Part shown: positions 1 to 64,000 of the stretch, piece by piece
How positions within the stretch are numbered: position 1 is the first letter of the stretch
Layout: every line of letters begins with the position of its first letter
Source: Marivibrio halodurans
Lineage (GTDB): Bacteria; Pseudomonadota; Alphaproteobacteria; UBA8366; Aestuariispiraceae
Direction: 5' to 3'
NCBI RefSeq assembly: GCF_017963645.1
Contig: NZ_JAGMWN010000007.1
Coordinates: forward strand, 1-64,000
DNA: 64,000 nucleotides
Position numbers and translations under genes: made by a program
The notes under the pieces: generated by a model
What the model saw: only the letters and a program-made list of their open reading frames with translations
What the model was told of the DNA's origin: nothing
Databases searched by the model: none

Positions 1-2
1 AT

Positions 3-227
3 GCGCGCAAGGCCATCGCGTACTATGAACAGCAATTGGTAATCACGCGGGAGATTGGCGACCGGCGTGGCGAGGGCGCTTCGCTGTTCAACGCTGCTGT
101 CAGCCTGAAGAATCTGGGACAGGATCGCGAAGCCATCGCGCGCGCCCGGGCGGCCCTTGAAATCCTCGCGCGGATCGAGGCGCCTAGCGCGGAGACGGTC
201 CGGAAATGGTTGGCGGATTGGACGTAG
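3..227 (+). CDS. TPR-repeat protein, C-terminal fragment
   Basis: The reading frame is open from base 3 to a TAG at 225-227, so only the last 74 residues of a longer protein are visible. They contain one clear tetratricopeptide repeat (YYEQQLVITREIGDRRGEGA, then SLFNAAVSLKNLGQDREAI), with the 'I/L-REIGDRRGE' wording common in long TPR arrays of bacterial signalling and conflict (NB-ARC/TPR) proteins. The C-terminus ends in a short helix after the repeat. A TTG near base 36 could start a 63-residue protein, but the repeat already runs upstream of it, so this is a truncated gene. The N-terminal domain and function cannot be seen. The stop lies 9 bp before the next gene, suggesting an operon. 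Confidence 0.75.
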   Translation, partial: ARKAIAYYEQQLVITREIGDRRGEGASLFNAAVSLKNLGQDREAIARARAALEILARIEAPSAETVRKWLADWT

Positions 228-236
228 GACGGGAGC

Positions 237-566
237 ATGGGGCCGATGGAAGACCATGAATTTTTCGCAATTATTGCCGCGGCTGTCATCGCCGCGGGCG
301 TCGTCGTCGTCGCGATGGTCCTGTTTCGCAAGCGGATAGCGTTCTCGGTTGAATGGGGGAATAAAAGAATGAGCCTGGAAGGGGAAAACGACCCCGCGCG
401 GGAGACGCAGCGGCGGGGCCGGGCGGCGCCTTCGCCTGCCGGGTCGATCAAGGCTGGCGGGAACATATCCATCGCCAACGGCGATGGCACCGTGTCGATT
501 GGCGGCGATGTGAAAGATTCCACGATCGGCACCGGTTCCGCGTCCGCCCAGGACAAACGGCCCTGA
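237..566 (+). CDS. small membrane-anchored protein with Gly-rich tail, unknown function
   Basis: This 109-residue protein has an acidic N-terminus, one transmembrane helix at about residues 11-30 (AIIAAAVIAAGVVVVAMVLF), a basic stop-transfer stretch and a cytoplasmic or periplasmic tail. The last 40 residues hold a glycine/serine/isoleucine repeat, GGNISIANGDGTVSIGGDV followed by KDSTIGTGSA, which resembles the short beta-type 'GGN-V...GDVKGSTI..G' tails seen in small proteins encoded beside bacterial conflict NTPases; that resemblance is from memory and only suggestive. A second ATG lies 9 bp downstream. It follows the TPR fragment by 9 bp and is probably cotranscribed with it. No enzymatic motif is present. 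Confidence 0.6.
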   Translation: MGPMEDHEFFAIIAAAVIAAGVVVVAMVLFRKRIAFSVEWGNKRMSLEGENDPARETQRRGRAAPSPAGSIKAGGNISIANGDGTVSIGGDVKDSTIGTGSASAQDKRP

Positions 567-702
567 GGTCAAATCCATGCCCGCCATGATCGATCCCGAC
601 AGGTGGCGCCAGACGCTCGAAGCGATGGAGGCCGGCGCGGCAGCGATGACCAGAAGCCCCTCATTCCCGCCGCTTCATGCGTGGTGGCGGCGGGTGCTGG
701 CT

Positions 703-1620
703 CTATTGAATCTGCCGGTCGGGCATGGGCGCTTCTCCCGGTGAAAGGGCCGAGGGGGCCTGCCCGTGCGTCAGATCCTCCGCGACCAATGGCTCGCCGG
801 AGTAATAGGCGGGAAGCGCCCCCTTCTCGATCTTCTGGAAGGCCCGGTCCACCGCGGACTTGATGGTGGGGAGATTCGCCTCGATGCGGTCGCCGATGAC
901 CAGCACGGTCAGGCTGCCATCCTGCCAATAGGCGCTCTGGACATCGTCGAGCCGTTCGACCGTCGGGGCGGTGTCGGCGGGCTGTTTGGGGCGTTCCAGG
1001 ACGACGGTGATCAGGTCGCCCTCGCGGTCGCGATAGAACAGATTGGTGCGGTAGCGCGTGCGCCCCTCGCTGCTTTCGGTGCCTTCCAACGCATAGCCAA
1101 GCGGGCTCAGGTCCGGGGCCTGCATGGTCAACATATCGGTTTTTCCGGTCCTCTGCTGGGAGGCTCCCTGCTTCGAGGACATCGTCGCCGGGCGGGTCGT
1201 CGCGGCCGCCGGGGAGGGCGTGTCGGCGGCGCCGCGGTGACGTTCCAGCCCTTCGGCGAGGTTGGGTTTCGGCGATTCCGCGGTCGCGCCGAAGCGGCCG
1301 ACGCTCCACCCCGAAAGGGCGGCGATCAGGATCATGGCCGCCGCGAGCGCCTTCGTGCGCGGGCGTGTCCCCGACCCGCCCGGTGATCCCCGCATGAGGG
1401 TTCGCAAGAGCCGGGGCGGCGGCGGATCATCGGGGATTTCACCGTACCGTTCCCGAATCCTGTCCGCGACGGCGCGGTCGAGGCGGACATGTTCGCGTGC
1501 TTCAGGCCGATGTTCGAGATAGGCTTCGACCTGCGCCTTGCGGCGGGGGTCGCGATCCAAGCGCCCGTCCACATAGGCCTGCAAGTCGCGGTCGTCGATA
1601 GACTCGTCGAACCGATCCAT
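703..1620 (-). CDS. anti-sigma factor (membrane-anchored)
   Basis: This 305-residue protein starts MDRFDESIDDRDLQAYVDGR, the typical N-terminal helix of anti-sigma factors with 'DLxAYVDGxLD...R', followed by the LEHRPEAREH segment. The zinc-binding HxxxCxxC motif of ZAS proteins is absent. One transmembrane helix lies at about residues 90-110 (ALAAAMILIAALSGWSVGRF), giving a cytoplasmic sigma-binding domain and a periplasmic C-terminal domain of about 195 residues. The start ATG overlaps the stop of the sigma gene (TGATG at 1622-1618), so the two are translationally coupled, as expected for a sigma/anti-sigma pair. The signal sensed by the periplasmic domain is unknown. Confidence 0.82.
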   Translation of the reverse strand: MDRFDESIDDRDLQAYVDGRLDRDPRRKAQVEAYLEHRPEAREHVRLDRAVADRIRERYGEIPDDPPPPRLLRTLMRGSPGGSGTRPRTKALAAAMILIAALSGWSVGRFGATAESPKPNLAEGLERHRGAADTPSPAAATTRPATMSSKQGASQQRTGKTDMLTMQAPDLSPLGYALEGTESSEGRTRYRTNLFYRDREGDLITVVLERPKQPADTAPTVERLDDVQSAYWQDGSLTVLVIGDRIEANLPTIKSAVDRAFQKIEKGALPAYYSGEPLVAEDLTHGQAPSALSPGEAPMPDRQIQ

Positions 1621-2144
1621 CACTTGATCCTTCGGATTGGGGCCGCCGCGTCGATCGCGGGATCCATCGTGTTCCGCAATGTATCGCGGGCCCGGGACAC
1701 GCGCGAACGCAACGTCCCGACGGGAATCCCGAGAACCGACGCCGCCTCGTCGTAGGAAAGATCTTCCAGCGTCACCAGCAGGATGGCCGCCCGCTGGTCT
1801 TCCGGCAGCCGGTCCAGGGCCTGGCTGATGTCCCGCCACATGAGGGAGGCATCCTGTGTCGGCTCGACCCGCCGGTCCGCCGCGGCCAGGGTCTCGTCCA
1901 TTCGATCCCGCGGGTTGGTGAAGGGTTTCCCATCGCGCGTACTGTTGAGATGGGTTCGGTAAAGGATTGTGAAAAGCCAGGATCGCACGCTGCCGGAGCG
2001 TCGCCACTGGGCCCGCTTTCTGAGCGCCTTCTCCAGCGTTTCCTGGACGAGTTCGTCGGCCGCGTCCGGCGTGCGCGCCAACGAGCGGGCATATCGGCGC
2101 AGATGCGGGATTTCCCGCGCGATCAGCCACTTCAGATCACTCAC
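1620..2144 (-). CDS. ECF-family RNA polymerase sigma factor
   Basis: This 174-residue sigma-70 family ECF factor carries a region 2 helix set (DAADELVQETLEKAL, SVRSWLFTILYR) and a region 4 helix-turn-helix (LEDLSYDEAASVLGIPVGTL, RSRVSRARDTLR). The frame is open up to an ATG at 2240, but I choose the GTG at 2144: it has an AAGAAGG ribosome-binding site about 10 bp upstream, gives the standard ECF length, and lies downstream of a GGAAC-N16-GTGTC promoter at 2206-2181 that the longer start would span. The downstream anti-sigma gene overlaps by 1 bp. The matched motif in the divergent promoter suggests autoregulation plus control of the DUF4168 gene. Confidence 0.9.
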   Translation of the reverse strand: MSDLKWLIAREIPHLRRYARSLARTPDAADELVQETLEKALRKRAQWRRSGSVRSWLFTILYRTHLNSTRDGKPFTNPRDRMDETLAAADRRVEPTQDASLMWRDISQALDRLPEDQRAAILLVTLEDLSYDEAASVLGIPVGTLRSRVSRARDTLRNTMDPAIDAAAPIRRIK

Positions 2145-2180
2145 CGGCGGCGCCCTTCTTCCTGTCGCGGTTACGTGATC

Positions 2181-2206
2181 GACACATGGGCGGACGGAAA
2201 AGTTCC
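2181..2206 (-). promoter_or_regulatory. putative ECF-type promoter of the sigma gene
   Basis: Reading the minus strand, GGAAC (2206-2202) is followed after exactly 16 bp by GTGTC (2185-2181), in the style of ECF promoters (GGAAC -35). It would start transcription about 30 bp before the chosen GTG start of the sigma gene. The same -35/spacer/-10 arrangement occurs on the opposite strand at 2233-2258. Confidence 0.5.
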
Positions 2207-2232
2207 CTCGCCGCATGAAATTCCCGCGCGAT

Positions 2233-2258
2233 GGAACCAATCACGGGTCGAACGTGTC
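2233..2258 (+). promoter_or_regulatory. putative ECF-type promoter of the DUF4168 gene
   Basis: GGAAC (2233-2237), 16 bp, GTGTC (2254-2258): the same two elements with identical spacing as the divergent promoter of the sigma gene. Transcription would begin near 2266, about 35 bp before the DUF4168 start codon. Identity of both boxes and of the spacer length is the main support. Confidence 0.5.
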
Positions 2259-2300
2259 TGATAAGGGAAGAGCGAGCAATGAACCCGAGAGGAGTCCACA

Positions 2301-2654
2301 ATGACCCGCTTTACCTCCATGATCGCGAGCATCGGCATCCTGTTGTTGGTGGCCGCTGCCCTTCCCGCCCAGGCCCAGATGGCGACGCCGCCTTCCGAGG
2401 ACGAGGTCCAGACCTTCGCCGCCGCGGCGACCTCGATCCAGGAAGTGACGGAAGAGTATCGCGCCGAGGCCGAGAACGCGGAGACCGAAGCGGCCCGCGC
2501 GGATATTCGCGAGGAATATTCCCAGATGCTGACCGAAGTGGTCACCGACGAGGGGATGTCGGTTCAACGCTATAACGAAATATACGAGTTGGCCCAGCAG
2601 GACGAGGAGGTTCGCGCGCGCATCAATGCCGCGATGGCGGATCTCAACTCCTAG
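2301..2654 (+). CDS. DUF4168 domain secreted protein
   Basis: This 117-residue protein has a clear signal peptide (MTRFTSMIASIGILLLVAAA, cleavage after LPAQA at about residue 25). The mature part is a charged helical DUF4168 domain: an N-terminal FAAAATSIQEVTEEYRAE helix and the diagnostic C-terminal segment MSVQRYNEIYELAQQDEEVR followed by ARI. DUF4168 proteins are small periplasmic proteins of unknown function. A GAGGAG ribosome-binding site lies 7 bp before the ATG. It is divergent from the ECF sigma/anti-sigma pair and shares their promoter motif, so it is the likeliest direct target of that sigma factor and may be an envelope-stress product. Confidence 0.8.
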   Translation: MTRFTSMIASIGILLLVAAALPAQAQMATPPSEDEVQTFAAAATSIQEVTEEYRAEAENAETEAARADIREEYSQMLTEVVTDEGMSVQRYNEIYELAQQDEEVRARINAAMADLNS

Positions 2655-2782
2655 AATTCGGATTCGGCGCTAACCGATCGGACGGCGCCTTTCCCGTTTC
2701 TCCCGCCGGTGCCGGTGCCTGAAAAACCGCGTCGCGCGCCGGCGGGGTTCCCTTCAATGAGACGTTCGGTTGGAGCCCGCCC

Positions 2783-3817
2783 ATGCGTTCGCGCGCCAAG
2801 CCGCTTGGTCTGATCCTCATCCTTGGCCTCGCCATCACCGCGGCCGTGGTCGGCTTTCTCCAGATGCGGGACAGCGAAACACCGCTCTCCGGGTTCGAGG
2901 CGAGCGGTCGCCCGCTGCTCGATCCGGAGGGGTTCGGGGAGGACGACGTCGCCACCATCGAAATTGCCACGGCGGAGGGCAGTGTCCGCCTTGCACGTGA
3001 AGCCGGGGATTGGGTGGTCCGGTCGCAAGATGGGTTTCCCGCCGATTCCGCGACGATCCATCAGCTTATCGATCGCGTCATGGCGGCACGCATCCTTTAT
3101 GAGCGGCGGGTCGAGCAGACCGAATTGTCGCAATATGGCTTGCAGCCGGTGAGCGCGCTCGGCAGCGCGGCCGTCCGGCTGTCGTTCCGGGACGCGGCGG
3201 ATGGCGTGCTTCTTGACCTGCGCATCGGCAATGTCATGTCGCTACCCGACGGGGTGGAGATGGAAACGCTGATCGCGCTTCCGGAGGAGCGGCTCGTCGG
3301 TGTGCTGGATCAGGATCTCGGCTTCTCCTGGTCGAGCGAGGATTGGTTGCGGCAAGTCGATCTGGGCTTCGACGGCGCCGATGTCGTCGCTCTTCGCATG
3401 GGGGGGGACGAGGATGCTTGGCGCGCTTACCACCGGAATTCGCAGGGGCGATGGCTCTTCGCTAGCCAGGCCGGGGAGGAAGAGCCGGCGGAGAAGCAAG
3501 GCTATCTCCGCTCCGCCGCGAAAACCCTGGCGGATTTGCCGCTCCTCGACGCCGCGCGGTCCGAGGCGGACTTGGGCGATGTGGAATGGCGGCGGACGAT
3601 CGTGCTGGGGACTGGGCATGGCGCGCGGGTCGACTATCGCATCGTCGGGACGAAGTCGGGTGATTGGGTTGCCATCGACGCCGCGGAGAGCGCGTGCGAC
3701 GGCGACCCGTCATGCGAACGGGTGAAAACCTCCGTGGCGGCGCTGTCGGGCTGGTTCTTCAAGATGTCGATCGCATCCGGATCGGACATCGAACTGGCTT
3801 ACATGCTGTCCGAATAG
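2783..3817 (+). CDS. DUF4340 domain protein, membrane-anchored
   Basis: This 344-residue protein has an N-terminal signal anchor (LGLILILGLAITAAVVGFLQ) and then a large extracytoplasmic region. The segment around residues 55-105 (VATIEIATAEGSVRLAREAG, DWVV, ADSATIHQLIDRV) matches the start of DUF4340 domains, which are found in proteins linked to gliding or ABC-type envelope systems. No catalytic motif is evident. A pair of cysteines in the ACDGDPSCERV segment near the C-terminus could form a disulphide. No ABC or gliding partner is adjacent, and it stands alone between the DUF4168 gene and the urea transport locus, so the biological role is unknown. Confidence 0.72.
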   Translation: MRSRAKPLGLILILGLAITAAVVGFLQMRDSETPLSGFEASGRPLLDPEGFGEDDVATIEIATAEGSVRLAREAGDWVVRSQDGFPADSATIHQLIDRVMAARILYERRVEQTELSQYGLQPVSALGSAAVRLSFRDAADGVLLDLRIGNVMSLPDGVEMETLIALPEERLVGVLDQDLGFSWSSEDWLRQVDLGFDGADVVALRMGGDEDAWRAYHRNSQGRWLFASQAGEEEPAEKQGYLRSAAKTLADLPLLDAARSEADLGDVEWRRTIVLGTGHGARVDYRIVGTKSGDWVAIDAAESACDGDPSCERVKTSVAALSGWFFKMSIASGSDIELAYMLSE

Positions 3818-3853
3818 ACGGGCGCCGAGTGGGCTGGCTCTAGCTTTGCAATT

Positions 3854-3895
3854 TATTTAGGCAATTGCTGCGGTGCGCCCTGAAATGCCTAAATA
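3854..3895. repeat. 10-bp inverted repeat upstream of urtA
   Basis: TATTTAGGCA (3854-3863) is repeated as its exact complement TGCCTAAATA (3886-3895), separated by 22 bp, inside the most AT-rich patch of the 294-bp gap before urtA. It lies about 130-170 bp ahead of the sigma-54-like promoter, a normal distance for an enhancer-type activator site, but it does not match the NtrC consensus I know. The rest of the gap contains nothing I can name. Confidence 0.45.
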
Positions 3896-4021
3896 TTAGC
3901 CATTATAACGAATAATCTTGCGTACCGATCGACCTCCTGATTCCGAGGCGGCCGCTTTTCTTTTCAAAAAAGCATCATTACTTCAATGGCCTGTAAAAGA
4001 TCCCCCACGCTGTAACAAACT

Positions 4022-4037
4022 TGGCACAAAAGCTGCT
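4022..4037 (+). promoter_or_regulatory. sigma-54-like promoter of urtA
   Basis: TGGCACAAAAGCTGCT matches the sigma-54 consensus TGGCACG-N4-TTGCT, with GG and GC at the right 10-bp separation and one change in the -12 box (CTGCT for TTGCT). Transcription would start near 4048, about 64 bp before urtA. Nitrogen-regulated, sigma-54-dependent expression fits a urea uptake and urease locus. Confidence 0.55.
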
Positions 4038-4111
4038 GTTCGTGATGCGCTGCAATATCGCAGACGCGAAAAAGAGGCTCGAACGAGCCGGTTCACGAAC
4101 AGGGGAAGGGT

Positions 4112-5404
4112 ATGACAGCGAAGAAAGTGATCGGGGCGGCCTTGGCCGGCCTCGTCGGCTATGTCGGGGCGAGCGCGGTAGCGCTGGCTCAGGACACGAT
4201 CAAGGTGGGTGTTCTGCACTCGCTCTCGGGCACGATGGCGATCTCCGAGACGACGCTGAAGGACGCCATGCTCATGCTGATCGAGGAGCAGAACAAGAAG
4301 GGCGGCCTGCTCGGCAAGCAGTTGGAGCCGGTCGTCGTCGATCCGGCTTCCGACTGGCCGCTGTTCGCCGAGAAGGCGCGCGAACTGATCGAGGTCGAGG
4401 AGGTCGACGTCGTCTTCGGCTGCTGGACGTCGGTCAGCCGCAAGTCGGTTCTGCCGGTCTTCGAGGAGTTGAACTCGCTCCTCTTCTATCCGGTGCAGTA
4501 CGAGGGCGAGGAAAGTCAGCGCAACGTCTTCTATACCGGCGCGGCGCCGAACCAGCAGGCGATTCCGGCGGTGGATTACCTGGCCGAGGTCGAGGGAGTC
4601 GAGCGCTGGGTGCTGGCCGGCACGGACTATGTCTATCCGCGCACGACCAACAAGATCCTTGAAACCTACCTCAAGGCTAAGGGCGTGGCCGACGAGGACA
4701 TTATGATCAACTACACGCCCTTCGGTCATTCCGATTGGCAGACGATCGTCGCCGATATCAAGGAATTCGGGTCCGCCGGCAAGAAGACGGCCGTGGTCTC
4801 GACCATCAATGGCGACGCAAACGTTCCCTTCTACAAGGAACTCGGCAACCAGGGCATCGAGGCGTCCGACATTCCGGTCGTCGCCTTCTCGGTCGGCGAG
4901 GAGGAACTGGCGGGTATCGATACCGCGCCGCTCGTCGGGCATCTGGCCGCCTGGAACTATTTCATGTCGGTGCCGACGCCGGAGAACGACGCCTTCATCG
5001 AGGCGTGGCACGAGTTCATCGGCGACGATGCCCGCGTCACCAATGACCCCATGGAGGCCCATTACATCGGCTTCAATATGTGGGCGCAGGCGGTCGAGAA
5101 GGCCGGCACGACCGATCCCGACGCGGTGATCGATTCGATCATCGGCGTTTCGGTGCCGAACCTGACCGGCGGCTATTCGGCGATGATGCCGAACCACCAC
5201 ATCACCAAGCCCGTGCTGATCGGCGAGATTCAGGACGATGGCCAGTTCGCGACGGTCTATGAGACTCCGGGCCTGGTCGTGGGCGATGCCTGGTCGGATT
5301 TCCTGCCGGACTCGAAGGATCTGATCTCCGATTGGCGCAAGCCGATGGAGTGCGGGAACTTCAATACCGCCACCGGCAAGTGCGGCGGCATGACGTCCGA
5401 GTGA
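4112..5404 (+). CDS. urtA: urea ABC transporter substrate-binding protein UrtA
   Basis: This 430-residue periplasmic urea-binding protein has an N-terminal signal peptide (cleavage after AVALA at about residue 26) followed by a type-I branched-chain amino acid/amide binding fold. Diagnostic UrtA segments are IKVGVLHSLSGTMAISETTL at the mature N-terminus, FGCWTSVSRKSVLPVFEELN, LLFYPVQYEGEE and NYTPFGHSDWQTIVADIK. A GGGGAAGGG ribosome-binding site precedes the ATG. It heads the urtABCDE-ureDABCEFG locus and captures urea in the periplasm for UrtBC. A stem-loop after the gene (5450-5486) and a 230-bp gap to urtB suggest it is expressed at higher level than the rest. Confidence 0.96.
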   Translation: MTAKKVIGAALAGLVGYVGASAVALAQDTIKVGVLHSLSGTMAISETTLKDAMLMLIEEQNKKGGLLGKQLEPVVVDPASDWPLFAEKARELIEVEEVDVVFGCWTSVSRKSVLPVFEELNSLLFYPVQYEGEESQRNVFYTGAAPNQQAIPAVDYLAEVEGVERWVLAGTDYVYPRTTNKILETYLKAKGVADEDIMINYTPFGHSDWQTIVADIKEFGSAGKKTAVVSTINGDANVPFYKELGNQGIEASDIPVVAFSVGEEELAGIDTAPLVGHLAAWNYFMSVPTPENDAFIEAWHEFIGDDARVTNDPMEAHYIGFNMWAQAVEKAGTTDPDAVIDSIIGVSVPNLTGGYSAMMPNHHITKPVLIGEIQDDGQFATVYETPGLVVGDAWSDFLPDSKDLISDWRKPMECGNFNTATGKCGGMTSE

Positions 5405-5449
5405 TCGGGCGGGCGAACCGTTAGGACCGTTACCGCGTGGGGCGGGCGT

Positions 5450-5486
5450 GCCGGGGCCTCGATCTCCCTCGGGAGAGGGCCCCGGC
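5450..5486 (+). other. stem-loop between urtA and urtB
   Basis: GCCGGGGCC (5450-5458) pairs with GGCCCCGGC (5478-5486), with a second nested stem CTCCC/GGGAG inside. There is no T-run, so it is more likely a 3' mRNA stabiliser or partial processing signal than an intrinsic terminator. The remaining 5405-5634 gap shows no gene. Confidence 0.5.
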
Positions 5487-5634
5487 CGCTGCCCCGGCGA
5501 CTTCCGCCGTCCCACGCCGGATTCGTCCCCGCCGTTCCATGGCTTGGGTCCGCCGCTCCTCGGCTACGTGCCGCGCCGCGTTCGGCCCGCGCTTCCGGGC
5601 ATCCCGCTTTCGGGCATCCCAACGGGAAATCGAC

Positions 5635-7266
5635 ATGCGCACAGCATTCCTATCCCTCGCGGCCATGATGCTGCTGTTCCTCGCCGCGCTGTCGCCGCTG
5701 CCGGCGGCCGCGCAATCGGACAATCCCGCGCTCGCGCCGCATCTGGCCGCGCTGGACAGCCGCGACTTCGCCGCCAAGGGGCGCGCGGTGGAGGCGATCG
5801 CGCAACTCGACGACCCGGTCGTCGTGCCTCTGCTGCGCACCCTGGGCGCGGGCGATCTTTACCGCCGTAAATCGGACGGCCTGTTCTTCCGGGCAGAACG
5901 CGACGGGCGCGACTACAAGCTCTTCGATCTGCAAAGCGGTGACCTCGTCGAGACGCTTTCCGGCTCCGCCGTCACCCGCATCATCGTGAACAACTCCATG
6001 CGCGGTCAGATCGACGCGCTGCTCGGCTCCCTCACCTTGCGCGCGGACGATCCGGCCCAGCGTCTCGCCGCCGCGCGGACGATCTTCGAGGAACGCGATC
6101 CCGCCACCCTGCCCGCGCTGGAATCCGCCATCGCGGCGGAGGACGACGACGATATCCGCGCGTTGATGGAGACGGCGCGCGCGGCGATCCTGGTCGCCGA
6201 CGACGGGGCGCTGACCGAAAGCCGGCTGGAGGCCGTCTCGGTTCTGCGCGCCATGGGCGGGCGCGAGGCGATGGTCATCCTCAAGGGCGCATCGGGCGAC
6301 GAAGCACCCGCGATCGCCGAGGCCGCCGCCGAGGGCGCCGCCGCGATCGAGCAGACAATGCAGCTCTGGGGCCTGGGCCAGAATGTCTGGTATGGCCTTT
6401 CCCTGGGCTCGGTATTGCTTCTGGCGGCGATCGGGCTCGCCATCACCTTCGGTGTGATGGGGGTCATCAACATGGCGCATGGCGAGCTTGTCATGCTCGG
6501 CGCCTACACGACCTTCGCCGTTCAGGAGGTGATCCGCAATTCGGCTCCCTGGCTTTTCGATTACTCGTTGCTGATCGCCGCGCCGCTCGCCTTCGCCGTG
6601 GTCGGCCTCGCCGGTGTCGCGATCGAGCGGGGGGTGGTGCGGTTCCTCTATGGCAGGCCGTTGGAGACGCTGCTGGCCACCTGGGGCATAAGCCTGATCC
6701 TGCAACAGGCGGTACGGTCGATCTTCGGCCCGACCAACAAGGAGGTCGGCAATCCCTCCTGGATGACCGGCGGGTTCGAACTCGGCTATCTGACCATAAC
6801 CTATAACCGGCTATGGATACTGGTCTTCGCGTTGGCGGTCTTCGCCGGGCTGCTGGCGCTTCTGAAGAAGACGCCGGCGGGGCTTCAGATGCGCGCGGTG
6901 ACGCAGAACCGGGCCATGGCCTCCGACCTCGGCGTCAAGAGCGGCTTCGTCGATGCGATGACCTTCGGCCTCGGTGCCGGGGTGGCGGGGCTGGCGGGCG
7001 TCGCGCTCAGCCAGATCGACAATGTCTCCCCCAATCTGGGGCAGGGCTATATCGTCGATAGCTTCATGGTCGTCGTCTTCGGCGGCGCGGGGAACCTGTG
7101 GGGGGCGCTCGCGGGGGCCTTCACGCTGGGTATCGCCAACAAGTTCCTGGAGCCGTTCTCCGGCGCGGTGCTGGCGAAGGTCCTGGTGCTCGTCTTCATC
7201 ATCATCTTCATCCAGAAACGGCCGCGCGGGCTATTCCCCGTGAAGGGCCGCGCGGCGGAGAACTGA
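5635..7266 (+). CDS. urtB: urea ABC transporter permease UrtB
   Basis: This 543-residue protein has a signal peptide (MRTAFLSLAAMMLLFLAALS), a periplasmic N-terminal extension of about 220 residues with alanine-rich HEAT-like helices, usual for UrtB, and then a LivH-type inner-membrane permease domain with about eight helices. Conserved permease text includes AIGLAITFGVMGVINMAHGE, LETLLATWGISLILQQAVRS and FGGAGNLWGALAGAFTLGIA. I chose the ATG at 5635 because it begins the signal peptide; the frame is open upstream but reads as low-complexity sequence. With UrtC it forms the channel for urea. It ends 3 bp before urtC. Confidence 0.95.
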   Translation: MRTAFLSLAAMMLLFLAALSPLPAAAQSDNPALAPHLAALDSRDFAAKGRAVEAIAQLDDPVVVPLLRTLGAGDLYRRKSDGLFFRAERDGRDYKLFDLQSGDLVETLSGSAVTRIIVNNSMRGQIDALLGSLTLRADDPAQRLAAARTIFEERDPATLPALESAIAAEDDDDIRALMETARAAILVADDGALTESRLEAVSVLRAMGGREAMVILKGASGDEAPAIAEAAAEGAAAIEQTMQLWGLGQNVWYGLSLGSVLLLAAIGLAITFGVMGVINMAHGELVMLGAYTTFAVQEVIRNSAPWLFDYSLLIAAPLAFAVVGLAGVAIERGVVRFLYGRPLETLLATWGISLILQQAVRSIFGPTNKEVGNPSWMTGGFELGYLTITYNRLWILVFALAVFAGLLALLKKTPAGLQMRAVTQNRAMASDLGVKSGFVDAMTFGLGAGVAGLAGVALSQIDNVSPNLGQGYIVDSFMVVVFGGAGNLWGALAGAFTLGIANKFLEPFSGAVLAKVLVLVFIIIFIQKRPRGLFPVKGRAAEN

Positions 7267-7269
7267 GCG

Positions 7270-8430
7270 ATGGCCGACACCTCTCTCATCCGCCGCGCGG
7301 TCACCGCGCGCTCGCAGCTCTTCCTGATCCTGCTGGTGCTCGCCGCGATCCTGGTGCCGGTATTGAACCTCGCGGTTCCGGCGGGCAGCTTCTTCCATCT
7401 GCCGAGCTACGCGGTCTCCCTCTTCGGGAAGTATCTCTGCTACGCGCTGCTCGCGCTCTCGGTCGATTTGATCTGGGGCTATTGCGGCATCCTCTCGCTC
7501 GGCCACGGGGCGTTCTTCGCGCTGGGCGGCTATGCGATGGGCATGCATCTGATGCGCGAGATCGGCTCGCGCGGGGTCTATGGCGACCCGCTGCTGCCGG
7601 ACTTCATGGTGTTCCTCAACTGGCAGGAACTGCCCTGGTTCTGGCACGGGTTCGGCAGTTTCCCCTTCGCGGTGCTGATGGCGCTTCTCGTGCCCGGGGT
7701 GCTGGCCTTCATCTTCGGCTGGTTCGCCTTCCGCAGCCGGGTGACGGGCGTCTATCTCTCGATCATCACCCAGGCGATGACCTATGCGCTGATGCTCGCC
7801 TTCTTCCGCAATGAGATGGGCTTCGGCGGCAATAACGGCCTGACCGACTTCAAGGACGTGCTGGGCTTCAATCTACAGTCCGACGCGACGCGCGCGGGGC
7901 TCTTCGTCGTCACCGCGGCCGCGCTCGCCGGCGGCTATCTGCTCTGCCGCTGGGTCGTGGGCAGCAAGGCGGGCAAGGTGCTGGTCGCCGTGCGTGACGC
8001 GGAGAGCCGTACCCGCTTCCTCGGCTACAAGGTGGAGCATTACAAGCTTTTCGTCTTCACCCTGTCGGCCATGCTGGCCGGGATCGCGGGCGCGCTCTAT
8101 ACGCCCCAGGTCGGCATCATCAATCCGAGCGAGTTCAGCCCCGCCAACTCGATCGAGATCGTGGTCTGGGTCGCGGTCGGCGGGCGCGGGACGCTGGTCG
8201 GCGCGGTCATCGGCGCCTTGATCGTCAACGGGGCGAAGACGCTATTCACCGGATGGTTCCCGGAGATCTGGCTGTTCGCGCTGGGCGCGCTCTTCGTGGT
8301 GGTGACGCTTTTCATGCCGCAGGGCGTGCTCGGCCTCGCGCGCGGGCAGGGCGGTCTGGCCGAGGGGGCGAAGCGGGCGCTCGCCTTCCTGGAACAGGCC
8401 GGCATCAAGCGGAAGGGAACGGGATCATGA
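7270..8430 (+). CDS. urtC: urea ABC transporter permease UrtC
   Basis: This 386-residue LivM-type inner-membrane permease has about ten hydrophobic helices. Conserved segments include LALSVDLIWGYCGILSLGHG, FFALGGYAMGMHLMR and VWVAVGGRGTLVGAVIGALI. It pairs with UrtB to form the urea channel, powered by UrtD and UrtE. The start lies 3 bp after the urtB stop and the end overlaps urtD by 4 bp (ATGA), so translation is coupled through the operon. Confidence 0.95.
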   Translation: MADTSLIRRAVTARSQLFLILLVLAAILVPVLNLAVPAGSFFHLPSYAVSLFGKYLCYALLALSVDLIWGYCGILSLGHGAFFALGGYAMGMHLMREIGSRGVYGDPLLPDFMVFLNWQELPWFWHGFGSFPFAVLMALLVPGVLAFIFGWFAFRSRVTGVYLSIITQAMTYALMLAFFRNEMGFGGNNGLTDFKDVLGFNLQSDATRAGLFVVTAAALAGGYLLCRWVVGSKAGKVLVAVRDAESRTRFLGYKVEHYKLFVFTLSAMLAGIAGALYTPQVGIINPSEFSPANSIEIVVWVAVGGRGTLVGAVIGALIVNGAKTLFTGWFPEIWLFALGALFVVVTLFMPQGVLGLARGQGGLAEGAKRALAFLEQAGIKRKGTGS

Positions 8431-9173
8431 AGGAGACACGCGCGCTCCTCTATCTCGACGACGTGACCGTCAGTTTCGACGGCTTCAAGGCGATCAACGG
8501 CCTCTCCCTCTTCGTCGAGCCGGGGGAGCTTCGCGCCGTGATCGGCCCCAACGGGGCGGGCAAGACGACGATGATGGATATCATCACCGGCAAGACGCGC
8601 CCCGATAGCGGCAAGGTGTTGTGGAAGGGGGAACACGACCTCACCAAGCTGGATGAGGCGGATGCCGCGCGTCTCGGCGTCGGACGGAAATTCCAGAAGC
8701 CGACGGTTTTCGAGACCCACACGGTGGAGGACAACCTGCTGCTCGCCCTCAAGGCCGACCGGCGGGTGATCCCGACCCTCTTCGCCCGCACGCGCAAGGA
8801 CGAGCAGGCCCGGATCGACGCGATGCTGGCGCTGATCCGGCTGGAAGCGCGGCGCGCCGATCTGGCCGCCGATCTTTCCCACGGGCAGAAGCAATGGCTG
8901 GAGATCGGCATGTTGCTGGCGCAGGAGCCGGAACTGCTGCTGGTGGACGAGCCGGCGGCCGGCATGACCGACGACGAGACGATGGAGACCGCGAAGCTGC
9001 TGCGCGATATCGCGGGCGAGCGGTCCGTCATCGTGGTGGAGCACGACATGGCCTTCGTGCGCGAACTCGACGTCAAGGTTTCCGTCCTGCACGAGGGCTC
9101 GGTGCTGGCGGAAGGATCGCTCGACCACGTCAGCGCGGACCCGCGCGTGATCGAAGTCTATCTCGGACGCTAG
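8427..9173 (+). CDS. urtD: urea ABC transporter ATP-binding protein UrtD
   Basis: This 248-residue cytoplasmic ABC ATPase of the LivG type has Walker A GPNGAGKTT (about residues 38-46), signature LSHGQKQWLEIG and Walker B LLLVDEPAAGMT, followed by the H-loop in VVEHDMAFVRELD. The FQKPTVFETHTVEDNL segment is typical of UrtD. The ATG overlaps the urtC stop as ATGA. It supplies ATP hydrolysis for urea uptake together with UrtE. Confidence 0.95.
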   Translation: MKETRALLYLDDVTVSFDGFKAINGLSLFVEPGELRAVIGPNGAGKTTMMDIITGKTRPDSGKVLWKGEHDLTKLDEADAARLGVGRKFQKPTVFETHTVEDNLLLALKADRRVIPTLFARTRKDEQARIDAMLALIRLEARRADLAADLSHGQKQWLEIGMLLAQEPELLLVDEPAAGMTDDETMETAKLLRDIAGERSVIVVEHDMAFVRELDVKVSVLHEGSVLAEGSLDHVSADPRVIEVYLGR

Positions 9174-9182
9174 GGGGGTCGG

Positions 9183-9878
9183 ATGCTCACGGTCGAATCG
9201 GTCGATATGCACTATGGCGCCGCCCAGGCGCTGAACGGCGTCAGCCTGAAGGCCGCGCCTGGCCGGGTCACCTGCCTGCTGGGCCGCAACGGGGTGGGGA
9301 AGACCAGCCTTCTGCGCACCATCGTCGGGCGCCGCCGCCTGACGCGCGGTAGTATCCGGTGGCGCGATACGGAATTGGATGGGCTCAGGCCGGATCAGCG
9401 CGCGCGGCTCGGCCTCGCCTCCGTGCCGCAGGGGCGGGAAATCTTTCCGCTCCTGACCGTGCGGGAGAATCTGGAGGTCGGTTTCGCCACCCTACCCCGC
9501 CGCGAACGCAAGGTGCCGGACGAGGTGTTCGAGCTTTTTCCCGTGTTGAAGAGCATGCTCGATAGGCGCGGCGGCGATTTGTCGGGTGGGCAGCAACAGC
9601 AACTCGCCATCGGTCGCGCGCTCGTCACCCGACCCAGCCTGCTGGTCCTGGACGAGCCGACGGAGGGGATTCAGCCCTCCATCATCAAGGATATCGGCGC
9701 CGCGATCCGGCACCTGCGCGCGCGCGGCGATATGGCTATTCTGTTGGTCGAGCAGTATTTTGATTTCGCGCGTGACCTCGGCGACAGCTTCTTCGTGATG
9801 GACCGGGGGTCGATCGTCCTCTCCTCGAACAAGGACGACATGGTTGAGGCCGATGTTAGACGATGGCTCACGGTCTGA
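9183..9878 (+). CDS. urtE: urea ABC transporter ATP-binding protein UrtE
   Basis: This 231-residue LivF-type ABC ATPase has Walker A GRNGVGKTS, signature LSGGQQQQLAIGRAL and Walker B LLVLDEPTEGIQPS, the last being a UrtE hallmark. It starts 9 bp after urtD and its 3' end overlaps the first codons of ureD by 26 bp, tying urea import and urease assembly into one transcription unit. It forms the ATPase heterodimer with UrtD at the inner membrane. Confidence 0.95.
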   Translation: MLTVESVDMHYGAAQALNGVSLKAAPGRVTCLLGRNGVGKTSLLRTIVGRRRLTRGSIRWRDTELDGLRPDQRARLGLASVPQGREIFPLLTVRENLEVGFATLPRRERKVPDEVFELFPVLKSMLDRRGGDLSGGQQQQLAIGRALVTRPSLLVLDEPTEGIQPSIIKDIGAAIRHLRARGDMAILLVEQYFDFARDLGDSFFVMDRGSIVLSSNKDDMVEADVRRWLTV

Positions 9879-10737
9879 GACGCTCCGGCTGCAACGCGCC
9901 GTCGGCGCCGTTCGTGTGTCCGCGAAGCCCGGCCATCGGCGGGGCACAACGGTACTCGACGGGCTCTATCAGCAAGGGGCCGGTAAGGCGCGGTTTCCCC
10001 GCACCCATTCCCCCTGGCTGGAGGCCGTCTTGCTGAACACGGCCGGCGGCATAACCGGAGGCGACCGGCTGACGACGGGGGTGTCCGTCGCGGACGGCGC
10101 GCATCTGGTGGCGACGACCCAGACGGCGGAACGGGTCTATCGCTCTCTCGGCGAGGACGGGTGCCTGGATGCAACGGTGTCGGTGGCCGGGGGCGGCGTC
10201 TGCGAATGGTTGCCACAGGAAACGATCCTGTTCGACGGCGCGCGACTGAAACGCACGCTGAATGTGGAGATGGCCGACGACTCGCGCCTGACGCTGCTGG
10301 AGCCCGTCGTGCTCGGCCGGCAGGCGATGGGGGAGGTGGTGCGCCGCGCGCGTCTCGTCGATCAATGGCGTATCCGGCGCGGTGGCCGCCTCGTCTTCGC
10401 CGATGCGCTGCGTTTCGAGGAGACGGGCACGTTGGCCCGGCGGCGCGGCGTGCTCGACGGCGCGCGGGCCTTCGCGAGCCTGCTGCATGTCGCGCCTGAA
10501 GCGGAGGCGCGGCTGGAGGAGGCGCGGGCGATCCTGGCCGGTCTTCCCGGTCTCGCCGACCCGCGCGGAGATGTGGGCGCGGGCGCGGGCGTGGGCGTGG
10601 AGGCCGGGGCCTCCGCCTGGGACGGCATGCTCAGCCTGCGTTTCGTCGCGGCGGACGGCGCGTGTCTGCGCCGGGCGCTCATGGCGTTCCTGGAACGGTT
10701 CCGCGCGGTGGCCCTGCCGCGTGTCTGGATGATGTGA
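9853..10737 (+). CDS. ureD: urease accessory protein UreD
   Basis: This 294-residue UreD/UreH family protein is the scaffold that joins UreF and UreG on apo-urease for nickel delivery. Recognisable segments are [46 protein letters not shown] and [11 protein letters not shown] use the ATG at 9853, which overlaps urtE; a TTG nine bases upstream is also possible. A low-complexity Gly/Val/Ala stretch (about residues 237-255) sits in the C-terminal part. It is the first gene of the urease block and is directly coupled to the transporter genes. Confidence 0.94.
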
Positions 10738-10756
10738 GGGAAGCGGGAGGAAAGCG

Positions 10757-11059
10757 ATGAACCTGACGCCACGCGAGAAGGATAAGCTGCTGATCGCCAT
10801 GGCGGCGATGGTGGCGCGCAACCGGCTGTCGCGCGGGGTGAAGCTCAACTACCCGGAGGCCGTGGCGATCATCTCCGATTTCGTGGTGGAGGGCGCGCGC
10901 GATGGCCGTTCCGTCGCCGATCTGATGGAGGCCGGGGCCACCGTCATCACCCGCGATCAGGTGATGGAGGGCATTCCCGAGATGATCCACGACGTCCAGG
11001 TCGAGGCGACCTTCCCCGACGGGGTGAAGCTTGTCACCATCCACCAACCGATCCGTTGA
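10757..11059 (+). CDS. ureA: urease gamma subunit UreA
   Basis: This 100-residue protein is the full standard length of urease gamma. It begins [20 protein letters not shown] and contains [20 protein letters not shown] and [20 protein letters not shown], all conserved. It is part of the cytoplasmic nickel urease (UreABC)3 that hydrolyses urea to ammonia and carbamate. A GGGAGG-type ribosome-binding site lies before the ATG. It is followed by a 34-codon ORF before ureB. Confidence 0.97.
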
Positions 11060-11079
11060 GCGAAGGGAGGTCCGTCCCC

Positions 11080-11184
11080 ATGACGATCCATCGCAATGTC
11101 CTTGCCGCCGCCTTCGCGCTGACGCCGGTGGAGGCCGCGCGGGTCTCGGCCCTGCTCGCCAACTTGGGGAGGGTGCCGCGATGA
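11080..11184 (+). CDS. 34-residue ORF between ureA and ureB, unknown
   Basis: A short ORF starts at an ATG preceded by a strong ribosome-binding site (AAGGGAGG, about 9 bp upstream) and ends with a TGA that overlaps the ureB ATG as ATGA. The predicted 34-residue peptide begins [20 protein letters not shown] and continues as an amphipathic alanine/leucine-rich helix ending in basic residues; it has no signal peptide or known motif that I recognise. The good Shine-Dalgarno and the stop-start overlap suggest it is translated, either as a real small protein or mainly as a coupling device for ureB. No function is assigned. Confidence 0.5.
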
Positions 11185-11488
11185 TCCCGGGCGAGATCAT
11201 TCCCGCGGACGGCGAGATCGTGCTGAACGAGGGGCGGGAGACCGTGACCCTCACCGTCGCCAATACCGGCGACCGGCCGGTGCAGGTGGGCTCCCACTAT
11301 CATTTCGCGGAGACCAACGCGGCGCTCGATTTCGACCGGGGGGCGGCGCGCGGCATGCGCCTCGACATCCCCGCCGGCAGCGCGGTGCGCTTCGAGCCGG
11401 GGCAGAGCCGGGAGGTCACCCTCGTCGCCTATGCCGGGCGGCGGCATGTCTACGGCTTCAACCAGGCGGTCATGGGAGGGCTCGACTG

Positions 11489-11489
<1 letters not shown>
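11181..11489 (+). CDS. ureB: urease beta subunit UreB
   Basis: This 102-residue urease beta subunit begins [20 protein letters not shown] and contains [40 protein letters not shown] and the C-terminal [11 protein letters not shown], all hallmark UreB text. The length is normal for the family. The ATG overlaps the stop of the preceding 34-codon ORF, and its own TGA overlaps the ureC ATG (TGATG), so translation of the structural subunits is coupled. Confidence 0.97.
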
Positions 11490-13212
<1,723 letters not shown>

Positions 13213-13213
<1 letters not shown>

Positions 13214-13734
13214 TGGCGAGCGCGCGGCGTGTCATAAGGGCGGGCGACTGGTCGGGGCCGGCGGCGGACACGGTGCTGCTCGACTATGAGGGGCGCCAGC
13301 GTCGCCGCATCGCGCTGACCGGGATCGGGGGAACGGCGTTCCTGCTCAATCTCGAACGGGTCATGGGATTGCGGGACGGTGACGCCCTGGAATTGGATGA
13401 CGGCCGGTTGATCGCGGTGAAGGCGGCGCCGGAGCCGCTCCACGCCGTCCATGCCGGCGACGCGCATGATTTGGTCCGGATCGCCTGGCATCTGGGCAAC
13501 CGGCATTTGCCGACGGCGATCGAGGGGCGGCGGCTCCTGATCCGGCGCGACCATGTCATCGTCGACATGCTGCGCAAGCTGGGCGCGCGGGTGGCGGAGG
13601 TGACGGAGCCCTTCCGGCCGGAAGGCGGGGCCTATGGAACCGGCACGCCGCTCGCCCATGATCACGCGCCCGCGCCGGGCGGCCACCCCCCCGGCCATGG
13701 CCACGGGCATGGGCACGGGCACGGCCATGGATGA
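13213..13734 (+). CDS. ureE: urease accessory protein UreE (nickel chaperone)
   Basis: This 173-residue UreE has an N-terminal beta domain, the metal-binding central domain (AWHLGNRHLPTAIEGRRLLI, DHVIVDMLRKLGARV) and a histidine-rich C-terminal tail alternating His and Gly over the last 16 or so residues. Tails of this kind bind and store several nickel ions. It donates nickel to UreG/apo-urease. The tail codons overlap the start of ureF by 8 bp, so the His repeat also carries the ureF initiation region. Confidence 0.95.
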
Positions 13735-14389
13735 CGCGGCGCTCTATAAGGTGAGCGTCTGGCTCTCGCCCGCCTTTCCGGTCGGCGGCTATACCTATTC
13801 CCACGGTCTGGAATGGGCGATCGAGGCGGGGGAGGTGCGCGACGCGGAGAGCCTTCGGGACTGGCTGGAAACCTGCCTCGCCCACGGCGCGGGGCGAAGC
13901 GACGCGATCCTGCTCGCCGCCGCGTGGCGTGCCGCGTGCGCGGACGACCGCGCGGCGCTGGCGACGGTGGAGGAACTGGCCGCCGCGCTTTCACCCTCGC
14001 GTGAGCGCGCGCTGGAGACGCACCAGCAGGGCCAGGCCTTCGCCCGCACCGCCGCCGCCGTCTGGCCGGAGGCCGCGCTGGACGGTGCCACGCTCCGCTA
14101 TCCGGTGGCGGTGGGGTGGACGGCGGGACGGCACCAGGTTCCGCTGCGCGCGACGCTCATTTGCTTCCTGCAGGCCTTCGCGGCGAATATCGTGTCGGCG
14201 GGGGTCCGGGCCATCCCGCTCGGCCAGACGGACGGGCAGCGGGTGACCGCCGCCCTGGCCGAATGCGCCGTCGCCATCGCGGGCGAGGCGGAGACCGCGC
14301 CGCTCGACGAGATCGGCGGCGCGGCGCTTCGCATCGATCTCGCCTCCCTCCACCACGAAACCCAGTATTCGAGGTTATTCCGCTCATGA
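13727..14389 (+). CDS. ureF: urease accessory protein UreF
   Basis: This 220-residue UreF begins [20 protein letters not shown] and has the conserved [36 protein letters not shown] and the C-terminal [11 protein letters not shown]. The frame is open further upstream, but that part is only an alternative reading of the ureE histidine-tail codons, so I choose the ATG at 13727. UreF acts as the GTPase regulator in the UreDFG activation complex. It overlaps ureE by 8 bp and ureG by 4 bp. Confidence 0.94.
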
Positions 14390-15060
14390 CATCCCCGAAC
14401 GGTCCCCTGCGCGTCGGTATCGGCGGTCCCGTCGGCTCCGGCAAGACGGCGCTCACCGATGCGCTCTGCCGGCGGTTTCGCGACCGCCGGTCGATCGCCG
14501 TCATCACCAACGATATCTACACCCGCGAGGACGCGGAATTCCTGACCCGCGCCGGCGCGTTGCCGGCCGAGCGTATCATGGGGGTGGAGACGGGAGGCTG
14601 TCCCCATACCGCGATCCGGGAGGATGCCTCGATCAATCTGGCGGCGGTCGAGCAGATGGTGGACCACTTCCCGGACCTGGAACTGATCCTGATCGAATCC
14701 GGCGGCGACAATCTGGCCGCGACATTCAGCCCGGAACTGGCGGATATCACGATCTATGTGATCGATGTCTGCGCGGGGGATAAGATTCCCCGGAAGGGTG
14801 GGCCGGGTATCACGCGCTCCGACCTGCTGGTCATCAACAAGATCGAACTGGCGCCCTCGGTCGGTGCCTCGCTGGCGGTGATGGACCGCGATTCCCGCAA
14901 GATGCGCGGCGAGCGCCCCTTCCAGTTCACCAATGTGCGCACCGGCGACGGCGTCGACAGTGTTGTTGCCTGGATCGAGCATCTGGGCTGGAACGCGCCC
15001 ATGCCGGCGCGCGCGGCGTCGCCCGACGCCCCCGACGCGTCCGCCGCCCAGGCGTCCTGA
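14386..15060 (+). CDS. ureG: urease accessory GTPase UreG
   Basis: This 224-residue SIMIBI-class GTPase drives nickel insertion into urease. It has the P-loop GGPVGSGKT (residues 13-21), the metal-binding CPH motif in [32 protein letters not shown] and the guanine-binding NKIELAP. An extra alanine/proline-rich tail of about 20 residues follows the conserved end. The ATG overlaps the ureF stop (ATGA). It is the last gene of the urt-ure unit; the next gene runs toward it on the other strand, 6 bp away. Confidence 0.96.
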
Positions 15061-15066
15061 TGCGTG

Positions 15067-15567
15067 CTATGCCGCGCGGGAGACGGTATCCAACATGTTC
15101 CCGGCCGAGGTCACATCGACGTCGTAAGGTGTCTCCTCGACCGTGAGGCTTTCCAGCACCCGGTCGCGCACCACCATGCTGTAGCGGTTCGAGCGCCGCG
15201 CGAGTCCGATGCCGCCCAGATCGACGGCGAGCCCGCAGGTCTCCGCGAAGTCGGCGTTATTGTCGGTCAGCATCGCGATCCGGTCGTGATTGATGCCGAG
15301 TTCATTCGCCCAGGCGGCCATGACGAAGGGATCGGCCGCGCACAGGCAGACGATCCGATCGACATCGCCATGCTCCTGGAACGCCTCGACCAGGGGAATG
15401 TATTCCGGCAGATGGCTCACCCCGCAGACGGGCGTGAAGGCGCCGACGACACCGATGACCAGAACCTTGCGTCCGGCGAATAGTTCTTGCGCGTCGGTCC
15501 GCGTGACCTCTCCGTCGACGAAACGGAAGAAGGTCGCGTCCGGGATCGTTTGTCCGACCTTGATCAT
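15067..15567 (-). CDS. peroxiredoxin (Prx5 type)
   Basis: This 166-residue thioredoxin-fold peroxidase of the Prx5 type has IKVGQTIPDATFFRF at the N-terminus and the peroxidatic-cysteine segment GVVGAFTPVCGVSHLPEYIP, in which the Cys of FTPVC is the peroxidatic residue. AMLTDNNADFAETCGL and ARRSNRYSMVVRD match the family. It reduces H2O2 and organic hydroperoxides at the expense of glutathione, glutaredoxin or thioredoxin. I start at the internal ATG (15567) where family proteins begin; an ATG five codons upstream is an alternative. A perfect 8-bp palindrome lies just upstream (15590-15608). Confidence 0.88.
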   Translation of the reverse strand: MIKVGQTIPDATFFRFVDGEVTRTDAQELFAGRKVLVIGVVGAFTPVCGVSHLPEYIPLVEAFQEHGDVDRIVCLCAADPFVMAAWANELGINHDRIAMLTDNNADFAETCGLAVDLGGIGLARRSNRYSMVVRDRVLESLTVEETPYDVDVTSAGNMLDTVSRAA

Positions 15568-15589
15568 GGTTCCACATCCCATGTTGTTT

Positions 15590-15608
15590 CACGCCGAGAT
15601 TCGGCGTG
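15590..15608. promoter_or_regulatory. palindrome between peroxiredoxin and DUF4197 genes
   Basis: CACGCCGA and TCGGCGTG flank a 3-bp centre, forming a perfect 8-bp dyad 23 bp upstream of the peroxiredoxin start and 127 bp from the divergent DUF4197 start. It may be an operator or a 5' leader hairpin. No regulator is encoded next to it, so its role is open. Confidence 0.3.
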
Positions 15609-15734
15609 GCGTTCATACAGGCCCTTCCCTAATGAAGTGTGAAGATAGAGCGCGAACCGCGTCGATCGAGCTTGCCTGCATGCCGCCCGCGCGCCACGTT
15701 AACGCCATCACGCGGATCGAAGGGGAGAGGTACC

Positions 15735-16550
15735 GTGTCCACGCATCGTTCGTTCTCGCGGCGCGCCGGTCGTGCTTGCATCGCGCCGTTATTGGCAATG
15801 TTCCTACTCGGCCCGGCCGAGGCGCCGGCCCAATCCTTCCTCGACAAGGCCAATGACGCGTTGAAGAGTCTCGGCGGCTCGAACGCACTCGATTCCATAA
15901 CGGGCGGGAAAAGCGGGTCCGGATCGTCCACCGGCGCGGCCGCCGGGCTCAGCGAGGGCACGGTCGCCGACGGGCTTCGCGAGGCGCTGGCCGTCGGCAC
16001 GGAACGGGTGATCGGTCAGCTCGGCGCGACGGGCGGTTTCCTCGACGATCCGACGGTTCATATTCCGCTGCCCGACGATTTGAAGCGCGCGCGGGATCTT
16101 CTCGACGCGGCCGGGCTCGGCGGCTACGGCGACGAGGTGGAGGAGCGCCTCAACCGCGGGGCCGAGGAGGCGATGCCGGAGGCCGGCGAGATCCTCGGCG
16201 GATCGATCCGGCAGATGACGCTTGCGGACGCCAAATCCATCCTGAACGGGCCGGAGGATGCCGCGACCCAATTCTTCCGCCGCACAGCCGGGCCGGAAAT
16301 CGAGGATCGTCTGCGCCCGGTCATCGAATCCTCCCTGTCGGAGGTCGGGGCGCTCAGCGCGCTCGATTCGATGATCTCGAAATACAAGACCTTGCCCTTC
16401 GTGCCGGACGTGAAGGGGGATTTGATCACCCATGCGACGGACGAGGCGATGAATGGCCTCTTCCACTATCTGGCGGAGGAGGAGGCGGCGATCCGCGCCA
16501 ATCCGGCGGAACGGACGACCGACCTTCTGAAGACCGTCTTCGGATCGTAG
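15735..16550 (+). CDS. DUF4197 domain protein, secreted
   Basis: This 271-residue protein starts at a GTG with a GGGAGAGG ribosome-binding site 5 bp upstream. It has a signal peptide (CIAPLLAMFLLGPAEAPAQS) and a mature DUF4197 domain: GLREALAVGTERVIGQLGAT, VHIPLPDDLKRARDLLDAAG, LGGYGDEVEERLNRGAEEAM and a helical C-terminus. DUF4197 proteins are periplasmic or lipoprotein-like with unknown function. No lipobox cysteine is seen, so a soluble periplasmic protein is likely. The slyX-like gene follows after 11 bp. Confidence 0.8.
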   Translation: MSTHRSFSRRAGRACIAPLLAMFLLGPAEAPAQSFLDKANDALKSLGGSNALDSITGGKSGSGSSTGAAAGLSEGTVADGLREALAVGTERVIGQLGATGGFLDDPTVHIPLPDDLKRARDLLDAAGLGGYGDEVEERLNRGAEEAMPEAGEILGGSIRQMTLADAKSILNGPEDAATQFFRRTAGPEIEDRLRPVIESSLSEVGALSALDSMISKYKTLPFVPDVKGDLITHATDEAMNGLFHYLAEEEAAIRANPAERTTDLLKTVFGS

Positions 16551-16561
16551 AAGGAGGAGGC

Positions 16562-16777
16562 ATGACGGCAGGCGACGACCCGCTGATCGAGTTGCAGATG
16601 CAACTCGCCCATCAGGAACGAACGATCGACGATCTGTCCGACGTGGTCGCCGCCCAGGCGCGGGAAATCGAGCGTCTGACCGGCCGCGTCGCGATCGCGG
16701 AACGCGCGCTCGCCGATATGGTGGAGGCGCTCGACCGGGCCGGCGCGCCGCTCCACCAGAAGCCACCGCATTATTGA
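16562..16777 (+). CDS. slyX: SlyX family protein
   Basis: This 71-residue coiled-coil protein has LQMQLAHQERTIDDLSDVVA, a heptad-repeat helix, and the C-terminal PPHY characteristic of SlyX. An AGAAGGAGGAGG ribosome-binding site precedes the ATG. SlyX proteins are small and cytoplasmic with no settled function. It lies 11 bp after the DUF4197 gene and is probably cotranscribed. Confidence 0.82.
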   Translation: MTAGDDPLIELQMQLAHQERTIDDLSDVVAAQAREIERLTGRVAIAERALADMVEALDRAGAPLHQKPPHY

Positions 16778-16880
16778 TCCGGGCCGAATTTCTTCGCCAC
16801 CGGGGCAGCGGCCAAAGGACGCGCCTTGTCGTTGTCAGCGGCCGTGACAGGGCGGGGCGGGCGCGTTACATCAGCGGCCC

Positions 16881-18068
16881 ATGGAATCGATCCGCCCCCT
16901 GATCCCGCTCGCCGTCGCCACCTGCCTCGCGATCGTCGCGTTGGGCATCGTCATGCCGGTATTGCCCTTCTATGTGACGGATCTGGGGGGTGGGAAGGAT
17001 CTGGCGCCGCTGATCTTCTCCACCTTCTCGGCCGCGGCCCTGGTCGCGGCGCCCTTCTGGGGTCGGCTCAGCGACCGGATCGGTCGTCGTCCGGTCCTGC
17101 TGGTGGCGATCGCGGCGACGGTGATCGCCTATCTCTGGCTCGCCGCCGCGCATGAGATTTGGGAATTATTCGCCAGCCGCGCCTTCGCCGGCGCCACCGC
17201 CGGGTGGATGGCGGCGAGCCAGGCCTATGTCGCCGATGTGACGGCGGAGGAGGATCGCGCCAAGGGCATGGGGCTGCTGGGCGCGGCCTTCGGGATCGGC
17301 TTCACCATCGGGCCGGGTATCGGCGGGGTGTCGGTCGGGCAGGGGGACGCGGCCTCCGGCTATGTGCTGCCGGCCCTGCTGGCGGCCGGGTTCGCGGCGG
17401 CGTCCTTGCTGGTTACCTTCGTGTTCGTGAAGGAGCCGGACCGCCTGCGCGAAAGCGCGGGCGCGCGGATGAATCCGGCCGTCCTGCGCGAGCCCATGGT
17501 GGCCCGCCTGCTGCTGCTCTATTTCCTGGTGGCGCTGGTCTTCACCGCGCTGGAGGGGGTATTCGCGGTCTGGGGCGCGGCGCAGTTCGATCTCGATGCG
17601 CGGGACGTCTCCTATTACCTCGTCTTCGCGGGCGTCATCACCGTCATCATCCAGGGCGGGTTGGTCGGCCGGCTCTCCAAGCGTTTCGGGGAGGCGCGGA
17701 TCGCGCTGGCCGCCGGGGTCGTGCTGCTCGCCGCCAGCCTCGTGTTGATCCTGGTTACCTCGCCGCTTCAGATCTATCTGCCGATGGCGCTGCTGGCGAT
17801 CGGCATGGGGCTCAACAATCCCGCCTGCCAGTCGCTGTTGAGCCGCTTCGCGCCAAAACACCTCAAGGGCAGTGTCCTCGGCTCCGCGCAGAGCGCGCAG
17901 AGCCTCGCCCGCATCATGGGGCCGGCCTGGGCGGCCTGGGCCTTCGGCGCCCTGGGTCCGGAAACGCCTTTCATGATCGGTGCCGTCGTGATGCTGGCCG
18001 CGATCGCCGTGGCCGTCACCGTGGTGCGCCGCGTACCGGCGCCCATGCCTCTCAGATCCGCGGGTTGA
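16881..18068 (+). CDS. MFS transporter, DHA1 (TetA-like) exporter
   Basis: This 395-residue inner-membrane protein has about twelve helices and the MFS motif A GRLSDRIGRRPVLL between helices 2 and 3, with the N-terminal LGIVMPVLPFYVTDLG typical of DHA1 drug:proton antiporters. The helix 5 segment FGIGFTIGPGIGG corresponds to antiporter motif C. It probably exports a small hydrophobic or toxic compound; the substrate cannot be read from the sequence. It is single and has no adjacent regulator. About 200 bp without a gene follow (18069-18270), in which I see nothing definite. Confidence 0.85.
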   Translation: MESIRPLIPLAVATCLAIVALGIVMPVLPFYVTDLGGGKDLAPLIFSTFSAAALVAAPFWGRLSDRIGRRPVLLVAIAATVIAYLWLAAAHEIWELFASRAFAGATAGWMAASQAYVADVTAEEDRAKGMGLLGAAFGIGFTIGPGIGGVSVGQGDAASGYVLPALLAAGFAAASLLVTFVFVKEPDRLRESAGARMNPAVLREPMVARLLLLYFLVALVFTALEGVFAVWGAAQFDLDARDVSYYLVFAGVITVIIQGGLVGRLSKRFGEARIALAAGVVLLAASLVLILVTSPLQIYLPMALLAIGMGLNNPACQSLLSRFAPKHLKGSVLGSAQSAQSLARIMGPAWAAWAFGALGPETPFMIGAVVMLAAIAVAVTVVRRVPAPMPLRSAG

Positions 18069-18270
18069 GGATCGGTCCCCTCGGATTACCTCCATGTACG
18101 AAGAATCGCGGGGGAAGTGGAGGGGGGAGGTTTCATCATGGCCGAGCGGCAATTCGCATCGCGGCACCGAGGCCCCCTTGCACGCCCGTGACGGCGCGCC
18201 GATATAGCGTCGCGTTCGGCGCTCCGCCTTGTTCCCTTCCGCCGTTATCCGACTATAGGGTCACCGTTCC

Positions 18271-19227
18271 ATGACCGTCCTGTTGATCGCCCTCGGCCTC
18301 GTATGCCTCGTCGTCGGGGGGGAGGGATTGGTTCGGGGTTCCGTTGCCGTCGCGCGTGGATTGGGGGTGTCGCCGCTCCTGATCGGGTTGACGCTTGTCG
18401 GGTTCGGCACCTCGACGCCGGAGTTGATGACCAGTCTCGCCGCCGCCTTCGCCAATTCGCCCGGGCTCGCCATCGGCAATGTGGTCGGCAGCAATATCGC
18501 CAATATCCTGCTGATCCTGGGGGTGACGGCCGTGATCGTGCCGGTGGCCACGGTTCGCGCGGCGCTCTGGCGCGACGGCACGGCGTTGGGCATCGCGACG
18601 ACCGCCTGCCTGGCGGTGGTGCTGGCCGGGACGGCGGGGCGGGTCGCGGGGGCGCTGCTGGTGACGCTTCTCGGACTCTATCTGCTCTACACCATTCGAA
18701 GGGAGCGCCGGGTCCCCGACGCGGCCGCCGAACTGCACGGCGCGGAGGCGACGATGGCGGAGCCCGGCCCCCGTTCCCCCTGGCTCGCGGTCGCGATGAC
18801 GGTGGGGGGGCTCTGCCTCACGATGCTGGGGGCGCACCTGTTGGTGAGGGGCGCGATCGATCTGGCCGCCGCCGCGGGCCTGTCGGAGACGCTGATCGGC
18901 CTTACCATCGTCGCGGTCGGCACCTCGCTTCCCGAATTGACGGCCAGCGTCGTGGCGGCGTGCCGGCGTCAGACGGACCTCGCTTTCGGCAACATCATCG
19001 GCAGCAATCTATTCAATATCCTGGGTATTCTGGGGATCACGGCGCTTGTCCGGCCGATCCCGGTGCCGCCGGAGATCGTGACCCTCGACATCTGGGTGAT
19101 GCTGGGCGCGACGGCGGCGATGTTGGTCTTCGCGACCACCGGCGCGCGGTTGGTCCGGCTGGAGGGGGCGGCCCTGGTGGCGGCCTATGGTGGTTATATC
19201 GCCTGGCTGGCGGCGGGCGCGATATGA
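18271..19227 (+). CDS. yrbG: calcium/sodium antiporter, CaCA family (YrbG-like)
   Basis: This 318-residue inner-membrane antiporter has ten helices in two inverted halves, each with the CaCA alpha-repeat: GFGTSTPELMTSLAAAFANS with GNVVGSNIANILLILG, and VAVGTSLPELTASVVAACRR with GNIIGSNLFNILGILG. The glutamate in each PEL motif binds the cation. A hydrophilic loop of about 25 residues separates the halves. It exchanges Ca2+ (or another cation) for Na+ or H+. It is convergent with bluB. Confidence 0.9.
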   Translation: MTVLLIALGLVCLVVGGEGLVRGSVAVARGLGVSPLLIGLTLVGFGTSTPELMTSLAAAFANSPGLAIGNVVGSNIANILLILGVTAVIVPVATVRAALWRDGTALGIATTACLAVVLAGTAGRVAGALLVTLLGLYLLYTIRRERRVPDAAAELHGAEATMAEPGPRSPWLAVAMTVGGLCLTMLGAHLLVRGAIDLAAAAGLSETLIGLTIVAVGTSLPELTASVVAACRRQTDLAFGNIIGSNLFNILGILGITALVRPIPVPPEIVTLDIWVMLGATAAMLVFATTGARLVRLEGAALVAAYGGYIAWLAAGAI

Positions 19228-19250
19228 TCACCGATTGACGGGCGGCGGTG

Positions 19251-19919
19251 TCAGACGCGGAAAATCCGCTCCGAAACGGCGCGGCGCTCCTCCCAGCCGG
19301 CTTCCTCCAACTCCGGTGTCGGCTGCACGCGCTCCGGATAACCCAGGCACAGATAGCCGACGAGGCGCCAGTCCTCCGCCGCCCGCGCGGCCTGGGCGAC
19401 CACGTCCGGCTCCAGGATCGAGACCCAGCCGAGGCCGACGCCGTGCGCGCGCGCGGCGAGCCAAAGCGTCTGGATCGCGGCCACGACGGAATAGCGCACC
19501 GTCTCCGGCATGGTCCGGCGGCCGAGACCGGCGCCCTGTTCCGGCGTGTCCTCGGCGAAAACGGCGAGATGAACCGGCGCCACCTCCAGGCCGGAAAGCT
19601 TGAGGGAGGCATAGAGCTTCGCCTTCTCCCCCTCATAGCCGGCGAGGGCCGCGTCGTTGCAGCGCCTGAAGCTCGCGCGGACGCGGTCGCGCGACGCCTC
19701 GCTCTCCACCAGGACGAAGCGCCAGGGCTCGCTCAACCCCACCGACGGCGCGCGGCAGGCGAGCGTCAGGAGATGCATCACCAGATCGTCCGGCAGCGGG
19801 GCCGGGCGGAACCGCCGCACGTCTCGGCGCCAGGCCAGAAGGTCCGCGAAACGCTTGCGGAAGGCATCGTCGAAATCGGGAGCGGCGTCGCCTTCGTTCG
19901 CGCTGTCCTTCGCCGTCAT
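19251..19919 (-). CDS. bluB: 5,6-dimethylbenzimidazole synthase BluB
   Basis: This 222-residue flavin-destructase of the nitroreductase fold converts FMNH2 to 5,6-dimethylbenzimidazole, the lower ligand of cobalamin. Diagnostic text includes RRDVRRFRPAPLPDDLVMHL, ACRAPSVGLSEPWRFVLVES, YASLKLSGLEVAPVHLAVFA, GLGRRTMPETVRYSVVAAIQ and YLCLGYPERVQPTPELEEAG. The start overlaps the rsmD stop by 4 bp, so it is cotranscribed with rsmD rather than with cobalamin genes. It implies that the organism makes B12 or remodels its lower ligand. Confidence 0.92.
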   Translation of the reverse strand: MTAKDSANEGDAAPDFDDAFRKRFADLLAWRRDVRRFRPAPLPDDLVMHLLTLACRAPSVGLSEPWRFVLVESEASRDRVRASFRRCNDAALAGYEGEKAKLYASLKLSGLEVAPVHLAVFAEDTPEQGAGLGRRTMPETVRYSVVAAIQTLWLAARAHGVGLGWVSILEPDVVAQAARAAEDWRLVGYLCLGYPERVQPTPELEEAGWEERRAVSERIFRV

Positions 19920-20482
19920 GATCCTTCCATCCCGTCGAGTCGGAGGAAATGGAGCACCGCCGCGCCATAGCGGCGGCTGTCCTCGACCATGAACCCGTCC
20001 GGCGCGGAAAAGGGCGTCTTCGGATGCAATTGCACGACGGCAAGCGCATCGGGCTTCAGCCAGCCCATTGCCCGCGCGCTCGCCAGCGCATCCTCCGCGA
20101 CCGTCTCATGATAGGGCGGGTCGAGAAACAGCATGTCCGCCGCTTCCGGTGCTTGAGGCAGGCGCGTCGCATCGGCCTTCACGATACGGGCCGGGGCGCC
20201 GATCCGCAGGCGGCGGATATTGCCTTCCAGCGCGCGCAGGGCGGCGGGCTCCCGCTCCACCAGCAGGGCGCGGGCGGCACCCCGGCTCAACGCCTCCAAT
20301 CCGACGGCCCCGGTGCCGGCGAAGAGGTCGGCCACCGTGCCGCCGCGCAGGATCGCGCGATGGGGGCCGTGCTCCAACCGATTAAACAGCGCCTCGCGCG
20401 CGCGTTCGGAGGTCGGGCGCGTTCCCATGCCCGGCGGCGCGTCGAGGCGTTGATTGCGATAGGTGCCGGCGATGATCCGCAT
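19916..20482 (-). CDS. rsmD: 16S rRNA (guanine966-N2)-methyltransferase RsmD
   Basis: This 188-residue SAM-dependent methyltransferase begins MRIIAGTYRNQRLDAPPGMG, has the TRPTSERAREALFNRL signature, SAM motif I ADLFAGTGAVGLEALSRGA and the catalytic motif LFLDPPY. It methylates N2 of G966 in 16S rRNA. The length is standard. It follows rluB by 5 bp and overlaps bluB by 4 bp on the same strand, forming the rluB-rsmD-bluB unit. Confidence 0.93.
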   Translation of the reverse strand: MRIIAGTYRNQRLDAPPGMGTRPTSERAREALFNRLEHGPHRAILRGGTVADLFAGTGAVGLEALSRGAARALLVEREPAALRALEGNIRRLRIGAPARIVKADATRLPQAPEAADMLFLDPPYHETVAEDALASARAMGWLKPDALAVVQLHPKTPFSAPDGFMVEDSRRYGAAVLHFLRLDGMEGS

Positions 20483-20487
20483 GGGGC

Positions 20488-21405
20488 TTAGCGCGGCTTG
20501 CGTCCCGTCGGCCGCTTGGAGAAGCCCTTCCGTCCGCCCGGGCGGACGGGCTTCGGCTTGGCCTTGGCGGTGCCGCCCTTGCCGGGGATCAGCTTCTTCA
20601 CCTCTCCCAACTGCTCGCGCAGGATGCGGGGGCTCACCTCCTCCACATCGCCGGCGGGCAGACGGCCGAGCTGGAACGGCCCGTAGGCGACACGGATCAG
20701 CCGGTTCACCGGATAGCCCAGATGCTCCATCACCCGGCGGACCTCCCGGTTCTTGCCTTCCTGCAGGGAGATGGAGAGCCAGGCGTTCGAGCTTTGCTGC
20801 GATTCCAGTTCCGCCCGGATCGGGCCGTAGCGCACGCCGTCCACCGTCACCCCGTCGGCGAGCGCGGCGAGCCTTTCCGTATCGATCGCGCGGCCCTGGA
20901 TGCGCACCCGGTAGCGCCGGGTCCAGCCGGTGGAGGGTAGTTCAAGGCGCCGCGCCAACTCCCCGTCATTGGTGAGCAACAGCAGCCCTTCCGAATTGAT
21001 GTCGAGACGCCCGATGCTGATGACGCGCGGCAAGCGCTCCGGCAGGTTGTCGAAGACAGTGGCGCGACCCTTCTCGTCCCGGGCGGTGGTGACGAGGCCG
21101 CGCGGCTTGTGATAGCGCCAGAGCCGCGCCGGTTCCCGCGCGGGCAGGGGCTTGCCGTCGACCACCACCTCATCGGCCGGGCCGACGGTGCGCGCGGGGG
21201 TCTCGATCCGCTCGCCGTTGACGGTGACGCGGCCGGCCTCGATCCAGCGTTCCGCCTCCCGCCTGGAACACAGCCCGGCGCGCGCCATCGCCTTGGCGAT
21301 GCGCTCGCCCTCGCCCGGGGCGGAGGCGTTCGGGCTTCCGGCGGCCTCGGTTTGGTCGCGCTCTGTCTCGTCGCGCTCTGTCTCGTCGGATGGGGGCTGG
21401 GTCAT
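20488..21405 (-). CDS. rluB: 23S rRNA pseudouridine synthase RluB-type
   Basis: This 305-residue enzyme of the RsuA/RluB/E/F family has an S4 RNA-binding domain (ERIAKAMARAGLCSRREAER, WIEAGRVTVNGE; about residues 34-75) and the catalytic domain with the aspartate in SIGRLDINSEGLLLLTNDGE, then GKNREVRRVMEHLGYPVNRL. It should isomerise a uridine in 23S rRNA (U2605 in E. coli). N- and C-terminal extensions are charged: the start is rich in Glu/Thr and the end in Lys/Arg/Gly, as often in alphaproteobacterial members. It is divergent from tadA. Confidence 0.9.
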   Translation of the reverse strand: MTQPPSDETERDETERDQTEAAGSPNASAPGEGERIAKAMARAGLCSRREAERWIEAGRVTVNGERIETPARTVGPADEVVVDGKPLPAREPARLWRYHKPRGLVTTARDEKGRATVFDNLPERLPRVISIGRLDINSEGLLLLTNDGELARRLELPSTGWTRRYRVRIQGRAIDTERLAALADGVTVDGVRYGPIRAELESQQSSNAWLSISLQEGKNREVRRVMEHLGYPVNRLIRVAYGPFQLGRLPAGDVEEVSPRILREQLGEVKKLIPGKGGTAKAKPKPVRPGGRKGFSKRPTGRKPR

Positions 21406-21530
21406 GGATCAAACGCTTTGCGTCGCGGGGCCTCGCGCCCGACAATGGTCGACGCCGCGCAAGATAGGGGAGCGTGGCCGCCGCGACCAACCCTTTTCTC
21501 GGATGCGCGTCGCGAAGGGCGCGGCCGCCG

Positions 21531-22025
21531 ATGGAGAAGCCGGAACCGCCGATGGATCAGGACGCCGCCATGGATCGCGCCTTCGCGGAAGCCGAGGCCG
21601 CCGCCGCGCGCGGCGAGGTGCCGGTCGGCGCCGTCGTCGTCGAGGTTGGGACCGGCGCCATCCTCGCCGCCGCCGGCAATCGGACCGAGGCCGACCGCGA
21701 CCCGAGCGCGCATGCCGAAGTCCTGGCGATTCGCCGGGCCTGCGCCGCGCGGGGAGAGCCGCGCCTGCCGGATTGCGATCTCTATGTCACGCTGGAGCCT
21801 TGCGCGATGTGCGCGGGCGCGATCTCCTTCGCGCGGATCCGGCGGCTCGTCTTCGCGGCCTATGACCCCAAGGGCGGCGGGGTCGAGCACGGCGCGCGCT
21901 TCTTCGAGCGTGCGACCTGTCACCACGCGCCGGAGGTCGTGGGCGGTGTTCGCGAACGTCGCGCGGCGGACTTGCTCAAACACTTCTTCGCCGCCCGTCG
22001 AGACCCGCATCGCGACGCGGAATGA
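21531..22025 (+). CDS. tadA: tRNA adenosine(34) deaminase TadA
   Basis: This roughly 160-residue zinc deaminase makes inosine at the wobble position of tRNA-Arg(ACG). The zinc and catalytic motifs are complete: HAEVLAIRRA (His ligand and catalytic Glu) and LEPCAMCAGAISFARI (two Cys ligands). FAAYDPKGGGVEHGARFFER is typical of TadA. The start is uncertain: ATG at 21531 is used here, while ATG at 21552 and GTG at 21474 are also in frame. It is divergent from rluB. Confidence 0.92.
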   Translation: MEKPEPPMDQDAAMDRAFAEAEAAAARGEVPVGAVVVEVGTGAILAAAGNRTEADRDPSAHAEVLAIRRACAARGEPRLPDCDLYVTLEPCAMCAGAISFARIRRLVFAAYDPKGGGVEHGARFFERATCHHAPEVVGGVRERRAADLLKHFFAARRDPHRDAE

Positions 22026-22075
22026 TCGATCGTCCCGAGGTGGGCAGAAGAGGAGACACGGCGGTTGAGAGGTCG

Positions 22076-22126
22076 GTCCTGCGGCTCCCGCTTGAGGGTG
22101 GGGAGGGTCAGCGAGAGCCGCAGGAC
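22076..22126. other. 51-bp hairpin with G-rich loop
   Basis: GTCCTGCGGCTC (22076-22087) pairs perfectly with GAGCCGCAGGAC (22115-22126). The stem continues inward by CGCT and GA pairs with one mismatch and one bulge, for about 18 bp in total, leaving the loop GGGTGGGGAGGG. It begins 51 bp after the tadA stop. No T-run follows, so it may be a terminator of the alphaproteobacterial kind, a structured RNA or a dispersed palindrome. Confidence 0.5.
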
Positions 22127-22284
22127 GCCTCACGCCGGATCCGAGGACCCGGGTGAATGCTGGCGGGAAAGAACGGGATTGATCACGTCCCCCCACCGTA
22201 ATCACACTTAAGTATATTAGATGCACGCGCATTCCAAAAGAAGGGAATCACGTACCGAGGGGTTGGACTCGAAAAAACTTGCCC

Positions 22285-22496
22285 TAGAGTATGGCACGTT
22301 CATTCTGAACCGCCCGGGATCGGTTGTCCGGGCTTCCGGCCAGGAGAGGTCGGGCGGGCGATGTGGGGCCTCGTCGCGGGACGGCGCGGGCGGCGTCGCT
22401 CCGCTTTCCGAATGTTCCGCATCGCCGCGCGCGTCGCTCCTTGCCGGAACCGGAAACGGCGTCCCGGGCGGTTAAAAAATAGCGCGCCACATTCTA
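22285..22496. repeat. 212-bp imperfect palindrome (structured RNA or mobile palindrome)
   Basis: The two arms (about 22285-22367 and 22414-22496) are inverted copies. The best-kept block is AACCGCCCGGGA (22308-22319) versus TCCCGGGCGGTT (22462-22473). Outside it, TAGAGTATGGCACG on the left matches TAGAATGTGGCGCG read from the right; inside it, TTCCGGC, AGGAG and GCGATG recur in both arms in the same order. Several differences are transitions compatible with G-U pairing. Function is unknown. Confidence 0.5.
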
Positions 22497-22590
22497 ACGT
22501 CTGGACCTGCCGGCCGATCGTGGCACGATGGCGCGGAGAGACGGTACTTTCGAAGGGGGGAGGCCCCCCGCGCGAGGAGGAGACGACATC

Positions 22591-24069
22591 ATGGCGCTGA
22601 CGCGGCGACATTTCCTTCAGGTAGGCGCCTGCGGGGTGGGGGCGGGCTGCCTCGGTGGATGTGTCGGCACCAACCGCGCCACGGGTGACACGAGCTTCAC
22701 AGGACTGATGTCGATCGAGGACGACATCGCCATGGGGCGCGAGCAACACCCGAAGCTGGTGAAGGAGTTCGGTGGCGAGTACGAGAACGCCAAACTGCAG
22801 AGCTATGTCGAGCGGCTTGGCAACAAGGCGGCCGAATACGCGGAATATCAGGAGTTTCCGTACAAGTTCACCATCGTCAATTCGCCGATCATCAACGCCT
22901 TCGCGCTGCCGGGCGGATTCGTCTATGTCTCGCGCGGGCTGCTCAGCTACGCCTCCAACGAGGCGGAGTTGATGGGCGTTATCAGTCACGAGATCGGGCA
23001 TGTGAACGCGCGGCACACGGCGGAGCGTGTCGGCTCCACGCAACTGGCGCAGGGGCTCTTGCTTCTCGGCACCGTCGCGACGGGGTCGAGCGCCGTCGCC
23101 GATGTCGGGAGCAGCGTCGCGGGTCTCGTCCTGCAAAGTTTCTCGCGCGAGCAGGAATTCGAGGCGGACAGCCTCGGCATACGCTATATGAGCCGGGCCG
23201 GCTACGACCCGGATATGATGTCCACTTTTCTCTCGACCCTGCGGGAATACAGCCAGGTTCAGGCCAAGATCAACGGCAAGGACCCGAGCAGCGTGGACGA
23301 GACCAACCTGATGGCCACCCACCCGCGCACGGTCGAGCGCGTGCAGCGCGCCAAGGATCAGGCGGTAGGTACCGCGCCGAACGCGACCCTGGTCAATCGG
23401 GAACAGTTCCTGGGCCAGATCGACGGCATGCTCTATGGCGACGATCCATCGCAAGGCGTGATCGACGGCCAGACCTTCACCCATCCCGATCTGCGCTTCC
23501 GCTTCACCGTGCCGGAAGGTTTCACGATGCTGAACAGCCCGGAGCAGGTCGTCGCCTTCAACGAGGATCGCACCGTCTCCATCGTCTTCGACGGGGTAAC
23601 GGTCCCGGAGGGGCGGAACATGGCGACCTATCTACAACGGGATTGGTCGGGCGATGTCACCCTGCGGGATCTGGAGCCGATCGACGTGAACGGCATGCCG
23701 GGGGCGACGGGCTGGGCGCGCCTCAACGGTCAGCAGGGACAGGCGGATGTTCGCGGTGTCGCGATCCGCCACGGTGGCGATCAGGTCTATCGCTTCCGTT
23801 TCGTCACGCAGCCCCAGCAGACCGACGCCTTCAGCGAGCGGCTGCGCCAGACCACCTATTCCTTCGCCAGGATCTCGGCCGAGACGGCGAACGCGATCAA
23901 ACCGCACCGTTTGCTCGTCGTGCCCGTGCAGTCCGGTGATACGGTCGCGGGGCTGTCGAAACATATGCCGCACGGCCGCTATAACGAGGAAATGTTCCGC
24001 GTGCTCAATGATCTGGTGGACGGGCGTCCCTTGCATGCCGGTCAGTACGTCAAGACCATCGTCCTTTAG
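22591..24069 (+). CDS. M48 family metalloprotease, Tat/lipoprotein signal
   Basis: This 492-residue zinc protease has the HExxH motif HEIGH in AELMGVISHEIGHVNARHTA and the third ligand Glu in EQEFEADSLGIRYMSRAGYD. The N-terminus MALTRRHFLQ is followed by a hydrophobic stretch and LGGC, giving both a twin-arginine motif and a lipobox, so it is probably a folded outer-envelope lipoprotein exported by Tat. The C-terminal half (about residues 290-430) carries an extra beta-rich domain, and the last 55 residues (LLVVPVQSGDTVAGLSKHMP, LNDLVDGRPLHAGQYVKTIV) resemble a LysM-like module. It probably acts in periplasmic protein quality control, like BepA/LoiP relatives. Start chosen for the GAGGAGGAG site 8 bp upstream. 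Confidence 0.88.
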   Translation: MALTRRHFLQVGACGVGAGCLGGCVGTNRATGDTSFTGLMSIEDDIAMGREQHPKLVKEFGGEYENAKLQSYVERLGNKAAEYAEYQEFPYKFTIVNSPIINAFALPGGFVYVSRGLLSYASNEAELMGVISHEIGHVNARHTAERVGSTQLAQGLLLLGTVATGSSAVADVGSSVAGLVLQSFSREQEFEADSLGIRYMSRAGYDPDMMSTFLSTLREYSQVQAKINGKDPSSVDETNLMATHPRTVERVQRAKDQAVGTAPNATLVNREQFLGQIDGMLYGDDPSQGVIDGQTFTHPDLRFRFTVPEGFTMLNSPEQVVAFNEDRTVSIVFDGVTVPEGRNMATYLQRDWSGDVTLRDLEPIDVNGMPGATGWARLNGQQGQADVRGVAIRHGGDQVYRFRFVTQPQQTDAFSERLRQTTYSFARISAETANAIKPHRLLVVPVQSGDTVAGLSKHMPHGRYNEEMFRVLNDLVDGRPLHAGQYVKTIVL

Positions 24070-24109
24070 CGGGGCGAGCCCCGGGGCCATGATGCAGGAA
24101 GGGTGACCC

Positions 24110-24937
24110 ATGTCCGAGCGCGGGGAAGAGCGCCGCCGGGCCGATCCGGTACTCGCCGCCCGGTCTCCCTCCGCGGCGCGACGGTTGATCCGCGAAGGCA
24201 TGATCGACGGACCGACCCAGGCGCTGGCCGCGGGTCATCTTCAGGCCGCGCTGGTGGTGGTTCCGGAGGCCGATGCCCTGGCTTTCGCCCGGCTATGCGC
24301 GCTCAATCCCCGGGCTTTTCCGCTTCTGGCCATGTCCGCGCCGGGGGACCGGGCGCTGCCGACGCTCGCCGGCGGGCTTGATCTAGCCCGTGATCTACCG
24401 GGCTATCGCGTCATTCGTGACGGTGTCGCGGAGGAGGGGGAGCGGGCGGATGTCTCGGATCTTTGGCGCGCCGATCTCGTCGCCTTCGCGCTCGGCACCG
24501 GGCAGGGAATGGAGGCGGCGCTGATGGCCGCTGATCTGGAAGTGCGGGAGGTCAGCGAGGCGCATTCCCCACCGCTTTATGAGAGCAATATACCTTTGAT
24601 CGCGAGCGGTGCCTTCGCCGGCCGGCTCTGGGTGACGATGCGCCCCTTCAGCGCCGGGGACGCGATCCGCGCGATCGAGATCGCGGCGCGCTATCCGCTC
24701 GCCCATGGGGCGCCGGTGCATTTCGGCGATCCCGGGGCGATCGGCATCGACCGGCTGTCCCGGCCGGACGGCGGCGTTCCCTCGCGAATGCGCGAGGGGG
24801 AGGTGCCGCTCTTCTGGCCCTCGACCCATTCGGCGGCGACGGCGATTCGGGCCGCGCGGCCCGGCCTTGCCCTTCTAAACGCGCCGGGCAAGCGGTTGAT
24901 CACCGACTTGCCGATCGATCGGGCGTGGGACCGGTAG
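24110..24937 (+). CDS. DUF1445 / D-glutamate cyclase-like putative hydro-lyase
   Basis: This 275-residue cytoplasmic protein matches the DUF1445 family, annotated as putative hydro-lyase and including D-glutamate cyclase. Matching segments are QAALVVVPEADALAFARLCA, NPRAFPLLAMSAPGD, DLPGYRVIRDG, DLWRADLVAFALGTGQGMEA, LYESNIPLIASGAFAGRLWV, MRPFSAGDAIRAIEIAARYP and HGAPVHFGDPGAIGIDRLSR. The substrate is not evident from context. It is the second of two same-direction genes, 40 bp after the M48 protease, and convergent with the universal stress gene. Confidence 0.8.
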   Translation: MSERGEERRRADPVLAARSPSAARRLIREGMIDGPTQALAAGHLQAALVVVPEADALAFARLCALNPRAFPLLAMSAPGDRALPTLAGGLDLARDLPGYRVIRDGVAEEGERADVSDLWRADLVAFALGTGQGMEAALMAADLEVREVSEAHSPPLYESNIPLIASGAFAGRLWVTMRPFSAGDAIRAIEIAARYPLAHGAPVHFGDPGAIGIDRLSRPDGGVPSRMREGEVPLFWPSTHSAATAIRAARPGLALLNAPGKRLITDLPIDRAWDR

Positions 24938-24966
24938 AACGACCCCACGCCCGACGCCCCTCCCTG

Positions 24967-25791
24967 TCAATGCGCGATCAGCACCGGCACCGTCATATGG
25001 CGCAGGATGCCCCGGGTCGTTCCGCCGAGGACGGTCTCGCGCAGTCGCGAATGGCCGTAGGCGCCCATCACGATAAGGTCCGCGCCGTTGTCGCTGACCC
25101 AGTTGAGAATCGTGTCGGCCGGGTCGACCTCGGTGCTCACCCGTTCTATCCGGCAGGCGACGCCATGCTCGGCCAGCCAGCGCGCGATATCGGCGCCGGG
25201 CAGGTCATCCCACTTGCTGGCGTTGATGCAGAGGATGGTGACCTGTTCCGCCTGTTGAAGCAGCGGCAGGGCATCCATCACCGCGCGCGCCGCCTCCCGC
25301 CCGTTGCGCCAGGCGACCAGAATATTCTTCCCGGTCGTCTTCGGCGCGCCGATATAGGGAACGGCCAGGATCGGCCGGCCCGCCATCATGACCAGATCGT
25401 CGGGCAGGGCCTCGATATGGGCCGGATCGCGGTCCGGTTCCGATTGGCCAAGGACGATCAGGTCGGTGCAGCGCGCGGCCTCGGCCAGCGCGTGGGCGGG
25501 GTCGCCCTCCACCTCCTGCCATTCGCAGCGGTCGGCGCGCCCGGCCTTGCGGCAGCTTTCCTCGAAGATGATGCGGGCCTTGTCCATGGCGGCGCGAACT
25601 TCCGCCCGGATGGCGTCATAGACGGCCGCCGGAACCTGCACGCCGACGGCGCTGGGCAGGGTCGGAATACTTTCCACCGCGCAGCCGATGACGTGGGCGT
25701 CGTGACCGTCGGCAAGGCGCAGTGCCGTATCCAACGCGCGTTCGGCGCGCGCCGACCCGTCGAAGTGAACGAAAAGGCGCTTAAGGGACAT
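24967..25791 (-). CDS. universal stress protein UspA family
   Basis: This 274-residue protein consists of a UspA-type N-terminal half (KRLFVHFDGSARAERALDTA) and a second Usp-like C-terminal half ending in the ATP-binding loop VMGAYGHSRLRETVLGGTTR. It is therefore probably a tandem Usp. Such proteins bind ATP and are induced by stress or low oxygen. A perfect FNR/FixK-type dyad lies 89 bp upstream (25880-25893) and would be centred about -42 from a plausible start site, supporting anaerobic control. The gene converges with the DUF1445 gene and diverges from the ghrA-like gene. Confidence 0.88.
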   Translation of the reverse strand: MSLKRLFVHFDGSARAERALDTALRLADGHDAHVIGCAVESIPTLPSAVGVQVPAAVYDAIRAEVRAAMDKARIIFEESCRKAGRADRCEWQEVEGDPAHALAEAARCTDLIVLGQSEPDRDPAHIEALPDDLVMMAGRPILAVPYIGAPKTTGKNILVAWRNGREAARAVMDALPLLQQAEQVTILCINASKWDDLPGADIARWLAEHGVACRIERVSTEVDPADTILNWVSDNGADLIVMGAYGHSRLRETVLGGTTRGILRHMTVPVLIAH

Positions 25792-25879
25792 GGGGCGGAT
25801 CTCCTCTCGTCGGTCGCGCGCATCCGGATGGATGCGTGTTCATTCGTGCAAGGCTAGGCCTTTCCGCGTGGTCGCCGCC

Positions 25880-25893
25880 TTGACCTGCGTCAA
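25880..25893. promoter_or_regulatory. FNR/FixK-like box
   Basis: TTGACCTGCGTCAA is a perfect dyad of the form TTGAC-N4-GTCAA, as recognised by FNR, FnrL and FixK regulators of alphaproteobacteria. On the minus strand a TAGCCT element (25856-25851) would place the transcription start near 25844, with the box centred about -42.5, a class II activator position for the universal stress gene. The ghrA-like gene starts 91 bp away on the other side and could also be affected. Confidence 0.55.
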
Positions 25894-25983
25894 ATTCCGG
25901 TGTCGCTGGCCCGATCCTCCGAAGCCTGATAGGAGAGGCGGCGATCCGCCCCCCTCCAATCACCGAGCAACAGGTGAGCGTCC

Positions 25984-26940
25984 ATGACCGTTCTTCTCAT
26001 CAGCCGTTCCGACAGCGCCGCGACATGGGCCGCCGAATTGCGCCGGCAGGCTCCCGACATGCCCCTCAAGGTTTGGCCGGACGATATCGATGGACTCGAT
26101 CCGGCGTCCGTCACCTATGTCATCGCGGCCAAGCCGCCGCCCGGGGAGATCGCCCGCTATCCCAACGTCAAGGCGGTGCTCTCGCTCTGGGCCGGGGTGG
26201 ATCACATCACGGCCGATCCCGATTTCCCGGCGCATCTGCCGATCGCGCGCATGGTGGAAAGCGGTCTTACCAATGGCATGCGGGAATTCGTGATGGCGCA
26301 GGCGCTGGCCGCGCATCTGAAATTGCCGGATTACCTGAATCAGCAACGCCAACAGCTCTGGAGGCCGGAAATCCGCGGACCCCACGGAACCGAACCGTTG
26401 GTCGAGGAGGTCACCGTCGGCATCCTCGGCCTCGGTGTGATGGGGGAGGCATGTGCCCGCGCGCTAGCCGATTTCGGCTTTCCCGTGGTCGGCTGGGCGC
26501 GCTCACCCAAGGACATCCCGGGCGTCGAAAGCCTGTGCGGCGACGATGGGCTGGAAACCCTGCTGAGCCGGAGCCGCATCCTGGTCAATCTGCTGCCCCG
26601 CACGGACGCGACTGAGGATATCCTGAACGCCGATCTCTTCGCCAAGCTGCCGGAGGGGGCCTACCTCATCAATGTCGGCCGGGGGGAGCATCTGGTCGAA
26701 GCCGATCTGCTCCAGGCGCTCGACAGCGGCCAACTCGCCGGCGCCACGCTCGATGTCTTCCGGGAGGAACCCTTGCCCGGCAAGCATCCCTTCTGGACCC
26801 ATCCCGCGATTACCGTCACCCCGCATATCGCCAGCATCACGCGGGTGCGCACCGGCGTCGGCCGCCTGCGCGCGGCGATCGAGAGCTTCGAGCGGGGCGA
26901 GACGCCCGAGGGCGTGGTCGATCCCAAGGCGGGATACTGA
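25984..26940 (+). CDS. ghrA: glyoxylate/hydroxypyruvate reductase A-like dehydrogenase
   Basis: This 318-residue D-2-hydroxyacid dehydrogenase has the Rossmann motif VGILGLGVMG (about residues 143-152), the catalytic Arg in ESGLTNGMREFVMAQALAAH and INVGRGEHLVEADLLQAL, the Glu in LDVFREEPLPGKHPFWTHPA and the His in VTPHIASITR. The absence of the longer N-terminal helices and the HPFWTHP text place it with GhrA. It should reduce glyoxylate or hydroxypyruvate with NADPH. It is monocistronic and divergent from the universal stress gene. Confidence 0.88.
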   Translation: MTVLLISRSDSAATWAAELRRQAPDMPLKVWPDDIDGLDPASVTYVIAAKPPPGEIARYPNVKAVLSLWAGVDHITADPDFPAHLPIARMVESGLTNGMREFVMAQALAAHLKLPDYLNQQRQQLWRPEIRGPHGTEPLVEEVTVGILGLGVMGEACARALADFGFPVVGWARSPKDIPGVESLCGDDGLETLLSRSRILVNLLPRTDATEDILNADLFAKLPEGAYLINVGRGEHLVEADLLQALDSGQLAGATLDVFREEPLPGKHPFWTHPAITVTPHIASITRVRTGVGRLRAAIESFERGETPEGVVDPKAGY

Positions 26941-27000
26941 GCTTTCCCGCGTGTCGCGGTAGCCCCTGGGCGTCGGCCGTGTAACCCCTAGGCGTTGACC

Positions 27001-27948
27001 TTAGGCGTTGGCCGCGGCCGGGCCGGGATCGGCGAGCGGACCGTTGATGAGACGGAAGCCGCCCGCCTCCAGCCGTTCGGCGAGCGCCGCGATATGCGCC
27101 GGGCCGATCTCGCAGCAACCGCCGACGATCGCCGCGCCGGCCTCCGCCCAGGCGGTGGCGGCCTCGGCATAGTGCGCGGGGGTTACGTCATGGCGCGCGC
27201 TCAACACCTCCACCGTCGCGGCGTCGCGCAGCGGGGCGACACTGGTGAAGCCGTTGGCATAGGCACCGAAGGCAATTCCGGATGCGGAGAGCACGGGCAT
27301 CGCGCCGTCCACCGCCTCCGGCGTGGAGCAATTGACCAATACCGCCCCGGCACCGCCGCGCCGCGCGGCCGCGATTCCATCAGCCAACGCCTCGCCCGAG
27401 CGTAGCCGGGCGCCGTCGGCATCGTCGACCGTCATGCCGGTCCAGACCGGCAGACCGCTTTCCCAGGCGGCGAGGCTGGCGGCCTCCGCCTCCGCGGCGC
27501 TGGGCAGGGTTTCAGCCAGGAACAGGTCCACATGCGGGGCCTGCAAGGCGACGATGGCGCGGTACTGGGCCAGCGCATCGTCGAAATCGGGGGAAAGGTC
27601 GGGTCGGTAGCTCGCGATCAGGGGCGGCAGGCACCCGGCGAGCGAGACGGGCCGCCCGGCACGCCACCGTGCCCGCTTCGCGACCGTAACGGCTTCCACC
27701 TGAAGCCGTTCGAAATCGTCGCCGCGCCCGGCCTTGGCCAAGCGGACGGGCGTCGCCGTGTAGCTGCTGAGCGTGATGACGCGCGCGCCCGCCATGATGA
27801 AGTCGTAATGGACCTGTTCCACCAACTCCGGCTCGTCCAGAAGCACCTGCGCGGACCAGAGCGGCATCGGCGGCTTGGCGCTGCGCTTGGTCAGTTCCTG
27901 GCCCATCCCGCCGTCCAGCAGGATGACATCGCGTATCGTATCGGTCAT
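27001..27948 (-). CDS. homocysteine S-methyltransferase family protein
   Basis: This 315-residue enzyme has the homocysteine methyltransferase fold with the N-terminal DVILLDGGMGQELTKRSAKP, ITLSSYTATPVRLAKAGR and the zinc ligands: Cys in VLVNCSTPEAV and the Cys pair in IVGGCCEIGPAHIAAL. Members transfer a methyl group from S-methylmethionine or another donor to homocysteine. The frame continues upstream to 28221, but homology begins at MTDTIRDVIL, so I start at 27948. It has no MetH-type cobalamin or folate domains. It is convergent with the ghrA-like gene. Confidence 0.87.
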   Translation of the reverse strand: MTDTIRDVILLDGGMGQELTKRSAKPPMPLWSAQVLLDEPELVEQVHYDFIMAGARVITLSSYTATPVRLAKAGRGDDFERLQVEAVTVAKRARWRAGRPVSLAGCLPPLIASYRPDLSPDFDDALAQYRAIVALQAPHVDLFLAETLPSAAEAEAASLAAWESGLPVWTGMTVDDADGARLRSGEALADGIAAARRGGAGAVLVNCSTPEAVDGAMPVLSASGIAFGAYANGFTSVAPLRDAATVEVLSARHDVTPAHYAEAATAWAEAGAAIVGGCCEIGPAHIAALAERLEAGGFRLINGPLADPGPAAANA

Positions 27949-28087
27949 GGCGTCGGCACTTCCACCCGGATTGTATTTTCCGCTCCATCGCACGGCACGG
28001 CCATGTCGGCGTTTCCAATCGCGACGTCTTTTCGGTGATTCGCGCCCTGGGCCGGTATCACGCGGGCGCACGGTCGTTTCGCGAGAC

Positions 28088-28813
28088 TCAGTCCCCGGCG
28101 GTAAGGGCCGCGACGTTCGGGTCGTGCCGGATCTCGCGCGCCAGCTTGCGCCGGATCGCCGCCGCGAAATGCCGGAGGGTTCCCGCCCGCATGACGAAGG
28201 CGCCGAAGCCGGTGATGACATGGTCGCGATACCAGAGGTCGAGGCGCGATTCCTCGTTCAGGATGGCGAGCCCGTTGACCGTGATATCCAGCCGGTCCGC
28301 CATGGCGCGGGCCTGGGGCAGCAGGACGACCCATTCGCGCGCCGGCGTTTCCTTGCCGTCGCCGGAGACGTCGATCACCTTGCGCGTGCCCTCGAAGCCG
28401 TTGTCGGCGATGTGCCGGGCGGCGACGGCGATGCCCTTGCCGATGCCGGTGCCGCCGCTGACCCGGCGTGGATAGTCCTCGACCAAGCGCGCGAAAGCTT
28501 CCGCGTCCGACGCGTCGCGCAGCTCCATCCAGGGGCCGACATCCTGGGGGCGCGTCGCCTCGGCCCAGACGACGAGGGAGACGGCGATGGCGCCGATCGG
28601 GCCGCTGCCGATCGCGGCCACGATCTCCGGCGCGCGGAAGGCCGCCGCGATACCCTGCATCTGCAAGCGGAACTCCCGATTATCGATGGAATAGGAGGCG
28701 TCGACCGCCAGCACCAGTTCGAGATCGACCCGCTTCCCCTCGGCCATCGCCGGACCGGCGAGGAGCGTCGGAAGGAGCCCGAGGGCGAGGAGAAGGCGGG
28801 CAGGTCGGATCAT
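28088..28813 (-). CDS. DUF1194 protein, secreted vWA-like
   Basis: This 241-residue protein starts MIRPARLLLALGLLPTLLAG with a signal peptide cleaved after AMA. The mature part is a DUF1194, von Willebrand A-like domain with a MIDAS-type motif: ELVLAVDASYSIDNREFRLQ (DxSxS), the Thr in SGGTGIGKGIAVAAR and the Asp of KVIDVSGDGKE. It probably binds a metal ion and a partner outside the cytoplasm; the role is unknown. An ATG 14 codons upstream is possible but would spoil the signal peptide. Confidence 0.8.
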   Translation of the reverse strand: MIRPARLLLALGLLPTLLAGPAMAEGKRVDLELVLAVDASYSIDNREFRLQMQGIAAAFRAPEIVAAIGSGPIGAIAVSLVVWAEATRPQDVGPWMELRDASDAEAFARLVEDYPRRVSGGTGIGKGIAVAARHIADNGFEGTRKVIDVSGDGKETPAREWVVLLPQARAMADRLDITVNGLAILNEESRLDLWYRDHVITGFGAFVMRAGTLRHFAAAIRRKLAREIRHDPNVAALTAGD

Positions 28814-28964
28814 CCCCCGCAGGATAGTGCCGTTTCCCGATCGGGGGGAAGGCAATCCGCCCTATGTCCGCTCGCCATGAAGCCATCATGAAGCCTGCCC
28901 TGAAGCCCGCCATGAAGATTGCGTGACGGTCGTCGTTTGGTCTTGCGGTCAACCTCATCCGTCG

Positions 28965-28980
28965 ATATTTCATGAAATAT
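28965..28980. promoter_or_regulatory. ArsR-type operator, perfect 16-bp palindrome
   Basis: ATATTTCATGAAATAT is a perfect palindrome that overlaps the first bases of the arsR start codon (28979). It also contains the likely -10 region, so bound repressor would block RNA polymerase. A very similar sequence precedes the third arsR at 62713. The position suggests a leaderless or nearly leaderless arsR mRNA. Confidence 0.6.
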
Positions 28981-29323
28981 GGATAACAAGAACGCCACCG
29001 CCGCCTTCAAGGCCCTGGCCCAGCCGACCCGGCTGCTGGCCTTCAGGGCCGTGGTTCGGGCCGGTACGTCCGGCATCGCGCCCGGTTTTTTGGCGGAGCG
29101 GATGGGCGTACCCCACAACACGTTGTCGGGCCATCTCGATATCCTGCGCCGCGCCGGGTTGATCCGCCTCGCGGAGCAAGGCGGCGGGCGCCGTTACGCC
29201 GTCGACCCATCGGGGATGCGGGCGCTGGGCGACTATCTACTTGCCGATTGTTGCGGGGGGCGGCCGGATATCTGCGCGGCCGTTCTTCCGTCCCTTCATG
29301 GCGAGCGCAAGGGAGCCGAATGA
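28979..29323 (+). CDS. arsR: ArsR family arsenic-responsive repressor (first copy)
   Basis: This 114-residue winged helix-turn-helix repressor has FKALAQPTRLLAFRAVVRAG, the recognition helix region GVPHNTLSGHLDILRRAGLI and a cysteine cluster DCCGGRPDIC at residues 87-96, suited to As(III) binding. It starts the ars operon arsR-arsC-arsR-acr3 and overlaps arsC by 4 bp. The operator overlapping its start codon (28965-28980) indicates autorepression relieved by arsenite. Confidence 0.9.
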   Translation: MDNKNATAAFKALAQPTRLLAFRAVVRAGTSGIAPGFLAERMGVPHNTLSGHLDILRRAGLIRLAEQGGGRRYAVDPSGMRALGDYLLADCCGGRPDICAAVLPSLHGERKGAE

Positions 29324-29829
29324 TGCAACGCGCCTTCAATGTCCTGTTCCTGTGCACCGGGAACAGTTGCCGGAGCGTTATGGCCGAGGTGATCATGAAT
29401 CGCGATTTCGGGACGCGGTTCCATGCCTTCAGCGCGGGAAGCCGGCCACGCGGCGCGATCGACCCCGAAACGTTGGAATTTCTGCGCATGCGCCACTACG
29501 AAACCGATGCGCTACGCTCCAAGCCGTGGGATGAGTTCGCGGCGCCGGGCGCGCCGAAGCTCGATTTCGTCTTCACGGTTTGCGACAACGCGGCGGGGGA
29601 GGTCTGTCCCGTCTGGCCGGGGCAGCCGGTCTCCGCCCATTGGGGCGTGCCCGATCCGGTGGCGTTTCGGGGCACGGTGGCGGAGCGCGCGGCCTTCCTC
29701 GCCGATGTCTACCGCATGCTGGCGACCCGCATCGAGGCCTTCGCGGCCCTGCCGTTCGATAGTCTGGATCGCATGACGCTGAAGGCCCGGCTGGACGATA
29801 TCGGCCGCCGGGAAAGCGAGACGCAATGA
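29320..29829 (+). CDS. arsC: arsenate reductase ArsC (LMW-PTP/thioredoxin type)
   Basis: This 169-residue protein has the low-molecular-weight phosphatase fold with the catalytic loop LFLCTGNSCRSVMAEVIMNR (CX5R) and the redox cysteines VFTVCDNAAGEVCPVWPG. It reduces arsenate to arsenite for export by Acr3. The adjacent second ATG (29323) is equally possible as start. It overlaps both flanking arsR genes by 4 bp (ATGA), so all four ars genes are translationally linked. Confidence 0.93.
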   Translation: MMQRAFNVLFLCTGNSCRSVMAEVIMNRDFGTRFHAFSAGSRPRGAIDPETLEFLRMRHYETDALRSKPWDEFAAPGAPKLDFVFTVCDNAAGEVCPVWPGQPVSAHWGVPDPVAFRGTVAERAAFLADVYRMLATRIEAFAALPFDSLDRMTLKARLDDIGRRESETQ

Positions 29830-30194
29830 GGCCGGCGGAGCAACGCTGGGTCGAGGATGCGGTCGCGCATCTGGGCGCGCTCGCGCATGAGACGCGTCTC
29901 GCCGTCGTGCGTCTGCTGGTCGAGGCCCTGCCGGACGAAATGTCGGCCGGCGAGATCGCGGCACGCCTCGACGTGCGGGAGAATGCGTTGTCCCCACATC
30001 TGGACCGTCTTGTCCGCGCGGCGTTCCTGAGCCGCCGGCGGGAGGGGCGGTATCTCTATTATTCCGCCGATCTGACGGGGCTCGCCGCCGTGATGCGCTT
30101 CCTGCTGCGGGATTGCTGCGACGGCCGTCCGGAGCTTTGCGGGCCGAGCGCGGTGGCGGGTTGCCCGTCCCGGGCCGAGGAGGAGATGTCATGA
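29826..30194 (+). CDS. arsR: ArsR family repressor (second copy in the ars operon)
   Basis: This 122-residue ArsR protein has [20 protein letters not shown], the helix-turn-helix [20 protein letters not shown] and a metal-site segment [11 protein letters not shown] near residues 95-105. It differs clearly from the first ArsR (about a third identical by eye), so it is not a recent duplicate. It overlaps arsC and acr3 by 4 bp each. Two ArsR proteins in one operon may respond to different arsenicals or control different promoters. Confidence 0.9.
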
Positions 30195-31258
30195 CCGATC
30201 GAACGGTGACGGAAAGCGACGCGCCGATGGGCCGTTTCGAACGCGGCCTCAGCCTTTGGGTGGCGCTGGCCATCGCGGCCGGGTTGGGGATGGGCACGGT
30301 ATCGCCCGGCCTGTTCGAGACGCTGGCGGGGTGGGAGGTCGCGCGGGTCAATCTGGTCGTCGCGGTCCTGATCTGGGCGATGGTCTATCCGATGATGGTG
30401 TCGGTCGATTTCGCGAGCCTGCGCCATATCCGGGAGACGCCGAAGGGTCTCGTCGTCACCCTCGCCGTCAATTGGTTGGTGAAGCCCTTTACCATGGCGG
30501 GGCTGGCGGTCCTGTTCTTCGAGGGGCTGTTCGCCGACTGGATCGCGCCGGCCGATGCGAAGGAATATATCGCGGGCCTGATCCTGTTGGGCGCCGCGCC
30601 GTGCACCGCCATGGTCTTCATCTGGTCGCAACTGACGCGCGGGGACGCGACCTTCACGCTGGTTCAGGTATCGATCAACGATGTCGTCATGATCGTCGCC
30701 TTCGCGCCGATCGTGGCGCTGCTATTGGGCGTCACGGATCTCAGCGTGCCGTGGGAGACGCTGCTGATATCGGTCGCGCTCTATGTCGCGATCCCGCTCG
30801 CCGCCGGGATCGCCACGCGCCGGCGTCTGCTTGCCCGGTCGGGCGGGGACCCGGGCGCGGTCGACCGGTTCACCGCGCGGATGAAGCCATTCTCCATCTT
30901 GGGACTGCTGGCGACCGTGGTGCTGCTGTTCGGTTTCCAGGGGGAGGTGATCCTGGAACGGCCGGTGGTGATCGCCCTCATCGCGGTGCCGCTGCTGCTG
31001 CAATCCTACGGCATCTTCGCCATCGCCTATGGGGCGGCGCGGATCTGGCGGCTGCCCTTTCGGATCGCGGCGCCCTGCGCGTTGATCGGTACGTCGAACT
31101 TCTTCGAACTGGCGGTCGCGGTGGCGATCAGCCTGTTCGGTCTGCAATCGGGCGCGGCGCTGGCGACCGTCGTCGGCGTGCTGGTGGAGGTGCCGGTGAT
31201 GCTTTCCCTCGTCGCCTTCGCCAACCGGACGCGGGGGTGGTTTCCCGAGGGGCGATAG
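30191..31258 (+). CDS. acr3: arsenite efflux permease Acr3
   Basis: This 355-residue inner-membrane arsenite efflux protein of the BASS superfamily has ten helices. The essential cysteine is in [20 protein letters not shown], and the conserved Glu lies in [20 protein letters not shown]. It expels As(III) produced by ArsC. The start at 30191 overlaps the second arsR (ATGA). It is the last gene of the operon and converges with the iclR-like gene 3 bp away. Confidence 0.94.
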
Positions 31259-31261
31259 CGT

Positions 31262-32047
31262 TCAGGCGCCGGATGCGGGATTTATGGATGTCGCGCCCAG
31301 ATCCGCCGCGAACCGCTTCAGCGCCGCGACGACCGGGCTGTCGGGACGGGTTATCGCGGGATCGGTGCTGATAAGGGAGGCGGTGGCCTCCGGATAGCCC
31401 TGCCAATCGAGGATCGGCGCCGCGATCGCGGCAAGCCCCGGGAGGAATTGGCTATCGACCCAGGCATAGCCGTTTCCGCGCACCGCCGCCCTGATCGCCT
31501 CGGGTGTCTTTATACCGGTGACGCCGGCCGCCTGCTCGCGCGTCAGTTCCGACCGGCTGAGCGCATCCGGCAGATGGGCGAGGAAGACCTGTCCCGTCGC
31601 GGAGGTCAGGAGCGGCAGGCGCGTGCCGAGGCCGAGCGCGGTGGCGACCAGACGCTCCGAGCGCTCGATCCGCACGATCGTGGCGCCTTCCGGCCCCCAG
31701 ACGGAGAGCAGTGCGCTGGTCCCCGTGGCGCGGGCAAGGTCGGGTAATGCATCGGCCGCGTCGTTGACGAGGCGCGAGCGGTTGAGCGCCGCCAGACCGA
31801 TTTCCACCGCAAGCCGGCCGAGATCGTAGGCGCCGGAGCGACCCTGCTGCACCACCAGCCCCTTTTCCAGGAAACTCGCCAGATAGCGATGCAGCGTGCT
31901 GGCGGTCATGCCCGTCATCCGCGCCAGGTCGCCGAGCGTGACCGGCCCGCGCGCCCGCGCCATCGCGGTCAGCACATCGACCGCGGTGCCGGCGGATTGG
32001 ATGCCCCGCCGGCCGGCGGGGGGCGGGGTGTCGTCGGGCGATGCCAT
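31262..32047 (-). CDS. IclR family transcriptional regulator
   Basis: This 261-residue regulator has an N-terminal winged helix-turn-helix (GIQSAGTAVDVLTAMARARG, GDLARMTGMTASTLHRYLAS; residues 15-75) and a C-terminal IclR effector domain (FLPGLAAIAAPILDWQGYPE). It is divergent from the aryl-CoA/gentisate operon, with 98 bp between the starts that contain two TTGCAC-type direct repeats, so it is the likely regulator of that operon. The frame extends to 32122, but I start at MASPDDTPP because the longer start would read through the repeats. Confidence 0.88.
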   Translation of the reverse strand: MASPDDTPPPAGRRGIQSAGTAVDVLTAMARARGPVTLGDLARMTGMTASTLHRYLASFLEKGLVVQQGRSGAYDLGRLAVEIGLAALNRSRLVNDAADALPDLARATGTSALLSVWGPEGATIVRIERSERLVATALGLGTRLPLLTSATGQVFLAHLPDALSRSELTREQAAGVTGIKTPEAIRAAVRGNGYAWVDSQFLPGLAAIAAPILDWQGYPEATASLISTDPAITRPDSPVVAALKRFAADLGATSINPASGA

Positions 32048-32063
32048 GGCGTCAATCCGGTGG

Positions 32064-32094
32064 TTGCACGATATGAAACTATTTGCACAATATG
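32064..32094. promoter_or_regulatory. direct repeats, probable IclR operator
   Basis: TTGCACGATATG (32064-32075) and TTGCACAATATG (32083-32094) are 12-bp direct repeats differing at one base and spaced 19 bp start to start, i.e. nearly two helical turns. They lie between the IclR gene and the aryl-CoA monooxygenase gene and are a good candidate binding site for the regulator. Confidence 0.5.
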
Positions 32095-32145
32095 GAATAA
32101 CGAACAACGGCAACCGGGCCATAAAGGTCCGGGAGGAAACGTACG

Positions 32146-33309
32146 ATGCGCATAAGAATTGTCGGCGGTGGGCCCGCCGGCCTCTATCTCGCCTATCTGT
32201 TGGCCGGCCAGGATGCGGGCCATGAAATCGATCTGTGGGAGCAGAATCCGAAGGGCGCCACCTTCGGATTCGGCGTGGTGTTCTCCGATCAGGCGCTCGG
32301 CTTCCTGAAGGATGACGACCCCGGCACGCACGATCTGATCGCCCCGGAGATGGAGCGCTGGCGCGATCTCAGGATCAATCACGCGGGCCGGACGGTGACC
32401 CTGGACGGCATCGGCTTCGCGGCGATCGGACGGCACCGGCTGCTCGACCTGCTGGCCGCGCGGCTGGAGACCACCGCCGTCCGCCCCCGGTGGGGGGAAC
32501 GGATCGAGGGCGCGGCGCTTCTCGACGGCGCGGATATCGTCGTCGGCGCGGACGGGGTGAATTCCGTCGTCCGGCAGGCCGCCGATTTCGGCACGGACAA
32601 CCGGCCGCTGGCCAACCGTTTCGCCTGGTTCGGGGTGGAAAAACCCTTCGATGCGCTGACCCAGACCTTCCGGCGCACGGAGAAGGGTTTCTTCAACGCC
32701 CATCACTATCGTTTCCAGCCGGACCGCAGCACCTTCATCGTGGAATGCGATCCGGCGACCCATGCGGCTTATGGGTTCGAGGGGATGGGAGAGGATGAAT
32801 CGGCCCGGATCTGCGCCGAAATCTTCGCCGATGTGCTGGACGGCCGGCCGCTCCTGACCAACAAATCCAACTGGCGGCAATTCCCGCGTCTTTCGAACGA
32901 CCGATGGTCGGTCGGAAACGCGGTGCTGATCGGCGATGCGCTGCGCACGGCGCATTTCTCCATCGGGTCCGGCACGCGGCTGGCCTTGGAGGATGCGATC
33001 GCGCTGGCGGATGCGATCGGGGAGGTAGGGCGCGACGCGCCGGCCGCCCTCGCGCTGTTCGAGGAACGCCGCCGTCCGATCGTGGAGAAGCTGGTCGCCG
33101 CGGCCAATGCGTCGGCGGCCTGGTACGAGGATTTCCCGGCGCACATGGCGCTCGATCCCCATGACCTTGCCTGGTCCTATATCTCGCGCAGCGGGCGGGT
33201 CGATCCCGACCGGCTGGCCAAGCTCTCGCCGGAATTCGTGGCCGCCTATCGCGCGGCGAAGGACGGGACGGTGGACAAGGAAGGGATGGCCAGGGGGGGC
33301 ACGTCATGA
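32146..33309 (+). CDS. FAD monooxygenase, probable salicylyl-CoA 5-hydroxylase type
   Basis: This 387-residue flavoprotein has the FAD-binding GGGPAGLYLAYLL at the N-terminus, VGADGVNSVVR, and AVLIGDALRTAHFSIGSGTR followed by LALEDAIALADA. The 'GDA.RTAHFSIGSGT' text is that of monooxygenases acting on aryl-CoA thioesters (salicylyl-CoA 5-hydroxylase, 2-aminobenzoyl-CoA monooxygenase). Next to an aryl-CoA ligase and a gentisate dioxygenase, 5-hydroxylation of salicylyl-CoA to gentisyl-CoA is the best guess; a 3-hydroxybenzoyl-CoA or anthraniloyl-CoA substrate is possible. It starts the operon and overlaps the ligase gene by 4 bp. Confidence 0.8.
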   Translation: MRIRIVGGGPAGLYLAYLLAGQDAGHEIDLWEQNPKGATFGFGVVFSDQALGFLKDDDPGTHDLIAPEMERWRDLRINHAGRTVTLDGIGFAAIGRHRLLDLLAARLETTAVRPRWGERIEGAALLDGADIVVGADGVNSVVRQAADFGTDNRPLANRFAWFGVEKPFDALTQTFRRTEKGFFNAHHYRFQPDRSTFIVECDPATHAAYGFEGMGEDESARICAEIFADVLDGRPLLTNKSNWRQFPRLSNDRWSVGNAVLIGDALRTAHFSIGSGTRLALEDAIALADAIGEVGRDAPAALALFEERRRPIVEKLVAAANASAAWYEDFPAHMALDPHDLAWSYISRSGRVDPDRLAKLSPEFVAAYRAAKDGTVDKEGMARGGTS

Positions 33310-34910
33310 CCGACATCACCGACCGCGTGCCCCGGGATGCGGCGCCGTCGCGGGAGATCGGCTTCGCCTGTCCGGAACGCTATAACGCCTCCAGCGTCCT
33401 GTTCGACAATCTGGATCGCGGGCGGGGGGAGCGGACGGCCGTCCTCTGCCCCGCCGGCGATTTCACCTATGGGGCCTTGTGCGCGCTGGCCGGTCGGATC
33501 GGCAATGCGCTGATCGCCCAGGGGCTGGAACGCGGCGACCGCGTGCTCTGCTTCATGGAGGATCACGGCCCCCATCTGGCCGCCATCTTCGGCGCGATCC
33601 GGGCAGGTTTCGTGCCGATGCTGATCAATACCCAGTCGACCGACGAGTTGATCGACTTCTACCTAGAGGACAGTGGGGCCAGGGTCGTCGTCTGCGACAA
33701 GACCTTCCGGGAGAAGTTCGCGCGCGCGGCGGTGGAGCGGATCGTCACGATCGACCCGTTCGATATCGGGGCGGAGGGGGCGGAGAGCCTCGCCACCTTC
33801 ATCGCGGACCAGCCGGAGACGCTCGATGCGGCCGACACGCACCGCGACGAAATGGCCTTCTGGATGTACAGCTCCGGTTCCACCGGGAAACCCAAGGGCG
33901 TCGTTCACCTGCATCACGACATGCCCTATACCGCCGAGGCCTATGCCAAGCCGGTGCTGGGGCTGACGGAAGGCGATATCTGCTTCTCCGTGCCGAAGAT
34001 CTTCTTTGCCTACGGCTTCGGCAATTCCGCGACCTTTCCCTTCAGCGTCGGCGGCGCGACGGTACTGATGCCGGAGGCACCGAAGCCCCCGCGTATCTTC
34101 GAGATGGTGGAAACCTACCGTCCGACCCGCTTCTTCGGTCTGCCGACCCTCTATACCGCATTGGTCAAGCATGAGAGCGCGGTCAACGCCGACTTCTCCA
34201 GCGTCGAGACCTGTGTTTCCGCCGCCGAGATCCTGTCGGAGGAAATCTTCGACACCTGGCGCCGGCGTTTTGGGCACGACATCCTGGAAGGGCTGGGATC
34301 GACGGAGGTTCTGCATATTTATCTCTCCAACCGGATGGACCGGCGCAAGCTCGGCTCCGCCGGGATGCGGCTTCCGGGCTATGCGATCAAACTGACGACC
34401 AAGGAGGGCGCGCCCGTCGAACGCGGCGAGGAAGGCATCATGTGGGTGCTGGGCGACAGTAACGCGCCCTGCTACTGGAATCGCCCGGACAAGACGGCGG
34501 AGACCATGCGCGACGGCTGGATCTATACCGGCGATCGCTTCATCGAGGACGAGGACGGCTTCTTCTTCTTTCGCGGCCGGGCGGACGATCTGGTCAAGGT
34601 GTCCGGCCAGTGGGTCTATCCGTTGGAGGTGGAACTGACGCTCGCCAACCATCCGGCGGTGCATGAATGCGCCGTGCTGGCGGTCGAGATGGCGGATCGG
34701 CGCATGACGCTGCGTGCCCATGTCGTCCTGACGCCCGGCACCGAGCCGGGGGAGGCGACGACCAAGGCGCTGCAGGGGTTCGTGAAGGAAAAGCTGGTGC
34801 CCTATAAATATCCGCGCGACGTGGTCTACATGGATGAATTGCCCAAGACCGGCACCGGCAAGATAGACCGCGCGCGCCTGAAGGCGGCGCAGGGGGAGGT
34901 AACCCGATGA
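33306..34910 (+). CDS. benzoate/salicylate-CoA ligase family protein
   Basis: This 534-residue AMP-forming acyl-CoA synthetase of the benzoate-CoA ligase branch begins with FACPERYNASSVLFDNLDRG, has the phosphate-binding loop FWMYSSGSTGKPKGVVHLHH, the adenine motif GLGSTEVLHIYLSN, DGWIYTGDRFIEDEDGFFFF and the C-terminal catalytic lysine in LPKTGTGKIDRARLK. It should activate an aromatic acid, most likely salicylate or another hydroxybenzoate, to its CoA thioester for the upstream monooxygenase. It overlaps both neighbours by 4 bp (ATGA). Confidence 0.88.
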   Translation: MTDITDRVPRDAAPSREIGFACPERYNASSVLFDNLDRGRGERTAVLCPAGDFTYGALCALAGRIGNALIAQGLERGDRVLCFMEDHGPHLAAIFGAIRAGFVPMLINTQSTDELIDFYLEDSGARVVVCDKTFREKFARAAVERIVTIDPFDIGAEGAESLATFIADQPETLDAADTHRDEMAFWMYSSGSTGKPKGVVHLHHDMPYTAEAYAKPVLGLTEGDICFSVPKIFFAYGFGNSATFPFSVGGATVLMPEAPKPPRIFEMVETYRPTRFFGLPTLYTALVKHESAVNADFSSVETCVSAAEILSEEIFDTWRRRFGHDILEGLGSTEVLHIYLSNRMDRRKLGSAGMRLPGYAIKLTTKEGAPVERGEEGIMWVLGDSNAPCYWNRPDKTAETMRDGWIYTGDRFIEDEDGFFFFRGRADDLVKVSGQWVYPLEVELTLANHPAVHECAVLAVEMADRRMTLRAHVVLTPGTEPGEATTKALQGFVKEKLVPYKYPRDVVYMDELPKTGTGKIDRARLKAAQGEVTR

Positions 34911-35959
34911 GCATGGATAACGCACCCAGGGAGACGCCCGAACGCCGGGCCTATTACGACCGGTTGGAGCCGCAGGACCTCTCGGCGCTGTGGACCAAGT
35001 TCTCGACCCTGGTCACGAAACAGCCCAAGAGCCGCGCGACGGCGCATCTCTGGCGCTACGCGGCGGTGCGCGACTTGCTGATGGAGGCGGGCGAGCTGAT
35101 CACCGCGAAGGAGGCGGAGCGCCGCGTCCTGATCCTGGAGAATCCGGGCCTGCCCGGTGACGGCCGCGTGACCAGTTCGCTCTATGCCGGGCTGCAACTC
35201 GTCCTGCCGGGGGAGATCGCGCCGGCCCATCGTCACACCCAGACGGCGCTGCGTTTCGTCATGGAGGGCGAGGGGGCGCACACCGCCGTCGACGGCGAGA
35301 AGACGGTCATGAAGCCGGGGGATTTCGTGATCACCCCCAACTGGGCATGGCATGATCACGGCAATGACAGCGACCGGCCGATGATCTGGATGGACGGGCT
35401 CGACATCCCGTTGGTCAATTTCCTGGATGCCAGCTTCGCCGAAGGGTACGGCGCGGACGAATATCCGCGCGCCCGGCCCGCCGGCGACAATCTGGCGCGT
35501 TTCGGCCAGGGCATGTTGCCCATCGGCTGGGAGGCGGGGGACACCCGCAACAGCCCGGTCTTCAGCTATCCCTACGAGCGCAGCCGCGAGACGCTGGAGA
35601 CCCTGCGCGGCACCGGCGAATGGGATGCCTGTCACGGCATCAAGATGCGCTACGTCAATCCGGCGAACGGGGATTGGGCCATGCCGACAATGGGCGCCTG
35701 CCTGCAACTGCTGCCCAGGGGGTTCGAGACCGCCGCCTATCGTTCGACCGACGCGACCGTCTTCACCGCGACGGAGGGCAGAGGGCGCAGCACCATCGGC
35801 GAGACGGTGCTGGAATGGGGCCCGCGCGATATCTTCGTCGCGCCGAGCTGGGCGCCCGTGCGCCACGAGGCGGACGAGGATGCGGTGCTGTTCAGTTTCT
35901 CCGACCGGCCGGTGCAGGAGAAACTCGGCCTCTGGCGCGAGGATCGCGGCAACGCCTGA
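34907..35959 (+). CDS. gentisate 1,2-dioxygenase (bicupin)
   Basis: This 350-residue bicupin ring-cleavage enzyme starts with YYDRLEPQDLSALWTKFSTL, family text of gentisate dioxygenases. The metal site is in PAHRHTQTALRFVMEGEGAH (HxH) with a downstream His in PNWAWHDHGND. It should open gentisate to maleylpyruvate with Fe(II) and O2. It overlaps the ligase gene by 4 bp. It supports reading the operon as an aryl-CoA route that ends in gentisate; the thioesterase that would free gentisate from CoA is not seen nearby. Confidence 0.9.
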   Translation: MSMDNAPRETPERRAYYDRLEPQDLSALWTKFSTLVTKQPKSRATAHLWRYAAVRDLLMEAGELITAKEAERRVLILENPGLPGDGRVTSSLYAGLQLVLPGEIAPAHRHTQTALRFVMEGEGAHTAVDGEKTVMKPGDFVITPNWAWHDHGNDSDRPMIWMDGLDIPLVNFLDASFAEGYGADEYPRARPAGDNLARFGQGMLPIGWEAGDTRNSPVFSYPYERSRETLETLRGTGEWDACHGIKMRYVNPANGDWAMPTMGACLQLLPRGFETAAYRSTDATVFTATEGRGRSTIGETVLEWGPRDIFVAPSWAPVRHEADEDAVLFSFSDRPVQEKLGLWREDRGNA

Positions 35960-36002
35960 TCGACGATCCATAATTACGCAAAATTTGCAAAGGAACATCT
36001 TC

Positions 36003-36698
36003 ATGGACTTCATCCTGCCCGCCCCGCCGCAGGCCAGCGTCGCCGTCGCCGGCGAGGCCGCGCGTTTCCCCGTGCGCCGTATCTTCTGCGTCGGGCGCAA
36101 CTATGCCGCCCATGCGCGCGAGATGGGCAAGGATCCGGATCGCGAGCCGCCCTTCTTCTTCACCAAGCCGGCCGACGCGGTCGTCGATACCGGCGCGACC
36201 ATCCCCTATCCGCCGGAGACGGAAAACCTGCATCACGAGATCGAACTGGTGGTCGCGATCGGCGCGGAAGGGCGCGCGGTGCCGAAGGAGAAGGCGCGCG
36301 ATCTGATCTGGGGCTATGGTGTCGGGATCGACCTGACCCGCCGCGATCTTCAGACCCGCGCGAAGGAGATGGGACGCCCCTGGGATTGGGGGAAGGCCTT
36401 CGACAATTCCGCGCCCTGCGCGCCGCTCGTCCGGCGGGCGGAGGCAGGTGCCATCGATGATGCCCGCATCTGGCTTGCCGTCGATGGCGAGAGGCGCCAG
36501 GACGCCTCCGTCGAGGAACTGATCTGGGATATCCCGGAGATCGTCTCCATCGTCTCCCACACCATGGTGCTGCGGCCGGGCGACCTGATCTATACCGGCA
36601 CGCCCGCGGGCGTCGGCGCGGTGACGCCCGGCCAGCGGATGACGGGCGGCGTCGGCGATCTGCCGGAAATCGATATCACCATCGGTCCGCGCGGCTGA
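36003..36698 (+). CDS. fumarylacetoacetate hydrolase family protein (fumarylpyruvate hydrolase)
   Basis: This 231-residue FAH-fold hydrolase has RIFCVGRNYAAHAREMG, PFFFTKPADAVV, the metal ligands in LHHEIELVVAIG, GYGVGIDLTRRDLQ and TGTPAGVGAV. In the gentisate pathway this enzyme hydrolyses fumarylpyruvate to fumarate and pyruvate. No maleylpyruvate isomerase gene accompanies it, so it may act directly on maleylpyruvate. The start ATG follows an AAAGGA ribosome-binding site; the frame extends far upstream only as an alternative reading of the dioxygenase gene. It is the last gene of the operon. Confidence 0.88.
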   Translation: MDFILPAPPQASVAVAGEAARFPVRRIFCVGRNYAAHAREMGKDPDREPPFFFTKPADAVVDTGATIPYPPETENLHHEIELVVAIGAEGRAVPKEKARDLIWGYGVGIDLTRRDLQTRAKEMGRPWDWGKAFDNSAPCAPLVRRAEAGAIDDARIWLAVDGERRQDASVEELIWDIPEIVSIVSHTMVLRPGDLIYTGTPAGVGAVTPGQRMTGGVGDLPEIDITIGPRG

Positions 36699-36720
36699 TG
36701 CGGCGGGGGAGAAAAATAGC

Positions 36721-37695
36721 CTACCCCACCGCCGGGTAGGTTCGCGCCGCCAGCGGCAGGGCGGCGGCGTCCGCCCGCAGCATGGCGATGAAGCCTTCCT
36801 CCGCCCGGTTGAGGCGCGTCTTCGGATTGGTCACGAGGAAGATATCGATCGCCGGGGGAGCGTCATGCGGCGGCAGGCGCCAGAGCAGACCGTCCCGCTC
36901 CTCCCGCGCGACGACATGGATCGGCAGGGGGCCGATCCCGACGCCCGCGATGATCAGGCGGCGCACCTCCTCCAGATGGGGGGAGGTGGCGCGGATCGTA
37001 TCCTCCATGCCGATCTGCGCGCGCAGCAGCGCCACGGGACGCAGCGCGTCGTTCAACTGGTCCGTGCCGAAGGAGACCGACGGCTCCCCCCGCAGGTCCT
37101 CAAGCGTCAAATCCTCGCGTCCGAAGAAGCGATGGTCCGGGCCGCAGAAGAAGCCGAACCCCTCGCGATACAGATGGGTGTAGTCGAGGCGCGGATGGCG
37201 CTGGTGAACGAGGCAGATGCCGAAGCTCGCCCGTTTTTCCAGCACCCAGCCCTGCACCTCCGAACTGGTCGCCACGCTGAGGACGAAGCGCGCCAGCGGG
37301 TGCCGGTTGCTGAACCGGCCGAGCGCGCGGTCGAAGGGCGGATAGACCACATGGCTCGCCAAACCGATCGAGACCTCGCCGCGCACGGCGTCGTCGATGT
37401 CGCGCACGGCCGTGGCGATGCGCGCGATGGAGCCCTGGATTTCGATCGCCTCGCGGAACAGCGTCTCGCCCGCGTCGGTCACGCGAAATCGGCCGGGACC
37501 CCGGTCGATCAAGCGCTTGCCCAGCCGGTCCTCCAGCCGCTTGAGCGCGTTGCTGACCGTCGGTTGCTTCAACAGCAACCGGTTGGCCGCGGCCGTGATT
37601 CCCCCCTCCTGCACGATCGCGATGAAGGTGCGCAGCAGGTTCCAATCCAGTTGCCGGGCGAGCCGGTTGCCCTCCTCGGGCGCGTGCTGTTCCAT
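36721..37695 (-). CDS. LysR family transcriptional regulator
   Basis: This 324-residue LTTR has an N-terminal helix-turn-helix (LLRTFIAIVQEGGITAAANR, QPTVSNALKRLEDRLGKRLI; residues 20-70) and a LysR substrate-binding domain (GEVSIGLASHVVYPPFDRAL onward). It is divergent from the polyamine-type importer operon and convergent with the gentisate operon. The 138-bp gap to the importer start is AT-rich and is the usual place for an LTTR site, so control of the importer/catabolic operon is likely. The inducer is unknown. Confidence 0.88.
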   Translation of the reverse strand: MEQHAPEEGNRLARQLDWNLLRTFIAIVQEGGITAAANRLLLKQPTVSNALKRLEDRLGKRLIDRGPGRFRVTDAGETLFREAIEIQGSIARIATAVRDIDDAVRGEVSIGLASHVVYPPFDRALGRFSNRHPLARFVLSVATSSEVQGWVLEKRASFGICLVHQRHPRLDYTHLYREGFGFFCGPDHRFFGREDLTLEDLRGEPSVSFGTDQLNDALRPVALLRAQIGMEDTIRATSPHLEEVRRLIIAGVGIGPLPIHVVAREERDGLLWRLPPHDAPPAIDIFLVTNPKTRLNRAEEGFIAMLRADAAALPLAARTYPAVG

Positions 37696-37833
37696 CGGGT
37701 CATTCTTTCAAACTATGATCACGATTTCCATTATCTATTTGCTAAATGCAAGGGGCTCCCCGACCCTGATCATTACAGGATAAAGACGGGCCCCATTGAA
37801 GGGTCCCGATGACGATCAGGGGGACGAGGGGCG

Positions 37834-38709
37834 ATGGCCTCGCTCGATCCGCAAGAAAAGCCGCTCCGGCCGTGGGCGCTGCTCTCGCCGGCATTGACCG
37901 CGATTCTGTTGCTGCTGGTGATCCCGGTTTGCTTCATCGCGGTCTATTCCTTCTGGCTGCGCACGGCGACGGGCGCGGATATCGCGGGCTTTCATCTCGA
38001 CAATTGGGCCGAGGTGCTGGGCGATGCCTTCTACCGCGATATTCTGGGCTTCACGATCTGGATCGCTTTCGCGACGACGGTGATCTGCGCGCTGGTCGGC
38101 TATATCCCCGCCTATTTCATCGCCATGACGCAGTTCCGGCATAAGGCCTATCTGCTGCTGCTGCTGATGCTGCCTTTCTGGATCAGCTACATCATTCGCA
38201 CGATGTCCTGGATCAACATCCTGGGCACCAGCGGGGTGGTGAATGTGGGGCTGCAATGGCTCGGCCTGACGGACGAGCCGATCCAGATGCTCTATAATCA
38301 ATGGACGGTGATCATCGGGCTCGTGCATTTCCTGCTGCCCTTCATGATCCTCAATGTCTATGTCAGCCTCTATGCGATCGACCGCAATCTGATCGACGCG
38401 GCGCGATCGCTCGGCAGTACCCCATGGCAGGCTTTCACGGAGGTGACGTTGCCGTTGTCGCTGCCGGGGTTGGCGGCGGGGTCGCTGCTCTGCTTCGTGC
38501 TGGCGGCGGGGACCTATATCACGCCGCTCGTCCTTGGCGGGCCGACCGACGCGATGTTCGCCAATCTGGTGTTCGACGCGATCATCACGCAGCTCAACTG
38601 GCCCTTGGGCTCGGCCCTGTCGCTCGTGCTTCTCGCGCTGCTGGGCGTGCTGGTGGCGGTCTATAACCGCTTCGCCGGCATGGGCCAGATCGCCAAGAGC
38701 TTCGGTTAG
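37834..38709 (+). CDS. polyamine-type ABC transporter permease (PotB-like)
   Basis: This 291-residue inner-membrane permease has six helices: LLSPALTAILLLLVIPVCFI near the N-terminus, AYLLLLLMLPFWISYIIRTM, and the EAA-type loop IDAARSLGSTPWQAFTEVTL. The arrangement matches PotB/PotH of spermidine/putrescine importers. It starts 138 bp from the divergent LysR gene, with a G-rich ribosome-binding site. It forms the channel with the next permease and opens an operon that continues through the catabolic genes to 45905. Confidence 0.88.
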   Translation: MASLDPQEKPLRPWALLSPALTAILLLLVIPVCFIAVYSFWLRTATGADIAGFHLDNWAEVLGDAFYRDILGFTIWIAFATTVICALVGYIPAYFIAMTQFRHKAYLLLLLMLPFWISYIIRTMSWINILGTSGVVNVGLQWLGLTDEPIQMLYNQWTVIIGLVHFLLPFMILNVYVSLYAIDRNLIDAARSLGSTPWQAFTEVTLPLSLPGLAAGSLLCFVLAAGTYITPLVLGGPTDAMFANLVFDAIITQLNWPLGSALSLVLLALLGVLVAVYNRFAGMGQIAKSFG

Positions 38710-38724
38710 GGGGAGGGCGACGCG

Positions 38725-39519
38725 ATGCCGAGCGGGTGGAGCCTGATTCGTCTGGGGACGATCCTCGTCTATCTCTTCATGTTCGCGCCGGTCGCGGTCG
38801 TGGTGCTGCTGTCCTTCAACTCCAGCCAGTTCGGCTCCTTCCCAATGGAGGGGGTGAGCTTCCGCTGGTTCGTCGAGCTTTGGAACAACGACGCGATCGT
38901 GCGGGCCTTCCAGACCTCGCTGGTGCTGGGGGCGTTGACCTCGGTCATCTCGACCACGCTGGGGGTGCTCGGGTCGCTCGCCATGGTGCGTTACAGCTTC
39001 CCCGGCAAGAACCTGATCGCGACCGCGTTGATCGCGCCGATCCTGGTGCCGGAGGTGGTGCTGGCCGTCGCGCTGCTGCTGTTCCTCGGCGCGCTCGGTC
39101 AACCGAAGAGTTTCGTTCTGCTGCTGGCGGGGCATGTGATCTTCACCCTGCCCTTCGTCGTGCTGGTGGTGCAGGCGCGTCTCGTCGGCGTGCGGCGGGA
39201 ATACGAGGAGGCGGCGATGAGCCTCGGCGCCGGCCCCGTCCAGACCTTCTTCCAGGTGACGTTGCCGTTGATCCTGCCGGCGGTTCTGGCGGGCGGGCTT
39301 TTCGCCTTCACCATTTCCTTCGACGACATCACGGGCACGCTGTTCTGGAAGCCGGGCGGCGTGGAGACGGTGCCGACGCAGATCTTCGCGATGCTGCGCA
39401 ACTCCATCTCGCCGGAGATCAACGCGCTCGGCACCGTGATGATCGTGATGACCGTCGCCCTGCCGCTGCTGGGCGCGGCGGCGGCCCGGCGCCTGTCCCG
39501 TGGGCGGGGCGGGGGCTAG
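38725..39519 (+). CDS. polyamine-type ABC transporter permease (PotC-like)
   Basis: This 264-residue inner-membrane permease has about six helices and the PotC/PotI pattern: LFMFAPVAVVVLLSFNSSQF, FVELWNNDAIVRAFQTSLVL and the EAA loop YEEAAMSLGAGPVQTFFQVT. It follows the PotB-like gene by 15 bp. A stem-loop (GGGGCCA 39540-39546 with TGGCCCC 39554-39560) lies in the 152-bp gap before the binding-protein gene; otherwise the gap appears empty. Confidence 0.88.
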   Translation: MPSGWSLIRLGTILVYLFMFAPVAVVVLLSFNSSQFGSFPMEGVSFRWFVELWNNDAIVRAFQTSLVLGALTSVISTTLGVLGSLAMVRYSFPGKNLIATALIAPILVPEVVLAVALLLFLGALGQPKSFVLLLAGHVIFTLPFVVLVVQARLVGVRREYEEAAMSLGAGPVQTFFQVTLPLILPAVLAGGLFAFTISFDDITGTLFWKPGGVETVPTQIFAMLRNSISPEINALGTVMIVMTVALPLLGAAAARRLSRGRGGG

Positions 39520-39671
39520 GGCGAAAGATCGCGCTTCGCGGGGCCATGGCCGCTGGCCCCCCGGCGTGGAAACCGAAGGACGAGGTACAAGGCGGCCCCG
39601 ACGAGAAAAAGACGAGAGCGAAACACCCAACTGGGACTTTGAACGCATCCTTATCAGAGGAGAACAGGGAA

Positions 39672-40826
39672 ATGGACGATACGAAACGGTATGAACGCCT
39701 GCTGGAACGCTATCGCAACGGCGATCTCAGCCGGCGGACCTTCCTCGGCTTGATCGGCGCCGCCGGCACGGTCGCGGGCGTCACCGGCGGGCCCTTCGCG
39801 GCGCTGCGCCGTCACGCCCAGGCGGCGACGCCGGAACAGGTCCGCTTCGACGGCTGGGGCGGCGTCGTCTCCGAGGCGTTCCGGGAATATGCCTTCGAGC
39901 CCTATACCAAGAAGACCGGGATCGATGTGGTCGACGGCACCTTCGGCGGTGCCGACGAGTATCTAGCCCGCGTGAAGGCGAGCCAGCCGGGCGAGTTCAA
40001 TATCGCCCACCTGTCCGGCGTCTTCGACTATGTGCGCTATCACAATCTGGAGCTCTCGACCGAGCTCAACGAGGACAATATCCCGAACCTCAAGAACGTG
40101 ATCACCGCGCTGACGGATGTGTTCCGTAACGTGACGGACGGCACGCTCTCGGCCGTGCCCTATGATTACGGCACGACCAGCCTCGCCTATAACCGCAAGT
40201 ACATCTCCGACGAGGAGATCAAGGAGAAGGGCGCGAAGATCCTCATCGATCCCGCCTATGAGGGCAAGATCGGCGGCTGGGGCGAGTGGAAGACCCGCAT
40301 CTGGTACGGCGCGCTGCAGACCGATCAGGACCCGAACGGAATCGAGGACATGGATGCCGTCTGGGACGCGATCCGTACGCACCGAGATCTAGCCCTCAAG
40401 TATTGGGGATCGGGCGCGGAGCTGATGAGCCTGCTCGCCGAGGAGGAAATCTACGTCACCGAGGGCTGGTCCGGCCGCATCAAGGCGCTGCAGGACGAAG
40501 GGCACGATCTCGGCTATTACGACCCGCCGGGCGGTCTCGGCTGGCAGGAGTGCCTGTTCGTGCTCAAGGGCAGCCCGATGGCGGCCTGCGAGGAACTGCT
40601 CAACTTCATGCTGGAGCCGGAGGTCGCGATCGCGGTCGCCGAGGGCCAGAACTATCCGCCGGCCCTCGACCCGACCAAGGTCGAGCTGTCGGAGAAGGTC
40701 AAGAAACTGCCGGCCTTCGATCCCACCGGCACGCTTTCCGGCCTGAACTTCTTCGATCCGCCCTATTGGAACAGCAACGAGGCGGAGTGGTCGAAGACCT
40801 TCGGGCGCGTGCAGAAGGGCTACTGA
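39672..40826 (+). CDS. polyamine-type ABC transporter substrate-binding protein
   Basis: This 384-residue periplasmic binding protein of the PotD/PotF type has an N-terminal twin-arginine signal (LSRRTFLGLIGAAGTVAG) and cleavage after the AQAA region near residue 50. The mature part begins with VRFDGWGGVVSEAFREYAFE and includes TLSAVPYDYGTTSLAYNRKY, ILIDPAYEGKIGGWG and VTEGWSGRIKALQDEGHDLG. The ligand is probably a cationic amine, but PotD-type proteins also bind related compounds. A 10-bp stem-loop follows the gene (40857-40886). Confidence 0.88.
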   Translation: MDDTKRYERLLERYRNGDLSRRTFLGLIGAAGTVAGVTGGPFAALRRHAQAATPEQVRFDGWGGVVSEAFREYAFEPYTKKTGIDVVDGTFGGADEYLARVKASQPGEFNIAHLSGVFDYVRYHNLELSTELNEDNIPNLKNVITALTDVFRNVTDGTLSAVPYDYGTTSLAYNRKYISDEEIKEKGAKILIDPAYEGKIGGWGEWKTRIWYGALQTDQDPNGIEDMDAVWDAIRTHRDLALKYWGSGAELMSLLAEEEIYVTEGWSGRIKALQDEGHDLGYYDPPGGLGWQECLFVLKGSPMAACEELLNFMLEPEVAIAVAEGQNYPPALDPTKVELSEKVKKLPAFDPTGTLSGLNFFDPPYWNSNEAEWSKTFGRVQKGY

Positions 40827-40856
40827 TCGGCGTTTGCCGACCGGCCGGTGTTCGTT

Positions 40857-40886
40857 CCCCGGGATGGCCGCATGGGCATCCCGGGG
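40857..40886 (+). other. stem-loop after the binding-protein gene
   Basis: CCCCGGGATG (40857-40866) and CATCCCGGGG (40877-40886) form a perfect 10-bp stem with a 10-nt loop, 31 bp after the stop codon. No T-run follows, so it probably stabilises the binding-protein mRNA or partly attenuates transcription into the ATPase gene. A short direct repeat (CCGAGCCCG, twice) lies just after it. Confidence 0.5.
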
Positions 40887-40951
40887 GCGACCCGCCCCGG
40901 ATAGCCGAGCCCGGATAACCGAGCCCGTTCAATCGAGAAGGATACGGCCCC

Positions 40952-42073
40952 GTGACAGAAGCGACGACGCATGCGGTGACGTTGCAGAAGGTGGTGAAGC
41001 GCTATGGCGACTTCACGGCCGTGCACCAAACCGACCTCGGGATCGAGGACGGCTCGTTCCTGACGCTTCTCGGCCCGTCGGGCTGCGGCAAGACGACGAC
41101 GCTGCGCATGATCGCGGGCCTTACCTCGATCACCGAGGGGGATATCCTGATCAAGGGGACGCGGGTCAACGACCTGCCGATCCACAAGCGCAATCTGGGC
41201 ATCGTCTTCCAGAATTACGCCCTGTTCCCGCACAAGACCGTGCAGGAGAATGTCGCCTTCGGATTGAAGTACCGGAAGGTTTCCGCCGACGAGGCCAGGC
41301 GCCGGGTCGGGGAGGCGCTGGAACTGGTGCAGCTTCCGCAGACGGCGGACCGTTTTCCTTCCCAGCTTTCCGGCGGGCAGCAGCAGCGCATCGCGCTCGC
41401 CCGCGCCATCGTGATCCAACCCGACGTGCTGTTGCTGGACGAGCCGCTGTCGGCTCTCGACGCCAATCTGCGCGAGGACATGCGGGTCGAGTTGAAGCGC
41501 ATCCAGCACAGCCTGGGGATCACCACCGTCTTCGTCACCCACGATCAGTCGGAGGCGCTTGCCATGTCCGACCGGATCGTCGTGATGAGCGCCGGCCATG
41601 TCGAGCAGGTGGGCTCGCCCGAGGAGGTCTATAACCGCCCGTCGAGCGAGTTCGTCGCGCGTTTTCTTGGCGCCTCCAATATCCTGGAGGCGCGCATCGT
41701 CTCCGCCGATCGCACCGGCGCCAAGGTCGAGACCCAGGGGCTCGGCACGTTCCAGGCCGCCATCGACCAGGACGAGACCCGGCGCTTCGCCGAGGGGCAG
41801 AAGGTCAAGCTCTCGATCCGGGCGGAAAAGCTGGCTCTTACCGCCACCGGAAAAGGGGCGGCGGAAGTCGCCTCCGGCGATGCGCCGGATATCGCGCGCT
41901 TCGATGGGCGCGTGACGACCGTGGACTATCAGGGGCAGGTTGCCCGATATTTCCTGGAAGCGGGTGGCCATCAGCTTCAGGCGATCAACACGATCGATGA
42001 GCATCCGCTGAGCGAGGGCGAGGCCGTCTCCGTCGGCGTGCGCGCCCGCGACGTGGTCGTGTTGCCCCAGTAA
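40952..42073 (+). CDS. polyamine-type ABC transporter ATP-binding protein (PotA-like)
   Basis: This 373-residue ATPase has Walker A GPSGCGKTT, signature LSGGQQQRIALARA, Walker B VLLLDEPLSALD, the H-loop TVFVTHDQSEALAMSD and a C-terminal TOBE regulatory domain (about residues 280-370), as in PotA. It begins at a GTG after the ATP-binding gene's own leader, 125 bp after the binding-protein gene. It energises uptake through the two permeases. Gene order permease-permease-binding protein-ATPase differs from the common potABCD order. Confidence 0.9.
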   Translation: MTEATTHAVTLQKVVKRYGDFTAVHQTDLGIEDGSFLTLLGPSGCGKTTTLRMIAGLTSITEGDILIKGTRVNDLPIHKRNLGIVFQNYALFPHKTVQENVAFGLKYRKVSADEARRRVGEALELVQLPQTADRFPSQLSGGQQQRIALARAIVIQPDVLLLDEPLSALDANLREDMRVELKRIQHSLGITTVFVTHDQSEALAMSDRIVVMSAGHVEQVGSPEEVYNRPSSEFVARFLGASNILEARIVSADRTGAKVETQGLGTFQAAIDQDETRRFAEGQKVKLSIRAEKLALTATGKGAAEVASGDAPDIARFDGRVTTVDYQGQVARYFLEAGGHQLQAINTIDEHPLSEGEAVSVGVRARDVVVLPQ

Positions 42074-42144
42074 CTGCGTTTCTCATGCTCCGCGCGCCAT
42101 GCGGATCGCATGGCGTCCGGACCAACCGCAAGGTCGCATCCCCG

Positions 42145-43506
42145 ATGTCCGCCCCGATCGATCGTCCGCGTTCGCATCTCTTCTATCAGACCCGGCAGCG
42201 CCGCCCGCTCCTCGACCGGGGGGAGGGGGTCTATCTTTACGCGGAGGACGGGCGCCGGTTCCTCGACGCCTCCAGCGGGCCGATGGTGGCCAATATCGGC
42301 TATTCCAACCCGAACGTCCTGGACGCGATGCGCCGTCAGATGGACAAGGCCACCTTCGGCTACCGCCTGCATTTCGAGAACGAGCCGGCCGAACGCCTCG
42401 CCGCCATGACGGCCCGGCGGATGCCGGAAGGGTTGGATCGCATCTTCTTCGTTTCCGGCGGGTCGGAGGCGGTGGAAAGCTGTCTCAAGCTGGCGCGGCA
42501 ATGGGCGGTCGCGACCGGCCGGGACTCACGCTGGAAGGTGATTTCGCGCTTCCCGTCCTATCACGGCTCGACTCTCGGCGCGCTGGCGGTGACCGGCATG
42601 GATGTCATGTCCCGGCCGTTCGAGCCGATGATGCGCCAGATGCCGAAGATCGACGCGCCGACCTGCTATCTCGACCGGGACGATCTGGACGACGAGGCGC
42701 GCGGTCTGCGCTATGCTGAGCAGCTGCGCGACAAGATCCTGGAGGAAGGGCCGGAGAGCGTGCTGGCCTTCATCGTCGAGCCGATCGGCGGTGCCTCCAC
42801 CGGCGCGCTGGTCCCGCCGGAGAGCTATCTGCCGCGCATTCGGGAGATTTGCGACGAGTTCGGCATCCTCCTGATCCTGGACGAGGTCATGACCGGCGCC
42901 GGGCGCACGGGCAGGTTCCTGGGCGGCGATCACTGGCCCGCGGCACGCCCCGATATCGTCGCCATGTCGAAGGGGTTCGCGGCCGGCTACGCGCCGCTCG
43001 GCGCCATGGCCGCGCATCGCGATCTGGTGGAGCCGGTGCTGGACCATGGCGGCTTCATCCACGGGTACACCTATGCCGGCAATCCGCTGGCCTGCGCGGC
43101 GGGCGCGGCGGTGATCGAGGAGTTGGAGCGCCTCGACCTGATCGCGGCGGCCGAACGCCAGGGCGCGAAATTGAAGGCCGAGTTGGAAGGGCTGATGGAT
43201 CGTTATCCCTTCATCATCGACGTGCGGGGGCGCGGCCTGTTACTGGCCTTCGAACTCGGCCGCGATCGGGAGAGCATGGCACCCCTGCCGGTCGCGATGA
43301 ACGGTTTCACCGACCTGGTAGAGGACGCCTATGCCCGCGAGCTCATCATCTATTCCCGGCGCACGCGCGGCGGCCTCAAGGGCGAGCATTTCATGATCTG
43401 CCCGCCCTTGATCGTCGAGGACGCGCATATCGGCGAGATCGTCGAGAAGCTGACAGGCGCGCTCGACGCCTTCGCCGCGCGCCACAAGCTGCCCGTCGCC
43501 GACTGA
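42145..43506 (+). CDS. class III aminotransferase
   Basis: This 453-residue PLP enzyme of aminotransferase class III has FLDASSGPMVANIGYSNPNV, FFVSGGSEAVESCLKLARQW, SYHGSTLGALAVTG, ILDEVMTGAGRTGRFLGGDH and the PLP-binding lysine at about residue 276 in VAMSKGFAAGYAPLGAMAAH. Members act on omega- or beta-amino groups of amines and amino acids. Between a polyamine-type importer and a BKACE, it may transaminate a beta-amino acid to the beta-keto acid that BKACE cleaves. I start at MSAPIDRPRS; the frame extends 20 codons upstream. Confidence 0.88.
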   Translation: MSAPIDRPRSHLFYQTRQRRPLLDRGEGVYLYAEDGRRFLDASSGPMVANIGYSNPNVLDAMRRQMDKATFGYRLHFENEPAERLAAMTARRMPEGLDRIFFVSGGSEAVESCLKLARQWAVATGRDSRWKVISRFPSYHGSTLGALAVTGMDVMSRPFEPMMRQMPKIDAPTCYLDRDDLDDEARGLRYAEQLRDKILEEGPESVLAFIVEPIGGASTGALVPPESYLPRIREICDEFGILLILDEVMTGAGRTGRFLGGDHWPAARPDIVAMSKGFAAGYAPLGAMAAHRDLVEPVLDHGGFIHGYTYAGNPLACAAGAAVIEELERLDLIAAAERQGAKLKAELEGLMDRYPFIIDVRGRGLLLAFELGRDRESMAPLPVAMNGFTDLVEDAYARELIIYSRRTRGGLKGEHFMICPPLIVEDAHIGEIVEKLTGALDAFAARHKLPVAD

Positions 43507-43528
43507 ACCGAGGAGAGTAGCGTCGATC

Positions 43529-44458
43529 ATGGCGAAGTCGGTCATCATCACCTGCGCCGTCACCGGGTCGGTCCATGTGCCGAGCATGAGCCCGCACCTG
43601 CCCGTCACGCCGGAGGAGATCGCGACCCACGCGATCGAGGCGGCGGAAGCCGGCGCGGCGATCCTGCATCTCCATGCGCGCGACCCGGAGGATGGCCGCC
43701 CCTCCCCGGACCCCGAGGTCTTCGGCCGGTTCCTGCCGCGCATCAAGCAGGCGAGCGACGCGGTCGTGAACATCACGACCGGCGGCGGCTCCACCATGAC
43801 GGTGGAGGAACGGATGGCGGCCGCGCTCGCCCATTCGCCGGAGATGTGCTCGCTCAACATGGGCACGATGAATTTCGGCCTGTTCCCCGCCATCGATCGG
43901 ATCGCGCATTTCAAGCACGATTGGGAGAAACCGTTCCTGGAGGCGACGCGCGATTTCGTCTTCAAGAACACCTTCGGCGACATCGAAACCGCGCTCGCGC
44001 GGCTGGGCGGCGATCACGGGGTGCGGTTCGAGTTCGAATGCTATGACGTGGGACATCTCTATACCCTCAAGCATTTCGTCGATCGCGGTCTGATCCGGCC
44101 CCCCTTCTTCGTCCAGTTCGTGCTTGGCGTGCTCGGCGGGATCGGTCCGGACCGGGAGAACCTGGTCTTCATGAAAACGACCGCCGACAAGCTGTTCGGC
44201 GCGGATTACGAGTTCTCGGTGCTTGGCGCGGGACGCCATCAGATGCCGCTCGCCGCGATCGCGCTTTCTCTCGGCGGCAATGTGCGGGTGGGGCTGGAGG
44301 ACAGCCTGACCATCGGACCCGGCCAACTGGCCGAGCGTAACGCCGATCAGGTGCGCCAGGTCCGCAAGATCGCCGAGGGCCTGTCCCTCGATATCGCGAA
44401 GCCGGCCGAGGCCCGCGCGCGTCTCGCGCTGAAGGGCGGCGACCGGGTCGGCTTCTGA
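43529..44458 (+). CDS. beta-keto acid cleavage enzyme (BKACE, DUF849)
   Basis: This 309-residue TIM-barrel zinc enzyme of the BKACE/3-keto-5-aminohexanoate cleavage family has ITCAVTGSVHVPSMSPHLPV, zinc-binding histidines in AAILHLHARDPEDGRPSPD, VVNITTGGGSTMTVEERMAA, MCSLNMGTMNFG and VRVGLEDSLTIGPGQLAERN. Such enzymes condense a beta-keto acid with acetyl-CoA to give acetoacetate and a new acyl-CoA. Substrates vary widely (amino, hydroxy, carnitine-derived). Its neighbours suggest an amino-substituted beta-keto acid. Confidence 0.88.
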   Translation: MAKSVIITCAVTGSVHVPSMSPHLPVTPEEIATHAIEAAEAGAAILHLHARDPEDGRPSPDPEVFGRFLPRIKQASDAVVNITTGGGSTMTVEERMAAALAHSPEMCSLNMGTMNFGLFPAIDRIAHFKHDWEKPFLEATRDFVFKNTFGDIETALARLGGDHGVRFEFECYDVGHLYTLKHFVDRGLIRPPFFVQFVLGVLGGIGPDRENLVFMKTTADKLFGADYEFSVLGAGRHQMPLAAIALSLGGNVRVGLEDSLTIGPGQLAERNADQVRQVRKIAEGLSLDIAKPAEARARLALKGGDRVGF

Positions 44459-44482
44459 GACGCCTTTCGGGTTCGGAGTTGC

Positions 44483-45523
44483 ATGAGCATGAAGGTCTAT
44501 TTCGCCGACGAGCAGTTGCGCCACGAGCCGAGGACGTTCCTCGTCTCCGGCGCCCAGAAACCGAGCCCCGAGCAGTCGGAGCGCGCGCGGCGCCTGCTGG
44601 CCGGCGCGGAGCAGGCCGGTCTCGCCCCGGAGCGGCCGGCCGATCACGGTCTCGGCCCCATCGCGCGGGTTCATACGCCGGAATATATCGATTTCCTCTC
44701 CCGCATCTACGAGCGGTGGCAGCGTATCGAGGGCGCCTCGGAGGAGGTCATTCCGAACATCCATCCCGACCGGCGGGACGGCAGCTATCCGTCTTCCGCC
44801 GTCGGGCAGGCGGGTTATCATCAGGCCGATACGGCCTGCCCGATCGGCCCGCATAGCTGGGACTCGATCTATTGGAGCGCGCAGAGCGCGGCCGAGGCCG
44901 CCGTCGCCGTGCGCGACGGCATGGCGGGCTGGACCTACGCGCTGTGCCGTCCGCCCGGCCATCATGCCTTCAAGGATCTGGCGGGTGGTTTCTGTTTCGT
45001 GAATAATTGCGGCGTGGCCGCCGGCGTGTTGCGGGAAGCGTGCGAGCGGGTCGCGATCCTCGATGTCGATCTCCATGCCGGCAACGGCACGCAAGGCTGC
45101 TTCTATGATCGCGCCGACGTGCTGACCGTCTCGATCCATGCCGATCCGGTGCGCTATTACCCCTTCTTCTGGGGGTTCGCGGACGAACGGGGGGAGGGGC
45201 CCGGCCTCGGCTACAATCTCAACCTGCCGATCCCGCGGGGCACGGGCGACGAGGATTACATGCCCGCGCTGGAGGACGCGATTCGGCGGATAGAGGCCTT
45301 CGCGCCCGACGCGCTCGTGGTCGCGCTCGGCCTCGATGCCTATGTCGGCGATCCCTTCGCGGGCCTCGCCATCACGACGGACGGCTTCGGGCGCATCGCC
45401 GAGCGGATCGGCCGAATGCGCTTGCCCACCGTCCTGGTGCAGGAGGGGGGCTATCTCTCGGACGATCTCGGCCCCAATCTGACGCGTTTCCTGACTGGAT
45501 TCGGGAACGGTCACGGGGCATGA
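44483..45523 (+). CDS. HDAC-like acetylpolyamine amidohydrolase
   Basis: This 346-residue zinc amidohydrolase of the histone deacetylase/acetylpolyamine amidohydrolase family keeps the catalytic site: the His pair in CRPPGHHAFKDLAGGF, zinc ligands in ILDVDLHAGNGTQ and LGLDAYVGDPFAGLA, and the transition-state Tyr in QEGGYLSDDLG. The N-terminal part (MKVYFADEQLRHEPRTFLVS) is typical of bacterial acetylpolyamine amidohydrolases. It should remove an acetyl group from an acetylated amine brought in by the PotABCD-like importer. Confidence 0.9.
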   Translation: MSMKVYFADEQLRHEPRTFLVSGAQKPSPEQSERARRLLAGAEQAGLAPERPADHGLGPIARVHTPEYIDFLSRIYERWQRIEGASEEVIPNIHPDRRDGSYPSSAVGQAGYHQADTACPIGPHSWDSIYWSAQSAAEAAVAVRDGMAGWTYALCRPPGHHAFKDLAGGFCFVNNCGVAAGVLREACERVAILDVDLHAGNGTQGCFYDRADVLTVSIHADPVRYYPFFWGFADERGEGPGLGYNLNLPIPRGTGDEDYMPALEDAIRRIEAFAPDALVVALGLDAYVGDPFAGLAITTDGFGRIAERIGRMRLPTVLVQEGGYLSDDLGPNLTRFLTGFGNGHGA

Positions 45524-45560
45524 CTGTTCCATTCGCAGTAACAAGGAAGGAAACGATCCG

Positions 45561-45905
45561 ATGACCGTGACCCGCCATCATGTCGGCCAGCGCATGAGCC
45601 AGATCGTGGTGCATAACGACACCGTCTATCTCGCCGGGCAGGTGGGGGAGGCGGGCGCCTCCGTCACCAAGCAGACCGAGGATATCCTGGCGCGCATCGA
45701 CACGCTGTTGGCGGAGGTCGGCTCCAACAAGGCGAAGATCCTGCAGGCGGTCATATGGCTCGACGACATGGCGCATTTCGCCGAGATGAACGCCGTCTGG
45801 GATGCCTGGGTGCCGGAGGGCGCGGCGCCCGCGCGCGCCTGCGGGGAAGCCAGGCTGGCGACGCCGGAATATCAGGTGGAGATCATCATCACGGCGGCGG
45901 TCTGA
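45561..45905 (+). CDS. RidA family protein
   Basis: This 114-residue Rid/YjgF protein has HHVGQRMSQIVVHNDTVYLA, GQVGEAGASVTKQTEDILAR, ILQAVIWLDDMAHFAEMNAV and the conserved C-terminal Arg in GAAPARACGEARLATPEYQV. RidA proteins hydrolyse reactive enamine/imine intermediates from PLP enzymes. As the last gene of the catabolic operon, it may detoxify an intermediate of the aminotransferase or act on an enamine of the pathway. Confidence 0.88.
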   Translation: MTVTRHHVGQRMSQIVVHNDTVYLAGQVGEAGASVTKQTEDILARIDTLLAEVGSNKAKILQAVIWLDDMAHFAEMNAVWDAWVPEGAAPARACGEARLATPEYQVEIIITAAV

Positions 45906-45937
45906 CGGGGCGGCGCCGTCCCGTTCCGGGGGCGGCG

Positions 45938-45965
45938 TTGACTTGGGCGACGGTTGCTGTACGTT
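45938..45965 (+). promoter_or_regulatory. putative promoter of the gcv operon
   Basis: TTGACT (45938-45943), 16 bp, then TACGTT (45960-45965), a fair -35 and weak -10 box. It lies 23 bp before the glycine riboswitch, in the right place to drive the gcvTHP mRNA. Confidence 0.4.
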
Positions 45966-45987
45966 TTGTCGCACATAGCCCGTGCCG

Positions 45988-46256
45988 CGCCGTGGGAGAG
46001 CGCGTCTCCGGCCGGATGGATATCCGGCCGGGCCGCCGCCGAAGGAGCAACCGCCCCGGAATCTCTCAGGCAAAGGGACCGCGTCGCGCGAAGGGCATTC
46101 TGGAAAGCGGGGGTCGCCCGCGCGCTCGGCATCGACGGTGCCGGCATGTAAGCGACCTCCCACCGACGGGGTAAGCCCCGCCGGCCCGATGCGTTCTCCA
46201 TGCATCGGCGGTGGCGACGGGTCACACTCTCAGGTTCTCGGGACAGAAGGGGCGTC
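45988..46256 (+). ncRNA. tandem glycine riboswitch
   Basis: Two glycine aptamers precede gcvT. The first has GTGGGAGAG (45992-46000), GCCGAAGGAGCAA with ATCTCTCAGGCAAAGGGACC (46061-46080) and ends with TCTGGAAAGCGGGG. The second has CACCGACGGGGTAAGCC (46161-46177), ACTCTCAGGTTCTCGGGACA (46226-46245) and closes with GAAGGGG. These are the conserved cores of glycine aptamers. Binding of glycine should switch on the cleavage system. The expression platform is the 111 bp that follow, up to gcvT. Confidence 0.92.
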
Positions 46257-46367
46257 CGAACCGGCGGGATAACCGCTGGCGGGGAGGAAGCCGCGCGTGG
46301 AGCAAGGCCCGATCGGCCCGGTTCCGCGCATCTGTCTTGGGACGCGTGAGAGGAGCATGGTCCGCCC

Positions 46368-47537
46368 ATGGCCGAATCTTCATCCGACACCACCGGCATG
46401 TCCGCCGACGGCGATCTTTCGCGGACGCCGCTACATGCGTTGCATCTGGAATTGGGGGCGAAGATGGTCCCCTTCGCCGGCTATGATATGCCGGTGCAAT
46501 ATCCGATGGGCGTGCTGAAGGAACATCAGCATTGCCGTGCGGCGGCGGGGCTGTTCGACGTCTCGCACATGGGGCAGGCATGGCTGGTGGCGGAGGCGGG
46601 CGAGGACCCGGCCGCGCCGCTGGAGATGCTGGTGCCGGCGGAGATCCAGGCGCTGAAGCCCGGCCGTCAGCGCTATACCCAGTTCACGAACGGGGCGGGC
46701 GGCATCCTCGACGATCTGATGGTGACGCGCCCGGTCGGTGAACTCGGCGCGGATCGTCTCTATCTCGTCGTCAACGCGGCCTGCAAGGAGGCCGATTTCG
46801 CCTATATGTCGGAGAAGCTGGCCGGGCGCGCGCGTCTCGAACGGCTGGACGATCGCGCGCTGATCGCGGTCCAGGGGCCGGAAGCGGCGGCCGCCGTCGC
46901 GCATGTCTTCGACGACCGGGATCTGACCACCGCCCCCTTCATGAGCCAGAGCCTGGGCCGCTTCGCGGGGGAGGTCTGCTGGCTTTCCCGGTCGGGCTAT
47001 ACCGGGGAGGACGGGTTCGAGATATCCATGCCCACCGCCATCGCCGAGGAATTGACCCGCGCCCTGCTGGCGGTGGAGGCGGTGGCGCCGATCGGTCTCG
47101 GCGCGCGCGATTCCCTGCGGCTGGAGGCGGGGCTGTGCCTCTATGGCCACGATATCGATACCGGCACGACGCCGGTGGAGGCGGGGCTCGTCTGGTCGAT
47201 CGGTAAGCGCCGTCGCGGGGAGGGCGGTTTCCCCGGCGCGGAAACCATCCAGGCGCAGATCGCCGACGGCGCGCCGCGCCGCCGCGTCGGCATCCGGCCC
47301 GACGGGCGCGCGCCCGCGCGCGAGGGGGTCGAGATTTCGAGCGAATCGGGCGAAGGGATCGGTACGATCACCAGCGGCGGCTTCGGGCCCAGCTTCGGCG
47401 GGCCGGTCGCCATGGGCTATGTCCGGGCCGATCACGCGGAACCGGGCACGGCGGTGCGACTGACCGTCCGCGGCAAGGCGCAGCCGGCGACGGTGGTGGC
47501 CCTGCCCTTCGTGCCGGCGAATTTCTATCGGGGTTAA
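46368..47537 (+). CDS. gcvT: glycine cleavage T-protein (aminomethyltransferase) GcvT
   Basis: This 389-residue T-protein transfers the aminomethyl carbon from lipoyl-GcvH to tetrahydrofolate. Conserved segments are [20 protein letters not shown] with [58 protein letters not shown] and [20 protein letters not shown]. It is the first gene after the glycine riboswitch, with an AGAGGAG ribosome-binding site 12 bp upstream. gcvH follows after 80 bp. Confidence 0.96.
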
Positions 47538-47617
47538 GGGTGCAAAGAGCGGGGGAGCGGCCGTATCGGGCGGCCGGTCCGACGAGGAACTGCAGGAATC
47601 CAGGGGAGAGCAACGAG

Positions 47618-47995
47618 ATGAGCAAGACCTACTACAGCGAGGATCATGAGTGGATCGAGGTCGAGGGCGATATCGGCACGATCGGCGTGACCAATTTCGC
47701 GCAAGAACAGTTGGGCGATGTCGTCTTCGTCGAACTGCCGGAGGTCGGGGACAGCCTGGACCAGGGCGGGGAAGCCGGCGTGGTCGAATCCGTCAAGGCG
47801 GCCAGCGAGGTCTATGCCCCCGTCAGCGGCGAGGTGACGGAGGTCAATGACGATCTCGCGGACAATCCCGGCATGGTCAATGACGAGCCCGAGGACGGCG
47901 CCTGGTTCTTCAAGCTGAAGCTGTCCGATCCGGCGGAACTCGACGATCTGATGGATGCGGCCGCCTATAAGAAGTTCTGCAAGGATCAGGCCTGA
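47618..47995 (+). CDS. gcvH: glycine cleavage H-protein GcvH
   Basis: This 125-residue lipoyl carrier protein has [33 protein letters not shown] and the lipoylation lysine at residue 60 in [20 protein letters not shown]. It shuttles the aminomethyl group between GcvP, GcvT and lipoamide dehydrogenase. The frame is open upstream, but homology begins at [10 protein letters not shown]. Confidence 0.96.
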
Positions 47996-48041
47996 GGCCT
48001 GAAGTCCGGCCGATTTAATCCCGCCGAGGAGAGACGAAACG

Positions 48042-50975
<2,934 letters not shown>

Positions 50976-51012
50976 GCGGGCCTTCCCTCCAGAAGGCGGC
51001 AGGCGGACGGGG

Positions 51013-52002
51013 TCAGGCGCGGCCGCGCAGTCGGGGCAGGCGCCGGGGGCGTGGCGCGCGTGCCGCCGTGGCGGCGGGCGTCTGTCCGCCGTCGGTGGTT
51101 CCGGCCGCCTGGGCGAGCTTGCGTTCGCGATAGAGCATGAAGAGACCGGAGCCGATAATGATCGCGGCCCCGATCCAGGTGCGGGCGTCCGGCACCTCGG
51201 ACCAGAGGATATAGCCGATCAGCGCGCTCCATAGCAGGGCGCCGTATTCCAGCGGCGCCACCTGGGCCACGTCCGCATGGCGGAAGGCGAGCGTCATGGC
51301 ATATTGCGCCACCGCCCCCAGCAGCCCGACGCAAACCATCAGCGCCAGATCGGCGCCGACGGGTGCCTGCCACCCCTCCACCAGCGTCCAGGCGAGGCCG
51401 AAGAGCGAGCCGGTCAGGGTGAAATAGAAGGTGATGCTGGAGGCCGGCTCGCTGGCCGAGAGCTTGCGGATCAGGATCATGGCGAAGGCCATCAGCACCG
51501 CCGCCGCCAGCGCCGCCCAGGCGCCGGCCGAGAAGACGCCGCCGCCCGGATCGACGATCACCAAAACGCCGATGAAGCCGAGGCCGACGGCGGTCCAACG
51601 GCGCGGGCCCACCCGCTCCTTCAGCAGCGGCACGGAAAGCGCGGTCATGAAGATCGGCGCGGCGAACATGATCGCGATGGCATCGGCCAACCGCATCTGG
51701 CTGAAGGCCCAGAAGGCCGCCGCCATGGCCGAGAGGCCGACGAGGCTGCGCAGGAAATGCACGCCCGGCCGGCGTGTGCGGAGGGTATGGAGGCCGCCCG
51801 CCCGCAACACGAAGACGAACACGACCGGCAGGGCGACCGCGCAGCGGAACAGCACGATATGCGAGGTCGGATAGCTGTCGCCCAGCCACTTCACCGTCGC
51901 GTCCATGATGGCGAAGAGGAAGACGCTCGCCATCATCAACGCGACCCCGGTCGCGGCGTCGCGGTCCTCTGGGGCGTGAAGGCTGGAGCCGGAGGGGGGC
52001 AT
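51013..52002 (-). CDS. EamA/DMT family transporter
   Basis: This 329-residue inner-membrane protein has ten hydrophobic helices in two EamA repeats: ALMMASVFLFAIMDATVKWL, FRCAVALPVVFVFVLRAGG, and later SITFYFTLTGSLFGLAWTLV and VAPLEYGALLWSALIGYILW. It is related to RarD/RhaT-type drug/metabolite exporters; substrate unknown. The C-terminal tail is basic. It lies downstream of the CobW gene on the same strand, separated by about 190 bp that hold a 23-bp tandem repeat. Confidence 0.85.
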   Translation of the reverse strand: MPPSGSSLHAPEDRDAATGVALMMASVFLFAIMDATVKWLGDSYPTSHIVLFRCAVALPVVFVFVLRAGGLHTLRTRRPGVHFLRSLVGLSAMAAAFWAFSQMRLADAIAIMFAAPIFMTALSVPLLKERVGPRRWTAVGLGFIGVLVIVDPGGGVFSAGAWAALAAAVLMAFAMILIRKLSASEPASSITFYFTLTGSLFGLAWTLVEGWQAPVGADLALMVCVGLLGAVAQYAMTLAFRHADVAQVAPLEYGALLWSALIGYILWSEVPDARTWIGAAIIIGSGLFMLYRERKLAQAAGTTDGGQTPAATAARAPRPRRLPRLRGRA

Positions 52003-52067
52003 GAAAGGGCTCCGGGAACGGGTTTCCGATTATCCGCTGATAGCGCGTATGGCCCGCGGCCGCCAGG

Positions 52068-52182
52068 GCCAGCGGCCCTGCTTGATATCCGCCAGCGGCC
52101 CTGCTTGATATCCGCCAGCGGCCCTGCTTGATATCCGCCAGCGGCCCGGGTTGGCCCCCGCCAGCGGCCCGGCTTTGGGGTT
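52068..52182. repeat. 23-bp tandem repeat, five units
   Basis: Units starting at 52068, 52091 and 52114 are identical; units at 52137 and 52160 share the first 11 bp (GCCAGCGGCCC) and then diverge. The array lies between the CobW-like gene and the EamA gene. There are no spacers, so it is not CRISPR. It is a small minisatellite, probably of variable copy number. Confidence 0.85.
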
Positions 52183-52190
52183 CGCGCGCC

Positions 52191-53255
52191 CTATCCTTGT
52201 CGCATGAAGGCCGCGAACATCTCCGCGACCGGGGCCTTGTTGATGTCGCGGGTGATGAAGACGAGGCGGGAGCGCTTCTCCTCCTCCGCCGGCCAGGCCG
52301 GCAGCATCGCGGGCGGGTGGAAGACGTGCTGCACACCATGGACGGCGACGGGCCCCTCCACCTCCGCCACGTCGAGGATACCCTTGATCCGCAGCAGATT
52401 GGCGCCGTGTCCGGCGATCAGCGCCTCGACCCATTCGACGAAGCTGTCCCAGCGGATCGTCTCGTCCCACTCGATCACGAAGCTGCGGATGCGGTCGTCG
52501 TGGCGGTTCGGGTCATGGGCGTGGTCATGTCCGTGCCCATGCCCATGCTCGTGCTCATGCCCCCCGGCATAGGCTTCCTCCGCCAGCCAGCGGGCGACAT
52601 CCGGGCTCTTGCTGGTCGGGTCGTAGAGGCCGGCATCGAAAAGCGTGGCCGGATCGGCCACCCCGTTCGCGACGTGCAGGATCGGGGCGGCGGGGTTGAG
52701 GGCGCGCAGCCGCGCCTCCAGGTCTTGCGTCGCGGGTTCCAGATCGGTCTTGGTCAGCAGGATACGGTCGGCGACGGCGGCCTGCTTCACGGCCTCCGGC
52801 TGGGCGTCGAGGGTCGCGGCCCCCGCCACCGCGTCCACCGTCGCGACCACGCCGTCGAGGCGATAGCGCGCGCTGATTACCGGATCGGTCATCAGCGTGT
52901 GCAGGATCGGCGCCGGATCGGCGAGGCCCGTGGTTTCGATCACCAGCCGTTCGAAGGCCGGAATCTCCCCCTTCCAGCGGCGGCGGATGAGGGTTCGCAG
53001 CGTCTCGATCAGATCGCCCCGGATGGTGCAGCACAGACAGCCCGAATCCATGACAACCATATCCTCGGACGCGGTCTCGACCAGCCGGTGGTCGATGCCG
53101 ACGGTGCCGAACTCATTGATGACCACCGCCGTCTCTCCCATCGCCGGGTGGCGGAGAAGATGGTTCAGCACAGTCGTCTTGCCGCTGCCGAGGAAGCCGG
53201 TCAGGACGCTGACGGGTAGCCGTTCCAGGCCGGGGTCGGTGGTTTCGTCTGTCAT
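52191..53255 (-). CDS. CobW/COG0523 family metallochaperone GTPase
   Basis: This 354-residue G3E GTPase has the P-loop LTGFLGSGKTTVLNHLLRHP, the metal-binding MDSGCLCCTIRGDLIETLRT (CxCC), IETTGLADPAPILHTL, the LLTKTD guanine motif and a His-rich loop (HEHEHGHGHGHDHAHD, about residues 233-248) before the C-terminal CobW domain. These features fit a zinc or cobalt chaperone rather than a cobaltochelatase subunit, as no cobalamin chelatase genes adjoin. It diverges from the amidase gene. Confidence 0.88.
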   Translation of the reverse strand: MTDETTDPGLERLPVSVLTGFLGSGKTTVLNHLLRHPAMGETAVVINEFGTVGIDHRLVETASEDMVVMDSGCLCCTIRGDLIETLRTLIRRRWKGEIPAFERLVIETTGLADPAPILHTLMTDPVISARYRLDGVVATVDAVAGAATLDAQPEAVKQAAVADRILLTKTDLEPATQDLEARLRALNPAAPILHVANGVADPATLFDAGLYDPTSKSPDVARWLAEEAYAGGHEHEHGHGHGHDHAHDPNRHDDRIRSFVIEWDETIRWDSFVEWVEALIAGHGANLLRIKGILDVAEVEGPVAVHGVQHVFHPPAMLPAWPAEEEKRSRLVFITRDINKAPVAEMFAAFMRQG

Positions 53256-53345
53256 GATCGGGATTGCCTTGTTCGCGCTTGGCCGGGCCGCCTAAACTTC
53301 CGCCCTTGGAAGATGCGAGAAAACACCAGCACGAGGCCTGCCGCA

Positions 53346-54764
53346 ATGAGCCAGGAACGTTCGAGCGACCCGATCCACTGGACCGCCTGTCAGGCGGTGG
53401 ACGCATTGGCGGACGGCGAGATATCGCCGCATGAGCTGATCGCGGCCGCCTTCGCGCGGATCGAGGCGGTGGACGATGCCGTCAACGCCCTGCCCACCCG
53501 GTGCCGGGACCGCGCGGAGGCGGCCGCGGAGGAAGCGGCCGCGCATGGGCCCCTCCATGGTCTGCCGGTCGCGGTCAAGGACCTGAACGAGGTGGCGGGC
53601 GTGCGCTGCACCTTCGGCAGCCCGATCTATCGGGATTACGTGCCCGAGACCTCCGACATCATGGTGGAGGTGCTGGAGGGGCGCGGTGCCCTTACCATCG
53701 CCAAATCCAACACGCCGGAATTCGGCGCCGGCGCCAATACGTTCAACGAGGTGCTGGGCGTCACCCGCAATCCCTGGAACACGGATCTGACCTGCGGCGG
53801 CAGTTCCGGCGGCTCCGCCGTGGCGCTGGCGACGGGGCAGTGCTGGCTCGCCACCGGCTCCGATCTGGGGGGCAGCCTGCGCACGCCGGCGGGTTATTGC
53901 CAAATTGTGGGAATGCGGCCGTCGCCGGGTACGGTGCCCCGGTCGGATACGGCCTTGCCCTTTGGGACGTTGGCGGTCGAAGGGCCTATGGCGCGCAATG
54001 TGGAGGATGTGGGCCTGATGCTCGACGCCATGGCGGGCCAGCATCCGGGGGACCCGATCAGCCGTCCGCCCAATGTTCCGTCCTTCCGCGATGCCGCGCA
54101 TAATGGGCGCGCGCCCCGGCGGGTCGGGTTTTCGGAGGATCTGGGCATCCTGCCGGTCGATCCCCGCATCCGCGCGGCGACGGCGGCGGGGGTGCGTTAC
54201 TTCGAGGATCTCGGCGCCACAGTGGAAGAAGCGGCCCCGGATTTCACCGGCGCGGCCGAGACCTTCCAGACCCTTCGCGCGGCCGGTTATGTCGCCGGGC
54301 ACCGACGCCATCTGGCGGAACATCGCGACTTGCTGAAGCCGGATGTCATCTGGAATATCGAGAAGGGCATGGCGCTCACCGCCGACGACATCGCGGCGGC
54401 GGAGATCGAGCGGGCGGCGCTTTATCGCCGGTTCCTTGCCTTCTTCGAGACCTACGACCTCTTCTGTTGTCCGGTCTCCATCGTACCGCCCTTCCCGGTC
54501 GAGCAACGCTATGTCGCGGAATGCGACGGCCATCGTTTCGACAATTACGTCGATTGGCTGGCCATGTGCTCCGCCATCACGCTGACCGGGTTGCCGGCGA
54601 TCTCGGTCCCCTGTGGCCGGACGGAGGAAGGGCTGCCCGTCGGCCTGCAACTGGTCGGCCCACCGCATGGGGAGGCCCTGTTGCTCGGCATGGCGAAGCG
54701 GTTCGAGGAGGCGACCGGCCTCGCCGCCACGGTGCCGATCGACCCGCGCCCGCCCGTGGCCTAG
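53346..54764 (+). CDS. amidase (amidase signature family)
   Basis: This 472-residue amidase signature enzyme has the Ser-cisSer-Lys triad: Lys78 in LPVAVKDLNEVAGVRCTFGS, the cis-Ser in TCGGSSGGSAVALATGQ and the nucleophile Ser177 in GSDLGGSLRTPAGYC. It hydrolyses an amide of unknown identity. Two ATGs are available; I use 53346, which has GAGG about 10 bp upstream, over 53313. It converges with the map gene. Confidence 0.9.
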   Translation: MSQERSSDPIHWTACQAVDALADGEISPHELIAAAFARIEAVDDAVNALPTRCRDRAEAAAEEAAAHGPLHGLPVAVKDLNEVAGVRCTFGSPIYRDYVPETSDIMVEVLEGRGALTIAKSNTPEFGAGANTFNEVLGVTRNPWNTDLTCGGSSGGSAVALATGQCWLATGSDLGGSLRTPAGYCQIVGMRPSPGTVPRSDTALPFGTLAVEGPMARNVEDVGLMLDAMAGQHPGDPISRPPNVPSFRDAAHNGRAPRRVGFSEDLGILPVDPRIRAATAAGVRYFEDLGATVEEAAPDFTGAAETFQTLRAAGYVAGHRRHLAEHRDLLKPDVIWNIEKGMALTADDIAAAEIERAALYRRFLAFFETYDLFCCPVSIVPPFPVEQRYVAECDGHRFDNYVDWLAMCSAITLTGLPAISVPCGRTEEGLPVGLQLVGPPHGEALLLGMAKRFEEATGLAATVPIDPRPPVA

Positions 54765-54785
54765 GCGGTCGGGCCGTATCCGCCG

Positions 54786-55544
54786 CTATGCCGCGCCCGG
54801 CAAGGTGACGACGGTCGGGCCGCGCTTGGTCGCGACCATGGTGTGCTCGTACTGGACCGTGGGTGCCCGGGGCTCGGACAGCAGGGTCCAGCCGTCATCG
54901 CCCCGGTCCGCCGCCCATTCGGCGCCGAGCGACAGGAACGGTTCGATCGTGAAGACCAAACCGTCCGCGATGCGCCGCCGTTCCTCCGGCGCGTGCCAGG
55001 TGGGCAGTTCCTTCGGGTCCTCGTGCAGCGAGGTGCCGACGCCATGGCTCGCCAGATTGCGCACCAGGCTATAGCCGCGCTTGTCCGCGAAGGCCTGGAT
55101 CGCGGTGCCGATCGCGCCGAGCGGGCGGTCCGCCGCCACCTGCCGGACCCCGGTCCAGAGCGCCTGCTTGCCGTCGCGGGTCAGCCGCGCGATGCGCGCT
55201 TCCGTCGGCGGCACGGCGAAGGAAGCGCCGGTATCGGCGAAAATGCCGTCCTTCTCCGCCGAGACGTCGATATTGACCAGATCGCCGGCCGCGATCCGCC
55301 GGTCGCCGGGCACGCCATGGGCGATTTCCTCATTGACGCTGATGCAGGTGGCACCGGGGAAGCCATAGCTCAATTCCGGCGCGGAACGCGCGCCCGCCGC
55401 CTCCAGCAGCCGGCGGCCGATCGCGTCCAGCTCCGCCGTGGTCATGCCGGGTTCCAGGGCGCGGCCCATGGCCTGTAGCACATCGGCCACGATGCGGCCG
55501 ATGACCTTCAGGCGCTCGAAGTCGCTCTCGTTCGTCAGCGTCAT
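54786..55544 (-). CDS. map: methionine aminopeptidase type I
   Basis: This 252-residue metallopeptidase removes N-terminal methionine. The pita-bread fold motifs are present: PELSYGFPGATCISVNEEIA with HGVPGDR, DLVNIDVSAEKDGIFADTGA (metal Asp pair), ASHGVGTSLHEDP (His), FTIEPFLSLGA (Glu) and VQYEHTMVATKRG (Glu). The frame is open far upstream, but family homology starts at MTLTNESDFERL. It is divergent from the MaoC gene. The ribosomal-protein neighbours usual for the housekeeping map are absent, so this may be a second copy. Confidence 0.92.
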   Translation of the reverse strand: MTLTNESDFERLKVIGRIVADVLQAMGRALEPGMTTAELDAIGRRLLEAAGARSAPELSYGFPGATCISVNEEIAHGVPGDRRIAAGDLVNIDVSAEKDGIFADTGASFAVPPTEARIARLTRDGKQALWTGVRQVAADRPLGAIGTAIQAFADKRGYSLVRNLASHGVGTSLHEDPKELPTWHAPEERRRIADGLVFTIEPFLSLGAEWAADRGDDGWTLLSEPRAPTVQYEHTMVATKRGPTVVTLPGAA

Positions 55545-55689
55545 GGGATGCCGTTTCTCCTCCACTCTCGACCGCACTTTATCCAACAGCCTCCGGGGGA
55601 ACCAGCGCCGTCGTTGCACGCGCCCGTCCCGGCGCGTACATTGCACCGCACCAAGGATACCCACGAAATGCCGAGGGAGCCGGCCCGTC

Positions 55690-56157
55690 ATGGACAACAC
55701 CCGCCTGCACGAGGACCTCAATGGGTACTTCATCGAGGATCTGTCGGTCGGCATGTCCGCCGCCTTCGCCAAGACCATCACGGAGGCGGACATCGTCATG
55801 TTCTCCGGCGTCACAGGCGATATGAACCCGGTCCATGTGAACGAGGATTTTGCCCGGGACACCATGTTCAAGGGCCGCATCGCCCACGGCATGCTGACGG
55901 CCAGCCTGATTTCCACCGTTCTGGGCATGAAGATGCCGGGCCCGGGTTGCATCTATCTGAGCCAGGACCTGAAGTTCCTGGCGCCCGTGCGTGCGGGCGA
56001 TACAGTGACGGCGCACGCCATTATCACCGACATCATCCCGGAGAAGAAGCGCATCGTCTGCAAGACGACCGCATCCATCGGCGAGAAGATCGTCTGCGAC
56101 GGGGAGGCCAAGATGATGGTCCGCTCCCGTGCGGAGGAGGAAGCCTCCAAGGGGTGA
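55690..56157 (+). CDS. MaoC family (R)-specific enoyl-CoA hydratase-like protein
   Basis: This 155-residue single hot-dog protein has the hydratase 2 motif SGVTGDMNPVHVNEDFARDT, containing the catalytic Asp and His, followed by KGRIAHGMLTASLISTVLGM. It resembles PhaJ-type (R)-specific enoyl-CoA hydratases, which link beta-oxidation to polyhydroxyalkanoate synthesis, but the substrate is not determined by context. I start at MDNTRLHEDL; the upstream frame is antisense to map. It converges with mutL. Confidence 0.87.
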   Translation: MDNTRLHEDLNGYFIEDLSVGMSAAFAKTITEADIVMFSGVTGDMNPVHVNEDFARDTMFKGRIAHGMLTASLISTVLGMKMPGPGCIYLSQDLKFLAPVRAGDTVTAHAIITDIIPEKKRIVCKTTASIGEKIVCDGEAKMMVRSRAEEEASKG

Positions 56158-56179
56158 GGGCCTCGGTCCGGCGGCGCGC

Positions 56180-58168
56180 CTATCGCCGCCCGAACAGCTT
56201 CTCGATATCGGCGAGCTTCAGTTCGACATAGGTCGGGCGGCCGTGGTTGCATTGGCCGGAATGCGGCGTTGCCTCCATCTGGCGTAGCAGGGCGTTCATC
56301 TCCTCCACCGTCAACCGCCGGCCGGACCGGACGGAGCCGTGGCAGGCCATGGTGCCGCAAACCTCCTCCAGGCTTTCCTTCAGCTTGAAGGCGTCGCCCA
56401 TCTCCTCCAACTCATCGGCGAGGTCGTTGAGGAGCCCCTGCGCATCCATTTCCCCCAGCAGCGCCGGCGTCTCCCGCACCGCGACGGCGCCGGGGCCGAA
56501 TCCCTCGACCACGAGGCCGAGTTCCGCCAGTTCCTCCGCCCGGGCCAGCACGCGTTCCGCCCGATCCTCGCCCAGATCGATGATTTCCGGGATCAACAGG
56601 CCCTGGCGCGCGACGCCCGTGCTCTCGATCGCGCGCTTCATGCGCTCATAGACGAGGCGTTCATGCGCGGCGTGCTGATCGACGATGACGATCCCGTCGC
56701 CGGTCTGGGCGACGACATAGGTTTCGTGCAGTTGCGCGCGCGCCGCGCCGAGGGGATAGGCCTGCAACTCCTCCCCACGCGGTGCCGCCTCGCCCGTTTC
56801 CGGGTCGTAGGCGCCGGCATCGGTGGGGGCGGGGGCGTGCTCGCCGCCATGGTCCGGCGGCGCGCCTTCTCCCCGGGCGGAAGGGGCGAAGGCGTCCCGG
56901 CCGTCCGGCCCTTGGAAGCTATAGGCGCTGGCCGCCAGCCCGCGGTCGGGCCGCCATCCTTCCGCCTGCGGCCGATAGGCATGGCCACCGCCCATTCCAC
57001 CGGACCCGCCACGATAGGGCAGGGGTGACGGCCCGTCCTGAGGGCGCAGCGCGCCCAGCGCGCTGCCCGCGACCGTCGTGCTGGCGCGGTGGCCGGCCTC
57101 CGCCAGCGCGTGACGCAGCGCGCCGACGATCAGGCCGCGCACCAGGCCCGGTTCACGGAAGCGCACCTCCGCCTTCGCCGGATGGACGTTCACATCCACC
57201 CAGCGCGGATCGCAATCCAGGAAGAGGGCCAGCATCGGGTGCCGGTCGCGCGCCAGGAAATCCTGATAGGCCGCGCGAACGGCGCCGATCAACTGCTTGT
57301 CGCGCACCGGACGGCCATTGACGAAAAGGAACTGCATCTGCGCGTTGCCGCGATTGAGCGTCGGCAGTCCGGCATGGCCGGTCAGGCGCACGCCCTCGCG
57401 CTCCGCGTCGATAGCGAGCGCGTTCTCCTTGAAGTCCCGCCCCATGATGGCGCCGAGGCGGTCGAGGCGGCTGTCCAGCAGATCGCCCTGCGCGCCTTGT
57501 ACAGAGAGCTTGCGACGCCCGTCATCCTCCAGCGTGAAGGCGATCTCCGGATGCGCCATGGCGATGCGGTTCAGCACATCGACGATGGCCATGGATTCCG
57601 CCCGCGCGCTGCGCAGGAACTTGAGCCGCGCGGGCGTGGCGAAGAACAGGTCGCGCACCTCCACCCGCGTGCCCTGGCTTCCGGCGGCGGGTTCCACCGC
57701 GCGCTCCACCCCGCCGTCGACCTGGATGCGGTGGGCGGTATCGCTGCCGGCCGCGCGGCTGGTGATCGTCAAGCGGCTGACCGACCCGATGGAGGGGAGC
57801 GCCTCCCCCCGGAAACCCAGCGTCGTGATATGGAAGAGGTCTTCCTCCGGTAGCTTGGAGGTGGCGTGGCGGGCGATGGCGAGTTCCAGTTCCGCCGCCG
57901 TCATGCCACGTCCGTCGTCGGCGACCGCGATCAGGGCACGGCCGCCGTCGCGCACCGTCACCTCGATACGCCGGGCGCCGGCGTCGATCGCGTTCTCCAC
58001 CAGTTCCTTGACGGCGGAGGCCGGCCGCTCGATCACCTCGCCCGCCGCGATGCGGTTGACGAGCCCCTCCGGCAGGCGGCGGATCGCCGGGCCGCCGGTC
58101 TGCGCGGGGTCGCTCGGCGGGGTCGCGGACGCGGCCGGTTCCCCGGATGCGCGCGCGGGATCGGCCAT
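56180..58168 (-). CDS. mutL: DNA mismatch repair protein MutL
   Basis: This 662-residue protein has the GHKL ATPase domain ([76 protein letters not shown]) and, after a variable linker of about 115 residues, a C-terminal domain with the endonuclease motif [14 protein letters not shown] and [14 protein letters not shown]. The linker is long and rich in Gly/Pro/Ala. The endonuclease motif fits an organism without MutH. The start overlaps the pgi stop by 1 bp (TGATG). Confidence 0.95.
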
Positions 58169-59550
58169 CAGTTCTCTCCCAGTTCCCGGAGGTAGCGGCG
58201 GATCAGGACCTTGCCCGACTCAACAGCGGGCTGATCGAAGGGGTCGACGTCGAGCAGCGCGGCGGCCAGCACGGTCTCCAGCATGAAATGCATCATCAGC
58301 GCGCCCATGGAGGCTTCGTCGATGCGGCGCATGTCGATCCGGCGGACCGGCCGCCCGTGATTCGCGAGTGTCTCTGTCGTGGCCCGGCGCGAGGCTTCCA
58401 TCAGATCGCCCAGCGTGCGCCCGCCCATATAGGCGATCGACGGGTCGACGATCAGATCGGGGTCGAGGCGCACGCCCGTGGCTTCGTTCGGGCCCCCCAT
58501 CACGGTGAACATCTTGTCCGCCGGTCCGTCGAGCCAAAGTTGAAGCTGGCTGTGCTGGTCGACCGGCCCGGTGCCGTAGATCGGCGTCGTGCCCTGGCCG
58601 TTCTTGCCGAGGCTCTCCGCCCAGAGCTGACGGTACCAGCGGGCGAGCGAGCCAAGCCGATCCGAATAAGCCAGCATGACGGAGGCACCGACGCCTCGCT
58701 CCCGCTGCAAGCCGACGGAGATGGCCGCGCCCAGGGCCGGGTCGCTCTCCCGCGCGCGGCGGCCCGGGCTCAGCGTGTCCTCCAATATCGTGGCCGCCCC
58801 GGCGCGTACCGCGCCCGCGTCGAGCCCCGCGATCATCGTCGGCAGCATCCCGACGAGGCTCAGGACCGAATAGCGTCCGCCGATGCGCGGATCGTGATCG
58901 AGCACCGGCAGGCCGAACCGCTCGCCCAGCGCGCGCAGGGGGCGGGGGCCCGGTTCGGTGATCAGCGTGATCCGCCCCGCCAGGCCCGCGTCGCCCACCT
59001 GGGCCCGGATGATCGGCAGGATCGCCATGAATTGCATCATGGTCTCGGTCGTGCCGCCGGACTTGGAGATGACGATCACGCCGGTTCGCGTGAAATCGAA
59101 CCGGTTGACCATGCGCTCGAAGATCATCGGATCGACATTGGTGACGATATGCAGCTTAGGCAGGCCGGAATCATGCTCGCGGCTCGCCATCTCGTAGAGC
59201 GCGCTGCCGCCGAGGCTGGAGCCGCCGGTGCCGAGGACGAGGACGTCCGTGAAGCTCTCCCTATAGTGCGCGGCCCGGTCCTCCAACGCATCTAGGTCCG
59301 TGCGGGCACGCGCCAGATCGAGAAAGGGGAGGGCGGTGTCGGCTTCGCGCATCCGCCGACGCAACCCTTCCAATACGGGGTCGAGGTCGGCGCACAGCCG
59401 GTCGAGCGCCGACGCGGAGAGGCCGCCCTCCCCGATGGTCTCCGCCAAGCATTGATCGACGCTCTGACGGTAGAGGGGGGCGCTCGTTCCGGCCGGTGCC
59501 GTGGGCGCGGCGGTCTCGTTGGTGGATAGTGCTGCCATGGTCGTTTTCAT
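58168..59550 (-). CDS. pgi: glucose-6-phosphate isomerase
   Basis: This roughly 460-residue sugar isomerase has [40 protein letters not shown] (the SIS-domain phosphate-binding signature), [20 protein letters not shown] and the C-terminal [17 protein letters not shown] with the catalytic Lys. It is about 90 residues shorter than the E. coli enzyme but normal for the short alphaproteobacterial form. ATGs at 59580 and 59538 are alternatives. It is coupled to mutL by a 1-bp overlap. Confidence 0.93.
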
Positions 59551-59619
59551 AGCGGATGGCTGTGATACAGTCCAACCCATCCGAAGCCCTTCGCCACAAC
59601 CGCCTGAAAGCCGGGCTCG

Positions 59620-62379
59620 ATGCGACTTTTATGCCGCTCCTTGATATCGTTTCCGGCGCTCGTTCTGGCGCTGTTTTGCCTGATCGAGTCGCCCGACGCC
59701 CTCGCTCAATCCCAGCAGGGTGGTGGTGGCGATGCGGGAAGCGCCGATGTCTCGTCGGACGACTGGGCCTATAGCATCACGGTCGCGAACTGGAACAATC
59801 AACTCGACCGGGTGCGCTCCTATATCGATCTTGGCGCAAGCGATCCGGCGCGAACGGAAGAAGCGCTGGATACCCTGTCCGGCGTGCGGGAGGGCGCGCA
59901 GGCGGAGAAGAGCAAGGCCGAGGATGCCCTGGCGCAGGCGCAATCGCGACTCGATGCTCTCGGCCCCAAGCCGGTCGAGGGGGAGCCGCCGGAGCCTTCC
60001 GACATCCGGCGCAAGCGCGACCAGATCCAGCAGGAGATCAATTTCTACAAGTCTCGGGTCTCGCTCGCCGACTTGGCCCTGACCCGTGTCAATGGGCTCG
60101 AACAGGGGCTGTCGCGCAGTGAGCGGGCCTTGCTCATCGACCGGCTGACAACCCGGGGGCCCCTGCCGTTCGACCCGAGCACCGTGTTCGAGGCAGTGGG
60201 GGATATGAGCGCCTTCCTGACCGGAATCGTCAACACGGCGCATGGCTGGTGGACCGGCCTGCCCTATGCGGATCGATCGATCGAGCGTCTGGTGATACGA
60301 ATCCTCGCCTTCGTGGCGGGCGCCTTCCTGATTGCCTATCTCGTGCGCATGCTGTTGCTGCGCCGGTTCGGCGCGCATCCGACGGACGAACCGCCGGCCT
60401 ATCGCCAACGTCTGTTGGCGGCGGTCGCCGAGGGGCTCTCGAAAGGGCTGATACCGGCCACGATCCTCGGTATTATCGTCGCCCGCACTCAGACGGAAAG
60501 CGCGCCGATCTCCGGCGATCTCGGCGATCTGGTCGGTTTGGCGGCGGTGATGATCATCATCTATATCGTCGCCACGAGCCTGCCTCACAGCGTGCTGTCA
60601 CCCGATTATCCGGAATGGCGGCTGACCCGGCTGGACCCCGCGAACGCACGCCGGATTCTGGCGCTGATCCGGGTGATCGCGGTGCTTTTTTGCGTCGACG
60701 AGTTCCTGGTCGAGGCGAGCGAACGGGTCGCGAGCCTTCAGAATCTCCGCACGCCCGAACTGAACGCGGTCTGGACGCTGATCTTCAACGTGGCGCAGGG
60801 GCTTTGTATCTTCGCCCTGCTCAGGCCCAGCCTCTGGCGGCTGACCGATGCGCCGGAGGAGAGCATCGACGACGAGGACGGACCGCCCCGCCCCTATGCG
60901 AATGCCGCGACGGAATCCGAGGCGGCGAACCGGGCGGGAGACACGGACGACGAGGCCGAGGACGACGGCGCCTCCGATCCACCGGTCGACCAGCCGGCGG
61001 GCCTTGTCGGCGCGGCGCGGGCGGCACGGGCCGGTGCCGGGGCGGGCTTCTGGAAGATTCTGCGTTTCGCGCTGGCCAGCATCGCGGTGGTCGGAATGTT
61101 GGCGCCGCTCGCCGGTTACACGGCGCTCGCCAATTATCTCCTGAACAACCTGCTGGGAACCGGACTGGTCGTGGGCGCGCTCTACATCCTGCGTGGTCTT
61201 TTCCGGGAGATGATCGGTCTCGCCAGTTCGAGCAGCCTCCTGCGCGATCGCATCGGGATCGATTATCGCGCCCGCTCGCGCATCAAGTTCTGGTTCCGCG
61301 CGGCGTTGGATATCCTGATCATCGTGATCGGTGTTCTGATGATCGCGCCGAATTGGGGCCTCTCGCGAAGCGAGATACTGCGCTGGATCAAGGAGGGATT
61401 CGAGGGGTTCACGATCGGCAATGTGACGATCTCGATCGCCGATATCGCCTTCGGCCTGATCGCCTTCGCCGTGGTCCTCGGGCTGACCGGCACGACGAAA
61501 CGCATGCTGGCCGAGCGCGTGCTGCCGGAAACGGAGATCGACGAGGGCGTTCAGCATTCGGTCACCGCCGGGGTGGGCTATGCCGGCTTCGTGATCGCGC
61601 TGGCGCTCTCGATCGCGGTGATGGGCGTCGACCTCTCGAACATCGCCATCATCGCCGGCGCGTTGTCGGTTGGGATCGGCTTCGGGTTGCAGAACATCGT
61701 CAACAACTTCGTCTCCGGTCTGATCCTGTTGATCGAGCGGCCGATTAAGGCCGGGGACTGGGTCGTCGTCGGCGAGAACGAAGGATTCGTGAAGCAGGTC
61801 AGCCTGCGCGCGACCGAGATCGAGACATGGCACCGCGCCAGCGTCATCGTGCCGAACGCGGATCTTCTCTCCTCCGCGCTCAAGAACTGGACGCTCAAGG
61901 ACAAATATGGGCGCGTCGATATGCCGATCGGTGTCGCCCTGGACAGCGACCCGAAGCAGGTCGAGCGTATCCTGCTGCAGGTCGCGCGCCGTCATCCGCG
62001 CGTGGTGCGCTGGCCGCAGCCGGTCGTGCTGTTGATGTCGGTGGGGGAAAGCCGGCTTCAGTTCGAGCTTCGTGTTTTCACCGACGATATTCTTTGGGTG
62101 ATGTTCATCGCGAGCGAGCTTCGGATCGAAACCCTGCGCCGGTTCAGGGAGGAAGGGATCGTCGTTCCGTTCGACCAAACCGTCGTCCATCTGGAACGCG
62201 GCGATCCGCGCCAGCCGCCGCGCGACGAGTCGGGGGCCATCATCCGCCGTTCCGGCGGCGTCCAGCGCTCCACCGGCCCGATTCCGACCGCGATCCAGCA
62301 TCCCAGCCGCGACGGTAAGAGCGAGGGACCGAACGAAGGGCCGGCGAGCGGCGCGCCGGAAGGCGGCGAAGGGCGGTGA
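59620..62379 (+). CDS. mechanosensitive channel, DUF3772/MscS family
   Basis: This 919-residue inner-membrane protein has a signal peptide (SLISFPALVLALFCLIESPD), a periplasmic DUF3772 coiled region (about residues 40-200), about ten membrane helices and a C-terminal MscS core with VGIGFGLQNIVNNFVSGLIL, LIERPIKAGDWVVVGENEGF and the cytoplasmic beta domain. An acidic loop (about 410-455) separates two helix groups. It probably releases osmolytes on hypo-osmotic shock. It is divergent from pgi. Confidence 0.92.
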   Translation: MRLLCRSLISFPALVLALFCLIESPDALAQSQQGGGGDAGSADVSSDDWAYSITVANWNNQLDRVRSYIDLGASDPARTEEALDTLSGVREGAQAEKSKAEDALAQAQSRLDALGPKPVEGEPPEPSDIRRKRDQIQQEINFYKSRVSLADLALTRVNGLEQGLSRSERALLIDRLTTRGPLPFDPSTVFEAVGDMSAFLTGIVNTAHGWWTGLPYADRSIERLVIRILAFVAGAFLIAYLVRMLLLRRFGAHPTDEPPAYRQRLLAAVAEGLSKGLIPATILGIIVARTQTESAPISGDLGDLVGLAAVMIIIYIVATSLPHSVLSPDYPEWRLTRLDPANARRILALIRVIAVLFCVDEFLVEASERVASLQNLRTPELNAVWTLIFNVAQGLCIFALLRPSLWRLTDAPEESIDDEDGPPRPYANAATESEAANRAGDTDDEAEDDGASDPPVDQPAGLVGAARAARAGAGAGFWKILRFALASIAVVGMLAPLAGYTALANYLLNNLLGTGLVVGALYILRGLFREMIGLASSSSLLRDRIGIDYRARSRIKFWFRAALDILIIVIGVLMIAPNWGLSRSEILRWIKEGFEGFTIGNVTISIADIAFGLIAFAVVLGLTGTTKRMLAERVLPETEIDEGVQHSVTAGVGYAGFVIALALSIAVMGVDLSNIAIIAGALSVGIGFGLQNIVNNFVSGLILLIERPIKAGDWVVVGENEGFVKQVSLRATEIETWHRASVIVPNADLLSSALKNWTLKDKYGRVDMPIGVALDSDPKQVERILLQVARRHPRVVRWPQPVVLLMSVGESRLQFELRVFTDDILWVMFIASELRIETLRRFREEGIVVPFDQTVVHLERGDPRQPPRDESGAIIRRSGGVQRSTGPIPTAIQHPSRDGKSEGPNEGPASGAPEGGEGR

Positions 62380-62403
62380 CGGCCGATCCGATGGGATCGG
62401 CTG

Positions 62404-62658
62404 CTACTCGCCCAAGGGTGGCTCACCCCGTCGACGGCGGCGACGTGGGCGCAGGTCGTTCCAACTCACCCGGCCGGAGTCGATCCGGCGCTGCTTGATC
62501 GCCTGGACGATGGCCAGCTTGCGCTCGTTCGTCGCGCGCGACCATTCCATGATCTCCGCGCGCGTGCGAAGGCACCCGACGCAACGCTCGGCCGCGCCGT
62601 CGAGGGCGCAGATTCCCACGCAGGGGCTCGGGATATCGGGCAGGGGCTGGCGTGTCAT
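62404..62658 (-). CDS. DUF1289 domain protein
   Basis: This 84-residue protein has the DUF1289 cysteine motif PSPCVGICALDGAAERCVGC followed by LRTRAEIMEWSRATNERKLA, then a basic C-terminus. Such proteins are small cytoplasmic Fe-S or zinc proteins of unknown role. I start at MTRQPLPDIPSP rather than the ATG twelve codons upstream. Confidence 0.82.
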   Translation of the reverse strand: MTRQPLPDIPSPCVGICALDGAAERCVGCLRTRAEIMEWSRATNERKLAIVQAIKQRRIDSGRVSWNDLRPRRRRRRGEPPLGE

Positions 62659-62712
62659 GATTTCGCAGATAAAGCGGAACAGGGAGATCGGCAAGGGAAT
62701 GCCGTTAATTCT

Positions 62713-62736
62713 AATATTCTAGAAATATGGTTGACA
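62713..62736 (+). promoter_or_regulatory. ArsR-type operator and -35 box of the third arsR
   Basis: AATATTCTAGAAATAT (62713-62728) contains the perfect core TTCTAGAA and closely resembles the operator at the first arsR (ATATTTCATGAAATAT). TTGACA (62731-62736), a consensus -35 hexamer, follows after 2 bp; the -10 box is less clear. The layout suits autorepression by the downstream ArsR. Confidence 0.55.
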
Positions 62737-62766
62737 GCATCATCGGCGAGGATCATCGTTCATCGC

Positions 62767-63123
62767 ATGATGGAACTTGAACGAACCGCCGCCTGTCTTG
62801 AAGCGCTCGGCAATCCGACACGGCTTTCGATCTATCGCTTGCTGGTACGCGCGGGGCAGGCGGGCAAGGCGGTCGGCCAAATCCAGCGTATGCTCGACGT
62901 TCCGGCCTCGACCTTGTCGCATCATCTGAAGCATCTGGAGATGGTGGGCCTGGTGACGAAGCGTCGGGACGGCACCACCCATCTCTGTGTCGCATCCTAT
63001 GAGACCATGGATGCGATGCTGGCTTTCCTCACGCGCGAATGCTGCGTGGAGGCGGGCGCGGGCGCAACCGTGGACGCAACCGCGGACGCGTCCGGCAGCG
63101 TGGCCGCGAATGATGGGGCTTAA
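62767..63123 (+). CDS. arsR: ArsR family repressor (third copy)
   Basis: This 118-residue winged-helix repressor has TAACLEALGNPTRLSIYRLL, the recognition helix VPASTLSHHLKHLEMVGLVT and a vicinal cysteine pair TRECCVEAG near residue 97 that could bind As(III) or an organoarsenical. The alanine/aspartate-rich tail is low-complexity. Tandem ATGs at 62767 and 62770 are both possible. It precedes the ArsP-like permease by 109 bp and is the likely regulator of that gene. Confidence 0.88.
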   Translation: MMELERTAACLEALGNPTRLSIYRLLVRAGQAGKAVGQIQRMLDVPASTLSHHLKHLEMVGLVTKRRDGTTHLCVASYETMDAMLAFLTRECCVEAGAGATVDATADASGSVAANDGA

Positions 63124-63232
63124 CCCCTCGATGGTCGTACCTGTTTCCAGCAACGGGCGGCATTGGAATGGAACCGGGGCGGGGCGTTCGCGCCCACCCC
63201 ACGGCTTACGCCGGGAGTGATGGAGAAAGGCC

Positions 63233-64000
63233 ATGTCTGATGAACGCGGCATTGGGCTTGATTTATATTTCGGAATTTCTAGAAAAATAGTTTATTTGTT
63301 TAAGAATGTGCTGCGTGATCGCGTGGTGATCGGTTTCCTGATCATCCTATCGGCGCTTGCCGTGATCGAGGTCGCGGCGGTACCGGTACTCCTGGAGGAG
63401 ACGGCGCGCAGCCTGTTGGAGATGGCGCCCTTCATTGTCGTTTCGGTTCTCCTCGCCGCTTCGGTCAGGGCGAGCGGCGCGGATCGGTTGATCGGCCGGG
63501 CACTTTCGGGGCGCGCGCATGTGGCGGTGGTCACGGCGGCCGTCTTCGGAGCGCTCTCGCCCTTTTGCAGTTGCGGCGTGGTTCCCTTGATCGCGGCACT
63601 GTTGTCGGCGGGCGTGCCGCTCGCGCCGGTCATGGCCTTCTGGCTCGCCTCGCCGGTGATCGATCCGGAGATGATGGTGTTGAGTTGGGGCGTGCTGGGC
63701 GCGGAAATCACCATCGCCAAGACGCTTTCGGCCATTCTGCTCGGTCTTCTCGGCGGGGCCGTGGTGCTGGCGGTCGCGCGCGCGGGCGGCTATGGCGATG
63801 TGTTGAAGGGAGCGGCACGGGGCGGCTGCGCCCCGTCCTGTGGCACGAAGGCGGCGATCGACCCCGGGGCGCGGCCGGTTTGGGCCTTCTGGCGGGAGGT
63901 GGCGCGTCGCCGGACCTTCTCGACCGAATTCGCCCGCAGCGCCGTTTTCCTCGCCAAATGGCTGAGCATTGCCTTCCTGTTGGAGGCCGTGATGCTGCGC
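63233..64000 (+). CDS. ArsP-like permease (DUF318/UPF0718), truncated by window end
   Basis: The frame is open from the ATG at 63233 to the last base, giving 256 codons without a stop. The protein has several membrane helices (VVIGFLIILSALAVIEVAAV, LLEMAPFIVVSVLLAASVRA) and the family signature ALSPFCSCGVVPLIAALLSA with GVPLAPVMAFWLASPVIDPE. A cysteine-containing loop (GGCAPSCGTK) follows. The DUF318 family includes ArsP, an exporter of trivalent organoarsenicals, and the adjacent ArsR supports that role. GGAGAAAGG precedes the ATG. The first 25 codons are unusually AT-rich and include an ArsR-like palindrome, so a later start such as the GTG at 63308 is also possible. Confidence 0.82.
   Translation, partial: MSDERGIGLDLYFGISRKIVYLFKNVLRDRVVIGFLIILSALAVIEVAAVPVLLEETARSLLEMAPFIVVSVLLAASVRASGADRLIGRALSGRAHVAVVTAAVFGALSPFCSCGVVPLIAALLSAGVPLAPVMAFWLASPVIDPEMMVLSWGVLGAEITIAKTLSAILLGLLGGAVVLAVARAGGYGDVLKGAARGGCAPSCGTKAAIDPGARPVWAFWREVARRRTFSTEFARSAVFLAKWLSIAFLLEAVMLR
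63274..63288. promoter_or_regulatory. second ArsR-like palindrome near the permease start
   Basis: AATTTCTAGAAAAAT contains the 10-bp perfect dyad TTTCTAGAAA and shares TTCTAGAA with the operator before the third arsR. It falls 41 bp inside the permease frame if translation begins at 63233, or just upstream if it begins at 63308. It may be an operator of an internal promoter for the permease. Confidence 0.4.

Follow-up and report, generated by a model that had tools for sequence, protein, structure and literature searches.

Upstream of the M48 protease gene of Marivibrio halodurans stands a long imperfect palindrome, and the question that it raises is what kind of object it is. The original prediction, made from the letters of the window alone (the whole stretch of 64,000 nt analysed here), had left three readings: a stand-alone, rod-shaped non-coding RNA resembling 6S RNA in outline, a palindromic mobile element, or an inverted duplication of a leader segment. 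We address the question here with the organism's own genome (G000), a sister genome (G001), three other related genomes (G005, G008 and G022) and wider samples of the order and the class.

Results

The 212-nt palindrome was confirmed with its ends exact (Table 1), and its MFE of -133.5 kcal/mol compares with a mean of -96.8 (sd 4.7) for shuffled sequences (z -7.87), none of the 200 shuffles matching it. The perfect 12-bp core, AACCGCCCGGGA/TCCCGGGCGGTT, was borne out, with starts at 22308 and 22462, and in self-alignment the arms are 69.7% identical, gaps included. The description of their differences as mostly transitions was partly right, the 106 positions of the ungapped register comprising 47 Watson-Crick, 14 G/T and 8 A/C combinations and 37 others; G-U pairs account for 9 of the 82 pairs in the predicted fold. 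As predicted, the palindrome lies upstream of the M48 gene, ending 94 nt before the likely start codon. It begins 259 nt 3' of a deaminase gene that is tadA-like by our reading of its Pfam hits, and it stands between these two genes and not on a stop codon. No Rfam family matched the palindrome at the gathering score, the 6S RNA model included, and a scan of 21900-22700 for sigma-70-like promoters, the one promoter type sought, found none.

Elsewhere in the window we noted a glycine riboswitch aptamer (Rfam RF00504, 45983-46091, plus strand, 54.3 bits), a match to RF02514, 5_ureB_sRNA (11642-11942, minus strand, 89.7 bits), which perhaps reflects no sRNA but simply the conservation of urease coding sequence, and a tandem 23-bp repeat, GCCAGCGGCCCTGCTTGATATCC, with diverged neighbours (52045-52182).

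Table 1. Features of the palindromic locus and its neighbours, in window coordinates.
Feature	Position	Strand	Remark
Whole element, TA...TA	22285..22496	+	212 bp, derived by internal deletion from an element of ~265 bp
Left terminal inverted repeat (TIR)	22285..22317	+	starts TAGAG
TA, presumed target duplication	22285-22286		context C/TA..TA/A
Module A remnant	22318..22386	+	5' stem, AGGAG motif and GGCGATG tip; 3' stem gone; limits taken from module coordinates in full elements (alignment)
Module B remnant, reverse-complement orientation	22387..22446	-	model positions 21-80 of 100
Right TIR	22462..22496	-	ends ATTCTA; TA at 22495-22496
Upstream neighbour, deaminase gene, tadA-like	21531..22025	+	Pfam matches; outside the element
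Downstream neighbour, M48 peptidase gene	22591..24069	+	likely start 22591; outside the element

Many dispersed copies would, according to the original prediction, count against an RNA gene, and a search of the own genome for such copies was positive. With 22200-22560 as query, 16 match rows were obtained at E <= 0.001, a total that includes the query and its inverted match to itself, and several of these rows represent two arms a small distance apart; the best DNA match of the window copy to another own-genome copy has an E-value of 2.9e-15. A full copy used as query gave 52 rows in G000, 8 in G001 and 18 in G005, both strands counted. Scans for the TIR patterns found 41, 7 and 75 matches of the TACCAA type in G000, G001 and G022, and 22, 13 and 2 of the TAGAGC type in G000, G001 and G005, the reversed-pattern controls of both scans giving 0 everywhere. 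Parsing yielded 68 elements with both ends (25 in G000, 5 in G001, 8 in G005, 1 in G008 and 29 in G022) once L191, an inner match within a TACCAA element, had been removed from the 69 rows printed. The parser required TA at both ends, and copies with one end lost or diverged were left out; L033, L035, L039, L096, L097 and several of G005 are examples from outside the 68. Unconstrained self-alignment likewise found inverted arms reaching the TIR ends at many loci.

The 68 elements are 117-316 bp long, too short for a transposase gene; 50 of them measure 260-316 bp and the remaining 18, the window copy included, are shorter deletion forms. Most are 260-277 bp; the TIRs end in TA, and the element carries no transposase gene. 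The order of a full element, about 260-277 bp in length, is TIR, module A, reverse-complemented module, TIR, the two modules being facing hairpins of ~98 nt, the second the same kind of hairpin in reverse complement, with the motifs TAGGAG, GGCGATGYGGNNCATCG and CGACGC. A covariance model of the module matched the module B remnant of the window at 29.5 bits (E 2.3e-4 for 198 kb searched) and gave 36 matches in the own genome, a count in which a single hairpin may appear on both strands. The window palindrome is a worn, internally deleted copy of this dispersed mobile element. A purely local inverted duplication of a leader segment does not fit, since related copies stand elsewhere. Copies lie end to end in G005 (L126, L131) and G022 (L030), and G001 holds minimal palindromes, TAGAGCCTGATGAT(A/G)TCATCAGGCTCTA, at L158 (~1330-1357) and L159 (~1319-1346), in which two TIRs are fused with no module between.

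The ends of the elements bear on how they insert. TACCAA-type elements have an identical flanking TNA on both sides in 31 of 44 cases, against an expected 0.35 if the two sides were independent (p 2e-6), and different TNA flanks in the other 13; this subtype makes target duplications. The TA-type elements start TAGAG or TAGTGTGG, and 23 of the 24 lie in a YTAR context. We infer that TA is presumably their target duplication, a reading that the YTAR context fits, the TA at both ends having been demanded by the parser itself.

Two IS630-family elements share the starts of these TIRs. The one in G005 is bounded by TAGAGCATGATGAT/TAGAGCGTGATGAT, TAGAGC-type ends that match over 14 bases, and in the G001 element the ends read TACCA and each is flanked by TAA, the five bases TACCA plus the TNA flank being all that it and the MITEs have in common. 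Both copies read are frameshifted. Our search turned up no intact transposase flanked by matching TIRs, the own genome showed only fragments, and G022, with its 92 module matches, gave no DDE_3 match. The IS630-type transposase fragments of the own genome lie at L138 (C11:276607-276741), close to a TACCAA-type element, and at C19:249713-250259. Two of its contigs, C7 and C18 (L140, L141), end in TACCAACTCTCGCTGATT followed by what appears by eye to be the start of one TACCAA-type IS630 transposase, and two others, C11 and C16 (L142, L143), begin inside palindromic elements. An intact helper transposase may hide in the assembly gaps of this genome.

Comparison with the sister genome shows sites with and without the element. 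In G001 the tadA and M48 neighbours are kept with no element between them, in a spacer that aligns only loosely; a AAGTATATT block at about 22208-22218, upstream of the element, seems common to the two spacers. At L116 the element stands between convergent genes in G001, and the same genes in G000 (C17) lack it. Read by eye, the left proteins end FYDLLTDCVGRL versus FYDLLVAQIRALS and the right ones DFVAERLGAG versus DFVAQRLGVV, near-equal ends from which it follows that neither gene has been shortened by more than one codon; the L116 spacer cannot be aligned base by base between the genomes, and the target is not readable there. At L104 the left protein ends RYGGAPEEV versus RYGGAEG in G001, where the L104 flanks are not syntenic. 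These comparisons yielded no empty site exact to the base. That the element is mobile is well supported, and the palindromic mobile element among the three original readings was the right one, given the dispersed copies, the TNA duplications or TA ends, the IS630-like TIR starts and the absence in the sister genome.

The part of the element that is held constant is the module. Twenty module hairpins put in one orientation align almost gap-free (alignment A1, 20 of the 52 hairpins in the module comparison, with rows W, L132 and L108 excluded). Changes on both sides are found in 28 of 35 pairs, 97.0% of cells are paired compared with 69.2 after shuffling, and the covariation score is 0.737 compared with 0.208 for shuffled alignments (0/500) and 0.085-0.145 for slid structures; the copies share ancestry, and these figures and the G-U counts overstate independence. 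The outer stem has been replaced wholesale between lineages with pairing retained, and the five tip pairs are invariant (tip CGATG..CATCG). The module hairpin is kept by compensatory changes while the stem sequence and the TIRs diverge.

The module is also oriented. By our tally the pairs of A1 hold 47 G-U and 2 A-C cells, 17 of the 47 falling in three columns. Each hairpin is more stable in its own orientation than as its complement (26/26 A and 26/26 B hairpins), with GU counts of 100 versus 51 and 77 versus 58. When whole elements were tested there was no strand preference among 41 oriented elements, a set that differs from the 68 through the parser rules (MFE lower on the plus strand in 20/41, Wilcoxon p 0.79; GU 239/4000 versus 235/3988); we take this test to be blind, since the two modules point towards one another, as they do in all listed pairs except L238, and treat the per-module comparison as the informative one. 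A wide alignment, using the best row of each of 38 loci, gave GU 71 and AC 9, with GU above AC at 25 loci, AC above GU at 2 and ties at 11, an excess that may be inflated by use of the best-scoring orientation. Of the original idea of an RNA gene, the stand-alone 6S-like gene is unsupported, and what stands is that the internal module shows strong, oriented, RNA-like covariation. The G-U excess may also reflect deamination of cytosines in an exposed strand, or folding of single-stranded DNA.

The module is spread widely and patchily. In the order sample 19 of 43 genomes match the covariance model at E <= 0.001, in each of four families, with 0 to 92 matches per genome (a hairpin can match both strands), often with none in close relatives and with patchy presence between sister genomes. 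In the sample of the class Alphaproteobacteria 36 of the 385 genomes have a match at E <= 1e-6, spread by our count over 23 families; E-values of the model are rough, and this search scored 10 candidates per genome. Among 57 loci of relatives that were read, 39 have a TIR pair, 32 of these measuring 259-276 bp. Their TIRs are highly varied, 28 of the 39 starting TAG where TA at the ends was required, and they differ widely between lineages while the module stays common.

Exact stop-codon positions are in excess among the parsed elements. An element end forms or adjoins the exact stop codon of a called gene in 38 of the 68 (15/24 of the TA type, 23/44 of the TACCAA type), on both sides in five TA-type elements, and no parsed element was flagged inside a called gene, the gene caller being a simple one based on codon use. 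The null shares span 0.08-0.31. At noncoding sites TNA coincides with a stop in 100/777 cases in G000 (28/152 in YTNAR context) and 32/406 in G022 (9/86 in YTNAR context), compared with 11/15 TNA-type elements in G000 and G001 (p 5e-6) and 12/29 in G022 (p 2e-5). TA in a YTAR-like context does so in 26/110 cases in G000, G001 and G008, compared with 12/16 TA-type elements there (p 2e-5); in G005 the TA-type elements are not significantly on stops (3/8, p 0.11). In convergent spacers only, the counts are 11/11 against a null of 12/75 for the TA type and 8/9 against 38/124 for the TNA type, both nulls being from G000. Each of these nulls applies at most two of the three restrictions, namely noncoding position, YTAR/YTNAR context and convergent spacer, and the TNA and convergent nulls for these comparisons come from G000 alone, the observed elements also from G001 and G008. 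Among the 39 relatives' loci a frame of at least 60 codons closes at the element end in 24, a count that has no null and includes several elements already counted among others, in a set where L239 and L240 seem to stop before their true ends and both L277 and L284 are uncertain.

A duplicated in-frame TNA stop was a stop before insertion. Domain coverage and the L116 comparison matter because a TA-type insertion inside a gene could also create TAG. We scanned 25 of the 28 listed stop-at-element proteins, none of them from G005 or G022. A Pfam match was found in 24 (the miss being L107), and in 17 of the 25 the domain ends no more than 20 residues from the C-terminus. Examples are UDG (ending at residue 216 of 219) and SmpB (159 of 161), whose genes flank a single element, and also DSBA (196 of 199) and an RsmB-type domain (454 of 456); at L118 the domain spans only the first 108 of 461 residues, and completeness is not readable in this way. 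Judged by domain coverage, most of the scanned genes look full length. At five loci in G022 (L180, L181, L195, L197, L200) and at L118 in G001 the called neighbour continues for 16 nt within the TACCAA-type TIR before it reaches its stop, insertions that may have altered a C-terminus.

Discussion

Our data indicate that the palindrome is very probably a degenerate, non-autonomous IS630-type MITE of a kind that is moved in trans into a TA or TNA target, whose module is kept by compensation and many of whose copies sit on stops. The TIR starts are common to broken IS630-family elements, and for this reason the element is best called an IS630-type MITE. An IS630-family transposase would move it in trans, the targets being TA in a YTAR context or, for the TACCAA subtype, TNA. 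A TA target followed by the element's own G would rebuild TAG, and a duplicated TNA would rebuild TAA or TGA, the host gene staying whole in either case. The window copy itself is a decayed relic, probably immobile, and need not do anything.

The stop positions would reflect target preference combined with the survival of harmless insertions: TA and TNA are presumably rare inside GC-rich genes, and with harmful insertions lost the survivors would concentrate on stops. Whether that scarcity and that loss are the entire explanation of the stop coincidence is, in our judgment, evenly poised. IS630 is said, in the title of one paper, to prefer CTAG as its target, and the lack of parsed elements flagged inside genes points the same way, as does the over-representation of repeats between convergent genes in pneumococcus, according to the available part of PMC3049150. 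Against this, the enrichment persists when the null keeps just noncoding sites, sites in YTAR/YTNAR context or convergent spacers, in no case all three at once.

The conservation of the module could be due to a role in transposition, to a 3'-UTR RNA role for the gene that reads into the element, or to neutral palindrome repair. The second of these would make the module a putative bidirectional 3'-UTR RNA element, in which the sense hairpin met first protects the mRNA end, processes it or terminates transcription, and whose copies at gene ends persist through their benefit to the host. Better folding of all A and B hairpins in their own orientation, the G-U over A-C excess of A1, the facing modules and the positions at stop codons and between convergent genes favour such a role; we nevertheless hold it unlikely, as inspection showed no U-tract, patchy presence between sister genomes fits a parasite, and the G-U excess, partly from three columns and counted over copies of shared ancestry, is explicable by cytosine deamination or single-stranded DNA folding. 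Also unlikely is an ancient class-wide mobile 3'-end cassette that homes to stops harmlessly and supplies either gene of a convergent pair with the same sense module directly after its stop, with the module selected and the TIRs and helper transposases exchanged.

Template-switch correction of quasi-palindromes is a known process, and during replication it could hold the arms complementary neutrally, with no selection on the fold. It would account for stems whose sequence has been exchanged wholesale while the two sides stay complementary, yet the conserved unpaired motifs, the oriented G-U excess and the near-fixed module length are not predicted by it, and we regard it as improbable. A stand-alone non-coding RNA gene, a 6S-like rod with its own promoter, is extremely improbable and was rejected, since set against the very stable fold and the RNA-like covariation of the module family there are the lack of any Rfam match at the gathering score, the negative scan for sigma-70-like promoters, the many dispersed copies and the absence of the palindrome at the orthologous G001 site.

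The IS630-type MITE that we favour resembles several known repeats, and it was not described in the literature searched, a search that left subscription papers mostly outside. IS630 elements insert into TA and duplicate it, according to the part of PMC2170065 available; the TNA duplication of the TACCAA subtype differs from this, and yet the G001 IS630-family element is itself flanked by TAA on both sides. The closest parallel is RUP of Streptococcus pneumoniae (107 bp, with the TIRs of IS630-Spn1), which in the accessible text of PMC2229807 is likewise short and non-autonomous, with TA termini and IS630-like TIRs, and which is likewise over-represented between convergent genes (PMC2229807 and PMC3049150, each in part). 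As described there RUP is one 107-bp repeat, unlike the 260-277-bp elements reported here with two facing modules, many TIR types and a class-wide distribution. In the same portions of PMC3049150, pneumococcal BOX provides 36 genes with the stop codon at their very 3' end, with no strong sign that the genes are truncated, and SPRITE lies close to gene 3' ends, a gene-end position that our element has in common with it; BOX is modular and SPRITE U-rich, and no TNA duplication is described for them in those portions, unlike the element here. The CIR repeats of Caulobacter and Brucella are alphaproteobacterial and intergenic, with two stem-loop arms and TA termini, as here (PMC2229807, in the part available). 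By that partial description CIR are ~110 bp with GANTC in the terminal loop, which sets them apart from our element with its invariant tip lacking GANTC; any GANTC at all occurs in 18 of the 68 elements. QMITE2 of Coxiella burnetii, a MITE mainly in 3' untranslated regions according to the available part of PMC10969869, is likened to our element by description only. REP/BIME, units of 20-40 nt with a RAYT transposase, are set apart by unit length from elements that are mostly 260-277 bp.

The usual view of a bacterial MITE is that it derives from a single insertion sequence and is short-lived. Here one folded module occurs in 23 sampled families, by our count, in company with differing TIRs, the feature by which a MITE is defined, and this raises the question of what keeps the module. 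The exact landing on stops shows how a genome parasite can occupy the ends of genes and leave the genes intact. Should the module act at the level of RNA, 3'-UTR structure would be among the things that a mobile element supplies.
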